From: Bacillota bacterium
GTDB taxonomy: Bacteria > Bacillota > Sulfobacillia > JAUYEG01
NCBI GenBank assembly: GCA_030691505.1
Contig: JAUYEG010000175.1
Coordinates: forward strand, 1-49,544
Direction of reading: 5' to 3'
DNA: 49,544 nt
Both the position numbers and the translations under genes were made by a program. Of the stretch, positions 1-49,544 are shown piece by piece. The notes under the pieces were generated by a model. It searched no databases, was not told where the DNA came from, and worked only from the letters and a program-made list of their open reading frames with translations. How positions within the stretch are numbered: the stretch's first letter is position 1; each line of letters starts with the position of its first letter.

Positions 1-1
1 C

Positions 2-178
2 GCGGCGGCGGCCGGGCCGGCGGAGCAGCTGCGTGCCAGGGCCGAAACACAGGCCCTGAGGGGATTCGCCCTGGTGCCGTCGCTGGCCCGGTTCCTTGCG
101 TCTAGGGCCAGGTCGCCGCTGACAGCACACGAGCTATCCGGTGCTGTCGAGGCTGCCCTAGAGAAAAGGGGGGGCTAG
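2..178 (+). CDS. C-terminal fragment of an unidentified protein
   Basis: An open frame enters the window at its left edge and ends at a TAG at 176-178, giving the last 58 residues of a protein. The tail is Ala/Arg-rich and ends in an amphipathic helix (ELSGAVEAALEKRGG). Base and codon use match the neighbouring genes. I do not recognise the family and the start lies outside the window. The gene converges on cysK; the 134-base gap between them contains a 12-base perfect palindrome (GCTGCCGGCAGC, 223-234) but no T-run. Confidence 0.5.
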   Translation, partial: AAAAGPAEQLRARAETQALRGFALVPSLARFLASRARSPLTAHELSGAVEAALEKRGG

Positions 179-312
179 GCTCCGCTGGCGTCACGTGCGG
201 CCAAGCCCGGCCAGCTCCGCCCGCTGCCGGCAGCCTGCCGCCAGCGTACTGACCCATTCCCGGCGGGCCCAGAGGGCGCAGCCGTCCGCTTCTGCGACCG
301 CCCGCAACCCGC

Positions 313-1293
313 TTACCCCAGCACGTCAAGGCTCAGGTACCGCTCCCCCGTATCCGGGCACAGCGTTACCACGGTTTTGCCATCGCCCAGCCGTTCGGCC
401 ACCCGCATGGCCGCCCAGACGTTGCTTCCCGCCGAAACACCCACCAGCAGGCCTTCCTTCCTGGCCAGCAGCCGCGCCGTCGCCACCGCATCCTCATCAG
501 TGACCTGGATTACCTCGTCGATGAGGCCCCGGTCGAGGACCTGCGGCACAATGCCGTCGCCGATGCCCTGCTGGATGTGGTCACCTACCTGGCCCCCCGA
601 GAGCAGGGCCGCGCCCGCCGGCTCGACCGCGATGACCCTCAGGCCAGGATACGCCTGCTTGAGCGCCCCGCCGGCGCCTGTCAGGGTACCGCCGGTTCCC
701 ACGCCGGCCACGAAGGCATCGGCCCTGGCCCCGGGCCCCAACTGCTCGACTATCTCCGCCGCCGTCGTCAGCCGGTGCGCCGCCGGATTGGCCGGGTTGT
801 CAAATTGGCCGGTCACAAACACCCGCCGGTCTTCGGCCGCCAGGTCACGAACCCGCCGCAGCGCGTTTTCCAGCGTCTCGCTGATGTTGGCGCCGGGCTC
901 CGTCAGGATAACCTCCGCCCCATAGGCCTGCATGATCTCTTGGCGCTCGGGGCTCATGGTCCTCGGCATCACGATCTTGACGCGATACCCGAGCACCGCG
1001 CAGACCATGCTCAGGGCAATGCCCTGATTGCCGCTGCTGGCCTCGACGATGATCGAGTCCGGCGTCAGCAGTCCGCGACGCTCGGCGTCGCGCACCATCG
1101 CCAGCGCCGGGCGGGCCTTGACGCTGCCGGAGGGGTTGAGCGCCTCGACCTTAGCCACTATCCTCGCCGCTCCCGCGGGCCGGAGGCGGCCTAGCTCAAC
1201 CAGCGGCGTTCGGCCGACGGCCTCCAGGATTGAGCTCAGGACGCGCCCGGCCCGGCCTCCGTCCCCTCCGCCGCGCCCCATACCGTCACCCAT
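313..1293 (-). CDS. cysK: Cysteine synthase (O-acetylserine sulfhydrylase), PLP-dependent
   Basis: Makes L-cysteine from O-acetylserine and sulfide in the cytoplasm. Family marks: PLP lysine in NPSGSVKAR (K59), the substrate loop EASSGNQG, the phosphate-binding GVGTGGT, and the C-terminal CPDTGERYLS typical of CysK. The motif after the lysine is AR rather than the usual DR, and the substrate loop reads SGNQG rather than SGNTG, so activity is assigned from family only. ATG at 1293 is preferred because GGAGGT lies 9 bases upstream; an in-frame GTG at 1302 touches that same site directly. A Gly/Arg-rich leader of about 17 residues precedes the conserved domain, so a start at about residue 18 is also possible. 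Divergent from the ABC exporter genes. Confidence 0.9.
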   Translation of the reverse strand: MGDGMGRGGGDGGRAGRVLSSILEAVGRTPLVELGRLRPAGAARIVAKVEALNPSGSVKARPALAMVRDAERRGLLTPDSIIVEASSGNQGIALSMVCAVLGYRVKIVMPRTMSPERQEIMQAYGAEVILTEPGANISETLENALRRVRDLAAEDRRVFVTGQFDNPANPAAHRLTTAAEIVEQLGPGARADAFVAGVGTGGTLTGAGGALKQAYPGLRVIAVEPAGAALLSGGQVGDHIQQGIGDGIVPQVLDRGLIDEVIQVTDEDAVATARLLARKEGLLVGVSAGSNVWAAMRVAERLGDGKTVVTLCPDTGERYLSLDVLG

Positions 1294-1350
1294 GCCCTCC
1301 ACACCTCCACGGTTCCGTTCCTATGGGTGCACCAGCAGGAATTCGGTAGC

Positions 1351-1379
1351 ATTGGCAGAAACAACTGGGTTGTGCCAAT
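1351..1379. promoter_or_regulatory. Interrupted palindrome between cysK and the ABC exporter, operator candidate
   Basis: ATTGGC (1351-1356) and GCCAAT (1374-1379) form the outer arms, and ACAAC (1361-1365) with GTTGT (1369-1373) the inner arms, around TGG. The two nested arm pairs give a 29-base imperfect palindrome. It lies in the 164-base divergent intergenic region and is AT-richer than its surroundings. No T-run follows on either strand, so an operator is more likely than a terminator. Which regulator binds is unknown. Confidence 0.45.
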
Positions 1380-1457
1380 CGCACCTGCCATCTCTAAACG
1401 CGTCGCCCCGCCGGCGCGCCAGCACCCCGCGGCGACCCCGGAAGGACGGTCCCCCCG

Positions 1458-3203
1458 GTGAGAATCCCGCTCCGGGAGTACTTTGCGTTGCTGCAGCGCT
1501 ACCTCCGGCCGCAGGGGCGCAAGGTCGGCGCGCTTGCCGCGCTGCTTGCCGCCGCGACCGGGCTACAGCTTATCATTCCGCAAATACTGCGGGCCTTCAT
1601 CGATGGGGCGACGTCCGGGGCCGAGCTCGAGACCCTGGTCCGCACGGCGGTCATCTTCATAATCGCCGGCGTGCTGCACCAGGGCGTATCCGCCGGCTCG
1701 CGCTACCTCGGCGAGGACGTGGGGTGGGGGGCCACCAACCTCCTGCGCAACGACCTGGCGGCCCACTGCATCCGGCTCGATATGTCGTTCCACAAGGCCC
1801 ACACGCCCGGCGAGCTGATTGAGCGCATCGACGGCGACGTCAGCACCATGGCCAACTTCTTCTCGCAGTTCGTATTGGGCATGATCGGCAGCCTGCTGCT
1901 CCTGGTGGGCATCCTGGCGGCGCTCTTTCTGGAGGACTGGCGGGCCGGGCTGGGGCTGTCGCTGTTCGCGCTGCTGGCCCTGTACTCCCTGGGGACCGTT
2001 CGGCGCATTGCCGTTCCGTTCTGGGAAGCCGTGCGCGGGTACAGTGCCCGCTTCTTCGGTTTTCTGGGGGAGCACCTCGCCGGCACCGAGGACATCCAGG
2101 CCAACGGCGGCGCGGGGCATGTCATCCGCCGGCTGCACCTCCTGCTCCGCGAGTGGTACCCGCTGGCGCGAAAGGCCGAGCTCGCCGGCTACTCGATGTG
2201 GGTGGCATCCACGGCGGTCTTTGCGGCCGGCAACGCGCTGGCTTTCGCTCTCGGCTACTGGCTATGGCGCAGCGAGGCGGTCACGATCGGCACCGTCTAT
2301 CTCATCTACCACTACACGCTGTTGCTGCGCCGTCCGATCGAGCGGATCCGCACCCAGCTCCAAGACATGCAGCGGGCTAGCGCGAGCATTAACAGGGTAC
2401 AGCGTCTTCTGGACACGCGCTCCGCCATCGTTGACGGTCCGGGCCGCCCGATACCCGCCGGCCCGCTTCCGCTGGTGCTTGAGAGTGTCGGTTTCGGCTA
2501 TGAGCCCGATGAGCAGGTGTTGCACGACATCCAGCTTTCGCTGCAGCCGGGCCGGGTGCTGGGCCTTCTCGGCCGGACAGGCAGCGGCAAAACCACGCTG
2601 GCGCGCCTCTTGGTACGGATGTACGACCCGACCTCCGGCGCAATCCGCATGGGTGGGACGCCCCTCAGGGAGGCGCGGCTCGCGGAGCTGCGGCGCCGCG
2701 TCGGCCTGGTGACCCAGGATGTCCAGCTCCTGGCGGGCACAGTCCGCGACAACCTGTCGTTCTTTGATCCCGGGCTTCCGGACTCGGCCCTGCTGGCCGC
2801 CATTGCGGAGCTGGGCCTCCTCGCCTGGTACGAGTCGCTGCCGCAGGGGCTCGACACCAAACTGGGGTCCGGTTCGCGCGGGCTGTCGGCAGGCGAGGCC
2901 CAGTTGCTGGCCCTGGCACGGCTGTTTCTCAACGATCCGGGGCTGGTGATCATGGATGAGGCCACGTCGCGGCTCGACCCCGCCACCGAGGGGATGATCG
3001 AGCGCGCGGTCGACAGGCTGCTGCGCGACAGGACGGCCATCATCATCGCCCACCGCCTCGGGACGGTTGACCGGGCGGACGAGATCATGATCCTCGAGGC
3101 CGGACGCACGCTCGAGCACGGCGACCGCGCGGCGCTGGCGCGCGACCCCGGATCGCGGTTCCATCGCCTCCTGCGGACCGGGCTGGAGGACGTGCTGGCA
3201 TGA
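1458..3203 (+). CDS. ABC exporter half-transporter, subunit 1 (permease-ATPase fusion)
   Basis: Membrane exporter subunit: about six transmembrane helices in residues 1-300, then an ATPase domain. Walker A is GRTGSGKTT (about residues 372-380), Q-loop LVTQD, Walker B LVIMDEATSRLD (about 495) with the catalytic Glu present, and H-loop IIIAHR. The signature motif is degenerate: LSAGEAQ in place of LSGGQ. The next gene has a normal signature but lacks the catalytic Glu, so the two together fit a heterodimeric type IV exporter with one hydrolytic and one degenerate site. Start is GTG; AAGGA lies about 12 bases upstream. The stop overlaps the next start (ATGA), implying coupled translation. The substrate cannot be read from the sequence. 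Confidence 0.9.
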   Translation: MRIPLREYFALLQRYLRPQGRKVGALAALLAAATGLQLIIPQILRAFIDGATSGAELETLVRTAVIFIIAGVLHQGVSAGSRYLGEDVGWGATNLLRNDLAAHCIRLDMSFHKAHTPGELIERIDGDVSTMANFFSQFVLGMIGSLLLLVGILAALFLEDWRAGLGLSLFALLALYSLGTVRRIAVPFWEAVRGYSARFFGFLGEHLAGTEDIQANGGAGHVIRRLHLLLREWYPLARKAELAGYSMWVASTAVFAAGNALAFALGYWLWRSEAVTIGTVYLIYHYTLLLRRPIERIRTQLQDMQRASASINRVQRLLDTRSAIVDGPGRPIPAGPLPLVLESVGFGYEPDEQVLHDIQLSLQPGRVLGLLGRTGSGKTTLARLLVRMYDPTSGAIRMGGTPLREARLAELRRRVGLVTQDVQLLAGTVRDNLSFFDPGLPDSALLAAIAELGLLAWYESLPQGLDTKLGSGSRGLSAGEAQLLALARLFLNDPGLVIMDEATSRLDPATEGMIERAVDRLLRDRTAIIIAHRLGTVDRADEIMILEAGRTLEHGDRAALARDPGSRFHRLLRTGLEDVLA

Positions 3204-5047
3204 CACAGTCGACAAAGAAGACTGACACCGGCACCGGCACCGGCACGGCGCCCGCGGCCGGCATGAGCCCGTACAGGCTGCTCTGGCGGATGGTCCGCTA
3301 CCGGCCCCGCCTCTACGCGTTCAACTGCTGCATCTGGGCGGTGTTTCATCTGACACCGCTGATCCCGGGACTGATAGCGCGTGAGTTCTTCGATGCCCTG
3401 GGCGGCCGCGCGCGCCTGGGCCTCGGTCCGGAGACCCTGATCGTGCTGCTGCTGGTGATCGGGCTGACGCGCGTCTCGCTCATACTGGTTGGTGCGCTGT
3501 CCGACATACTCCACCGGTTCATGATGAAATCGCTTCTGACCGTGAACCTGGTCCAAAGGATACTCGACCATCCCGGCGCCGACGCCCTGCCGGAATCGCC
3601 CGGCGAGGCCATCAGCCGCTTCCGGGACGACGTCCACCAGGTTGAGGACTCCTTGAGCTGGCTGCTCGACGCCCTGGGGCAGTTCGTGTTCGCGGCGGGG
3701 GCCATGGCCGTGCTGATGCGGGTCAATATGCGCATAGCGGCCTGGCTGATGCTGCCGGCCGCCCTCGTCGGCATCGCCACGCGGCTCACGCGGGGCGCGG
3801 TCATCCGCTACCGGCAGGCCCGGCGCGAGGCGGCGGCGCGCGTCACGGACGCGCTGGGCGAGCTCTTCGGGGCGGTGCAGGCAGTCCAGGTGGCCGCGGC
3901 CGAGGACAAGGTCGGCGCTCACCTCCGCGTGCTCAACGAGGGTCACCGCCGGCTCGCCCTCCGCGACCGGCTCCTCACGGAGGTCCTTGACTCCATCTAT
4001 TTCAACAGCATCAGCTTCGGGACGGGTCTGGTCCTGCTTCTCGCCGCACAGGCCATGCGCGCGGGGGATTTCAGCGTCGGCGATTTCGCTCTCTTTGCCT
4101 CTTACCTGGGATACATCACCGACTTCACGCACTTCCTGGGCATGCTCGTCGTGCACTACCGGCAGACGGGCGTTGCTTTTGACCGGTTGGCGCAGCTGCT
4201 TCGCGGCGGTCCCCGCACCCAACTGGTGGAACACAGCCCACTCTACCTGCACCGCGACCCGCCGCAGCTGGTCCCGCCCGCGCCCCAACCCGGGGACCGG
4301 CTCGACGTCCTGGACGTGCGCGGATTGACCTACCGGTATCCCAGCTCCGGGCACGGCGTCTCAGGCGTTGACCTGACGCTTCGCCGGGGCAGGTTCGTCG
4401 TCATCACCGGCCGCATCGGTTCCGGCAAGACCACGTTCCTGCGCGCGCTCCTGGGATTGCTTCCGGCCGACAACGGCGAGATACGCTGGAACGGCAGCCC
4501 GGTTGCCGACGCCCGCACGTTCTTCGTGCCGCCCCGCTGCGCATATGTGCCCCAGGTGCCGGTGCTCTTCAGCGACACGATGCGCGGCAACATCCTGCTT
4601 GGGCTGCCCGACGACCCGGCCGAGCTGGGCAGGGCGGTCCGGCTGGCCGTCCTCGGACCGGACCTGGAGGCGATGGAGCACGGGCTTGATACGATAGTCG
4701 GCGCCCGCGGGGTGCGTCTGTCCGGGGGACAGGTCCAGCGCGTCGCCACCGCGCGCATGCTCGTCCGCCGCCCTGAGCTGCTGGTGATCGACGACCTCTC
4801 CAGTGCCCTTGATATCGAAACCGAACAACTGCTCTGGCACGGCCTGTTCGATGAGGGCCAGGGCGGAGACACGACCTGCATCGTTGTCTCTCACCGGCGG
4901 GCGGCGCTGCGCCGCGCGGACGAGGTCGTCGTGCTCCGCGACGGGGTGGTCGCGGACCGCGGGCGGCTCGACGAGCTGCTCGCCAGATCGGACGAAATGC
5001 AGCAGCTATGGGAGCGGGCCGACACGCAGCAAGAGGACCCGGCTTAA
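3200..5047 (+). CDS. ABC exporter half-transporter, subunit 2 (permease-ATPase fusion)
   Basis: Partner of the preceding subunit. A short N-terminal Thr-Gly repeat, encoded by tandem ACCGGC units near 3228, precedes about six transmembrane helices; the ATPase domain starts near residue 370. Walker A GRIGSGKTT (about 404-412), Q-loop YVPQ, canonical signature LSGGQVQR (about 507), Walker B LLVIDDLSSALD with Asp where the catalytic Glu is expected, and H-loop VVSHR. The Asp substitution here and the altered signature in subunit 1 would sit in the same nucleotide site, as in BmrCD/TM287-288-type heterodimers. Its TAA overlaps the TAA of the convergent methyltransferase gene. Confidence 0.9.
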   Translation: MTQSTKKTDTGTGTGTAPAAGMSPYRLLWRMVRYRPRLYAFNCCIWAVFHLTPLIPGLIAREFFDALGGRARLGLGPETLIVLLLVIGLTRVSLILVGALSDILHRFMMKSLLTVNLVQRILDHPGADALPESPGEAISRFRDDVHQVEDSLSWLLDALGQFVFAAGAMAVLMRVNMRIAAWLMLPAALVGIATRLTRGAVIRYRQARREAAARVTDALGELFGAVQAVQVAAAEDKVGAHLRVLNEGHRRLALRDRLLTEVLDSIYFNSISFGTGLVLLLAAQAMRAGDFSVGDFALFASYLGYITDFTHFLGMLVVHYRQTGVAFDRLAQLLRGGPRTQLVEHSPLYLHRDPPQLVPPAPQPGDRLDVLDVRGLTYRYPSSGHGVSGVDLTLRRGRFVVITGRIGSGKTTFLRALLGLLPADNGEIRWNGSPVADARTFFVPPRCAYVPQVPVLFSDTMRGNILLGLPDDPAELGRAVRLAVLGPDLEAMEHGLDTIVGARGVRLSGGQVQRVATARMLVRRPELLVIDDLSSALDIETEQLLWHGLFDEGQGGDTTCIVVSHRRAALRRADEVVVLRDGVVADRGRLDELLARSDEMQQLWERADTQQEDPA

Positions 5048-5670
5048 GGCACGGCGCCCCGCCGCTCCGCGAGCACCCACAGCTGATGTTCGTTGCTGCC
5101 CCAATCGGCCTCATCCGCCGACAGCACCACGCCGAAACCCGCGCCGGCGATCATGCGGAGGTTGGTTTCCGCGTCGAAGCTGCTCCAGGCCATCGTCGCC
5201 CCGCACCAGCCACGCTCGATCTCGACGCCCGCAGTGCGATGGACACCAACCGTGATCAGCAGGAAGCCGCCGGGCTTGACCAGGCGGTAGGCCCGGGCGA
5301 GCAACGCTGAGTGCTCCTCCCGCGGCACGTGAAAGAGGGCGTAAAGGCAAACGAGCGCGTCGACCGGCCCCGGAGGCTGGTGCGAGGTGAAGTCTCCCTC
5401 GATGAAAGCGGCGGCGGGCACGTTGCGCTTGGCCGCCGCGATGTGCTTGGCGCAGATGTCGACGCCCGTCAGGCGGAAACCCGACCACGCAAGGTGTAGG
5501 TCATAGGGGACGCCCGGCCCGCAGCCCCAGTCGAGGATTTCGGCTCCGGGCGCCAGCATAGCCGCCAGCCCGCCCACGAACCGTCGCTCAAACGGGCTGA
5601 GCTCCGCCGACACCCGGTAAGCGCCCTGGTAGTCGGCAAGCTCGTAACCGTTGCGGACGATTGTCCGCAT
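5044..5670 (-). CDS. SAM-dependent class I methyltransferase
   Basis: Rossmann methyltransferase of 208 residues. SAM-binding motif I is ILDWGCGPGVP; the acidic residue after strand 2 lies in LTGVDIC, and the later strand is VDALVCLYALFHVP. Substrate is unknown. The ATG at 5670 starts MRTIVRNGYELADYQ, 26 bases downstream of the ferritin-like gene; the frame is open further upstream, but that part overlaps the neighbouring gene and has no methyltransferase features. Its stop shares bases with the stop of the convergent ABC gene (TTAA at 5044-5047). Probably co-transcribed with the ferritin-like and glycosyltransferase genes upstream. Confidence 0.85.
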   Translation of the reverse strand: MRTIVRNGYELADYQGAYRVSAELSPFERRFVGGLAAMLAPGAEILDWGCGPGVPYDLHLAWSGFRLTGVDICAKHIAAAKRNVPAAAFIEGDFTSHQPPGPVDALVCLYALFHVPREEHSALLARAYRLVKPGGFLLITVGVHRTAGVEIERGWCGATMAWSSFDAETNLRMIAGAGFGVVLSADEADWGSNEHQLWVLAERRGAVP

Positions 5671-5695
5671 GTTGATCTCGGAATTCTCCGGCCCT

Positions 5696-6049
5696 CTACC
5701 GGTAGACATTCGAGATCTTAAGGTGCTCCGTCTCGATGTCGGCCAGCGCGTAAAACACCTGCTGCATCCGAGCTTCGGGCGCCCGGCCGGCCACCTGCCG
5801 GTAGAAACTCTGGGCCCGGCGTTCGCGCCCGTGCGCCTCCGTGAAGTTGGCCTCATCGCTGTCGTCGCAGCCTACTTCAGGGGCCTCCGGCATCTCGATC
5901 CCCAGCATTTCGGCAAGGAGCTCGGCGTGTTCGGACTCCTGCTTGGCCAGCCTGGCGAAGATCGCCTCGCTGATCTCGTTCTGGGCCTTGCGGCGCGCGC
6001 ACTGGTAAAAGCTTGTGTTGTTGAGCTCCAACTGCAGAGCCTGCACCAC
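5696..6049 (-). CDS. Small ferritin-like (rubrerythrin-type) diiron protein
   Basis: A 117-residue helical protein with the ligand pattern of a ferritin-like four-helix bundle: Glu in LELNN (E8), E-x-x-H in KQESEHAEL (E38, H41), and a second E-x-x-H in DIETEHLKI (E106, H109). It lacks the C-terminal rubredoxin domain of rubrerythrin and is shorter than the usual 140-150 residues, missing part of helix 1. Start is GTG at 6049, or GTG at 6052; neither has a clear Shine-Dalgarno. A 12-base palindrome (AGGGCATGCCCT) lies just upstream. Translation may be coupled to the glycosyltransferase gene 27 bases before it. A role in peroxide or iron handling is inferred. Confidence 0.7.
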   Translation of the reverse strand: MVQALQLELNNTSFYQCARRKAQNEISEAIFARLAKQESEHAELLAEMLGIEMPEAPEVGCDDSDEANFTEAHGRERRAQSFYRQVAGRAPEARMQQVFYALADIETEHLKISNVYR

Positions 6050-6075
6050 GTCGTTGCAGCAAAGGAGGGCATGCC

Positions 6076-7299
6076 CTACCTGCTAAGCAGGGCGGAGGGG
6101 GCGTCCGGCTGCGGAATCCCGGCCTCCGGAGTGCGTGCCTGCGGAGTGCCGTTCGCCTGCGGAGAGCCGCCTGCCAAGAGCGCGGCATAGTGATCGGCCA
6201 GACGGCGGGCGAGAAGGGAGGGCTGGTACTCGCGGCTACGGGTCGCGGCGGCCGCGCCCATGCGCGCGGCCATGGGGCGGTCCGCGGCGAGACGCGATAT
6301 CGCCCGGGCCATTTCCTCTGGCTCCGGCGGAGCGATGAAGCCCTCGCATCCGTTGTTGAGCAGCGCTGTAGCCGCCGGAGAGTCGGCGGCTACCACCGGC
6401 AGCCCCATGCTCATGGCTTCCAGCATGACAAGCCCCTGGGTTTCGATAGTCGAGGTGAAAATGAGGCAGTCCGCCAGCCGGAGGTTGTGGAAAACCTGCT
6501 CGCGCGGCACCTCCCCGAGGAACGTGACCAGGCTCTTGATTCCCAACTCAACGGCCAGGTTGTGGAGCCGCTCGGATTCCGGTCCGTCGCCGACGATCAG
6601 CAGCCGCCAGCGGTCGCGCTCCTTGCCGTTGCCTTGGGCCAGATGGAACATGGTCAGCAGGGCCAGGTCCATGTTCTTTTCCTTGGCCAGCCGGCCGACC
6701 AGCGCGATTACAAACGCCTTGCCGGACCTGCCCCCGCGGCGCGCCGGCGGGTGCGCAACGCCGGAGTCAACTCCGGTCGGCAGGACCTCGAGGTTTCCGC
6801 TCACGCCGGTGTCTATCAAGAAGTCGCGCATGTGCGGAGACGGCGCCAGGATGAGCTGGCAGTATCCGCAGTAGTGGACCAGGTACTTGCGGACGACAGC
6901 CTTGAGCGGTTGGGACAAGGCCGGAAGGTAACGGGTGTATTCCTCGTAGATACTGTGACAGGTGAACACTGCGGGGCACTCGGCGGCCCGCGCGATGTAC
7001 AGCCCGAGCAACCCCGCGGCGAAGGGCGAGTGCGCATGCACCACGCTCGGCCGCAGGTCGAGCAGCTGTTTTATCAGACGTCGGGTCAGCGGGGCGATCA
7101 GCCGCAGCTTGGGGTAGGCGGGCAGCGGCATCGACGGCAGGCGGAAAACGTCGGGGTCTTCCGCAACGTCGGGGTAGTCGGGAGCCACGATGACCACCCG
7201 GTGGCCGAGTTTGCGCAGCTCCTCCGCGTAAACATCCATGGAGGTCACGACGCCGCTGACATAGGGCCGGTAGGAGTCACTGAAGAACAGGACCGTCAA
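6076..7299 (-). CDS. Glycosyltransferase family 4 (GT-B)
   Basis: GT-B glycosyltransferase of 407 residues. The N-terminal domain opens with TVLFFSDSYRPYVSGV, the usual acceptor-side loop; the C-terminal domain has PTGVDSG, VGDGPESERL and the E-x7-E nucleotide-sugar motif in EAMSMGLPVVAADSPA. It resembles the group that includes bacterial diacylglycerol glucosyltransferases, but the acceptor cannot be fixed from sequence. The last 40 residues are Pro/Ala/Gln-rich and encoded by imperfect repeats around GCCTGCGGAGTGCC. Start is TTG at 7299, the only usable start after the upstream in-frame stop; GAGGG sits just before it. Confidence 0.85.
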   Translation of the reverse strand: MTVLFFSDSYRPYVSGVVTSMDVYAEELRKLGHRVVIVAPDYPDVAEDPDVFRLPSMPLPAYPKLRLIAPLTRRLIKQLLDLRPSVVHAHSPFAAGLLGLYIARAAECPAVFTCHSIYEEYTRYLPALSQPLKAVVRKYLVHYCGYCQLILAPSPHMRDFLIDTGVSGNLEVLPTGVDSGVAHPPARRGGRSGKAFVIALVGRLAKEKNMDLALLTMFHLAQGNGKERDRWRLLIVGDGPESERLHNLAVELGIKSLVTFLGEVPREQVFHNLRLADCLIFTSTIETQGLVMLEAMSMGLPVVAADSPAATALLNNGCEGFIAPPEPEEMARAISRLAADRPMAARMGAAAATRSREYQPSLLARRLADHYAALLAGGSPQANGTPQARTPEAGIPQPDAPSALLSR

Positions 7300-7524
7300 G
7301 CCCTCGGCGCGGTGCGGCTGCTGCTGGTTGATGATCTACCGGCCCTCCAAAGAAACGTATACTCCCCAGGCGGCATCGCCCGGCGTAGGGCAATCAGACT
7401 GGTTCCCTATTCCCAATCATACCTCCTCTAGAGGGTTCCCGTCGGACCCCGGCCTAGACGGTCGCGGGCAGGAGCGGCGCGGAGCCCACGCCGGAAACCT
7501 CTCACAAGGCCTGACAGTCCAATC

Positions 7525-8391
7525 TCAGCCGTGCTGGTATTCGCCCGTTTGCTGGTAATGGCGGAACAGCTTAAGGAGACGCATCGTGACAGGCCCCGGC
7601 TTGCCAGCACCGATCTTGACGCCGTCGACGCGCACGATGCCGAGCACGTCGGGGGATGTGCTCGTCAGGAACACCTCGTCGGCGGCGAGCATTTCGGGAA
7701 CGGAAAAGGCCTGTTCGCCAAGCGGGATCCCGGCCGCGAGAGCGCACTCGATGGCCACGTGCCGTGAAATGCCACGCAAGATGTTGCGGGAGCGGGGCGC
7801 CGTGCGTACGACCCCGTTCATGACCGCGAAGACGTTGGACGCGGAACACTCATTGACGAGGCCGTCACGGTCGACGAGGATCGCCTCGTAGGCCCCGGCG
7901 CGCCGCGCAACGTTGCGGGCCATGCAGTTGGGCAGCAGGTTGAGCGACTTGATCCAGCACTTGGCCCATCGCTCGTCGGGCACCGTCACCGCGGACACGC
8001 CCTCAGCGTGCAGCGCGGGAGGTGAGCCGGCGAACTCCGTCGCCCAGGCCGCCACGGCCGGCACCGTGTTCTCGGGCGGAAAGTAGTGCTGGCGTGGGTG
8101 AACGCCGCGTGAAAGCTGCATATAGACAAGCGCGCTCCGGTATCCGCTGCGTACGTAAATCTCCTTTAGCAGCGCAGCGATCGCCGTGCGATCCCAGGGC
8201 AGGGCCAGCTCGATTCCCTCAGCGCTCCGATAGAGGCGATCAAGATGAAGCTCAAGCCCGAAGAACTTGCCGTGCAGGACCTTGACCACCTCGTAGATCC
8301 CGTCGCCAAACACGAAAGCCCGGTCATTGACCGGGGCTTTCGCCTGATCCAGGGTCGTGAATTCACCGTTATATACTGCGATGTCAGGCAC
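7525..8391 (-). CDS. dat: D-amino-acid transaminase (class IV, PLP)
   Basis: Fold-type IV aminotransferase of 288 residues. PLP lysine K148 lies in WIKSLNLLPN, and NECSASN is the downstream cofactor-contact loop. The substrate carboxylate trap of D-amino-acid transaminase, R-x-H, is present as PRQH (R100, H102), two residues offset from the Bacillus enzyme (R98, H100, K145). That separates it from branched-chain and ADC-lyase relatives. It would interconvert D-Ala, D-Glu and 2-oxo acids for peptidoglycan precursors. Start is GTG at 8391 with AAGGGGG about 8 bases upstream. Last gene of the minus-strand operon, 64 bases after hpt. Confidence 0.85.
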   Translation of the reverse strand: MPDIAVYNGEFTTLDQAKAPVNDRAFVFGDGIYEVVKVLHGKFFGLELHLDRLYRSAEGIELALPWDRTAIAALLKEIYVRSGYRSALVYMQLSRGVHPRQHYFPPENTVPAVAAWATEFAGSPPALHAEGVSAVTVPDERWAKCWIKSLNLLPNCMARNVARRAGAYEAILVDRDGLVNECSASNVFAVMNGVVRTAPRSRNILRGISRHVAIECALAAGIPLGEQAFSVPEMLAADEVFLTSTSPDVLGIVRVDGVKIGAGKPGPVTMRLLKLFRHYQQTGEYQHG

Positions 8392-8455
8392 TCCAGCGCC
8401 CCCTTGTCATCGGTGCTGCTGGAGTCGTTTCCTTGCCGCCATGTCCTTTCCCTGC

Positions 8456-8992
8456 TCAGCGCGCGGGTGCAGGGTCGGCCCGGTCGGCCTCCTCGCAGAT
8501 CCCCACCCACGGCAGGTTGCGGAACCGCTCCGCGAAGTCCAGGCCGTACCCGACCACGAATACGTCCGGAATCTCAAAGCCCACATAGTCGGGGACAAAC
8601 GCCACCTGGCGGCGTTCTGGCTTGTCGAGCAGCAAACAGGTCCGGACGGAAGCGGCCCCGCGTGCGCGCAATATCGCGCACGCGGCGACCAGGCTCTGCC
8701 CCGTGTCGCAGATATCTTCGACGATGAGCACGTGCCGCCCGGTGATGTCCCCGGCAAGATCCTTGGTGAGCCGCACCGCTCCCGGCTCGGTCTGGTTGCC
8801 GTAGCTGGCGATGCCGAGGAAGTCGATCTCAAGGGGCAGGTCGACCGCCCGCGAGAGGTCAGCCAGGAACACGAAACTGCCCTTGAGCAGGCCTATAAAG
8901 ACCGGGCGGCAGCCAGCGTAGTCGGCCTCCAGCTGCTTGCCCAGGGCCCTGACTCTGCGCCCAATCGTCTCGCTGTCAAGCAGGACGCGCAA
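8456..8992 (-). CDS. hpt: Hypoxanthine phosphoribosyltransferase
   Basis: Purine salvage: hypoxanthine or guanine plus PRPP to IMP or GMP. The PRPP-binding loop is VLIVEDICDTGQSL, the flexible acidic loop precedes RLTKDL, and the purine pocket motif is PDYVGFEIPDVFVVGYGLD. TTG at 8992 gives 178 residues, the normal family length, and has GGGAGG about 12 bases upstream; a longer frame runs to 9040 but only repeats the reverse of the aldolase tail. The start overlaps the end of the aldolase gene by 17 bases, so the genes are translationally linked. Confidence 0.9.
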   Translation of the reverse strand: MRVLLDSETIGRRVRALGKQLEADYAGCRPVFIGLLKGSFVFLADLSRAVDLPLEIDFLGIASYGNQTEPGAVRLTKDLAGDITGRHVLIVEDICDTGQSLVAACAILRARGAASVRTCLLLDKPERRQVAFVPDYVGFEIPDVFVVGYGLDFAERFRNLPWVGICEEADRADPAPAR

Positions 8993-9890
8993 TGTCGACG
9001 CCGGCCTCCCGAAGCACCTTTGCCAGGTCCGCGCGCTCACGCGCGCCGAGCGGCAGCAGCGGCCGCCGAGGCGGGCCGCCGTGCTTGCCCATCAGGTCCA
9101 GAGCGGCCTTGAGGCCCGGAATCCCCCAGCGGGAGGTAACAGCCTTGTTGGGGGCGAGGATCCGCTGCTGCAGGGCCCGCGCCGCGACTGTCTTGCCGGC
9201 GGTGGTGAGGTCCATCAGCTCGGCGCACTCGTCAGGCATGATGTTGGCCACCGCCAGGGTGCCGCCGACGCCGCCCATCACCAGTGTTGTCATCAGGAAG
9301 CTGCCGGAGCCGGCGAAGACCGAGAAGCCCTCGCCCGTTCCGCCGATGATCTCGGAGATCTGCACGATGTTGCCCGAACTGTCCTTGATCCCGGTGATGT
9401 TGGGGTGTGATGCCAGATCAATCACCAGGGCGGGCTCCATGTTGAGCCCGGTGTTGCGCGGCATGTTGTAGAGCATCACGGGCACGGGGCAGGCTTCCGC
9501 CACGTCCCAGAAGTACCGGCGCAGCGTGGCCGGGGTCATGTCGCCCTTGTAGTAGTAGGGTGTCAGCACGAGGCACGCGTCCGCGCCCAGTTTAGCGGCC
9601 TGCCTCGAAAGAGCGATGGTATCGCGCGTCGTCTCGCAGCCCGTGCCGGCGATGACCATCTTGTCTGCCGGCAGCCCGGCGCGCACGGCCTCGATCAGCC
9701 GCGCCTTTTCCTCAGGCGAAAGGAAGACGAACTCCCCGTTGGACCCCAGGACCACGACGCCGCGCAGCCGGGTCGCGCCCCACCAGGCGAGGTTCTCGGC
9801 CAGACGATCGTAGGCGATCTCCTCGTCGGGGCCAAACGGCGTGGGGATGGGGGCAAAGATCCCCGTTACAGCCCGCGCGCCGCTCATCAC
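8976..9890 (-). CDS. DapA-superfamily aldolase, 4-hydroxy-2-oxoglutarate aldolase-like
   Basis: Class I aldolase TIM barrel of 304 residues with Schiff-base lysine K169 (GIKDSSGN) and Y141. Simple naming would call it dihydrodipicolinate synthase. However, the usual GTTGE is GSNGE (S50, N51), and the Arg that binds aspartate semialdehyde in DapA is Asn (N146 in PRNTG). Both changes are those of mitochondrial HOGA1, and the stretch AGTGCET is also HOGA-like. I therefore read it as an aldolase giving pyruvate plus glyoxylate. It overlaps the glyoxylate aminotransferase gene by GTGA, which supports that reading. A DapA role is not excluded. Start GTG 9890 or ATG 9887. Confidence 0.75.
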   Translation of the reverse strand: MMSGARAVTGIFAPIPTPFGPDEEIAYDRLAENLAWWGATRLRGVVVLGSNGEFVFLSPEEKARLIEAVRAGLPADKMVIAGTGCETTRDTIALSRQAAKLGADACLVLTPYYYKGDMTPATLRRYFWDVAEACPVPVMLYNMPRNTGLNMEPALVIDLASHPNITGIKDSSGNIVQISEIIGGTGEGFSVFAGSGSFLMTTLVMGGVGGTLAVANIMPDECAELMDLTTAGKTVAARALQQRILAPNKAVTSRWGIPGLKAALDLMGKHGGPPRRPLLPLGARERADLAKVLREAGVDIARPA

Positions 9891-11080
9891 GAGCCCGCCT
9901 TAGCTGCGGCGTCGTACATCGCGCCGGCCGCGGCGACACCCGCGCCGGCCTCCGCGCGGTGGCCAAACCGCAACAGCAATTGCTCCAGGGCCGTCAGCAC
10001 GAGCAGGACGTGGCGCCGCTGGGAGCCGTACCCCATCAGGCCGATGCGCCAGATCTTGCCCTTGGCGTCGCCGAGGCCGCCGCCGATCTCTATGCCAAAT
10101 TCATTGAGCATCGCGGTGCGCACCTTGGCGTCCTCGACGCCATCCGGGATCAGTACCGGGGTGAGCGGCGGGAGCATGACGTCGTCTTCCGAGTAGAGGC
10201 CGAGTCCGAGGCCGCGCAGGCCCGCCCGCAGCGCGCGGGCGTTGAGCAGGTGGCGCGCCCAGCGGTTCTCCAGCCCCTCATCAAGGGCCATCCGGAGGGC
10301 TTCCCGGATCGGGTAGATCAGGTTGACCGGGGCCGTGTGGTGGTACGCGCGTGGATTGCCGGTCCAGTATTTCTCAATCAGGGTGAGGTCGAGATACCAG
10401 CTGGCGACGGGTGTGCGGCGGGCCGCCAGCTTTGCGCGGGCCCGCGGACCGAGCGTGAGCGGCGCAAGGCCCGGGAGGGCGCCGACGCACTTCTGGCTGC
10501 CGGAGTAGCAGGCATCAATGCCCCACTTGTCGATCTCCAGCGGGCACCCGCCGAGCGAGGTGACCGCGTCCACGAGCAGCAGGCAGTCATACTCGCGCGC
10601 CATGCGGGTGATCTCCGCCATGGGCTGGAGCACGCCGGTCGAGGTTTCGGCATGAACACAGGCCAGGATCGCCGGCCTGACCTCGCGCACGACCTTGACG
10701 AGGTCGGACGGGTCCACGGCCTGTCCCCAGGGGTAACGGACCACGGTGACCTCGCCGCCGGCGCGTTCGGCGATTGTGGCGATACGTTCACCAAAGAAAC
10801 CGTTGACCGCCACCACTACCTTGTCGCCCGGCTCAACGGTGTTGTACACCGCGGCCTCCATGCCGGCCATACCCGTTCCCGGAACGACCAGGGTCAGTTC
10901 GTTGCTGGTCCGGAATACCGCCCGCAGCAGCTCCATCGTCTCGTCCATGATCGTCACGAACTCGGGATCAAGATACCCGAGGACGTTGAGCGACGCTGCG
11001 CGCAGGATCGCCGGTTCGACGCTGGCGGGTCCGGGGCCCAGCAGCAGCTTGTCGGAGGGCTGTAGCGCCTGATAGGTCAA
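9887..11080 (-). CDS. Serine/alanine-glyoxylate aminotransferase (class V, PLP)
   Basis: Fold-type I, class V aminotransferase of 397 residues. PLP lysine lies in SGSQKCVGA; GTGMAGMEA binds cofactor phosphate; LLVDAVTSLGG carries the ring-binding Asp; LLLGPGP is the N-terminal family mark. It transfers an amino group from Ala or Ser to glyoxylate, or works as the small subunit of related hydrogenase-linked enzymes. The C-terminal 25 residues are Ala/Gly-rich beyond the usual end. Start is TTG at 11080 with AAAGGAG 8 bases upstream. First gene of the four-gene minus-strand operon with the HOGA-like aldolase, hpt and dat. Confidence 0.85.
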   Translation of the reverse strand: MTYQALQPSDKLLLGPGPASVEPAILRAASLNVLGYLDPEFVTIMDETMELLRAVFRTSNELTLVVPGTGMAGMEAAVYNTVEPGDKVVVAVNGFFGERIATIAERAGGEVTVVRYPWGQAVDPSDLVKVVREVRPAILACVHAETSTGVLQPMAEITRMAREYDCLLLVDAVTSLGGCPLEIDKWGIDACYSGSQKCVGALPGLAPLTLGPRARAKLAARRTPVASWYLDLTLIEKYWTGNPRAYHHTAPVNLIYPIREALRMALDEGLENRWARHLLNARALRAGLRGLGLGLYSEDDVMLPPLTPVLIPDGVEDAKVRTAMLNEFGIEIGGGLGDAKGKIWRIGLMGYGSQRRHVLLVLTALEQLLLRFGHRAEAGAGVAAAGAMYDAAAKAGS

Positions 11081-11302
11081 TTCACTCGCTCCTTTGCGGA
11101 AATCCGGCCTCCCGGGGGCAAACGCCCGGAAGCGGGGGCTTGATTCCAGTCATCCCTATCTTACTACCGGAGGGCACGGTTTCCCTTCGCGTTTTCACCT
11201 GCGCAGGGGCAGCCAGCAGGAGACGGCGAAAAGAGAGTAACCCGGCGCAAGGGCCATACCGCGGCTTCTTGCGGGAGTGCAGGGGGGAGGGGGGCGCTGG
11301 CT

Positions 11303-13201
11303 CTGGAAACGATACTGGCGACCGACGTGGGCAGCACGACAACCAAGGCGATCCTGCTCGAGCGCCAGTCCTCCGGCTGGCGGTTGGCCGGCCGCGAGGA
11401 GGCGCCCACGACGGTCGAGTCACCTTACGAGGACGTGACCATCGGCATTGCCCAGGCCGTTGCGCGGCTTGAAACAGTCACCGGCAGAAAGCTGCTCGAC
11501 CAGGGCGAGGTCGTCGCCCCGCGGCGTGGCCCGGTCGGCGCCGACCTGTACATCAGCACCAGCAGCGCCGGCGGCGGACTGCAGATGGTCAGCGCCGGAC
11601 TCGTCTCCCGCTACAGTGCAGGGAGCGCCGAAAGGGCCGCGCTAGGCGCGGGGGCGATCGTCAGCAGGTCGCTGTCCATCCTCGACGCCAGGCTGTCGGC
11701 TGACTCTATCGACCTCCTGAGAAGGTTGCGTCCCGACATCGTCCTGCTGTGCGGCGGCACGGACCAGGGCAACGTGTCAAGCGTGGTCTCATTGGCGGAG
11801 TACCTGGCTGTCGCCGGCCCCGCGCCGCGGCACGGCGGCGGGCGCCTCCCGGTTGTCTATGCCGGCAACTCCGGGGCGCGCGACGAGGTCGAGCGCCTCT
11901 TGGGCGAGCGTTTCGACCTGACCATGGTCGACAACGTCCGCCCGTCGGTCGACGACGAGGTTCTGGAGCCCGCTCGGCGCGAGGTGCACAGGGTTTTTCT
12001 CGAGCACGTGATGTCCCGCGCGCCGGGATACGACCGTCTGCTGCGCTGGTCGGCGCGACGGCTTGAGCCGACCCCGCGCGCAGTCGGCGTGATGATGGAG
12101 ATGTTCGCGCGGGATCACGGCGCGGAGGTGCTGGGGATCGACATCGGCGGCGCCACGACCGACGTCTTCACTGTTCTTCAGGGCCGGTTTACCCGCAGCG
12201 TCAGCGCCAATCTCGGCCTATCTTACAGCGCCGGCAACGTCTTGCAGCGGGCCGGTCTCGACGCCCTGCTGCGCTGGCTGCCATACGCGGCCGATGCCGA
12301 CGCGATACTTGACTCAATTCACAACAAGATGGTCCGGCCGACGACCCTGCCGGAAACGACAGAAGAGCTCATGCTTGAGCACGCGCTGGCCCGCGAGGCG
12401 ATTCGTCTCGCCCTCGCCAGGCACTGGATCGTAGCCCAGATCCCGGACTCCACGCGGAGCGGAGAGACATCAGATCCGGACTGGATGGGCCGGAGGACGG
12501 CCAGGGCTCTCCAGCCGACGACGGTTATTGGCAGCGGCGGCCCGCTGTGCCACGCCCCGCGGCGGGTCCAGGCGGCGTTGATCATGGCGGACTCGGTGGA
12601 GTTGGCGGGTGCGCTCGACCTGTTCGTGGACAGCGTGTTCATGCTGCCGCACCTCGGCGTGCTCGCGGCAAGCCATCCTGATGTGGCCAGGGAGGTTTTC
12701 GAGCGCGACTGCCTCGTGCGCCTGGGGACGCTCTTTGGCGCGCGTCTTCCGCGCTGGGTTCGCGAGGGGCAGGTCGTCGGGAGAGCGGTCGTCCGCGTTG
12801 AGGGCGCGGGAGGTGCAGGAGGCGCGGGAGACCGGGACGGCGCGCCCCCGCTTACCGATCTGGTGCTGCGCGCGGGCGAGATGGTCCTGGTTCCCTTGCG
12901 CGGAGAGCAGTCGGCCCGCGTGGAGATATTCCCGCGGCTGGGCACCGATTTCGGGCGGGGGCCGGGCAAGCTCCAGACCAAAGTCGCCAAGGGCGGGGAG
13001 GCCGGTTTGATCTTTGACCTGCGCGGCAGGCCGATCCGCACTTCCGGAGGTTCCGAGGCTCAGGTCCGGCGTCTCCGCTCGTGGCTTGATGCCGTAGCTG
13101 CCTATCCTGGCTTTGGCCGTGCGCAGCACGGGGACATGGACGGCTCTGCGCGGGGGCCCCTCTCCGCGGGGGCGGCGGGAGGTGGCTCCGGTGGAGCCTA
13201 G
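11303..13201 (+). CDS. glmL: GlmL/MutL-like ASKHA ATPase
   Basis: Actin-like ATPase of the family associated with glutamate mutase (GlmL/MutL). Phosphate motif 1 is ATDVGSTTTKA at the extreme N-terminus and phosphate motif 2 is GIDIGGATTDVFT. A GTG at 11327 would cut off the essential Asp of motif 1, and no ATG, GTG or TTG lies in frame upstream, so I place the start at CTG 11303 (LETILATDVG) behind GGGGGAGGGGGG; CTG 11297 is the alternative. The known role is assembly or repair of a B12 mutase, but no glmS or glmE gene lies nearby. Gly/Ala repeats near residue 500 and at the C-terminus are low complexity. Overlaps the next gene by 11 bases. Confidence 0.8.
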   Translation: METILATDVGSTTTKAILLERQSSGWRLAGREEAPTTVESPYEDVTIGIAQAVARLETVTGRKLLDQGEVVAPRRGPVGADLYISTSSAGGGLQMVSAGLVSRYSAGSAERAALGAGAIVSRSLSILDARLSADSIDLLRRLRPDIVLLCGGTDQGNVSSVVSLAEYLAVAGPAPRHGGGRLPVVYAGNSGARDEVERLLGERFDLTMVDNVRPSVDDEVLEPARREVHRVFLEHVMSRAPGYDRLLRWSARRLEPTPRAVGVMMEMFARDHGAEVLGIDIGGATTDVFTVLQGRFTRSVSANLGLSYSAGNVLQRAGLDALLRWLPYAADADAILDSIHNKMVRPTTLPETTEELMLEHALAREAIRLALARHWIVAQIPDSTRSGETSDPDWMGRRTARALQPTTVIGSGGPLCHAPRRVQAALIMADSVELAGALDLFVDSVFMLPHLGVLAASHPDVAREVFERDCLVRLGTLFGARLPRWVREGQVVGRAVVRVEGAGGAGGAGDRDGAPPLTDLVLRAGEMVLVPLRGEQSARVEIFPRLGTDFGRGPGKLQTKVAKGGEAGLIFDLRGRPIRTSGGSEAQVRRLRSWLDAVAAYPGFGRAQHGDMDGSARGPLSAGAAGGGSGGA

Positions 13202-14756
13202 GTCCGTCGGGCGGGCGGCGTTTGCCGGTGTGCAGTCGGGGGCCCCGGCCGTGGGTGCCCAGCGGGTGCTGCTGCGGGGCAGGCTCGAGGCGGTGCGGCG
13301 CCTGCCGCTGCCCGGCGAGGTATTGGTCGCGGAGGGGCAGACCGTCGATCCCGATACGGTCATCGCCGAGGCTCCCAACGCGCCCGCGCGGCTGCATGTC
13401 ATTGAGCTCACTCAAGCGCTTGGGCGGCAGCTCGATCCCGACGAGGTGCGTTCGGCGCTGGCCAGGGGCCCGGGCGACTTCGTGCGGCGCGGCGAAGTCC
13501 TGGCCCGCGCCCGGGTTGGCTGGATGGACCGCGACTCCCTGGAGGCGCTTTCTCCTGTCGACGGCGTGGTGGAGTTTGTGTCACTTGGGCGGGCCCAGAT
13601 CGTCGTCCGCAGTCAGGCCGAGCAAACCGAGGAACGCGTGTTGCTGCCGGTCGCCTCGCATCTTGGCGTGGAGCCCGCCGAAATGCTGGGCTACGCCGTC
13701 TGCCGGCCCGGCCAGACCGTCGAGGTCGGTGACCTCTTGGCCCGCGTGCCGGGACTCAGCCTGTTGGCCAACGAGTACCGCAGCCCTGTTGCCGGCGTGG
13801 TTGAATCCGTTTCCGCGCTGACCGGGACAATCGCCGTGCTCCAGGACCGTCGCCCGGTGCAGCTGCGGGCTTTCCTATCCGGCCGCGTCGAGCGGATCAT
13901 CCCCGGGTACGGGGCCGTCGTCGCTGCCAGGGGTCACCGGGTGCTTGGCGTGTTGGGCCTGGGGGGCAAGTCCTGGGGCCGCCTGATGGCGATCGGTCTT
14001 GGTCCGGGGGATGCGGTCCGTGCCGGCATGGGTTCAGGCGCGGCCGGGAAGCAGGGGCCCGGCTCGCTTTTGCCGCACCAGGTCAGTTCGGAGCACGCCG
14101 GATGCGTCCTGATCGCTCCCGGCGAGGTCGGGGCGGAGGCGCTGCGCGCCTGCCGAGAACACGCTGTCCGGGGCGTGATTGCGGGCTCGGCGCGCGCTCG
14201 CGCCCTCGGTTCGTTCCTGGGCCGGCCGCTGGCGGCCGAAGTAGTCACCGGTCCCGGCGCCCTGGCCCTGCGTGACCAGCCCGGTCAGGGACGGGGGCTC
14301 GCCGACGAGCCGGGCCTGACTGTGATCTTGACCGAGGGTTTCGGACGGCTGGCGATGGACGACGAGGTTCTGGCGGTGCTGCTCGCGCATGTCGGGCGTG
14401 TCGTGTCCCTTGACGGCCTCACGCAGATCAGGGCTGGTGTCGTCCGTCCCATGGTGCTGCTGCCGGAGGAAGGCGCGGACACTCCGCCGGGCGAACCTGG
14501 GGGCATTGCATCCGGCGAACGCGGGAACCTTCCATCCGGCGAACCCGTAAGGGCAATTCAAGTCCTCGGCGCCGGGTCGCGCGTCCGGATCGTCCGCCAT
14601 CCCTACTTCGGGTTGCGCGGAACCGTCATCAGGCCCCCGGGCGGGCTCGTCCGGCTGGAAACCGAGGTAGAAGCCAGGGTGCTTGAGATACGCCTCGACG
14701 ACGGCCGGATGGTGAAGGTCGCCGAAGCCAACGTGGAACTCCAGGAGGCATTCTGA
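13191..14756 (+). CDS. Unrecognised partner of GlmL: sandwich-hybrid repeats plus KOW-like C-terminus
   Basis: A protein of 521 residues that I cannot name. The N-terminal half contains repeated hammerhead-like turns (SPVDGVVEFVS, SPVAGVVESVS) and PGEVLVAEGQTV, as in biotinyl/lipoyl-type barrel-sandwich hybrids, but without a biotinyl or lipoyl lysine motif. The middle part has alpha/beta segments (GCVLIAPGEVG, LTVILTEGFG). The last 60 residues look like a KOW/SH3 barrel (GSRVRIVRHPYFGLRGTVI). A Gly/Pro/Ser-rich insertion near residues 435-455 is encoded by repeated CATCCGGCGAAC. GTG at 13191 has GGGAGGTGG 8 bases upstream. The tight overlap with glmL suggests the two act together. Confidence 0.75.
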   Translation: MEPRSVGRAAFAGVQSGAPAVGAQRVLLRGRLEAVRRLPLPGEVLVAEGQTVDPDTVIAEAPNAPARLHVIELTQALGRQLDPDEVRSALARGPGDFVRRGEVLARARVGWMDRDSLEALSPVDGVVEFVSLGRAQIVVRSQAEQTEERVLLPVASHLGVEPAEMLGYAVCRPGQTVEVGDLLARVPGLSLLANEYRSPVAGVVESVSALTGTIAVLQDRRPVQLRAFLSGRVERIIPGYGAVVAARGHRVLGVLGLGGKSWGRLMAIGLGPGDAVRAGMGSGAAGKQGPGSLLPHQVSSEHAGCVLIAPGEVGAEALRACREHAVRGVIAGSARARALGSFLGRPLAAEVVTGPGALALRDQPGQGRGLADEPGLTVILTEGFGRLAMDDEVLAVLLAHVGRVVSLDGLTQIRAGVVRPMVLLPEEGADTPPGEPGGIASGERGNLPSGEPVRAIQVLGAGSRVRIVRHPYFGLRGTVIRPPGGLVRLETEVEARVLEIRLDDGRMVKVAEANVELQEAF

Positions 14757-14757
14757 T

Positions 14758-16014
14758 TTGCCGCGCACACCCTCAAGCTCCGGGGCACCCGAGTACTGGC
14801 GCCGGCTCGTCGGCCTGTTTTTCGTGGGCTGGGTCCTGATCTACGCCAACCGTACGGTGCTGTCGCCGCTCCTTCCGGTGATTCAAGAACAGTGGGGGCT
14901 GAGCAAAGCGCAGCTTGGGCTGCTCAACTCGGCGTTCTTTCTTATGTACACGCTGATGCAGGTCCCGACCGGGGTCCTGGCCGACCGTTTTGGCCGCCGG
15001 CGTCTGCTCCTTCCTGGCTACCTGGTCCACGGTCTGGGTGCGGCGGTCAGCGGTATCGCCGGCGGGCACGGCGCTTTCCTGGCGGCGCGGGCCGCCACGG
15101 GACTGGGGCAGAGCACGTACTACGCGACGCAATACGCGCTGGCGTCGGAGGTCATCCCCGGCCCCTTCCGGGCTCTCGGCATGGCCATCATCAACAGCGG
15201 CATGGCCTTCGGCATCGCCCTCGGAATGTCCATCGCCAGCGCAAGCCTGCTCGTGGGCGGCGGCGCGTGGCGGTGGGCGTTCGTTGTGCTCGGCGGGCTG
15301 ACCATCGTGCTCTGGGCGGTCATGGTCCGGCTGATCAGGCCGGAAGCCGGTGGGGTGGGCCCGGCCCCTCGGCCCGACCCACGGGCCGCATCCGGTATCC
15401 AGCCCTCGGCCCGCGCCGGCCCGAACGGAAACGTGCTGTTGGCCTACGTGGTCGCTTTCGCCACGATGTACGGTTTCTTCGTGATCCTGACCTGGCTGCC
15501 CTACTACCTGCAGACCCAGCGGGGACTGGCCGGAGCGCAGGCCGGTGTCGTTTCGGCCGCCGTTGCTTTCACGGCTGTACCCGCCGGGGTTTTCGCCGGG
15601 GGGCTCTCGGACCGTCTCGGCCGCCGCCGGCCCGTGCTGATCGCGCTGATCCCGCTCAGCGCCCTGGCACTCGTGATGATCGTCGTTTCGCCAGGGATGC
15701 CGGGCGTGTACATGGCGATCGCGCTCTACGGGCTGACAGGCAAGCTCGTGCTTGACCCGCTGGTTGTCGCGCTCGTCGCCGACGCGACTCCCGCGGCCAG
15801 CTATGGAACGGCATTTGGCCTACTCAACTTCTCGGGCACCATCTCGACCGTCCTTGCCCCGGCCGTGACGGGGTACATCGCCGATGTCAGCGGCACATTC
15901 GTTTCCGCTTTTCTGCTGGCGGCCGCGCTGCAGGTGATCGCAACGGGATGCCTGCTGGCAATGCGCGCGGAGCCTGCGCGCGGGCCGGGTCGGGCAGGAA
16001 AGCAGGCCGCATAG
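14758..16014 (+). CDS. Major facilitator superfamily transporter
   Basis: Twelve-helix MFS permease of 418 residues. Motif A is clear between helices 2 and 3 (LADRFGRRR) and repeated in the second half (LSDRLGRRR); YANRTVLSPLLPVIQ is the usual first-helix signature of organic-anion and sugar-acid transporters, so an anionic substrate is possible but not proven. TTG at 14758 lies one base after the preceding stop, with AGGAGG about 10 bases upstream, so the gene belongs to the glmL operon. Confidence 0.85.
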   Translation: MPRTPSSSGAPEYWRRLVGLFFVGWVLIYANRTVLSPLLPVIQEQWGLSKAQLGLLNSAFFLMYTLMQVPTGVLADRFGRRRLLLPGYLVHGLGAAVSGIAGGHGAFLAARAATGLGQSTYYATQYALASEVIPGPFRALGMAIINSGMAFGIALGMSIASASLLVGGGAWRWAFVVLGGLTIVLWAVMVRLIRPEAGGVGPAPRPDPRAASGIQPSARAGPNGNVLLAYVVAFATMYGFFVILTWLPYYLQTQRGLAGAQAGVVSAAVAFTAVPAGVFAGGLSDRLGRRRPVLIALIPLSALALVMIVVSPGMPGVYMAIALYGLTGKLVLDPLVVALVADATPAASYGTAFGLLNFSGTISTVLAPAVTGYIADVSGTFVSAFLLAAALQVIATGCLLAMRAEPARGPGRAGKQAA

Positions 16015-16098
16015 GATGAATCAACGGTCGGCTGCAAAGCTCTGAACACGGTCGCCCGCGCCCGGCCGGTGCGGCGCGTCAAGCTCAAGGAGGTCCCC

Positions 16099-16620
16099 AT
16101 GGTACTCTGGCAAATCTTCGTCGCTTTCGCCCGCACAGGCATTCTCGGGTACGGCGGCGGACCTTCCTCGATCCCGCTGGTACAGATCGAAGTGGTCAAC
16201 AACTTCAAATGGCTGACCCTTGAGGAGTTTTCGGACATCCTCGCCATAGGCAACGCCCTGCCCGGACCGATCGCGACCAAAATGGCCGGATACGTCGGCT
16301 ACAAGGTGGCGGGGCTGCCGGGGGCCTTCATGGCCCTGCTCGGGACGATCGGCCCCTCGCTTTTGGCAATGCTGCTTCTGTACCAGGCCCTGCTGTCTTT
16401 CAAGAACCTCCCGTACGTGCAGGGGATGATCCGCGGCATCCGGCCGGTCGTGATTGTGCTGCTCGGGATCCTGATCCTCGACCTGTGGCCCGCGGCCATG
16501 AAGGGCTGGCAGACTGCTGCCATCGGTATCGTGGCCTTTGTGGCCATCCGCCTCCTCCATGTGCACCCCGCGCTGACGGTTGTCGGCGCGCTGCTTCTCG
16601 GCGCGTTCTGGCTGGCGTAG
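16099..16620 (+). CDS. Short-chain CHR (chromate-type) transporter, single copy
   Basis: A 173-residue membrane protein with the CHR family signature: FARTGILGYGGGPSSIPL near the start and GNALPGPIATKMAGYVGY after the first helices; about five to six membrane segments. Long-chain ChrA has two such halves; short-chain forms normally occur as adjacent pairs. Here no second half is present on either side. ATG at 16099 follows AAGGAGG with a 5-base spacer. Chromate export is the named function of the family, but the substrate here is open. It lies 84 bases after the MFS gene. Confidence 0.85.
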   Translation: MVLWQIFVAFARTGILGYGGGPSSIPLVQIEVVNNFKWLTLEEFSDILAIGNALPGPIATKMAGYVGYKVAGLPGAFMALLGTIGPSLLAMLLLYQALLSFKNLPYVQGMIRGIRPVVIVLLGILILDLWPAAMKGWQTAAIGIVAFVAIRLLHVHPALTVVGALLLGAFWLA

Positions 16621-16802
16621 GAGCCGGTCCCAGGCGTGAACGCGGTGAGCTTGCCCAGGAAGTTGTCGAACAAGCTGACCTCAGCACTCATTCCTCCAGA
16701 CTGACCCGCCCCGCGGCATAGACGCCGGACGTGCGTGGATTACCCTCCCTGCCTGGTCCGCATACCCTGAGCGATGAAACCCAGCTAAAGGAGGGATCCC
16801 GG

Positions 16803-16889
16803 ATGTCACACCGGAAGTGCGACCAGACCACCCTGTTGTTGCTGCTCGCCCTGCTGGCCTGGTTCTGTTTCAGGCGCCCCACGTGCTAG
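16803..16889 (+). CDS. Micro-ORF 1, 28-residue single-helix membrane peptide
   Basis: ATG at 16803 is preceded by AAAGGAGGG with a 7-base spacer, one of the best ribosome binding sites in the window. The product is a charged head (MSHRKCDQTT), a Leu/Ala-rich hydrophobic stretch of about 13 residues ending WFCF, and a basic Cys-containing tail (RRPTC). It lies in a 629-base gap after the CHR gene, with a second micro-ORF 80 bases downstream. I do not recognise a family; size and build resemble small spore or envelope peptides of Firmicutes. The codon count is too small for a coding-bias test. Confidence 0.5.
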   Translation: MSHRKCDQTTLLLLLALLAWFCFRRPTC

Positions 16890-16969
16890 GGGCTGGCCAG
16901 CGAGGTGTCCGGCATTCGCCGGCCGCCTTCCCGTAGCACTGACTGCGGCGGTTGGGAGGTGGTGTTGTC

Positions 16970-17107
16970 GTGCTAATGCTAACGAGCATAGCAAGAAAAA
17001 GCCAGACGCAATCGGCCCTTTTGCCGATGCTGCTCATGCTGCTGATCAATCAGCAGGCTGGTCTGCAATCGAGGATTACTGTTCAGGCCACGCCCAAGAA
17101 ATCCTAG
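16970..17107 (+). CDS. Micro-ORF 2, 45-residue hydrophobic-core peptide
   Basis: GTG at 16970 has GGGAGGTGG about 10 bases upstream; an in-frame ATG follows at 16976. The peptide has a basic N-terminal part (ARKSQTQS), a hydrophobic core (ALLPMLLMLLI), then a polar tail with NQQAGLQSR and a final PKKS. Its base composition is AT-richer than nearby genes. A strong hairpin begins 22 bases after the stop, which fits the end of a short transcript carrying both micro-ORFs. No family recognised. Confidence 0.45.
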   Translation: MLMLTSIARKSQTQSALLPMLLMLLINQQAGLQSRITVQATPKKS

Positions 17108-17129
17108 CAGGTACGTCTCTTCCCGCCAC

Positions 17130-17166
17130 CCTCGGCCGCGGGCGGTTCTGACGCCCGGGGCCGAGG
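17130..17166 (+). terminator. Strong hairpin after the micro-ORFs
   Basis: Fifteen-base arms (17130-17144 and 17152-17166) pair with a single mismatch around a 7-base loop GTTCTGA. Only a weak pyrimidine run (TTCTGCC) follows. It probably ends the micro-ORF transcript and, being almost symmetrical, may also act on the minus-strand gene that ends at 17250. Confidence 0.55.
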
Positions 17167-17249
17167 TTCTGCCTTGCTCGCGGGGGCTGTCACCTAATCA
17201 GCCAAACCGTGGGGCAACCTCCGCGGCCGCCGGTCCAAGGCGCGCGCAG

Positions 17250-17912
17250 TCACCGTAACGGCATCGTCTCCAGCCCGGCGATTTCTTCGGCCAACAGCTT
17301 CTGGACCTCATACCACAGTAATCTGAGGCGGGCCGCGCCGCGCATGTCCCCCAGGGCAAGCTGCGACTGGCAGTCCCGGGCCTGCACGGCGAGATGGCCT
17401 AAGCCCGTCGTACCCTCCCAGAGTTCTGCGGCATGGCCCACTGTCTGCGCAGCGGCGCCGAAATCATGGCGGGCCGCCTCGCCTATAGCCACCGCCAGGT
17501 GGCTCTGTCCGGAGAGCAGGGCCAACGCCCGGAGCAGCCGCTCGCGTAGCGGAAGCCACAATCCCATTGTCTCGGGCTCCGATGCCCCCGGTGTTCCGGG
17601 CTCCGGTTGCGTTGCCCCCGGGGACTTTCCCCCTGGCTGACCGCCAGACTGCGCGCCGGGATCGCCTGGCTGTAAGCTCCCAGAAGCCCCGGAAGCACCA
17701 GGTGCCCCCGGACTCCCCGGGTCGTTTTCCGGCCCCAAGCGGCGCTCGATTGACTCCCGCAGCGAGGCCCACTCCTCGCGCAGCGGCGTAGTCTCACGCG
17801 GCAGTTGGATTGACAGCAAGTAGTAACTGACCACGCCGGCCGCGAGGCCCGCCGTGGCCAGGTAGAGCAGGAGCTTCATCACGGCGCCGGCGCCGGCTAT
17901 GACCGCGCGCAT
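17250..17912 (-). CDS. Membrane-anchored hypothetical protein with collagen-like linker
   Basis: A 220-residue protein: N-terminal transmembrane helix (MKLLLYLATAGLAAGVVSYY), a short charged coiled segment (EEWASLRESIERR), a Gly-Pro-Ser linker of about 50 residues with G-x-y steps (GSPGAPGASGASG), then a predicted helical domain at residues 125-220. The start at 17912 (MRAVIAGAGAV) has GAGGGG 4 bases upstream; ATG 17879 (MKLL) and ATG 17996 are in frame and possible. The frame stays open to 18845, but that part is antisense to trxB and not credible as protein. No family recognised; an envelope role is inferred from the anchor. Confidence 0.65.
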   Translation of the reverse strand: MRAVIAGAGAVMKLLLYLATAGLAAGVVSYYLLSIQLPRETTPLREEWASLRESIERRLGPENDPGSPGAPGASGASGSLQPGDPGAQSGGQPGGKSPGATQPEPGTPGASEPETMGLWLPLRERLLRALALLSGQSHLAVAIGEAARHDFGAAAQTVGHAAELWEGTTGLGHLAVQARDCQSQLALGDMRGAARLRLLWYEVQKLLAEEIAGLETMPLR

Positions 17913-18198
17913 GCGGCCCCTCGGCCGCTGCTCAGGTCTATCGTACTCCGGCTCGTGCACTCTTCCCGCCGAAAACAGGTCACCGCTCAACCACATCACG
18001 CCCCGTGCCTGGCCGGTCCGCCTGGTACGGCCCTTTTCGGGGTCCTGGGCGCGGGTGCCCGGCCTGCTCGTCCTAGAGCTATGCGGGTCACGCCGCGGGC
18101 ATGACCGGCGCAACGTGCCGGATCCGGGGCGTCTGGCCGGGCGTGTCCATGATATTGTCGGGTTGAGCGCGGAGCCCCCCCCCGAAGGCCGCCTCGGC

Positions 18199-18220
18199 GC
18201 GGCGCGGCGCGCCGCGCCGC
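18199..18220. promoter_or_regulatory. 22-base perfect GC palindrome upstream of trxB
   Basis: A perfect inverted repeat with no loop, built on GGCGCGCC-type steps, centred between 18209 and 18210. A TATACT box follows at 18235-18240; 17 bases before that box the expected -35 position (18212-18217) falls inside the palindrome. That places it well for an operator controlling the thioredoxin genes, though a hairpin or cruciform is equally possible. No other strong -35 hexamer is visible. Confidence 0.45.
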
Positions 18221-18263
18221 TCAGGCCAAAGGGATATACTTGGCGGAGCAGGAGGTTTTGCAC

Positions 18264-19217
18264 ATGGCAGGTCCAGACATCTACGATCTGGCGATCATCG
18301 GGGCTGGCCCGGCGGGGCTGGCGGCGGCTGTCTATGCCGGCCGGTCCAGGTTGCGCACGGTGGTGTTCGAGCGCCAGTACCCAGGGGGCCAGGCCTTTAA
18401 CACAGACCGCATCGACAACTATCCCGGGTTTGCCGAGGGCATCAGCGGCCCCGAGTTGACCGAGCGGATGGCCCAGCAGGCCCGCGTACACGGCGCCGAA
18501 CTGCGTACAGCCGATGTGACCGCGGCAGCCCTGCGGGGGCATCCCAAGCGCCTGACGACAACCGAGGGCGAGGTGTTCTGCCACACGGTCATCGTGGCGT
18601 CTGGCGCGCAGCCCCGTAAGCTCGGCGTGCCGGGCGAGGCGGAGTTTGCGGGCCGCGGGGTTTCCTACTGCGCCACGTGCGATGGCCCGTTTTTCCGGTC
18701 CAGGCGCGTCGCCGTCGTCGGCGGGGGCGATGCGGCGCTGGCCGAAGCTCTCTTTCTGGCCCGGCTGGCCAGCGAGGTCTTCGTGGTTCACCGCCGCACG
18801 GAACTGCGCGCGGTGCGGGCCCTGCAGGAGAAGGCACAGGGGCAACCGAACATCAGTTTCCTATTGCCGGCGGTAGTTGTGGAGATTTCCGGGGCCGGTG
18901 ACCATGTGGAGTCGATACGGTTGGCCAGGGCTGGGCAGGCTGGGCCTGGTGCCAAAGGGGACATCCCCGAGCGGCTTTCCGTGGACGGGGTCTTTGTCTA
19001 CGTCGGCAATGATCCGTCAACCGGGTTTATCGCCGGGCAGATTGAGCTGGACGAGCAGGGCTACGTGCTGACCGACGCCGAGATGCGGACCTCTGAGGAC
19101 GGCGTCTTCGCGGCCGGCGACGTCCGGCGCAAGGGCCTTCGGCAGATAGTCACCGCCTGCGGCGATGGCGCGGTCGCGGCCATGAACTGCGAACGTTGGC
19201 TGGTGGACCGGATTTAG
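18264..19217 (+). CDS. trxB: Thioredoxin reductase
   Basis: FAD/NADPH enzyme of 317 residues that reduces thioredoxin. FAD motif [14 protein letters not shown] near residue 14, redox pair C136/C139 in [14 protein letters not shown](P)-binding [12 protein letters not shown], and the C-terminal FAD motif [22 protein letters not shown] carries basic residues expected for NADPH. The active site is Cys-Cys, with no selenocysteine. ATG 18264 has AGGAGG 8 bases upstream; a longer frame to 18240 lacks support. Together with trxA 107 bases downstream it makes a full thioredoxin system. Confidence 0.92.
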
Positions 19218-19222
19218 TTATC

Positions 19223-19266
19223 CGTGCTCGGATAAACCATGCGTACGTGCTCGGACAGACCATGCG
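19223..19266 (+). repeat. Two-copy direct repeat between trxB and trxA
   Basis: A 21-base unit beginning CGTGCTCGGA occurs at 19223-19243 and 19246-19266 with two mismatches and a period of 23 bases, close to two helical turns. It lies in the short trxB-trxA spacer, in the untranslated leader of trxA. It could be a regulator site or a recent slippage duplication. Confidence 0.6.
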
Positions 19267-19324
19267 CGGCTGGCCGCGGATCGGCCTGAAGCGGCACACA
19301 ACGAACCGATGGAAGGTGAGACGA

Positions 19325-19651
19325 GTGGCGGGCAAGGCAGCGGAGGTAACCGACAACCAATTTCGCAGCGAGGTACTTGAGAGTGAGGTTCCAGTACTGG
19401 TCGATTTCTGGGCGTCCTGGTGCGGGCCGTGCCGGATGGTCGCTCCGATCGTGGAGGAGTTGGCCGGCGACTATGAAGGACGTCTCAAGGTACGCAAGCT
19501 CAATGTTGACGACAACCAGGATACGGCGCAGCAATTCGGGATCATGAGCATCCCGACGCTGATCCTGTTCAAGAATGGCAAACCGGCGCAGCGTCTTGTC
19601 GGCGCGATGCCCAAGGCCGAGCTCAAGAAACAGATCGACCAGGTACTGTAG
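19325..19651 (+). CDS. trxA: Thioredoxin
   Basis: A 108-residue cytoplasmic thioredoxin with the active site WCGPC (C33, C36), the preceding DFWASW, and cis-proline loop SIPTLILFKNG. Full family length and all structural residues present. GTG at 19325 follows GGAAGGTGAG with about 8 bases spacing; an upstream extension to 19196 would cover the direct repeats and is not part of the fold. It is reduced by TrxB encoded just upstream. A tRNA-Sec gene follows 125 bases later. Confidence 0.92.
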   Translation: MAGKAAEVTDNQFRSEVLESEVPVLVDFWASWCGPCRMVAPIVEELAGDYEGRLKVRKLNVDDNQDTAQQFGIMSIPTLILFKNGKPAQRLVGAMPKAELKKQIDQVL

Positions 19652-19717
19652 GCGGCCAAAGAAGTTTGTGACATGCGCCGGACGTGTCAGTCTTGGACGG
19701 CGCATGCGACGCAACCG

Positions 19718-19726
19718 TGCTATAAT
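19718..19726 (+). promoter_or_regulatory. Extended -10 promoter for tRNA-Sec
   Basis: TGCTATAAT is a perfect extended -10 element (TG-N-TATAAT) about 50 bases before the tRNA. TTGGAC at 19693-19698 is too far upstream (22-base spacer) for a normal -35, which is tolerable for an extended -10 promoter. It likely drives selC and possibly selB. Confidence 0.6.
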
Positions 19727-19776
19727 CGTCATCGCGGCGTCCGGCAAACGGCAACGACCGGGCGCGGCATTTTCGC

Positions 19777-19873
19777 GGGGGCAGCTAGGTCCTGGTGGGT
19801 CTCCTGGACTTCAAATCCAGTGGCGGGCGGCGTTCCCGTCCGCGGTGGGTTCGATTCCCACATGCTCCCGCCA
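19777..19873 (+). tRNA. selC: Selenocysteine tRNA (UCA anticodon)
   Basis: A 97-base tRNA whose anticodon arm CTGGA-CTTCAAA-TCCAG is identical to that of E. coli selC; the anticodon TCA is at 19811-19813. It has a long variable arm (GGCGGGCGGCG...TCCGC), T-arm GTGGG-TTCGATT-CCCAC, and an encoded GCCA 3' end. The acceptor pairs GGGGGCA with TGCTCCC (one G-T wobble), with a G-A opposition at the eighth position typical length for tRNA-Sec. It decodes in-frame UGA with SelB, encoded directly downstream. Confidence 0.93.
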
Positions 19874-19993
19874 TGAATGCCACGCGGGACCACATCCCGC
19901 TTGACAGAGGCAGTGACGAGAGGTGGCAGGTGGCGCTCTGCCCACCACCACCTCTCACCTTTATCCCTGGTAGGGCCGGAGGGGTGCGCGCGC

Positions 19994-22054
19994 TTGCAGG
20001 CGCCGACTAGCTCATCCGAGCGGCAGTCCAAGCAGGTGATTATCGGCACGGCCGGGCACGTCGACCACGGCAAGACCAGCCTGGTGCGGGCCTTGACCGG
20101 CGTCGAGACCGACCGCCTGCCGGAGGAAAAACGCCGCGAGATGACGATCGACCTGGGATTTGCCAACTTCAGCCTGCCCAGCGGCAGGCGGGCGTCGATT
20201 GTCGATGTGCCCGGACACGAGCGGTTCGTCGGCAACATGCTCGCGGGCGCAACCGGAATCGATCTGGTTCTCTTCGTGGTCGCCGCCGACGAAGGCGCCA
20301 TGCCGCAGACCTTCGAGCACCTCGACATCCTTGATCTCCTCGGTCTGGAGGTCGGGATCATCGTCCTGACCAAGACGGATCTGGTCGAGCCCGACTGGCT
20401 TGAGATGGTGCAAGAGGAGGTCCGCGAGGCCACGGCAGGTACTTTCCTGGCCGCCGCGCCGATCGTCCCGGTGTCGTCGCGGACCGGGCACGGGCTTGAT
20501 GAGCTGGTCCGCCGCTGCGACGAGGCTCTCGACCGGGTCAGCGGCAAGGCAGCCTACGGGCCCGCGCGTCTGCCGGTGGATAGGGTCTTTACAGTGGCTG
20601 GCTTCGGAACTGTGGTGACGGGTACTTTGCTGTCCGGCCGCGTGGCCGTCGAGGACCGGCTCGAGCTGCTTCCCGCGGGCCGCGAGGTCAGGGTCCGCTC
20701 GCTGCAGGTGCACGGCGAGGACCGGCCGCTGGCCCTGGCGGGACAGAGAATAGCGGTCAACCTGGCCGGGCTTGAGAGATCGGAGGTAGCGCGCGGCGAG
20801 GTCCTGGCCTCGCCCGGCGCCTTCTCGCCCGGTGACAGGTTCGACGGGGAACTCCGGCTCGTGGGCCGGGCGCCGCGGGCGCTCCGGTCGCGGTCCCGGG
20901 TGCACCTGCACACCGGCACAAGTGAGGTCATCGGGCGCTTGCTCTTGCTGGACCGGCTGTTGCTCGAGCCGGGGGAGTCTGCTCTCGTGCAGTTTCACAG
21001 CGAGGCGCCGCTCGTTCTGGGAGCGCGCGACCGTTTCATTATCCGGTCGTATTCACCGGTGCGAACGATCGGCGGTGGGGTGGTTGTGGACCCCCATCCG
21101 CCCTGGCGCCGCAGACGGCTGCGCGGCAGCCGCGGCGCTCAGGCCCTCGAGTCGCTCCGGGCAAGGCAGCGCGGCGATCCTGCCGAGGCCCTGACCCGTG
21201 TGCTGCAGGGCGCGGGTGGACCGCTGCCCCGGATAGCCCTATTGCAGCAGGCGCAGCTTGACTCCAACCTGCCGCCCGACGATCTGGAAGCCGCGTTCGC
21301 CGAGCTCCTGCGCAGGGGCAGCCTGCGCGAGCTGGACGACGCCGGACAGGTCATGCTCTCCGATCTCTGGGAGCAGACGGCGGAGGCCGCCCTTGGATGG
21401 CTGGCGAGGTACCACGGGGAGTGGCCCCTCCGGCGGGGCGCGGGCCGGGACGAGCTTCGCGCGGCACTGTTGCCCGGATGGGCGCCGCGCCGCTTTGCCA
21501 CCTATCTGCATTCGCTTGCTGCGGCCGGCCGCGTCGAACTGCAGGAGGACCGCGTCGCGGCCGCCGGCCACCGGCCGGTTCTTGAGGGCGATCTGGCAGA
21601 GCTGGCACGCTGGGTCCAGGAGCGGTTCGTCGAGGGAGGTTCGTCTCCGCCTGACCGCGGCGAATTGGCCCGCGAGATCGCGCAGGCCCCGCAAAAGCTC
21701 CCGTCCCGCGGCAGGCCGGGGGGGGCCGTAAACGCCCAATTGCTTTTTGACCAGGTTTTCGACTACTTGCTGGAGACCGCCGCCTTGGTCAAGGTTAAGG
21801 ACGACATCGTCTTCCACCGCGACGTCCTCGCGCGGATCTCAGAGCATCTGGTACGATTCCTCGAGGAACGGGGATCGGTGACCGTGAGCGATTTCAGGCA
21901 GCTCATCGGAACCAGCCGCAAGTATGCTGTGCCGCTCCTTGAGTATTTCGACGCGCGGCGGGTCACGCGGCGGGAGGGCGATGTCCGCTTCCCGGGGCCG
22001 GGCGCCGGATCGCCGGGCGCCGGATCGCCGGGCGCCAGGGTGTCCGGTCCATAG
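19994..22054 (+). CDS. selB: Selenocysteine-specific elongation factor SelB
   Basis: GTPase that carries Sec-tRNA to UGA codons marked by a SECIS hairpin. G1 GTAGHVDHGKTS (about residues 18-29), switch region EMTIDLGFA, G3 DVPGHERF, G4 TKTD; then two beta-barrel domains and C-terminal winged helices (about 450-670) that bind SECIS RNA. TTG at 19994 is chosen because GGAGGGG lies 9 bases upstream; GTG 20036 would start directly at the G domain but has no good ribosome binding site. At 686 residues it is longer than the usual 620-640, partly from a repeat-encoded Gly-Ser-Pro tail. selA and selD are not in the window. Confidence 0.93.
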   Translation: MQAPTSSSERQSKQVIIGTAGHVDHGKTSLVRALTGVETDRLPEEKRREMTIDLGFANFSLPSGRRASIVDVPGHERFVGNMLAGATGIDLVLFVVAADEGAMPQTFEHLDILDLLGLEVGIIVLTKTDLVEPDWLEMVQEEVREATAGTFLAAAPIVPVSSRTGHGLDELVRRCDEALDRVSGKAAYGPARLPVDRVFTVAGFGTVVTGTLLSGRVAVEDRLELLPAGREVRVRSLQVHGEDRPLALAGQRIAVNLAGLERSEVARGEVLASPGAFSPGDRFDGELRLVGRAPRALRSRSRVHLHTGTSEVIGRLLLLDRLLLEPGESALVQFHSEAPLVLGARDRFIIRSYSPVRTIGGGVVVDPHPPWRRRRLRGSRGAQALESLRARQRGDPAEALTRVLQGAGGPLPRIALLQQAQLDSNLPPDDLEAAFAELLRRGSLRELDDAGQVMLSDLWEQTAEAALGWLARYHGEWPLRRGAGRDELRAALLPGWAPRRFATYLHSLAAAGRVELQEDRVAAAGHRPVLEGDLAELARWVQERFVEGGSSPPDRGELAREIAQAPQKLPSRGRPGGAVNAQLLFDQVFDYLLETAALVKVKDDIVFHRDVLARISEHLVRFLEERGSVTVSDFRQLIGTSRKYAVPLLEYFDARRVTRREGDVRFPGPGAGSPGAGSPGARVSGP
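22000..22036 (+). repeat. 15-base tandem repeat in the 3' end of selB
   Basis: GGGCGCCGGATCGCC occurs twice in tandem (22000-22014, 22015-22029), followed by a partial third copy (GGGCGCC). The unit is a multiple of three and adds Pro-Gly-Ala-Gly-Ser steps to the SelB C-terminus. Likely slippage product. Confidence 0.75.
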
Positions 22055-22070
22055 AGAGTGGGGGTAACCG

Positions 22071-22820
22071 GTGATGGATGCCACATCAGCAGGACGGGAG
22101 CGACAGCCGGGTAGCGGCCCTGCCCCGGCGGGGGCCGGCTCGGGGCCCGATGATGCGGCGCGTGTGACCGTGGACAAGCTCAAGCGCGATGCTGAGGTGC
22201 TTGCGCTCATGGCCGGCGGTGATGATCTGTTGAGGGCGATTGGCTATACGGAGCACGGCCCCCGGCATGCCGGCTGGGTGTCTTCGGTCGCCCATAACGT
22301 CCTCGCGCGCCTTGGATTTCCGGATCGAGAGGCTGAGCTCGCAGCCATAGCCGGGTTTCTGCATGATATCGGCAACGTCGCGGGCCGCCACCGCCATGAG
22401 CAAACCGGTGCTCTCCTTGCGCGCGAGGTCCTGCTGCGCCTCGGCGTTCCCTACTCCGAAATCTCCATGGTCATGGGTGCGATCGGCAACCATGAGGAGG
22501 GCATGGGCCAGGTGGTCAGCAACGCCGGCGCCGCCCTGATGTTGGCGGACAAGTCCGATGTGCACCGGACCCGGGTACGCAATCCCGAGATCGCCGCTTT
22601 TGACATCCATGACCGGGTCAACTACGCGGTGGAGCATTCCTTCCTGCGCGTGGACGATAAGAAACACACTGTCACGCTTGAGCTCAACATTGACACGCGG
22701 ATCTCGCCGGTAATGGACTACTTCGAAATCTTCCTGAGCCGCATGATCCTGTGCCGGCGGGCCGCGAGTTTCCTCGGGGCCCAGTTTGAACTGCAGATCA
22801 ACGGAGTGCGGCTGCTTTAG
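22071..22820 (+). CDS. HD-domain phosphohydrolase
   Basis: A 249-residue HD-superfamily protein: first His in YTEHGPRHAGWV, the HD doublet in AGFLHDIGNVAG, further His in GRHRHEQTG and GNHEE, and the closing Asp in LMLADKSDVHR. The metal site therefore looks complete. Substrate is unknown; nucleotides are usual for the fold. The N-terminal 30 residues are Gly/Pro/Ala-rich and poorly conserved in character. Start is GTG 22071 or ATG 22074. It sits directly upstream of secD, an arrangement I recall from other Peptococcaceae-type genomes, without a known functional link. Confidence 0.85.
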   Translation: MMDATSAGRERQPGSGPAPAGAGSGPDDAARVTVDKLKRDAEVLALMAGGDDLLRAIGYTEHGPRHAGWVSSVAHNVLARLGFPDREAELAAIAGFLHDIGNVAGRHRHEQTGALLAREVLLRLGVPYSEISMVMGAIGNHEEGMGQVVSNAGAALMLADKSDVHRTRVRNPEIAAFDIHDRVNYAVEHSFLRVDDKKHTVTLELNIDTRISPVMDYFEIFLSRMILCRRAASFLGAQFELQINGVRLL

Positions 22821-22890
22821 TCCCAAGACGCCCGGGGCGTGTGCGTGATCTGGTGGATGTGGTGGATGTAATCGAAGGTGGTGTTGGTTT

Positions 22891-24564
22891 ATGAGGGATC
22901 GGGGCCGTCGCCGCATCCCGTCCGCGGCGATCCTGGCCGCAGCGCTGCTCGCCGTGCTGGCGGCGGTGTATGCCGTGTCGCCCGCGGCCCGGGTTACGCT
23001 CGGGCTGTTGGGCAAGCCCGTCTATGCCTGGCCGGCAGGGATCGCGGTCCTGCTCTTCCTGGCTAACTACTTGACCGGCGGATTCCGAGCGCGGCGGCGC
23101 AGCACCTGGCGGCTAGCGGCCGTCCTCCTGGCGATCGCCTGCCTCGGCTACTACCTCGGCTTTGTCAACCCTATCCTGGCCCAGATCAACCAGGGGCTTG
23201 ACCTCAAGGGCGGCGTCCACGTCGTACTTGAAGCCGAGGATATCCCAGGTTCGCCGGTGACCGAGGAGGCTATGCAGACGGTCCAGGCGATCCTCGAGGC
23301 CCGTGTGAACGGACTGGGTGTCGCGGAGCCCCGCGTTGAGCGCTCGGGGGCACGGCGCATCATCGTCGAGTTGCCGGGTATCGCCGACCCGGAAAGAGCG
23401 CTCGCAGACATAGGCCGCACCGCTTATCTGGAGTTTGTCGAGGGGTTTGACCTCTACCTGGTGAGCGCCGGGGACAATGCCGATGGGCTTCGCAACGCCC
23501 TGAGGGAAGAGCTGGGACTGACAGCCGCTCAGGCCGGCGCGCTCATCCAACGGCTGGGGGAGGGGCCCCAGCTGCTCAAGGCAGGGCTCGACTACGCTCC
23601 GCTGATTGATCTGGCTGAGGCAGTTTTCGACACCGGGGCCAGTGTGGTGGAGGACCCGCGCGTCATCCTTACCGGCGCCGATCTCGCTGCCGGGGGCGCC
23701 CGCGCCGCCTTTGACCAAAACAACCGGCCGATCGTTTCGCTGACCTTCACGGCCGAGGGCGCTCAGAAGTTCGCCGATCTGACCACGAGACGCGTCAATC
23801 GCCCGATTTACATCCTGCTGGACCGCCAGCTGGTCCAGGCGCCGACGGTCTCGGAGGCGATCACGAGCGGCCGCGGGCAGATCACGGGATACGGGTCCTA
23901 TGAAGACGCATTCCGGGTCGCCGTGTTACTCAACTCCGGCGCACTGCCGGTCAAGCTCGTTGCCCTTGCCCCGCAGGTGGTCAGCGCCACGCTCGGCGCC
24001 GATTCGATCGCCCGCAGCAAGACGGCCGGGATCATCTCCATCGCGGCTGTGATCGGCTTCATGCTGCTCTTCTACCAGGCGGCGGGGCTGCTCGCCAACC
24101 TGGCTCTCGCGCTGTACATCATGCTGGTGCTGGTGGCGCTGGCCGGCATCAACGCGACTCTGACCCTGCCCGGGGTGGCAGGTTTGCTGCTGTCGGTCGG
24201 TATGGCGGTGGACGCCAACGTGATCACCTTTGAGCGCGTGCGCGAGGAGCTGCGGCTTGGCAAGACTGTCAGGTCCGCCATCGAGAGCGGTTTTTCCCGC
24301 GCCCTGGGGACGATCGTGGACGCAAACCTCACAACGCTAATCGCCGCGGGAGTGCTCTTTTACCTCGGCAGCGGCCCCGTTCGGGGGTTCGCGGTGACTC
24401 TGGCGGTGGGCATCGTCGTAAGCATGCTTACCGCCGTCTTCATCACCCGCTATCTCCTGCGCCTGGCTGTCGGCGCGGGCTGGCTGAGAGACCCGCGGTG
24501 GTTCTTGGGATCCCGCCAAGGATCCCGCCAAGGATCCCGCACGGGGGGTGATGCTGTTGCGTAG
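22891..24564 (+). CDS. secD: Protein translocase subunit SecD, with extra N-terminal helices
   Basis: Membrane component that uses the proton gradient to aid late stages of Sec export. Signature NQGLDLKGGVHVVLEA after TM1, the periplasmic P1 region, then the SecD C-terminal five-helix block with GINATLTLPGVAGLLLSVGMAVDANVI split across helices and RVREELR. Two hydrophobic segments (about residues 11-28 and 42-60) precede the normal TM1 (about 73-90), which most SecD proteins lack. The C-terminus carries a triple repeat RQGS-RQGS-RTGG. ATG 22891 follows GAAGGTGGTG. Overlaps secF by 14 to 17 bases. Confidence 0.92.
   Translation: MRDRGRRRIPSAAILAAALLAVLAAVYAVSPAARVTLGLLGKPVYAWPAGIAVLLFLANYLTGGFRARRRSTWRLAAVLLAIACLGYYLGFVNPILAQINQGLDLKGGVHVVLEAEDIPGSPVTEEAMQTVQAILEARVNGLGVAEPRVERSGARRIIVELPGIADPERALADIGRTAYLEFVEGFDLYLVSAGDNADGLRNALREELGLTAAQAGALIQRLGEGPQLLKAGLDYAPLIDLAEAVFDTGASVVEDPRVILTGADLAAGGARAAFDQNNRPIVSLTFTAEGAQKFADLTTRRVNRPIYILLDRQLVQAPTVSEAITSGRGQITGYGSYEDAFRVAVLLNSGALPVKLVALAPQVVSATLGADSIARSKTAGIISIAAVIGFMLLFYQAAGLLANLALALYIMLVLVALAGINATLTLPGVAGLLLSVGMAVDANVITFERVREELRLGKTVRSAIESGFSRALGTIVDANLTTLIAAGVLFYLGSGPVRGFAVTLAVGIVVSMLTAVFITRYLLRLAVGAGWLRDPRWFLGSRQGSRQGSRTGGDAVA
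24508..24541 (+). repeat. 12-base tandem repeat in the 3' end of secD
   Basis: GGATCCCGCCAA is repeated at 24508 and 24520 with a truncated third copy from 24532. It encodes the Gly-Ser-Arg-Gln tail of SecD and stops just before the secF start, so expansion would lengthen the tail in frame. Confidence 0.75.
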
Positions 24565-25639
24565 ATCAGGGTCTATCGACTTCTACGGACGCCGCCGTCT
24601 GTGGTATGCGGTTTCGATTGCCGTCATTGTCCTAGGGGCCATCAGCCTGGCTCTGCCGTCATATGGGCTGCGCCTCGGCATCGACTTCACCGGCGGGACT
24701 TTGCTTGAAACCCGGTTTGAGCGCACGGACGTTACAACCGCGGAGGTGCGTCAGGTGCTCGGCCCGCTGGGGCTGGGCGAACCGATCATCCAGCAGGCGG
24801 TCGACGACCCGGCCCGCTTCATCATCCGGACGGCGGCCTACGCGGAAGAGGATCGCCAGGCGGTGCAAAACGCGCTGACGGCCGGTATCGGGCCACACCA
24901 GGTCCAGCGTTTCGAGGGCATCGCGGCCGTGGTCGGCCGCGAGCTCACGCAGCGGGCCGTGCTGGCGGTTGCGGTCGCCTCGGCGCTGATGCTGCTCTAT
25001 ATCACGGTCCGGTTCGAGTTCCGTTTCGGGGTGGCCGCGATCGTTGCGCTCTTGCATGACGTGGCGGTCACGGTGTCGGCGTTTTCGCTGCTGCGCCGCG
25101 AGGTTAGCGTGACGTTCGTAGCCGCCCTGCTCACGGTCGTCGGATATTCGATCAACGATTCGATCGTAATATTCGACCGCATCAGGGAAAACCTACGCGC
25201 GCGGGCGCACGGGCCGGGGGACTACGGACCGCTGGTAAACCGCAGTCTCAACGAGACTCTGACACGGTCGATCAATACTTCCGCGACAACGTTGCTGGCT
25301 ATTCTGGCCGTGTTTCTCTTCGGGGGCAGGACGATCCGCGACTTCGCCCTGGCGCTCATGATCGGCATGGTTGCCGGTACGTACTCCTCCATCTTCATCG
25401 CCAGTCCCATCTGGGCCACCTGGCGCGAGTCGGCCGCTCGCGCGGCTCGGCGGGCGGCCCCGGCGGCGCCCGCCGTCCCGGCTGCCGGCCGCACCATATC
25501 TGCCGCGCGGTCAGCGGCGGGCGGGACGGCAATCGGTTCGCGGCAACCCGAGACCGCCTCCGCCGGCGGGCCGACCGGCCCGGGCGCGCCGCCGCCGTCC
25601 GGCAAGAGCAAGTCACGGTCCAAACGGCGCCGCAGGTAA
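24551..25639 (+). CDS. secF: Protein translocase subunit SecF
   Basis: Partner of SecD. Signature LGIDFTGGTLLETRF after TM1; C-terminal helices with VVGYSINDSIVIFDRIRENLR, the conserved Asp/Arg cluster of SecF. About 300 residues are the normal SecF; the last 70 are an Ala/Pro/Gly-rich extension ending in a basic KSKSRSKRRRR, which would lie in the cytoplasm and could touch ribosome or membrane. Start ATG 24551 (or GTG 24548) inside the secD end, with GGGGGG just before it, so translation is coupled. A good terminator follows 55 bases after the stop. Confidence 0.92.
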   Translation: MLLRRSGSIDFYGRRRLWYAVSIAVIVLGAISLALPSYGLRLGIDFTGGTLLETRFERTDVTTAEVRQVLGPLGLGEPIIQQAVDDPARFIIRTAAYAEEDRQAVQNALTAGIGPHQVQRFEGIAAVVGRELTQRAVLAVAVASALMLLYITVRFEFRFGVAAIVALLHDVAVTVSAFSLLRREVSVTFVAALLTVVGYSINDSIVIFDRIRENLRARAHGPGDYGPLVNRSLNETLTRSINTSATTLLAILAVFLFGGRTIRDFALALMIGMVAGTYSSIFIASPIWATWRESAARAARRAAPAAPAVPAAGRTISAARSAAGGTAIGSRQPETASAGGPTGPGAPPPSGKSKSRSKRRRR

Positions 25640-25693
25640 CAAGGGCGCTGGCGGTAACAGTGAGGCTGCCGTAACAACGGCCCGCTTTGCAGG

Positions 25694-25730
25694 CCCGCTC
25701 CGCATTGCGCGGGGCGGGTTCTTTTCTTTG
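25694..25730 (+). terminator. Rho-independent terminator after secF
   Basis: Ten-base stem CCCGCTCCGC/GCGGGGCGGG (one G-T pair) with loop ATTGC, followed by TTCTTTTCTTT. It closes the HD-secD-secF transcript and separates it from the AAA+/VWA pair. Confidence 0.85.
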
Positions 25731-25876
25731 CCGCCAGACCGTCCCTCGACGCACAAATAGGCTGCTAAAGAGGTTGTTTCGCCCATAGCTGGCGGATTGG
25801 CGGGGATGCCTGGGCGCAGAATATGACCGCTGGCGAGCGGTCGCGGACCGCCCGCCGACGCCACAGGAGGTGCGCG

Positions 25877-27523
25877 ATGAGGTCCTATTCTCTGCTGACC
25901 CGGCACCCGGGAAACGTCGCCCTGTTCCGGGCGGTGGAGCTTTCGCTTTTGGCATCTGTTGCCGGTTGGCCGCTGCATCTGCACGTTGAGGGGCTGCGGG
26001 GCACCGGCAAGACGACCATCCTGAGGAGCGCGCGGGGCATCCTCCCACCGGTCCGCCGTATCAAGGATTGCCCGTACAACTGCGACCCGCGTTCCCCGCA
26101 CTGCCCGCTTCACGCCGGTCTGACCCCGGACGCGGTGGCCGCGCTCGGGACCGAGGATATCCCGATGCCGTTCTGCGAGGTGTCCCACTCCGCCAAGGTA
26201 GGCACGGTCGCCGGCAGCATTGACCTCTCGCAGCTGGCCTCGCGCGAGCAGCCGTCTGCTGTGCTGCTGCCGGGTACGCTGGCGAGGGCCCACCGGGGGA
26301 TCGTCTTCGTCGATGAAATCAACCGGCTCGCGGACACCTCCCCGGAACTGACGGACCTGCTTCTGGACGCGATGGGCACCAGGCCGGGCCGTCTGCAGAT
26401 CGAGGAGACCGGCCTCGCGACGGTAGAGTTACCGCTGCAGGTCACGGTCTGGGCCGCCAGCAACCCCGACGAGGACCCGGGCCCACTGGAAGACATCCGG
26501 CGGCAGCTCGCTGACCGTTTTGATCTAAACATCAGCATGGGCCGGGCTCGCAGCCGCGACACGGTGCTCGAAATCCTTGAGCTTTCCGACCGCACGTTGC
26601 AGAGCCTAGCCGCGGTCCGCGACCCGGAACAGGGCCTGAAGGCCCCTGCGGCCATCTCTGCCGCGGGTGCCGCGGCGCAGGCGAATGCCCTTGCGGCGGC
26701 GCCGCCGCCCGCCGCGGCGTCTGCAGGGCCCGCCCGGCCCGAGGGGATCGAGTCCCCCGAGCTGCGGCGGCTTTTCCAGTCCCGCGCGGGCCGGGCCAGC
26801 CGGGCGACGATGCCGCCGTCAGTGCGACGAACCATCGCCGAGTTGTATGTCGAGTGCGGCCTCGAGAGCTTGCGCACCGCCGAGGCCGTCCAGATCTGCG
26901 CGCGGGCCGCGTGCGCGCTCGACGGGCGAGATGAGGTAAGCCTCGACGACCTGCGCGACGTGCTCCCGCTGGTTCTCGGCCAACGCGTTGAGGCCTCCGT
27001 GCTGGAGCGTTTCCTGGCCCGTGTGGACCATGAAGTCCTCCACCGCCCGGCGGCTGCCGCGACGCCGGGTCCCGCCGGGGCGGGGACCGCGCAACCGGAC
27101 CAGAGCCAGGCCGCCGCATCAGGCGAAACCGACATCCTGTTGGCCGATGGACGCGCGGGCCGGGGCACGAGCCCGACTGCCGGCGCGCGGCGCGCCCTCG
27201 ACAGCGAGAAGGATCCTGCCGGCTCGCTGCTGGCTGCCGATGAAGGGTCAGGCACTCGGCTGGGGCTCGACGGGTTGTTTTCGCGCCTGATGGCCAAGGT
27301 TCGTGGCAGACCGGCCATGGCCGGGGCTCCAGGAGGCGGGAGCGTAGGCGGCACGGGGCATGCCTCCACGACGGGTGGCGCCGGTTCCGGCGACGGAGGG
27401 GCCGGCCTGGATCCGGCCACCACGCCGGTGCTCGCGCCGCCGGAACGTGCCCGCGCGCTCGCGGAAATGCCTCCGGAGCAGGCCCTGCGGCTGCCGGACG
27501 ATGCGGCGGGCGGCCGTGCCTGA
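25877..27523 (+). CDS. Chelatase-type AAA+ ATPase (ChlI/BchI-like)
   Basis: AAA+ protein of 548 residues related to the I subunit of magnesium chelatase. Walker A GLRGTGKTT (K45), Walker B GIVFVDEINRL, sensor-like VTVWAASNPDEDPG, and the chelatase insertion VELPLQ. Three cysteines in DCPYNCDPRSPHC (C65, C69, C76) form a possible metal-binding knot absent from plant ChlI. After about residue 270 come Ala/Pro-rich linkers, a helical lid, and a low-complexity C-terminal 150 residues. ATG 25877 follows AGGAGG with a 7-base spacer. It overlaps the VWA gene; no H subunit (BchH/CobN) is nearby, so tetrapyrrole metallation is not established. Confidence 0.82.
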   Translation: MRSYSLLTRHPGNVALFRAVELSLLASVAGWPLHLHVEGLRGTGKTTILRSARGILPPVRRIKDCPYNCDPRSPHCPLHAGLTPDAVAALGTEDIPMPFCEVSHSAKVGTVAGSIDLSQLASREQPSAVLLPGTLARAHRGIVFVDEINRLADTSPELTDLLLDAMGTRPGRLQIEETGLATVELPLQVTVWAASNPDEDPGPLEDIRRQLADRFDLNISMGRARSRDTVLEILELSDRTLQSLAAVRDPEQGLKAPAAISAAGAAAQANALAAAPPPAAASAGPARPEGIESPELRRLFQSRAGRASRATMPPSVRRTIAELYVECGLESLRTAEAVQICARAACALDGRDEVSLDDLRDVLPLVLGQRVEASVLERFLARVDHEVLHRPAAAATPGPAGAGTAQPDQSQAAASGETDILLADGRAGRGTSPTAGARRALDSEKDPAGSLLAADEGSGTRLGLDGLFSRLMAKVRGRPAMAGAPGGGSVGGTGHASTTGGAGSGDGGAGLDPATTPVLAPPERARALAEMPPEQALRLPDDAAGGRA

Positions 27524-29360
27524 CCTGTTCGCGACCGATGCGGCTGCCCTGCTTGTGCATCGTCAGAGACTCGCGGAGCTTTTCCGCTCGGGCCGGGGGG
27601 CCCTGATCGGCGACACGACGTGCGCGAGCCGCAGCCTGCACACGCTTGATCCCGCGCGTCCGGCGGTGGTTCGGGTCGTCTCACACGCGGACGCGGGGAT
27701 GCTCTTTTACGGCCGTCACGCGCGCGGGGAGATCGCGCACCTGGACGTCTTCCATCAGGTGGGGCTGGTGCAGCACCGGCCGATGGCGGCCGCGCTCCGC
27801 GAGGCGTGTGAGCAATACTCGCTGGCGCGGCGCATGTCCGGCGCGGCCGAATGGCTGCCGGAGAGGGCGGCGCTGTCCGACATGGTCGACGTTCAGACAG
27901 CCACCGGAGGAGGCCGCGTGACCGGCCAGCTGATCTATGGCACGGGCTATGGGCTGCGCCGTGCCCATCTTAACCACGTCCACCTGGCCTGCTTTGTGCC
28001 TGACGATGGACTGGAGTTGCTGTTCTGGCTGGTCGCAGGCGCGGAGCAGGAGGTCGCGCGCCAGGGGCTGGAGATCCGCCGGCTGGACCAACTGGAGCAC
28101 GAGTTCCTGCCCGGCTCCAGCAAGCTGGACCTTAGCCCGTACTCGACACCGTCGGACTCCGTTCTCAAAGGCTCGGGCCGCGGGCAGTTCCGCGATGGAC
28201 ATGAGGGCAGCGCACCTCACGGGCTCAGCCCCGGTCCGATCGATCCCGCCCTCGCGCACCTTGCCTTGGAGCTGGCGGGCGAGTTTGGCACGCTTGAGGA
28301 CCTGCGCCAGGCGCTGGATCAGATCGCCCGGGCCAGGACGGACCGCCCACCGTGGGAAGGGTGGACGGGCTGGCGTTCGCCGACCAGAGCCGTCGCGACG
28401 CTTCGCCCGCGCGGCCTCGTTACGGAGGAGGGCGGGCGCACGGCACTGACCCCTCAGGGGTGGCGGCTCTACACGGCGCTGCACAGCGAGCGCAGAGAAC
28501 TCGAGGCCCAGTTTAAGCGCGCCCTGCGCAGGCTTCCCCGCCGGCAGCCCGGCGTCCAGGGCCGGGGCCGGCCGGCGACGGGCGACGGAACCGCCGGGTC
28601 GCGAACCCGCAAGGAGTCATGCCGCCCCAGACCCGGAGAGCGAATCGCAACCATTGCCGTCGTACCCACGGCACTCGCGGCGCTTACCCGTGAGATGCTC
28701 GCTCAGGGAGGCTCCCCTCCTCCTGAAGAGCAATCTGGATTCACGGGCGGACGCACCTCGCGCGGCCTTTCCGTGACCCCCGCCGATCTGCGCATACCAA
28801 AGCCCCGAAAGCGCCGCTCACTCGACGTTTGCCTGGTCCTTGACGGCAGCGCGAGCATGGCCGGCCGGCGGCTGCGCGCAGCGAAGTACCTGGCCCAGCA
28901 CCTGCTGCTGGTATCACGGGACAAGGTCGGGGTGATCGTGTTTCAGGAGCGTGGGGCGCGCCTGGTCGTCCCTTTCACGAGAGATTTCCGGCTCGTCGAG
29001 CAGGGGCTTGCGTCCATCGAGCCGCTCGGGCTGACCCCACTCGCGGACGGCCTGGTCACCGCGGCGGAATACGTCCGGCGCTCGCGCCGCCAGGGCTGCT
29101 GCCTGCTGCTCATCACCGACGGTATCCCGACGGTGCCTAAGTGGGGCCCATATCCCATGGACGACGCCCGGCTCGCGGCCGCGGAGATCGGCCGCCGCCG
29201 TCTCAGGCTCATCTGTCTGGGGCTGGAGCCCAACCGCGGCTTTCTGACGGAGCTGGCCGCCGTTGCTCGGGGCTCGCTGTACGTCGTCGAGGAACTCGAG
29301 CCGGAGTCACTGCTCGACCTGGTCCACAGCCACCCGGCCCTGGTTGCGCGCCGGCGTTAG
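27501..29360 (+). CDS. VWA-domain protein, chelatase D-type partner
   Basis: A protein of 619 residues whose C-terminal von Willebrand A domain has an intact MIDAS: DGSAS (D448, S450, S452), the Thr in LGLTPLADG, and the Asp in LLITDGIP. The N-terminal 430 residues have no AAA+ signature, so it is not a standard ChlD; they hold mixed alpha/beta sequence and Gly/Arg-rich linkers. The gene overlaps the AAA+ gene by 23 bases, the usual build of MoxR/chelatase-type AAA+-VWA machines in which the VWA protein selects the target. ATG 27501 or GTG 27516 (weak sites); target unknown. Confidence 0.78.
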   Translation: MRRAAVPDLFATDAAALLVHRQRLAELFRSGRGALIGDTTCASRSLHTLDPARPAVVRVVSHADAGMLFYGRHARGEIAHLDVFHQVGLVQHRPMAAALREACEQYSLARRMSGAAEWLPERAALSDMVDVQTATGGGRVTGQLIYGTGYGLRRAHLNHVHLACFVPDDGLELLFWLVAGAEQEVARQGLEIRRLDQLEHEFLPGSSKLDLSPYSTPSDSVLKGSGRGQFRDGHEGSAPHGLSPGPIDPALAHLALELAGEFGTLEDLRQALDQIARARTDRPPWEGWTGWRSPTRAVATLRPRGLVTEEGGRTALTPQGWRLYTALHSERRELEAQFKRALRRLPRRQPGVQGRGRPATGDGTAGSRTRKESCRPRPGERIATIAVVPTALAALTREMLAQGGSPPPEEQSGFTGGRTSRGLSVTPADLRIPKPRKRRSLDVCLVLDGSASMAGRRLRAAKYLAQHLLLVSRDKVGVIVFQERGARLVVPFTRDFRLVEQGLASIEPLGLTPLADGLVTAAEYVRRSRRQGCCLLLITDGIPTVPKWGPYPMDDARLAAAEIGRRRLRLICLGLEPNRGFLTELAAVARGSLYVVEELEPESLLDLVHSHPALVARRR

Positions 29361-29483
29361 GAGGCGCCGGCGCTCGTAGGTAGAGGGAAGGCGCGCGCCG
29401 CAGCAGAATAGACGAATGAGTGTCTGCGCGCCTGATGTCCGGCCGGACGGGCCGGCGGGGGGCGCGCCCGGGGGGCGTTTTCG

Positions 29484-29966
29484 TTGGTTTACCTTGTGTT
29501 GTCCCTCTTTTGCGCCATGCTTGTGGCGCTGTTCGCCGTGCAAAACTCACACGAGGTCATGGTCAAGTTCCTGGCCTGGGAGCTTCAAACCTCGCTCGCT
29601 CTCCTCGTCATCGGAGCGGTGGCCGCCGGAGCGCTGCTCCTGGGGCTGCTCGCGCTCTTCCGCCAGGTCGGCCTTGGCCTCAAGCTTTGGGACGAGCGGT
29701 CCCGGGCGCGTAAGACGGTGTCGGAGCTCGACCAGGCGCGACTGGCAGGCCAGGAATTCCGCAAGGAGATCGAGCGCCTGCAGGAGCATAACCGCCGCCT
29801 GGCGGCCAGGTTGGCCGAGAGCCATGGTCCGGCCGTCACCGGTGCGCGCGATGCCCCCCGCGGGCCGGCCGTACAGCCCGCCGCGGCTGCCGGGCATCAG
29901 GCCTCGCCCGTGCCGGCCGGGCCGGAGGCGCCGGCCACGGAGCGGCCTCCGGCCGTGCGGGGGTGA
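29484..29966 (+). CDS. LapA-like (DUF1049) two-helix membrane protein
   Basis: A 160-residue protein: two transmembrane helices (about 2-20 and 38-60) joined by the family motif FAVQNSHEVMVKFLAWEL, then a coiled coil (about 70-110: RKTVSELDQARLAGQEFRKEIERLQ) and an Ala/Pro-rich tail. The family is named for LPS assembly in proteobacteria; its role in Gram-positive-type genomes is unclear. TTG 29484 follows GGGGGG by about 8 bases. It lies 47 bases before relA. Confidence 0.75.
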   Translation: MVYLVLSLFCAMLVALFAVQNSHEVMVKFLAWELQTSLALLVIGAVAAGALLLGLLALFRQVGLGLKLWDERSRARKTVSELDQARLAGQEFRKEIERLQEHNRRLAARLAESHGPAVTGARDAPRGPAVQPAAAAGHQASPVPAGPEAPATERPPAVRG

Positions 29967-30013
29967 CCTCGGACTCGGGACGGCATCAAGGTTGACGAGG
30001 GGGGTGGCACCGG

Positions 30014-32248
30014 GTGAGCTTAGTTGAGGAAACCCCGCTGCCGCCCAACCGCCAGCGCCAGCTCGCGGAGCTGGGCTCCAAGCTGCGTGAGACTGGCCCC
30101 GAACCGCTGTCGCTGCTTGAGGCCGCTTTTCGCTTCAGTCTTGAGGTCCACACGGGGCAGTCACGAGAATCGGGCGACGAGTATTTCGTACACCCGTGCG
30201 CCGTTGCGACGATACTCGCCAACCTCGGCACCGACGTCGGGGCGGTGTGCGCTGGCCTGCTCCACGACACCGTTGAGGACGCGGGCGTGTCTTTGCCGGT
30301 CATCGGGCAGCGTTTCGGCCCGGAGATCTCGTCGCTGGTCGACGGCGTCACCAAGCTGAGCCGGATCGAATACCGGTCGCAGGAAGACGCCCAGGTCGAG
30401 AACCTCCGCAAGATGTTCCTGGCGATGGCCCGCGACCTCAGGGTCCCGGTGATCAAGCTCGCGGACCGGCTCCACAACATGCGCACAGTGTCGGCCCTGC
30501 CTCTCGAACGCCAGCACAACATGGCCCGGGAGACGATCGAGGTCTTTGCCCCGCTGGCGCACCGCCTGGGGATCTACCAGCTCAAGATGGAGCTCGAGGA
30601 CCTGTCGCTGCGCGTGCTGCAGCCCGACGTGTACCGGACGCTGGTAGAGCGCGTGGCCAAGAAGCGCGAGGCCCGCGAGGCCGATACGCAGAGGGTCATC
30701 GAAACGATCCGCGAGCGCCTCGAACAAGCAGGGATAGAGGGCGAGATCCAGGGCCGGGCCAAACACTTCTACAGCATTTACCGCAAGATGTACGAGCAGG
30801 GCAAAGACATTTCCCAGATCTACGACCTGATTGCGATCCGGATCATCGTCGAAACCGTCGTGGACTGCTACGGTGTCCTCGGCATCGTCCACTCGGTCTG
30901 GAAGCCGCTCCCCGGCAGGTTCAAGGATTACATTGCGATGCCCAAGGCAAACATGTACCAGTCGCTGCACACGACCGTCGTCGGGCCGGACGGCGAGCCT
31001 TTCGAAATGCAGATCAGGACGCGGGCCATGCACCGCACCGCGGAATACGGCATCGCGGCCCATTGGCTGTACAAGGAGGGGGCGCGCGGCGACCGCGAGT
31101 TCCAGGCCAAGCTTGCCTCCCTGCGCCGCGCTCTGGAGGAGGGCAGGGACCTCGCCGATGCCCAGGACTATCTCGAAGCCATAAAGGTCGACCTTTTCGG
31201 CGATAAGGTCTACGTTTTTACGCCCAAGGGCGACGTACTCGACCTGCCCATGGGGGCCACCCCGCTCGATTTTGCCTACGCGGTGCATACCGAGGTGGGG
31301 CACCGTTGCAGCGGAGCCAAGGTCAACGGGCGGATCGTGCCCCTCAACTACCACCTCCGCAACGGGGATATGGTTGAAATCCTGACCACGCGCCACGGCT
31401 CGCCGAGCCTCGACTGGCTCTCCATGGCCGTGAGCTCCGGCGCCCGCAGTAAGATCCGGTCATGGTTCAAGCGGGCCAAGCGCGAGGACAATGTCACTCG
31501 CGGCCGCGAACTGCTGGAAAAGGAGGCGCGCCGGCAGGGCTTCGAACCCGGGGTCCTGCTAATCCCGGAGTTCACGCGCATCCTGCTCTCCACGTTCGGC
31601 TACGCTGAGGAGGACGACCTGTACGCGGCCGTCGGCTATGGCGGCCTGGGCGCTCCGGGCATCATCCGGCGGCTGATGGAGGAGGAACGCCGCGCCCGCC
31701 GCCAGGCCGAGAAGCTGGCAACTGTCGCGCAGCTGGCCCTTCCGGAGCCAGCTGCGCCTGCCCGGCCATCGACAGGCCCCCCGCCCTTTGGGGTGCGCGT
31801 CCGCGGCGAGCCCAACATGCTGGTGCGTTTCTCGCGTTGCTGCAATCCGTTGCCCGGCGACGAGATCGTGGGGTACATCACGCGGGGACGCGGCGTGTCG
31901 GTCCACCGGGCCGGCTGCCCCAACGTTACGCATCACGTTCAGGCTGAACGGATCATCGAGGTGAGTTGGGACCGCTCGCACCAGGACACTTTCCCGGTCG
32001 CGGTCGAGGTTCACGCGCTCGACCGTCCGGGGCTGTTCCGGGATATCACAAACGTGATCGGCGACACGAGGACCAACATCCAGTCGGCCACCGCCGGCAG
32101 CGATCGTCAGGGGCACGCCGTTGTCGAGATGGTCCTGGCGATACGCAGCCAGGAGCACCTTCGACACTTGCTGCAGCGGATCTCGCGGGTCAAGGATGTC
32201 TATGACGTGCGCCGCGCCGCCGCCGAAAACCTGCACCCGGTCAGCTGA
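30014..32248 (+). CDS. relA: Bifunctional (p)ppGpp synthetase/hydrolase, RelA/SpoT family
   Basis: Stringent-response enzyme of 744 residues. The hydrolase HD domain is intact (FVHPCAVA, LLHDTVEDA at about residues 83-91), and the synthetase domain has GRFKDYIAMPKANMYQSLHT (about 302-322), so both activities are expected. Then TGS (VFTPKGDVLDLPMGAT, about 395-455), a zinc-finger-type region with RFSRCCNPLPGDEI, and a C-terminal ACT domain (about 665-735). The RFKD form of the synthetase motif is that of bifunctional Rel enzymes. Start GTG 30014 behind GAGGGGGGTGG. Followed by dtd at 23 bases, as in many Firmicutes. Confidence 0.95.
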   Translation: MSLVEETPLPPNRQRQLAELGSKLRETGPEPLSLLEAAFRFSLEVHTGQSRESGDEYFVHPCAVATILANLGTDVGAVCAGLLHDTVEDAGVSLPVIGQRFGPEISSLVDGVTKLSRIEYRSQEDAQVENLRKMFLAMARDLRVPVIKLADRLHNMRTVSALPLERQHNMARETIEVFAPLAHRLGIYQLKMELEDLSLRVLQPDVYRTLVERVAKKREAREADTQRVIETIRERLEQAGIEGEIQGRAKHFYSIYRKMYEQGKDISQIYDLIAIRIIVETVVDCYGVLGIVHSVWKPLPGRFKDYIAMPKANMYQSLHTTVVGPDGEPFEMQIRTRAMHRTAEYGIAAHWLYKEGARGDREFQAKLASLRRALEEGRDLADAQDYLEAIKVDLFGDKVYVFTPKGDVLDLPMGATPLDFAYAVHTEVGHRCSGAKVNGRIVPLNYHLRNGDMVEILTTRHGSPSLDWLSMAVSSGARSKIRSWFKRAKREDNVTRGRELLEKEARRQGFEPGVLLIPEFTRILLSTFGYAEEDDLYAAVGYGGLGAPGIIRRLMEEERRARRQAEKLATVAQLALPEPAAPARPSTGPPPFGVRVRGEPNMLVRFSRCCNPLPGDEIVGYITRGRGVSVHRAGCPNVTHHVQAERIIEVSWDRSHQDTFPVAVEVHALDRPGLFRDITNVIGDTRTNIQSATAGSDRQGHAVVEMVLAIRSQEHLRHLLQRISRVKDVYDVRRAAAENLHPVS

Positions 32249-32271
32249 CCAATCGGAGAGGGTGGTTTCCG

Positions 32272-32721
32272 TTGCGCGCCGTGGTTCAGAGGGTGGCGCA
32301 TGCCGCGGTCCATGTCGGCGGCGAGACTATCGCCGCAACCGGCCCGGGCCTCATGGTGCTGGTTGGCGTCGAGAACGGCGACACCCCGGCGGACGCGGCC
32401 TATATGGCCGAAAAAACGATGCATCTCCGCATCTTTGAGGATGCGGACGGCAAACTCAACCGCTCCCTGCTGGATACCGCCGGCGAGGTGCTCGCCGTCT
32501 CGCAGTTTACGCTGCTCGGAGATTGCCGCAAGGGACGGCGCCCGAGTTTTACGGCGGCGGCGCCGTCAGAGACCGGCAAGCCGCTGTTTGACGCCTATGT
32601 GGCGGCCTGCCGTTCTCTGGGGGCCGGTGTGCAGGTCGGCGAGTTCGGTGCCGTGATGCAGGTCGAGCTCGTAAACGACGGACCGGTCACACTCGTGCTC
32701 GACAGCAGGAGGGATCGCTAG
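32272..32721 (+). CDS. dtd: D-aminoacyl-tRNA deacylase
   Basis: Removes D-amino acids wrongly attached to tRNA. The 149-residue protein has both active-site motifs at the dimer interface: SQFTLLGD and, near the C-terminus, NDGPVTLVLDS. Start is TTG 32272 (LRAVVQRV, where MRAVVQRV is usual), preceded by GGAGAGGGTGG. One base separates its stop from the next start, so it is co-translated with the MBL hydrolase in the relA operon. Confidence 0.95.
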   Translation: MRAVVQRVAHAAVHVGGETIAATGPGLMVLVGVENGDTPADAAYMAEKTMHLRIFEDADGKLNRSLLDTAGEVLAVSQFTLLGDCRKGRRPSFTAAAPSETGKPLFDAYVAACRSLGAGVQVGEFGAVMQVELVNDGPVTLVLDSRRDR

Positions 32722-32722
32722 A

Positions 32723-33394
32723 GTGGACGGGCTGCGGGTGATCCGGCTGGAGGTTGGGGCCCTCGGCACCAACTGCTACCTTGTCTGGGCGCAGTCACCC
32801 GACCCCGCCGAAAATCCGCGCGGGGCCGCCGCCATAGACCCGGGAGGAGACGGTCCGGAGATCGTGCGGGCCCTGGAGCGTGCCGGGCGCGAGCTTGAGT
32901 GGGTCCTGCTCACGCACGGCCATGCGGATCACATCGCGGCTGTGCCGCTGCTGCTGCAGCGGTGGCCCGGCGCAACCGTCGTCATCGGCGAGGATGACCG
33001 GGCCATGTTGGGCGATGCGGAGGCCAATCTCTCGGCCTGGGTCGGTCCCGCCTTCGCCGTGTCGGCGGAGCGCTGCGCCGGCGTCGCCGGCGGAGAGACC
33101 GTTGCCGGGGGCCTGGAGTTGGAGGTGCTCGCAACGCCGGGCCACACCCCCGGCGGAGTATGCTACCTTCGGCGCGCGGGGCCTGCTCCGGTGCTGTTCA
33201 GCGGCGATACCCTGTTCGCTTCCTCGGTCGGCCGGTGCGACCTGCCGGGCGGCTCCTGGGAAGAGCTTGCGGGCTCGCTGCGCTTGCTGGCCGCGCTTCC
33301 GGCAGGAGCCGCGGTCTACCCGGGACATGGTCCCGAGACCGTGCTGCGCGCCGAGTTGGCCGGCAACCCCCATCTGGCCGAGGCGCTGCGCTAA
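32723..33394 (+). CDS. MBL-fold metallohydrolase, glyoxalase II-like
   Basis: A 223-residue beta-lactamase-fold hydrolase. Metal ligands: THGHADH (H65, H67, D69, H70), GHTPGG, FSGDTLF and YPGHGPET. This is the pattern of glyoxalase II-like proteins found after relA-dtd in Firmicutes; the actual thioester or other substrate is unknown. GTG 32723 follows AGGAGGG with about 8 bases spacing. Confidence 0.88.
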   Translation: MDGLRVIRLEVGALGTNCYLVWAQSPDPAENPRGAAAIDPGGDGPEIVRALERAGRELEWVLLTHGHADHIAAVPLLLQRWPGATVVIGEDDRAMLGDAEANLSAWVGPAFAVSAERCAGVAGGETVAGGLELEVLATPGHTPGGVCYLRRAGPAPVLFSGDTLFASSVGRCDLPGGSWEELAGSLRLLAALPAGAAVYPGHGPETVLRAELAGNPHLAEALR

Positions 33395-33421
33395 GACCTG
33401 GTGTCGCGGGAGGGAAGCCCC

Positions 33422-35299
33422 ATGGCTCTGGCGGGTCTCCGGTCGCTCTTCGCTCCTGAACGCCCGGCCTTTCCGCTTACGATCCTGCTGGCGGCCATGC
33501 TTGCGACCTCGGTCGCCCATTTCGCCGCGCCGATGGTCACGGGCCCCGTCGCTGTTCGCTTGGAGCCGGAAGGAGGCGAACGGTTCACCCTGACCGTCGC
33601 CCCGGCCGAGCCCCCGATGGGCTTTGCTCTCGACTTTCTCTCCTATCCGAGCAGCGCCGCCGTTGAGGCCTTCTGCCGTGAGCTTGCCGCCGCCTATCCA
33701 CACCTGGTGCAGGTCACCGAGATCGGCCGGAGCAACCAGGGGCGGCCGATTCTCTGCCTGCGGCTTGCAGCCGGAGAGGGCGACCCCGATACGAGGCCGG
33801 CGCTGGAGATGGACGGCCAGCACCACGCCCGCGAGCCGATAGGCCAGCAGGCCGTGCTGTACACAGTCTGGCACCTGGTCTCGGGGTACGGCAGCGATCC
33901 GCTGGCAACGCATCTCCTGGACACGCGCACGGTCTACGCCGTGCCGGTGGTCAATCCGGACGGCAACGAGGTCTTCCTTAACGAGTACTGGGCCCAGCGC
34001 AAGAACGCCCGGCCGACTGACGAGGACGGCGACGGGCGCCTCGATGAAGATCTCTACGACGGGGTCAGCGGATGGTCGGTGCACCAGGTCTACGAGGTGC
34101 GGTTTGACTCTCTGTGGCTGGCCCTGCACCCCAACGACCCGTTTGTCCCAGGTTGGTACCACGCGGCGCGGCGGACCAATCTCGGTTTCTACGATGAGGA
34201 TGCGGGGGAGTTCGTGCCCCAGCTCGATAACGACGGCGACGGCAAGACCAACGAGGACCCTCCCGGCGGCGTCGATCTCAACCGCAACTACCCGGCGGGC
34301 TGGGAGCGCTGCTCGAGCCAGCCGGAAACCCAGATATACCGCGGGCCGGCGCCGTGGAGCGAGCCCGAGACCAGGGCCATCCGCGACCTCTTCGACGCGA
34401 GACCCAACATCCGGCTGGCGATCTCATACCATTCCGGCGACGATAGGCTGGCGGTGCCGGGGATTCCGGGCGAGCAACTGACAGCTGACGAGGCACTGCT
34501 CGAACGCATCGGGATCAAGGCGTCCGAGCTGACCGAAGCCTACGGGTACCGCGGCACCAGGCACCAGCACGGTTCAGCCCGCGCCGACGGTGAGACCCGG
34601 GCGTGGCTCTACGAGCGTGGGGTCGTGCCGTGGCTCGTGGAGGCATACGGCGGGGGCGAAATCTCCAAGTGGCGCTGGATACATAGCGAATCAGGCCTGG
34701 CATGGGCCTATTATCACACCGGGCTGCGCTTCAACCCGCCCCCCGAGGGCATCTTGGACGTCTGCCGACGGTGGCTCGGCTACAACCTGTACACTCTTGC
34801 GGCGGTGCCCTGTCCCCGCCCCGGCCAGCCCAGCCTTGACGCCGTCGCCGGGATGCTCCGCTTGCCGGTTGCCAACGACGGGATGGTGCCCGTGGACGTG
34901 ACCTTGCGGGCATGGGCCGGGAGTGTTGCGCTTGCCGTCCGGGAGATCGAGGCTTTGGGCGCGGCCGGATATGAAGTTAGCTGGCTGCTCGGTTCGCCGG
35001 GGCAGGACGCGGCGGCGGCGCTTGCCGGGGGCGCCCCCTTGCGCATTGAGCTGTCCGTGGGCGGTCCCAGCAGGCAGTACCCGGCGCCGCCGCTGGTGAG
35101 CGAGTGGATCTGGAATCCGGCGGCCGGTCCCGGAGGCGCGGCGAAACCGCCGCAGGCCGTGACGGGTCCTCCGGCAGGACGGTTCCTGGATATCGGGCTA
35201 GCTTTCGGCCCGGCGGGCTGGGATGCGGATGCCGCACGCTGGGATGACGACTACTACCACCTGGGGCGGTTCCTGCGGCCGGTGCAGGTCGTTCCCTAG
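33422..35299 (+). CDS. Secreted zinc carboxypeptidase (M14) with calcium-type loops
   Basis: M14 metallocarboxypeptidase of 625 residues. A hydrophobic N-terminal segment (about 18-38) acts as signal or anchor. Zinc ligands H-x-x-E in QHHAREPI and His in ISYHSG; substrate Arg in VDLNRNYPAGW; catalytic Glu in WLVEAYGGGE. All are present, so the enzyme should be active. An insertion of about 100 residues between the zinc motif and NRN carries two D-x-D-G-D-G loops (DEDGDGRLDED, DNDGDGKTNED) of the EF/dockerin type. The last 170 residues form a beta-rich Gly/Pro-rich domain. ATG 33422 follows GGGAGGG. Likely degrades extracellular peptides. Confidence 0.88.
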   Translation: MALAGLRSLFAPERPAFPLTILLAAMLATSVAHFAAPMVTGPVAVRLEPEGGERFTLTVAPAEPPMGFALDFLSYPSSAAVEAFCRELAAAYPHLVQVTEIGRSNQGRPILCLRLAAGEGDPDTRPALEMDGQHHAREPIGQQAVLYTVWHLVSGYGSDPLATHLLDTRTVYAVPVVNPDGNEVFLNEYWAQRKNARPTDEDGDGRLDEDLYDGVSGWSVHQVYEVRFDSLWLALHPNDPFVPGWYHAARRTNLGFYDEDAGEFVPQLDNDGDGKTNEDPPGGVDLNRNYPAGWERCSSQPETQIYRGPAPWSEPETRAIRDLFDARPNIRLAISYHSGDDRLAVPGIPGEQLTADEALLERIGIKASELTEAYGYRGTRHQHGSARADGETRAWLYERGVVPWLVEAYGGGEISKWRWIHSESGLAWAYYHTGLRFNPPPEGILDVCRRWLGYNLYTLAAVPCPRPGQPSLDAVAGMLRLPVANDGMVPVDVTLRAWAGSVALAVREIEALGAAGYEVSWLLGSPGQDAAAALAGGAPLRIELSVGGPSRQYPAPPLVSEWIWNPAAGPGGAAKPPQAVTGPPAGRFLDIGLAFGPAGWDADAARWDDDYYHLGRFLRPVQVVP

Positions 35300-35395
35300 A
35301 GCCCTGGGAGTCCACCCGGAGTCCCCTATGGTCCCCCGAGCCCCCTTAGAGCCCTCAGAGCCCCCAGGCCCTGGAAATCCTGGAGATCTCGGGCC

Positions 35396-36892
35396 CTAGA
35401 ACGAGAGCACCCTTGGCAGCAGGTCCGCCACGCCCGTTGCCAGGGCCGGGGCGGCCAAGTTGCGCGTGCGCAGGTAGAGGTAGCCGGCGAGGATGCTGCT
35501 GACCGGCACGACCAGAAGCGACTCCAACAAGAGCGGGCCCACCTGACCGCTCGGGCCGTAGGCAAGGGTCGCGGCCGCAAGATAGCTGAGGCCGGTAACC
35601 ACCGAAGGGACGACAACGGCCCACCCGCGCCCAAGATACCGCTCCAGCGATGTCTGCACAACTCCCCGCAACAGCAGCTCTCGTGAGGGCGCCACAAGAA
35701 GCAGGGACCGGGCTGCCGCCAGAGCGTAGGCCCAGCCCGGCAGCGGACGGACGCCGCTCGGGTAGCCCACGGAAGCCGCCACCACGATGTAGAAACCGAC
35801 CAGCAGTCCACCGAACAGGCTCAGCGGCAGCCCGCGGCGCGTCAGGCCGAGGTGTTCGGCCGGGACTCGTCTGCGCCAGGCCCATACCGCCAACGAGGCC
35901 GCCGCCGCCACGTCGAAAGCGTACAGCGGATACGCCTTGCCGAACAGCGCAACGCCGGCAGGCCGCGCCAGCGCCGGGACGAGCAGGAGGGCCGCGGCCG
36001 GTACCGCACCGAGGTAGGGGACGTCCGGAAGCAGATTGGACCCGAGCGGCAGCCCTCCCCGGGTCCGCGCTGCGCGGGTCACCCAGGCCGGCTCGCGCAG
36101 GTGCAGGGTGAGGGCGAAGATCAGCAGCCACAACAGTGCCCCCAGTACCCCATAGAGGATAACGGTGACGAGGGGCACGGGCTCGGCGTACAGGCGAGGG
36201 AACGCGGGGCCGGTGCCGCCGGGGTGGGGAAACGATAATTTTCGGGGCACGGGCTGGCTCAGGTCGAGCAAGATCCGCGGGCCCTCGAGGTAGTCGACGC
36301 GGCCGTAGGTGACGCTGTACACCCGCACCGCGTTCGGGCTGCCCGGCGGGGCGGCCGCGGGGGGGCGCCGGAATGCCCTCAGCAGGCCGGGGTCCTGTAT
36401 GTGGGCGTCGAGGATATCCTGGGCAATCCTGACGTACTCCGGCTCGTCCACCAGTGTTGCGCCGCACAGCCGCTTGAGCCGCTCCAACGTCTGATAGCTG
36501 GCCGGAATGTACATCGCCTCGAAATCCTCTTTGAACTCCAACGCCCCGAGCGTCCGGGCCAGCTCATCCGCCAGGTCGGGCGGGAGAACCAGATCGGCCC
36601 AGCCCAGGCCAAAGACGAGGACGCCGCTCACCTCACCGTGAGACATGGCCGGGACCAGCACACCGGCCTGGATGTCCAACGTCAAGTACTCTGTCGTGAG
36701 CGTCAGTTGGCCGAAGGCGAACGTCTGCGTGGCGGCGTATTCCTGGCCCAGCACGCCCGTTTGGCTGGGGTTGACCAGGGCGAGGATGACCCCGCCGGCC
36801 CCCAGGGCAAGCACAAGGAGGATGGATGCAACGATCGTGAAGGCGGGTCCGTGTCGCAGCAGGCGGCGAGGGGGGGAGGGGGCCTGTTTCAT
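35396..36892 (-). CDS. CPBP-family membrane protein, catalytic residues lost
   Basis: A 498-residue membrane protein: TM1 (about 16-38), an external domain of about 200 residues, then about eight helices. The C-terminal part matches the CPBP (CAAX-protease/bacteriocin-processing) fold, but the usual EE-x3-R motif is APSRELLLRG (first Glu is Arg), the His of motif 2 is Tyr (TGLSYLAA), and the final H-x3-N is ATGVAD. It is therefore probably not a protease. ATG 36892 (MKQAPSPP) has GAGGTG 11 bases upstream; the frame is open to 36997. Converges on the carboxypeptidase gene; the 96 bases between hold GAGCCCCC-type repeats. Confidence 0.75.
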   Translation of the reverse strand: MKQAPSPPRRLLRHGPAFTIVASILLVLALGAGGVILALVNPSQTGVLGQEYAATQTFAFGQLTLTTEYLTLDIQAGVLVPAMSHGEVSGVLVFGLGWADLVLPPDLADELARTLGALEFKEDFEAMYIPASYQTLERLKRLCGATLVDEPEYVRIAQDILDAHIQDPGLLRAFRRPPAAAPPGSPNAVRVYSVTYGRVDYLEGPRILLDLSQPVPRKLSFPHPGGTGPAFPRLYAEPVPLVTVILYGVLGALLWLLIFALTLHLREPAWVTRAARTRGGLPLGSNLLPDVPYLGAVPAAALLLVPALARPAGVALFGKAYPLYAFDVAAAASLAVWAWRRRVPAEHLGLTRRGLPLSLFGGLLVGFYIVVAASVGYPSGVRPLPGWAYALAAARSLLLVAPSRELLLRGVVQTSLERYLGRGWAVVVPSVVTGLSYLAAATLAYGPSGQVGPLLLESLLVVPVSSILAGYLYLRTRNLAAPALATGVADLLPRVLSF

Positions 36893-37027
36893 CCGGTTCT
36901 GGTCACCTCGCTGTGCATTGGGAGCCCAATCCGAAAGGCCGAGCGCAGAGGACTTATCCCTCATGGCACGCGTTTCCTGCCCGTTTCGGAATTCCATGAA
37001 GGATAGCCGTCAGCAATTGCCGTTAGT

Positions 37028-37057
37028 TTGACAAGCCCGGACAGGCGTCTATAGAAT
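37028..37057 (+). promoter_or_regulatory. hisS: Sigma-A promoter for hisS
   Basis: TTGACA at 37028-37033, then TATAGA at 37050-37055 (16-base spacer) or TAGAAT at 37052-37057 (18-base spacer). The leader of about 50 bases to the hisS start is too short for a T-box riboswitch. Confidence 0.7.
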
Positions 37058-37115
37058 ACACTCGGTTGACGCCGGGCCGCTGCCCGGCGCCTTTACCATC
37101 GGAGGGGGATTGGCC

Positions 37116-38408
37116 TTGGACCTCTTGACTCGTCGCCCCCGCGGCACCAACGACGTGCTTCCCGGCGAAAGCCCCCGGTGGCTGCATATCGAGGACCGGA
37201 TCCGCGATGTGTGCGGGCGATTCGGCTTCTCCGAGATCCGCACCCCGATCTTCGAGCACGCTGATCTCTACACGCGCACGTCCGGCGAGACGAGTGACAT
37301 CCTGGAGAAGGAGACCTACACCTTCCAGGACCGCGGCCGGCGGATGCTGACCCTGCGCCCGGAGGGGACCCCCGGCGTGGCGCGCGCCTTCCTTGAGAAC
37401 GGGCTTGGCAGCGGTCCGATGCCTGCCAAGTACTACTACCTCGGGCCGATGTTCCGCTACGACCGCCCTCAGGCGGGACGGTATCGCCAGCACACCCAGT
37501 TCGGCGTGGAGATCATCGGCGCGCCCGGCCCGGAGGCCGATTTCGAGGTGATCATGATCGCCGTGACCTTCCTGCGTGACCTGGGCCTCGGCAGCCTCGC
37601 CGTGCACCTCAACAGCATCGGCTGTCCGGCCTGCCGCCCCACGTACCGCGAGGCCCTGGTCAGCCACTACCGGGCAGCCCAAGAGGAGCTGTGCGAGGAC
37701 TGCCGGCGCCGGCTCGAGCGCAACCCGCTCCGGCTGCTTGACTGCAAGAACCCCCGGTGCCAGCCGCTCAAAGACGCGGCGCCGCGCTCGGTCAACTACC
37801 TCTGTCCCGAATGCCAAAGCCACTTCCGGGCCCTCGAGGGACTGCTCGACAGGTTCGGGATCGAGCATCACATCGACCTGACCCTGGTTCGCGGGCTCGA
37901 CTACTACACCCGCACCGTCTTTGAGCTGATCTACCACGGACTTGGAGCGCAGGGCGCCGTGTGCGGCGGCGGACGCTACGACGGCCTCATCGAGGCCATC
38001 GGCGGGCCGCCGACACCCGGCGTGGGGTACGGCATGGGGCTTGAAAGGGTGCTGCTAACTCTCGAAAGAGAAGGTATGCACCCACCGTCTACCCGCGGCA
38101 CCGACATCGCGGTGCTCTCCGCCGCCGGCGAGGAACACCCGGAGCTCAGGCTGCAAACTCTTGACCTTGTGTACGCCATGCGCTGGGCGGGTCTCGCGGC
38201 GGAGACCGACTACGCGGGCCGCGGCCTGCGGCAGCAGATGCGCTGGGCGGATCGGATAGGTGCGCGGCTGGTTACCGTCGTGGGCTCCGAGGAAATAGCG
38301 TCCGGCCAGGTCAAGGTCAAGGACATGGCCGGCGGCACCGAAACTCAGGTACCCCTGGCGGAGCTGGTTGCCAGGGTGAGCGAAATGGTTCGCGGCCCCC
38401 GGACCTGA
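37116..38408 (+). CDS. hisS: Histidyl-tRNA synthetase
   Basis: Class II synthetase charging tRNA-His, 430 residues. N-terminal RGTNDVLP, motif 2 region FRYDRPQAGRYRQHTQFGVE, histidine-A loop LVRGLDYYTRTVFE, motif 3 GMGLERVLL, and a C-terminal anticodon domain. The middle insertion holds several cysteine pairs (CPAC, CEDC, CKNPRC, CPEC), a likely zinc site not found in B. subtilis HisS, where only part of these cysteines occur. TTG 37116 is preferred over TTG 37110 because GGAGGG then has a 9-base spacer. Followed by aspS at 37 bases, the standard Firmicute pair. Confidence 0.95.
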   Translation: MDLLTRRPRGTNDVLPGESPRWLHIEDRIRDVCGRFGFSEIRTPIFEHADLYTRTSGETSDILEKETYTFQDRGRRMLTLRPEGTPGVARAFLENGLGSGPMPAKYYYLGPMFRYDRPQAGRYRQHTQFGVEIIGAPGPEADFEVIMIAVTFLRDLGLGSLAVHLNSIGCPACRPTYREALVSHYRAAQEELCEDCRRRLERNPLRLLDCKNPRCQPLKDAAPRSVNYLCPECQSHFRALEGLLDRFGIEHHIDLTLVRGLDYYTRTVFELIYHGLGAQGAVCGGGRYDGLIEAIGGPPTPGVGYGMGLERVLLTLEREGMHPPSTRGTDIAVLSAAGEEHPELRLQTLDLVYAMRWAGLAAETDYAGRGLRQQMRWADRIGARLVTVVGSEEIASGQVKVKDMAGGTETQVPLAELVARVSEMVRGPRT

Positions 38409-38445
38409 CGGCGACCGCGCGTGGAGAGCAAGGGAGGGCACCCGC

Positions 38446-40326
38446 GTGAATTGGGAAGAGAAACCGCTCAGGGGCCAGCATCGCCCGAACGGCGACGCGT
38501 CGGCGGCACAAACGCCGATATGCCGGCCGCTCTATAATTCTGCCGACCGGGGAGTGCCGCGAACCCATTACTGCGGCATCATGCGGGGGGCCGACGCGGG
38601 TGAGGCGGTGGTGCTCGCCGGCTGGGTGGCCCGGCGGCGCGACCTTGGCGGACTGATATTCGTCGACCTGCGGGACCGGTCGGGCACCGTTCAGGTGGTC
38701 TTTGATCCCTCTGAAAACGCCGGCGCGCACGCCGTCGCCGGCAGGCTTCGCGCCGAATACGTCGTTGCTGTCAGCGGCCGTGTTGCCGAGCGCGACCCGG
38801 CGTCCCGCAACAGAGCGCTGCCGACCGGCGACATCGAGATCCGGCCGGTGGAGGTCGAGGTGCTCGCAGAATCCCTGACACCGCCCTTCTACCTGACCGA
38901 CGAGCCGGCAGCCGACGAGACGCTCCGTCTCCGCTACCGATACCTGGACCTGCGGCGGCCCGCCCAGAACCGTAACCTTGCGCTTCGTCATCGGATCACG
39001 CAGGTGATCCGGAGGTACTTTGACCGTCACGACTTCCTCGAGATCGAGACCCCGTCGCTGACGCGGAGCACCCCCGAAGGCGCGCGCGACTTCCTGGTGC
39101 CGAGCCGTCTCAGCCGTGGCGCGTTCTACGCCCTTCCGCAGTCGCCGCAGCTCTTTAAGCAGCTGCTGATGGTAGCGGGATTTGATCGCTACTTCCAGAT
39201 CGCCCGGTGCTTTCGTGACGAGGACCTGCGCGCCGACCGCCAGCCTGAGTTCACGCAGATCGACGTGGAAATGTCCTTTGTGGCTGAGGAACAGGTCATG
39301 GCGGTCACCGAGGGCCTGATGCTCGAGATCCTGGAGCGTTCAGACACCCGTCTGGCCCGCGTCCCGTTCCCGCGAATCACCTACGCCGAGGCCATGGCGC
39401 GTTACGGCACGGACCGCCCCGACATGCGGTTCGGGATGGAACTCAAAGACGTCTCGGCGCTGGTCTTGGATGGCGGGACACCGGCGCCGGCGTTTTGCCA
39501 GGCGACCACGGGCGGCGGCGAGGTGCGCGCAATCGTGGTGGCCGGCGGCGCCGGAACCTCCCGCAAAGTGCTTGACGGCTATGCCGCCGAGGTGGCCCGG
39601 TTCGGACTGGGCGGTCTCGGCTCCGTTCATTTCGCGGATGGCGGTCCGCGAACGTCGCTGAGCCGGTTTTACGCCCCGGAGATACTGGAGCGCTGGCGGA
39701 CCGAAGTGGCCGCGGAAACCGGGGATCTGCTGCTTATCGCCGCGGGGCCGGCGTCCAAGGTGCGCGCCGCTCTGGGCCAATTGCGGCTGCACGTCGCCCG
39801 CGAGCGCGGCGTGATCCCGGATCGGGAGCTGGCCTTCGTTTGGGTGACGGAGTTTCCTCTGCTGGAGATGAGCGAGCAGGAGGGGCGCCTCGTCGCCGTT
39901 CATCACCCGTTCACCGCGGTGCACCCGGAGGACCGCGCCCTGTTGGCGACGGACCCCGCAGCCGCGCGGGCACGGGCGTACGATCTCGTCCTCAACGGCG
40001 TCGAGTTGGGCGGCGGGAGTATCCGCAACTACCGCCGCGATCAGCAGATGGGGCTGTTTGAAGCCCTCGGCATGTCGGAAGCGGAAGCCGAGCAGCGCTT
40101 CGGGTTTCTGCTTGAGGCGCTGGACTACGGCGCGCCGCCGCACGGCGGCATCGCCCTCGGGCTTGACCGCATGGTCATGATGCTCGCGGGGCTCGACAGC
40201 ATCCGTGACTGCATCGCCTTCCCGAAGACATCCAGCGGATCCTGCCTGCTCACGGGCGCGCCCGCGCCGGCCTCCGCTGAGCAGGTAAAGGAGCTGGGAC
40301 TGGAGATCGGCCCCGCCAAAGTTTAG
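38446..40326 (+). CDS. aspS: Aspartyl-tRNA synthetase, with N-terminal extension
   Basis: Class II synthetase of 626 residues: N-terminal OB domain (GWVARRRDLGGLIFVDLRDRSG split over two strands), catalytic core with FRDEDLRADRQPEFTQID, a GAD insertion domain, and motif 3 GGIALGLDRMVM. Leu in RRDLGG, where non-discriminating enzymes tend to have His, favours the tRNA-Asp-specific form. The family start would be VPRTHYCG at GTG 38554, which lacks a spaced ribosome binding site. GTG 38446 has GGGAGGG 8 bases upstream and adds 36 residues (MNWEEKPL...). I keep the longer form. Co-transcribed with hisS. Confidence 0.93.
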   Translation: MNWEEKPLRGQHRPNGDASAAQTPICRPLYNSADRGVPRTHYCGIMRGADAGEAVVLAGWVARRRDLGGLIFVDLRDRSGTVQVVFDPSENAGAHAVAGRLRAEYVVAVSGRVAERDPASRNRALPTGDIEIRPVEVEVLAESLTPPFYLTDEPAADETLRLRYRYLDLRRPAQNRNLALRHRITQVIRRYFDRHDFLEIETPSLTRSTPEGARDFLVPSRLSRGAFYALPQSPQLFKQLLMVAGFDRYFQIARCFRDEDLRADRQPEFTQIDVEMSFVAEEQVMAVTEGLMLEILERSDTRLARVPFPRITYAEAMARYGTDRPDMRFGMELKDVSALVLDGGTPAPAFCQATTGGGEVRAIVVAGGAGTSRKVLDGYAAEVARFGLGGLGSVHFADGGPRTSLSRFYAPEILERWRTEVAAETGDLLLIAAGPASKVRAALGQLRLHVARERGVIPDRELAFVWVTEFPLLEMSEQEGRLVAVHHPFTAVHPEDRALLATDPAAARARAYDLVLNGVELGGGSIRNYRRDQQMGLFEALGMSEAEAEQRFGFLLEALDYGAPPHGGIALGLDRMVMMLAGLDSIRDCIAFPKTSSGSCLLTGAPAPASAEQVKELGLEIGPAKV

Positions 40327-40330
40327 AAGA

Positions 40331-40357
40331 GGCAAGCTAGCTGCGCCGAAGCTTGCC
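40331..40357 (+). terminator. Hairpin just after aspS
   Basis: GGCAAGC (40331-40337) and GCTTGCC (40351-40357) pair perfectly across a 13-base loop, 5 bases after the aspS stop. No T-run follows, so it is a weak or factor-dependent terminator, or a processing signal, ahead of the 6S RNA gene. Confidence 0.4.
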
Positions 40358-40457
40358 GCGCCCTACCGGATTGTGCTACGATTAGGGCGCACACCGAATG
40401 GGCTCCGGGCGCGAAAAAGACCGAGAGCCATGAAGCAGACGGAGTAAGATAGGCAAA

Positions 40458-40674
40458 GATAAGGATTGCCCTGCTGTGTACGTGCGAGGCCGGCAATGTG
40501 ATTGAGCCAACACCATCACATCGGGAGCCCCGGCTCCGCGCGCGGCATGCAGGCCCCTTGGCGCCGGCTCCGGCTGGTGCCCGCGGGGGACGCGTAAAAC
40601 GCGCGGGAGGGCACCCACCTGCGACTTGGCAGGTTCAAGACACCCGGTTTGGACGGCACAGTGGGGTTTTTTTT
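40458..40674 (+). ncRNA. ssrS: 6S RNA (RNA polymerase regulator)
   Basis: The 480-base gap after aspS has no credible protein gene but has the build of 6S RNA. CCCTGCTGTG (40469-40478) pairs with CACAGTGGGG (40657-40666) over ten base pairs to make the closing stem, followed by eight T. The 5' strand contains TTGAGCCAACACC and the 3' strand GGGCACCCACCTG, both familiar consensus pieces flanking the central bubble, and GGCCGG pairs with CCGGTT. TAAGAT at 40445-40450 is a -10 box giving a start near 40457. 6S RNA mimics an open promoter and sequesters sigma-A polymerase in stationary phase. The exact 5' end is an estimate. Confidence 0.85.
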
Positions 40675-40839
40675 GGCCTGCGCATGGAAGGCAGAGCGCC
40701 GGGCCTGCTGCGCGAGACGGGTTCGCAGCCGCGGAAGGAACGCCGCCCCCGTCCGGGTAACTTCCAGGAGTGAAAACATCGCCTGACCCGGGGCCTGCCC
40801 ACGGTGACGCGGGTTAAGCGCGAGTCTGGAGGAGCCCAG

Positions 40840-41928
40840 GTGGACCCCAGCGACTGCCCGACTCAGCGAATTGATCTTCGCAGCGATACGGTAACGGTGC
40901 CGACGGAGCGCATGCGGCGCGCGATGTACGAGGCCGAGGTCGGCGATGATGTCTACGGTGAGGACCCCACGGTCAACCGGCTCGAGGAGACCGCAGCTCA
41001 GATCCTCGGAAAAGAGGCCGCGCTCTTTCTCTGCAGCGGCACCATGGGCAACCAGGTGGCAGTATTGACCCACGTGGGGCGCGGCGATGAAGTCATCGTC
41101 GAGCAGGATGCTCATGTGTACTACTACGAGGTCGGCGGCATCGCCGGGCTGGCGGGCGCCCAGGTCCGGACGGTTCGCGGCTGCCGCGGAGTGCCCCTTG
41201 CGGACGACGTGGCCTCCGCCGTGCGTGTCCAAAACGTCCACTTCCCCAGGACCAAGCTTCTCTGCCTTGAGAACACCCACAACCGCGCCGGCGGCACCGT
41301 GATGACCCCACAGCAGACAGCCGACCTATCCGCGGTGGCGCACGCCCGCGGGGTCAAGGTGCATCTTGATGGGGCGAGGCTCTTCAATGCCGCGGTTGCG
41401 CTGGGCGTCCCGGCCGCACGCCTTGCGGCTCCGGTGGATTCCGTTCAGATCTGTCTTTCCAAGGGACTCTGCTGCCCGGCGGGCTCGATCCTCGGCGGCG
41501 CGGCGGACTTCATCGCCCAAGCGCGCCGCCAGCGCAAGGCCGTCGGAGGGGGATTGCGGCAGGCCGGGTTTCTCGCCGCGCCAGGGCTCATCGCGATGAC
41601 CGAGATGGTCGACCGCCTCGCCGAGGACCACGCGCGCGCGCGGGCGCTGGCGGGGGCGCTGGCCGATCTCCCGGGCGTGACCATCGACCTCAGCACAGTG
41701 CAGACCAACATAGTGTGCTTCGAGGTTGGGGATGCCGCCAGGTGGGTGAGCCGTCTGGCGGCCGCCGGGGTGCTGTCCAACGCAATGGGACCGCGGACTG
41801 TGCGCCTGGTGACCCACAAGGATATCGACGACGTGGCACTGGAGCGGGCGGTCGACGCCCTGCGGACCGTATCCAAGGCGGCCGCCGCAACGACGGCCAA
41901 TGCGCCCGCCGGAGCGCTGGAGCGGTGA
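40840..41928 (+). CDS. ltaE: Low-specificity threonine aldolase
   Basis: PLP enzyme of 362 residues splitting threonine to glycine and acetaldehyde. [19 protein letters not shown] at the N-terminus, [15 protein letters not shown], phosphate loop [17 protein letters not shown], and PLP lysine in [12 protein letters not shown]: all the family marks. GTG 40840 is chosen since GGAGGAG lies 5 bases upstream; GTG 40804 would add 12 unconserved residues. The C-terminal 15 residues are Ala-rich. The 165-base stretch between the 6S RNA T-run and this start shows no gene. Confidence 0.92.
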
Positions 41929-41934
41929 CCACGG

Positions 41935-43341
41935 GTGCATAAAGGCCGCCGGCCCGGCCTGTTCGGCCCCGAGGGACACCCGGGGCCTGACCCGGACGTC
42001 CGGCGGCTGCGGGCCGAGGCGCCCCTGGCGGCGCGGATGCGGCCCGACAGCATCGCAGGGCTTGTCGGTCAGGAGTCGATTGCCGCTCCGGGAACGGTCC
42101 TGCGCGAGGCGATCGAGCGTGACCGTTTGGGCTCGTTTATCTTCTGGGGGCCGCCGGGCAGCGGTAAGACTACCCTGGCGCACATCATCGCAGGCTCCAC
42201 GCGGGCCCACTTCGTTCAGCTCAGCGCCGTTTCGGCGGGGGTGGCGGATGTCCGGCGGGTCATTCAGGAGGCCCGTGAGCGGCTCGGCTACGAGCAGCGG
42301 CGGACCGTGCTGTTCATCGACGAGATTCACCGCTTTAACAAGACTCAGCAAGACGCGCTCCTGCCCGCTGTCGAGGAAGGCATCGTGTTTCTGATCGGGG
42401 CGACCACCGAGAACCCCTATTTCTCGGTTGTGGACGCGCTGGTGTCAAGGTGCCGGGTCTTTCGACTCGAGCCTCTGGCAGACCGGCATATCCGGGAGCT
42501 GCTGAGCCGGGCGCTCGAAGACGCCGCCCGCGGCCTGGGCGGCCAGGGGGTGGAGGTGGTCCCCGAGGCACTCGACCACCTGATCAACATGGCCAACGGG
42601 GATGCGCGTTCGGCCCTCAACGCCCTCGAACTCGCCGTCCAGGTCACTCCGCGGGACGCGGACGGCAGGCGGATCATCACCCTGGACGTGGCCGCGGACG
42701 CCATCCAGCGCCGTGCGCTGCGCTATGACCGCCAGGCCGACGGGCATTTCGACACCATTTCGGCGTTCATCAAGAGCATGCGCGGCTCGGACCCCGATGC
42801 CTCCGTCTACTATCTGGCGCGGATGATCGAAGCGGGCGAGGACCCCATGTTCATTGCGCGGCGGATCATCGTGTTTTGCGCCGAGGATATCGGCAACGCC
42901 GACCCGCGGGCCCTGCAGGTTGCCGTGGCGGCCGCCCAGGCCACGGCGATGATCGGCCTGCCCGAGGCGCGCATTCCGTTGGCGCAGGCCGCCGTTTACG
43001 CCGCCACCGCCCCGAAGAGCAGGGCCATCATCAACTCCATGGACGACGCGCTCAGGGATGTCCGCGAGCGCCGCGACGAAGGCGTGCCGCTGCACCTGCG
43101 AAACGCTCCCCATCCGGGCATGGCCGCGCACGGCTACGGGCGCGGCTACGAGTACCCCCGGGACATGCCCGGACGCCCCTCGGAGCTGCCATACCTGCCA
43201 CCCGAGATGGCCGGCGGCGTCTACTACCGGCCCGCCGACTCCGGCGAAGAGGCCGAGATAGCCCGCCGCCTGCAGCAGCGGTGGAGACAGTTGACGAAGC
43301 AGGACGCCGGTGATACGATTCCGACTGAACCTAAAGCATAG
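41935..43341 (+). CDS. rarA: Replication-associated recombination protein RarA (AAA+ ATPase)
   Basis: RarA/MgsA/WRNIP1-family ATPase of 468 residues acting at stalled replication forks. Walker [11 protein letters not shown] (about residues 72-80), Walker [12 protein letters not shown] (about 126-136), sensor 1 [11 protein letters not shown], sensor 2 [11 protein letters not shown], then the family C-terminal tetramerisation region ([18 protein letters not shown]). Start is GTG 41935, seven bases after ltaE, with only a weak GGAG upstream. It lacks a UBZ finger, as usual in bacteria. Ends 110 bases before the iscR operon. Confidence 0.93.
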
Positions 43342-43404
43342 CGTTTTCGTCGGGATTGGAGCAGACTAAACGGGCCGTCCGGCCAAAGACAGGCCACCGC
43401 ATCA

Positions 43405-43435
43405 TGACATCCATCATCCGGGTACTTGACATCCG
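43405..43435 (+). promoter_or_regulatory. Direct repeat upstream of iscR, operator candidate
   Basis: TGACATCC occurs at 43405-43412 and again at 43428-43435, 23 bases apart, about two helical turns. It lies just before iscR, which in other bacteria regulates its own operon. TTGACA at 43426 is too close to the start codon to serve as its -35. Confidence 0.4.
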
Positions 43436-43451
43436 TGCGAGGTGAGCGAAG

Positions 43452-43928
43452 GTGCGGCTTTCCACGCGGGCCAGGTACGGCGTCGCGGCGATGTGCGAGC
43501 TTGCGGGGCGCGAGCCCGGCGCCGCGGTGCCGCTTCGGGACATCGCTGCCAGCCAGGTGCTTTCCGAGAGCTATCTTGAGCAGCTCTTCCTCGCGCTGCG
43601 CCGTGGCGGCCTGGTGCGGAGTGTTCGCGGCGCGCAGGGCGGTTACACTCTGGCCAGAGACGCCGCCGAGATAACCGTCGGCGACGTCCTGCGCGTGCTC
43701 GAGGGACCGATCGCCCCGGTGCCTTGCGTTGCGCCGGGCGTCGGCCGCAAGGACCGCTGCACGCGCCACAGCTATCAGGGATGTCCCACCCGGCCGGTAT
43801 GGGACCGGCTGGCGGGCTGCATGGCGAGAGTACTCGACGGCATCACATTGGCCGACCTGGCCGGTGACGAGGAGCCGGTGTTCCCGGACCAGTCCTGTGC
43901 AGTCTGCCGGATCACTCCGGATCACTGA
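43452..43928 (+). CDS. iscR: Rrf2-family regulator, IscR-like
   Basis: Winged-helix regulator of 158 residues. N-terminal MRLSTRARYGVAAM and the recognition region SYLEQLFLALRRGGLVRSVRG are typical Rrf2; C92, C103 and C111 form the C-x10-C-x7-C cluster loop, and a further C-x2-C occurs near the C-terminus (QSCAVC). IscR binds [2Fe-2S] and represses isc genes when clusters are plentiful; CymR relatives lack these cysteines, so IscR is the better reading. GTG 43452 follows GAGGTG. First gene of the iscR-iscS-iscU operon. Confidence 0.9.
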   Translation: MRLSTRARYGVAAMCELAGREPGAAVPLRDIAASQVLSESYLEQLFLALRRGGLVRSVRGAQGGYTLARDAAEITVGDVLRVLEGPIAPVPCVAPGVGRKDRCTRHSYQGCPTRPVWDRLAGCMARVLDGITLADLAGDEEPVFPDQSCAVCRITPDH

Positions 43929-43977
43929 GGAGGTATTGACCGTGTCTTCCGATGTCCCAACGCAGGAGGCCCCGGCG

Positions 43978-45246
43978 ATGCGCCGGGTGTACCTTGATCA
44001 CGCCGCCACCACCCCGGTGCGCGAGGAAGTCGCCCGGGCGATGCTCAACTTCATGGTCGAGGACTTCGGAAACCCATCCAGCGTCCACTCCTGGGGCCGG
44101 GTGGCCCACGAGGCCATGGAGCAAAGCCGTGCCAATGTGGCGCGCCTGCTTGGCTGTCGCCCTACGGAAGTGGTCTTCACCAGCGGCGGGACAGAGGGCG
44201 ATAACCTGGCGATCATGGGCGTGGCTTTCGCCCGCAAAGACAGCCACAACCACATCATTGTCAGCCAAATCGAGCACCACGCGGTGCTGCACACCTGCGA
44301 GTACCTCGAGGGACATGGTTTCGAGGTAACCTACCTGCCCGTTGATGGGGACGGTCTCGTCGACCCGGATGACGTGCGCCGGGCGATCACGCCGCGCACG
44401 TCCCTGGTCTCCGTCATGCACGGCAACAACGAGGTCGGCACCGTCGAGCCCATCGCCGAGATCGGCCGGATCACCCGCGAGGCCGGGGTGTACCTGCATA
44501 CCGATGCTGTCCAGAGCGCGGGCAAGATACCGATCAACGTGCAGGAGATGAATGTTGACCTCATGACCGTCTCCGCCCACAAGATGTACGGGCCCAAGGG
44601 TGCCGGCGCGCTTTATATCCGGCGCGGCACCAGGCTTCAGCCTCTGCAGCACGGCGGCGGGCATGAGCGCAAGATGCGTGCCGGGACCGAGAACGTGCCC
44701 GGAATCGTCGGCCTGGGCGTTGCCGCGGCCCTGGCCTATGACGAGTTGGACGAGATCCCGCGCGGTATGACCGTCCTGCGCGACCGGCTGATCGCTGGAC
44801 TGCTGTCCATCCCCCGCTCTCGCCTAAACGGCCATCCGTCGAGGCGCCTGCCGCACAACGCCAACGTGAGCTTCGGGGACATCGAGGGCGAGTCGGTGCT
44901 GCTGGCGCTGGACATGGTCGGCGTCGCGGCCTCGACCGGCTCGGCGTGTACGTCAAGCGCCCTGACCCCCTCGCACGTCCTGGTCGCGATGGGTCTCAGC
45001 CATCAGGAGGCTCAGGCAAGCGTTCGCATGACGCTGGGCCGGGTCACCACCGCCGAGGACGTCGACTACGTGCTCTCACGCATGGGCCCGATCGTTCGCC
45101 GCCTGCGGGCGATGTCGCCCTTGGCCGAGGGGTCGCTGGCTCCCCGGGAAGCGGAGACGGCTGCATCCGGGGCGCACCTGCAACACGCCGCGGATTTGGA
45201 CAAACCTGGTTGCGACTGTAGCGGAGACAAGGGGGTCCGGCGGTGA
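43978..45246 (+). CDS. iscS: Cysteine desulfurase (NifS/IscS type)
   Basis: Class V PLP enzyme that moves sulfur from cysteine to the IscU scaffold. YLDHAATTPV at the N-terminus, TSGGTEGDNLA, LHTDAVQSAGKIP, PLP lysine in VSAHKMYGPKG, and the persulfide cysteine on the loop STGSACTSSALTPSHV. Two starts are well supported: ATG 43978 (MRRVYLDHAATT, the family start, AGGAGG 8 bases upstream) and GTG 43942 (GAGGAGGT 7 bases upstream), which adds 12 residues. The C-terminal 45 residues extend beyond the family and contain C-D-C (PGCDCSGDK). Overlaps iscU by GTGA. Confidence 0.94.
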   Translation: MRRVYLDHAATTPVREEVARAMLNFMVEDFGNPSSVHSWGRVAHEAMEQSRANVARLLGCRPTEVVFTSGGTEGDNLAIMGVAFARKDSHNHIIVSQIEHHAVLHTCEYLEGHGFEVTYLPVDGDGLVDPDDVRRAITPRTSLVSVMHGNNEVGTVEPIAEIGRITREAGVYLHTDAVQSAGKIPINVQEMNVDLMTVSAHKMYGPKGAGALYIRRGTRLQPLQHGGGHERKMRAGTENVPGIVGLGVAAALAYDELDEIPRGMTVLRDRLIAGLLSIPRSRLNGHPSRRLPHNANVSFGDIEGESVLLALDMVGVAASTGSACTSSALTPSHVLVAMGLSHQEAQASVRMTLGRVTTAEDVDYVLSRMGPIVRRLRAMSPLAEGSLAPREAETAASGAHLQHAADLDKPGCDCSGDKGVRR

Positions 45247-45800
45247 GTAAGGAGCTTTATACGGACAAGGTAATGGACCATTTCATGAACCCGCGCAATG
45301 TGGGCGAGATACCGGACGCCGATGGGGTGGGGCAGGTCGGCAACCCCGTCTGCGGCGACGTGATGCGCATCTACCTCAAGATCGACGGCGGTAGGATCCA
45401 GGATGTCAAGTTTAAGACCTTTGGCTGCGGTGCCGCGATTGCCACGAGCAGCATCATCACCGAGATGGTCAAGGGGATGACGGTGGGGGATGCGCTCGAG
45501 GTTTCCAACCGGCACGTCGCGGATGCTCTCGGCGGGCTCCCCCCGCGCAAGATGCACTGCTCCAATCTGGCGGCCGACGCCCTGCTTGCCGCTGTCAACG
45601 ACTACCGCGTCAAGCACGGGCTATCCCAGATCGGCGAGCCGGCGGGCCACGGCGCACACCAGCACGAACATGACGCCGCGGACGCGGACGATGCCGAGGC
45701 AGGACGGCCCCCGTGTACCCTGCGAGTTGACGGCAAGTGCGTTGATCCGCAGGCCGGCGGGGTGCCGGCCCGCAAGGCCAGGATCGCCGGCGGCGGATAG
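45243..45800 (+). CDS. iscU: Iron-sulfur scaffold IscU, with His/Cys-rich tail
   Basis: Scaffold on which [2Fe-2S] and [4Fe-4S] clusters are built. The three ligand cysteines and the assisting Asp are present: NPVCGD (C37, D39), FGCGAA (C62), MHCSNLA (H105, C106), in a 125-residue core of normal length. A 55-residue tail follows, with HGAHQHEHDAADADD and then two cysteines in PPCTLRVDGKCVD, which could bind metal. Start GTG 45243 overlaps the iscS stop. mnmA, which often follows in Firmicutes, is absent here. Confidence 0.94.
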   Translation: MSKELYTDKVMDHFMNPRNVGEIPDADGVGQVGNPVCGDVMRIYLKIDGGRIQDVKFKTFGCGAAIATSSIITEMVKGMTVGDALEVSNRHVADALGGLPPRKMHCSNLAADALLAAVNDYRVKHGLSQIGEPAGHGAHQHEHDAADADDAEAGRPPCTLRVDGKCVDPQAGGVPARKARIAGGG

Positions 45801-45923
45801 CCGTCACCATGGAAAACCTAGCCCACAGGTAGTCCAGGGCCCCGGGATCCCACAGGTCTCCCCGCGGTCCCTCTTTTCGCCTGCTACGTGTTTCTTGCCA
45901 CCGACTAACACTTCTTGTCCACC

Positions 45924-45952
45924 TTGCCACGATGGACAGGCTGGCCTATAAT
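45924..45952 (+). promoter_or_regulatory. Near-consensus sigma-A promoter for the four-gene membrane operon
   Basis: TTGCCA at 45924-45929, a 17-base spacer, and a perfect TATAAT at 45947-45952. This is the best promoter match in the window. Transcription would start near 45959, leaving an untranslated leader of about 210 bases. Confidence 0.8.
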
Positions 45953-46167
45953 CCTCTTAAGCGAGATTCGCATCCTGCCGCGCCTTCATTCCACCACACG
46001 CTCCGTCTCGCCGGGACCTCTGTAGCGCACTGTTCACTCTATGAGAGCACTTCTGGGGGTGGTAGCCTCTACGTATCGTTAGCCCGCCGTGCCGGAGTAA
46101 CTTCTATACCGCTGGGGCATGGACCACATTCTGCCCCCGCGGAGATCACGGTTGGAGGTGATTTGGT
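45953..46167 (+). other. Untranslated leader of the membrane operon
   Basis: No gene is visible in the 367 bases between iscU and the first membrane gene beyond the promoter. The leader is AT-richer than the coding regions. GGGGCA (46114-46119) pairs with TGCCCC (46132-46137) across a 12-base loop, 16 bases before the GGAGGTGAT ribosome binding site at 46154-46162. No known riboswitch pattern and no T-run are seen, but its length leaves room for regulation. Confidence 0.5.
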
Positions 46168-46935
46168 TTGCAGTTGATTGCGGGTCGTCTTACCCATCTG
46201 GTGTGGTTTGTGATCTTCACCGCCTCCCTCTCCTTCTACATCAAGCGCGGCCGTCGGATCGCCGAGCTCCCGATCCGCAGAGTTGCAGGATTGGACGCAT
46301 TGGACGAAGCGATCGGGCGTGCAACGGAAATGGGCATGGGTGTTCACTACACCATGGGCCTGCAGGATTTCGAGGCCCAGACCTTCGCTTCGTTTGAGAT
46401 CCTGCGCTATACGGCAGGACTCACCGCCAAGATGGACGTGCCCCTGATCGTCAGCAACTACCGGCCGCAGGTACATCCGGTGACCGAGGAAGTCGTCCGC
46501 GGCGCATATGTCCTGGCCGGGAAGCCCGACGCCTATCAGGCTGACAACGTGCGTTTCCTTTCCGATCAGCAGCTTGCCTATGCCAGCGGTGTGGTCGGCA
46601 TTCTCGAACGGGAACGCATCGCGGCCAACCTCATGTTCGGCAACTTCTACGCCGAGTCCCTGATCTTCGCCGAGGTCGGGCAGAAGATGGGGTGTATTCA
46701 GGTCACCGGCACCGCCAACACGCACCAGCTGCCGTTCTTCACAGCCGTATGTGACTACTGCCTGATCGGTGAGGAGCTGTACGCCGCCGGGGCCTACCTG
46801 TCACGCAACCCGGTTCAGGTCGGCAGCCTGATGGCTCAGGATGTTGGGAAGCTCTTAGCCTTGCTCTTCATCACCGTCGGCACCGTGCTCAGCAGCTTTG
46901 GGCAAAAATGGCTGACCGATCTGGTTAAGAAGTAG
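46168..46935 (+). CDS. Unknown membrane-anchored protein A (TM-soluble-TM)
   Basis: A 255-residue protein I cannot firmly assign (possibly DUF6754-type, by memory only). N-terminal transmembrane helix (about 8-25), a soluble alpha/beta domain of about 190 residues, and a C-terminal helix (about 227-247, KLLALLFITVGTVLSSFG). The soluble domain has GMGVHYTMG, VPLIVSNYRP, MFGNFYAES and a glycine motif TGTANTHQLP. TTG 46168 follows GGAGGTGAT with a 5-base spacer. First of four tightly spaced genes (gaps 27, 34 and 17 bases). Protein C, two genes on, has the same layout and a matching TG-x7-P motif. Confidence 0.75.
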   Translation: MQLIAGRLTHLVWFVIFTASLSFYIKRGRRIAELPIRRVAGLDALDEAIGRATEMGMGVHYTMGLQDFEAQTFASFEILRYTAGLTAKMDVPLIVSNYRPQVHPVTEEVVRGAYVLAGKPDAYQADNVRFLSDQQLAYASGVVGILERERIAANLMFGNFYAESLIFAEVGQKMGCIQVTGTANTHQLPFFTAVCDYCLIGEELYAAGAYLSRNPVQVGSLMAQDVGKLLALLFITVGTVLSSFGQKWLTDLVKK

Positions 46936-46962
46936 CGGCTGGATTTGGGGAGGTGAAAACGG

Positions 46963-47589
46963 TTGTTTCATAAGGAACAGATACCCATACTGATCAGCCT
47001 TACGGCCGGGGCGATCATGATTTTCGATTTCTTTGTAAAACAGGCCACTATCGCGAATATGGCCAGCCAAGCCCTCAAATGGAATATCATTATCGCCGCT
47101 TTCGCCACCGCCCTCGGCGGGGCCAACCTTCTGCGCATCCACAGCCGCCGGATCAGCCGGCGTACCGCGCGCTGGCACTTGAGCGTCCTGCTGGTCGCGT
47201 CGATGGTTATCTACGCTGCGGTTGGGGTCACGCAAGGTCCTCAGGGAGTGAACTACCAGTTCCTGTGGCAAAACCTCTTTAGCCCGCTGAGCGCGACCAT
47301 GTTCTCCCTCAATGCTTTCTTCATCGCCTCGGCCGCGGTGCGGGCCTTCCGCATCAGGACGATCCAGGCAGCGATTCTCATGGTCTGCGCGTTTGCCGTG
47401 ATGATCGGCAACACCGGCGTGGGCGTGGCGCTATGGGACGGCTTTCCGAAATCGGGCCAGTGGGTAATGAACATCGTTAACGTCGCAGGCATGCGGGGCA
47501 TCGTCATCGGTGCCGCACTGGGCGCCATGGGAATCAGCCTACGGGTTATCCTTGGCCTCGAGCGCGGGCACCTGTCGGGCGTCGAGTGA
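46963..47589 (+). CDS. Unknown six-helix membrane protein B
   Basis: A 208-residue integral membrane protein with about six helices (near 7-25, 39-57, 72-90, 105-128, 134-152, 175-196). The last helix is glycine-rich (VIGAALGAMGISLRVI), followed by the short cytoplasmic-type tail LGLERGHLSG. Loops are basic (RIHSRRISRRTAR). No transporter or enzyme signature recognised. TTG 46963 follows GGGGAGGTGAAAA. Size and helix count match protein D at the end of the operon, suggesting A-B and C-D are parallel pairs. Confidence 0.75.
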   Translation: MFHKEQIPILISLTAGAIMIFDFFVKQATIANMASQALKWNIIIAAFATALGGANLLRIHSRRISRRTARWHLSVLLVASMVIYAAVGVTQGPQGVNYQFLWQNLFSPLSATMFSLNAFFIASAAVRAFRIRTIQAAILMVCAFAVMIGNTGVGVALWDGFPKSGQWVMNIVNVAGMRGIVIGAALGAMGISLRVILGLERGHLSGVE

Positions 47590-47623
47590 TGCGATCGCGT
47601 GTATGGGGAGGTGCAGTTAACGC

Positions 47624-48448
47624 ATGAGATTCTTCATCTGGTTTGAGAACCTCGACCGGCGGATTCTCTATCTCCTGGTCGTGGCTACCCTGTTTTACCC
47701 GTTGATGCGGCCGCTCGGATTGCCGGTCGGACTCAGCGAGACGACCCAGGTTGCCTACGACACCATCGAGAGACTCCAGCCGGGGGATATCGCCCTGCTT
47801 TCGCCGTCTTACACGCCGGGCACGATTGCTGAGAACCTGCCGCAGACCGTGGTCTTTGCCCGGCACCTCATGAAGAGAGGCGTGCGCATCGTCGGCGTCG
47901 CAACCCGGCCTGACGCAGCCATGTTCAATGATCAGGTCCTCAAGACCTGGGCGCCCGTCTACGGCTACGAATACGGGCGCGATTACGTCGTGCTGCCCTT
48001 TATGGCCGGCGACGAGTCATACATCATTTCCATGGGCCGGGTACCCTTCAGCGAACTTCACCCGGTGGACTTCTACGGCAATTCCACTGTGGGGACCGTG
48101 GTTGATGACATCAAGACGGTGTACGACATCGATTGCGTCGTCGACATGCTCACCGGAGACTCGCTGACCTGGTATATTAGGCAGCTCAACGCGTCTTTCG
48201 GCACTGTGGTCACCGGCGGCAGCACCGCCGTCGGAGTTCCGGGCCTGATGGTCTACTATGCCTCGGGGCAGCTTTCCGGCCTCTTGGGCGGGCTCAAGGG
48301 GGCGGCCGAGTACGAAGTGCTGGCCAACACGCCGGGCACCGCGGCGTCGGGCATGGATGCCCAGTCGCTGTCCCACCTGCTAATCGTGTTCTTTGTTCTG
48401 ATCGGCAACGTCGCCTATCTGGCTAGGCGAAAAGCAGCCGAGCAGTAG
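47624..48448 (+). CDS. Unknown membrane-anchored protein C (TM-soluble-TM)
   Basis: A 274-residue protein: transmembrane helix near 14-33, a soluble domain of about 200 residues, C-terminal helix (about 251-270). The soluble part has PGDIALLSPSYTPGTIAENLP, MKRGVRIVGVATRPDAAMFN and TGGSTAVGVPGLMVYYASG, which read as alternating strand and helix, Rossmann-like. No catalytic motif recognised. ATG 47624 follows GGGGAGGTG. It resembles protein A in layout and in the TG-x7-P glycine motif near the same place, but overall identity is low by eye. Confidence 0.75.
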   Translation: MRFFIWFENLDRRILYLLVVATLFYPLMRPLGLPVGLSETTQVAYDTIERLQPGDIALLSPSYTPGTIAENLPQTVVFARHLMKRGVRIVGVATRPDAAMFNDQVLKTWAPVYGYEYGRDYVVLPFMAGDESYIISMGRVPFSELHPVDFYGNSTVGTVVDDIKTVYDIDCVVDMLTGDSLTWYIRQLNASFGTVVTGGSTAVGVPGLMVYYASGQLSGLLGGLKGAAEYEVLANTPGTAASGMDAQSLSHLLIVFFVLIGNVAYLARRKAAEQ

Positions 48449-48465
48449 GACGGAGGTGAGATGCG

Positions 48466-49068
48466 TTGAGTACTAACGTAGGAGTCTGGATCGCCGCCAT
48501 CGGCACGCTGGCGTGTTACAGCTACCTGTACAAGGACAACCTGGCGTATCAGATCATGGAACACGTCTTTATCGGCATCTCCGCGGCCCACGCGATGGTC
48601 ATGGGTTATCAAAACATCAAGACCATGGCCTGGGCCCCTATGGTCAAGGGCAATTCGGTCTGGGCCATTTCCATGCTTCTGGGCCTGTTGCTCTACACGC
48701 GCTTCTTTAAGGGCTACGGTTGGCTGAGCCGCTATCCCCTGTCCTTCATGATGGGCATTGGCGGAGGGGTGGCCTTCCGGGGCGCGCTTGACGGCCAGTT
48801 CGTAGCCCAGATCCGCGCCACCATGGTGCCGATCACAAACATCAACCAGTTGCTGCTGTTCATCGGCGTGGTCGGCAGCCTTACGTATTTCCTCTTCGGC
48901 CCCTGGAGCCGGACGGCGATCGCACGTCACGTAAGCACAATTGGTATCTACACAATGATGGGCGCCTTCGGCGCCGCCTACGGCAACACGGTCATGGCCC
49001 GCATGTCGCTGGTCATCGGCCGGCTGCAGTACCTCTTCGGCACGTGGATTCCGATCCTTCCCAAGTAA
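48466..49068 (+). CDS. Unknown six-helix membrane protein D
   Basis: A 200-residue integral membrane protein with about six helices (near 4-22, 28-46, 57-77, 88-106, 124-145, 155-175). The last helix is glycine-rich (MMGAFGAAYGNTVMARM), then SLVIGRLQYLFG, echoing the end of protein B. No known family signature. TTG 48466 follows CGGAGGTGAGATGCG. Last gene of the operon; a 17-bp hairpin starts 5 bases after its stop. Confidence 0.75.
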   Translation: MSTNVGVWIAAIGTLACYSYLYKDNLAYQIMEHVFIGISAAHAMVMGYQNIKTMAWAPMVKGNSVWAISMLLGLLLYTRFFKGYGWLSRYPLSFMMGIGGGVAFRGALDGQFVAQIRATMVPITNINQLLLFIGVVGSLTYFLFGPWSRTAIARHVSTIGIYTMMGAFGAAYGNTVMARMSLVIGRLQYLFGTWIPILPK

Positions 49069-49073
49069 GCCTG

Positions 49074-49111
49074 AGGCACCCCTCCCGGCCTTCGGGCCGG
49101 GAGGGGTGCCT
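49074..49111. terminator. 17-bp perfect hairpin ending the membrane operon
   Basis: Arms 49074-49090 and 49095-49111 pair perfectly around the tetraloop TTCG, a very stable UUCG-type loop. No T-run follows on the plus strand, so it may work in both directions between the operon and the convergent M20 remnant. Confidence 0.75.
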
Positions 49112-49162
49112 GGACGGACTAACGTACCGCTGGACGTCCATCCGTACAGCGCAGCGCCTGTT

Positions 49163-49544
49163 CTACTGTCCGCCTTGGCCCGCAAGGTACGCCCTCGCGA
49201 ACCCGACATACATCGCCGTCGCCACGCCCAGGCAGTCCTCGTCGATGTCAAACTGCGGGTGATGGTTGGGATAGATGATTCCTTTAGCCGGATTGCCCGA
49301 GCCGATGCCGACGACCCGGCACGCGCTCTTGGAAGAAAGAGAAGTCCTCGCTGCCCATCACCGGACCTCGGCGCGGCAGGCCAGCGGCCTCCGGGAGCGA
49401 TTCCCCGAGCTTCCAGCTCAACTCGTGATCGCGGCCCGCGTGCGGGCGACGGAAGCGGTGCGAAGCGCCCTTGCCTTGCAACGGAAGGGCCGCAAGGTAT
49501 CCCGCCCTGCCGCCGGACTCCTCCCGATTCGCTACGATGCCAGG
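49163..49544 (-). pseudogene. Decayed M20D amidohydrolase (hippurate hydrolase-like), C-terminal part
   Basis: Read on the minus strand, three pieces of an M20D peptidase are recognisable. First, lid-domain-like GKGASHRFRRPHAGRD, near the window edge. Second, in the same frame, PVMGSEDFSFFQERVPG, the C-terminal metal-ligand motif. Third, in a different frame, GNPAKGIIYPNHHPQFDID and the normal family end GFARAYLAGQGGQ-stop at 49163. The first two lie far too close, so more than 100 residues are missing, and a frameshift near 49300-49315 separates the second and third. In the undamaged family GSEDF and HHP are one continuous frame. An error in the sequence could explain the frameshift but not the deletion. 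Confidence 0.7.

Follow-up and report, generated by a model that had tools for sequence, protein, structure and literature searches.

The window, as we term the entire 49,544-nucleotide stretch of DNA that was analysed, contains four closely spaced forward-strand genes that form a membrane-protein operon. Gene 1 (46168–46935, TTG start) encodes a 255 aa protein of the DUF6754 family (PF20539; Pfam E-value 1.2e-88). Genes 2 (46963–47589, TTG start, 208 aa) and 4 (48466–49068, TTG start, 200 aa) encode predicted six-TM proteins, and gene 3 (47624–48448, ATG start, 274 aa) encodes a protein with an alpha/beta domain between two TM segments. The intergenic gaps are 27, 34 and 17 bp respectively, and all four genes are preceded by strong Shine–Dalgarno sequences.

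A preliminary description had placed a promoter and a hairpin at the two ends of the operon; both sequences are present, with promoter and terminator functions that are predicted. The sigma-70-like promoter TTGCCA-N17-TATAAT (45924–45952, forward strand), recognized by its match to consensus at 11 of 12 positions, is the sole TTGACA-N17-TATAAT-like site with no more than two mismatches at N17 in the 49.5 kb window, although at least one such match occurs in 25 of 100 shuffled windows, so that the match taken by itself is suggestive only. The perfect 17 bp hairpin with a UUCG loop at the operon end (49074–49111, forward strand) lies in a 71 nt stretch with a folding energy of −48.6 kcal/mol (z −5.9); since it has no U-tract, we only infer that it acts as a terminator. 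Rfam models gave no genuine match in the leader and operon, and the search for a conserved leader upstream of the module found none, yielding a single 12-base match.

Families and predicted topology of the four proteins

The product of gene 1 is a full-length member of DUF6754, scoring 297 bits against a curated cut-off of 27 bits, with residues 6–252 of 255 aligned to positions 9–256 of the 257 in the profile. The Pfam entry concerns a single protein without a function, and no mention of DUF6754 by name was found in a literature search; the four-gene context, the expansion into paralogues and the barrel-sandwich (BSH) partner discussed below are additions of the present analysis. Genes 2, 3 and 4 match no Pfam, NCBIfam, PHROGs or PADLOC model, no characterized transporter or defence family in these libraries matches any of the module proteins, a sequence search of the PDB was likewise negative, and no relatives of known function were found for any of the four. 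The earlier statement that no transporter, enzyme or secretion family is recognizable is borne out, with the amendment that gene 1 belongs to a named family, albeit one without a function. An origin from phages, plasmids or defence systems was considered and rejected, as there was no match to PHROGs or PADLOC, to plasmids (searched with gene 1) or to phages (searched with gene 3 of a Zixibacteria genome); viral contigs searched for the module also gave no match. Neither a Walker motif nor any other ATP-binding motif was noticed among the module proteins.

The TM–soluble–TM plan of genes 1 and 3 and the approximately six hydrophobic segments of genes 2 and 4, both recognized previously in the window proteins, are kept across about 100 homologues of each, and topologies were predicted from average K/R charges over about 100 sequences per family. 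Gene 1 has an average K+R of 5.0 just after TM1, and gene 3 has averages of 2.9 and 3.0 at its two ends, so that the approximately 200 aa alpha/beta domain between the two TM segments of gene 1 is predicted to be cytoplasmic and the alpha/beta domain of gene 3 extracytoplasmic. Gene 2, with positive loops after TM2 and TM4, is predicted to be N-in/C-in, and gene 4, with positive loops after TM1, TM3 and TM5 in a pattern less sharp than that of gene 2, is predicted to be N-out. These assignments suggest opposite topologies within each of the pairs 1/3 and 2/4. AlphaFold models derived from two sequences (the window and the Zixibacteria copy L009) are of low confidence (pLDDT 53 and 47), and Foldseek returned only generic matches with them, from which the fold could not be named.

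Charged residues are nearly invariant at several positions in gene 1 (E36, R40, E43, E152, E158, D185 and E192 in a 244 aa numbering) and gene 3 (D149, E231 and D245); gene 3 also has a GAAEYE...AQS motif ahead of its last TM segment, and gene 2 has conserved arginines at 127, 130, 178, 194 and 201 together with His60. The invariant residues, and the peptidase neighbourhoods described below, would suit a membrane-associated enzyme complex of envelope or peptide turnover (by hydrolysis, transfer or modification) in which the alpha/beta domains are catalytic. We consider such a complex quite unlikely, as searches with Pfam and NCBIfam found no known catalytic signature in the module proteins and the two six-TM partners would be left without explanation.

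Two six-TM subunits of opposite predicted orientation with a soluble barrel-sandwich partner also constitute the gross plan of Rnf/Nqr, and the BSH profile weakly matches NqrA and RnfC_N. An analogous complex for redox chemistry or ion translocation is nevertheless very improbable, and was already disfavoured by the comparison of genes 2 and 4 with the RnfA/E–NqrD/E subunits (PF02508), which gave no Pfam match and hhalign probabilities of 0.15 % and 4.6 %, both below 5 %. Conserved cysteines, which within the membrane hold the 2Fe-2S cluster of Rnf/Nqr, are absent from genes 2–4, the maximum Cys frequency being 0.14 in gene 2 and 0.22 in gene 4. The genome also has separate Rnf genes, which the module does not replace; the two systems are alike in layout alone, with no sequence relation.

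Copy number, gene order and the question of duplication

The genome from which the window derives contains nine gene 1 homologues and ten gene 3 homologues. Within the class to which this genome belongs, gene 1 is found in 24 of 61 genomes, with a maximum of 27 matches per genome; it is found in 25 of 299 genomes across the phylum and in none of 14 control genomes. Among the 107 gene 1 homologues whose surroundings were read, 98 are followed by genes 2, 3 and 4; of the remaining nine, seven are cut off where the stretch that was read ends and two are interrupted or mis-called. All 98 complete copies, which come from two phyla, have the order 1-2-3-4. The second phylum is represented by a Zixibacteria chromosome with five gene 3 homologues, of which L009 is counted among the 98 and the four further copies have the same order. 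Some Zixibacteria gene 1 homologues are extended at the N-terminus, ahead of the DUF6754 match, by 105–260 residues, in which a signal peptide and an Fn3-like segment can be discerned by eye and to which Pfam assigns no name.

The nine gene 1 copies in this genome and the constant order elsewhere place the operon far beyond chance, and the self-contained four-gene membrane unit proposed from the window is real. The survey of neighbourhoods that had been suggested as a check for conserved co-occurrence also makes the hetero-oligomeric membrane complex envisaged there plausible, in that the fixed order suggests that the four proteins probably belong to one complex. A concatenated tree contains old paralogue groups; of 74 copies in multi-copy genomes, just 19 are most closely related to another copy of their own genome, and the copies are therefore mostly ancient paralogues. 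Counts were taken from alignment A3, A1 with its hand-picked neighbours being left out. Gene distances show correlations of 0.49–0.57 among the four genes. We note that distant gene 3 homologues also occur alone, without genes 1, 2 and 4, at L039:7732–8571, L160:6994–7947 and L161:6570–7463 (all minus strand).

The further proposal that the operon arose by an A-B/C-D duplication is not established. Profile–profile comparison of genes 1 and 3 gives a score of 30.1 that none of 40 shuffles reaches (shuffle maximum 29.4), and the motifs before the last TM segment coincide (AQD/AQS), although the hhalign probability is only 17 % and the signal, while collinear, is weak. The AlphaFold models of these two proteins have a similar early helix/strand order and are too shallow and poor to serve as proof. 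A sequence relation between genes 2 and 4 is not supported, their score of 23.5 being equalled or exceeded by one of 40 shuffles and approached by a reversed control (23.05). The TG-x7-P motif previously cited as shared by genes 1 and 3 is indeed found in both window proteins, but it is no family feature, the leading T and G varying freely in gene 3, and it fails as evidence for duplication at the family level. The predicted opposite topologies would fit an inverted-topology pair, for which homology is only a possibility.

Neighbouring hydrolases and the BSH/KOW candidate partner

Immediate same-strand neighbours of dispersed copies of the module encode amide- or peptide-bond hydrolases in 25 of 83 cases, compared with 14 of 233 genes at least four genes away (p 1e-7), with a hydrolase seed list that was partly picked from these neighbours themselves. 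For that reason the separate Pfam count is the fairer test, and in it Amidohydro_3 accounts for 10 of 88 neighbours, compared with 2 of 95 in the comparison set (p 0.011). No hydrolase was detected within two genes of 48 of 82 dispersed copies, and none was recognized beside the Zixibacteria copies. In single-copy genomes a peptidase cluster (M55, S58, C26, M20 and asparaginase) lies beside the module, often upstream, and a DUF4438 protein (L053:3064–3927, plus strand) is conserved in the cluster where it precedes the module. In the window itself, the translations reveal the C-terminal part of an M20 amidohydrolase downstream of the operon and convergent with it (49157–49544, minus strand), running to the contig end; it shares 46 % identity with the M20 C-terminus of L053 (E-value 3.6e-9), and its frame is broken near 49305–49310, through either a frameshift or an assembly error.

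In one genome an FHA domain occurs on a neighbour with two TM segments (tm167 family; L145:10228–11061, minus strand). This domain, the many divergent paralogues and the prediction of domains on both membrane faces are features expected of a membrane receptor or signalling complex, in which the outer domain of gene 3 would sense ligands derived from peptides or the cell wall and gene 1, through its conserved acidic domain in the cytoplasm, would signal to BSH/MutL. Such a role seems unlikely, in that receptors do not usually have two six-TM subunits and kinase, cyclase and response-regulator families are not regularly linked to the module, with two response regulators among 88 neighbours.

Approximately 31 kb upstream of the operon the window encodes a MutL/GlmL-like ASKHA ATPase (11327–13201, plus strand; PF13941, E-value 1.6e-107, 360 bits, above the cut-off), and with it a protein with BSH and KOW domains (13230–14756, plus strand; family match E-value 8.9e-80), of which the ATPase is the usual neighbour. 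The ATPase is a member of the MutL/GlmL family, but it pairs with BSH/KOW, several such pairs adjoin transport genes, and the neighbours read do not indicate a mutase role. Where a genome has a single copy of the module, the ATPase and the BSH/KOW protein lie downstream of it. In the phylum sample, counting strong matches only (E-value below 1e-50), the BSH family is present in 23 of the 25 DUF6754 genomes and in 1 of 274 others. In the class sample it is present in all 24 gene 1 genomes and in 5 of 37 others. The p-values of this co-occurrence ignore shared ancestry. The five class-sample genomes with BSH and no gene 1 include two weak matches and one (L159) in which genes 2–4 are present; because of these genomes, BSH must also have other roles or outlive the module. 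A BSH protein is present in the Zixibacteria genome too, where PF13941 has no match despite five gene 3 copies, and MutL by itself is common (144 of 299 genomes in the phylum). MutL was therefore rejected as a universal partner, being widespread without the module, and its absence from this genome means that it cannot be a universal energizer.

The window's genome contains several further MutL–BSH pairs, some of them adjoining ABC permeases or fused. A fusion is seen in a 1148 aa protein (L147:1312–4758, minus strand), in which the same stretch matches both MutL and the BSH family, and which supports MutL–BSH as a functional pair. Diverged pairs in L144, L148, L156 and L158 adjoin, by eye, MacB-like ABC permease/ATPase genes. 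A small soluble family (s127, 90–170 aa, e.g. L053:14330–14803, plus strand), without a Pfam match, regularly lies between MutL–BSH pairs or immediately ahead of gene 1. Other MutL–BSH pairs adjoin MFS transporters. Pairs beside ABC permeases and MFS transporters, and the stomatin/NfeD-like genes recognized by eye next to the Zixibacteria copies, would be consistent with a complex for envelope assembly or membrane-protein quality control, served by a chaperone-like ASKHA/BSH partner and transporting no small solute. This explanation is hardly probable either, since up to 27 copies and a linkage to hydrolases would be odd for a housekeeping complex.

A candidate transporter

The many divergent copies beside different hydrolases, the two multi-TM subunits and the inner and outer domains are best fitted by a transporter, and we tentatively propose that the module could well be an uncharacterized multi-subunit transporter, for solutes resembling peptides or N-acyl amino acids, with a shared cytoplasmic partner. 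In its favour we count the transporter-like expansion (9 copies here, with a maximum of 27 in a relative) and the conserved arginines of gene 2; against it we count that none of the transporter families searched is related to the module in sequence. Genes 2 and 4 would form the membrane part of a single four-protein complex, in which the alpha/beta domain of gene 1 would face the cytoplasm, and that of gene 3, either different from it or distantly related to it, would face outward. The paralogous copies may be specialized for different solutes, whether peptide-like, N-acyl-amino-acid or D-amino-acid-containing, each copy adjoining a hydrolase that would split its own substrate, and the shared BSH/KOW protein, usually with the MutL-type ASKHA ATPase, may assemble, gate or energize the copies in trans.

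It is rather more doubtful that many such four-protein units, each with two opposed six-TM proteins and inner and outer alpha/beta domains, make up a new class of transporter with BSH/KOW acting in trans, usually alongside the ATPase. To judge from sequence searches and poor fold models, the complex appears to be new, belonging to no known kind, and it may have a distant structural kinship to a known transporter fold. By analogy only, the module resembles modular transporters of the ECF type, which share an energizing unit, in that a genome can have many paralogous membrane units and a soluble partner, possibly common to them, that is encoded elsewhere; it differs in having no ABC ATPase and no sequence relation.

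The module, which amounts to as many as 27 gene sets in one genome and recurs in two phyla, has no function in the searched libraries, and the co-occurrence of BSH provides a concrete candidate partner. If it is a transporter, it would represent a new family and would explain part of the nutrient uptake of uncultured bacteria.
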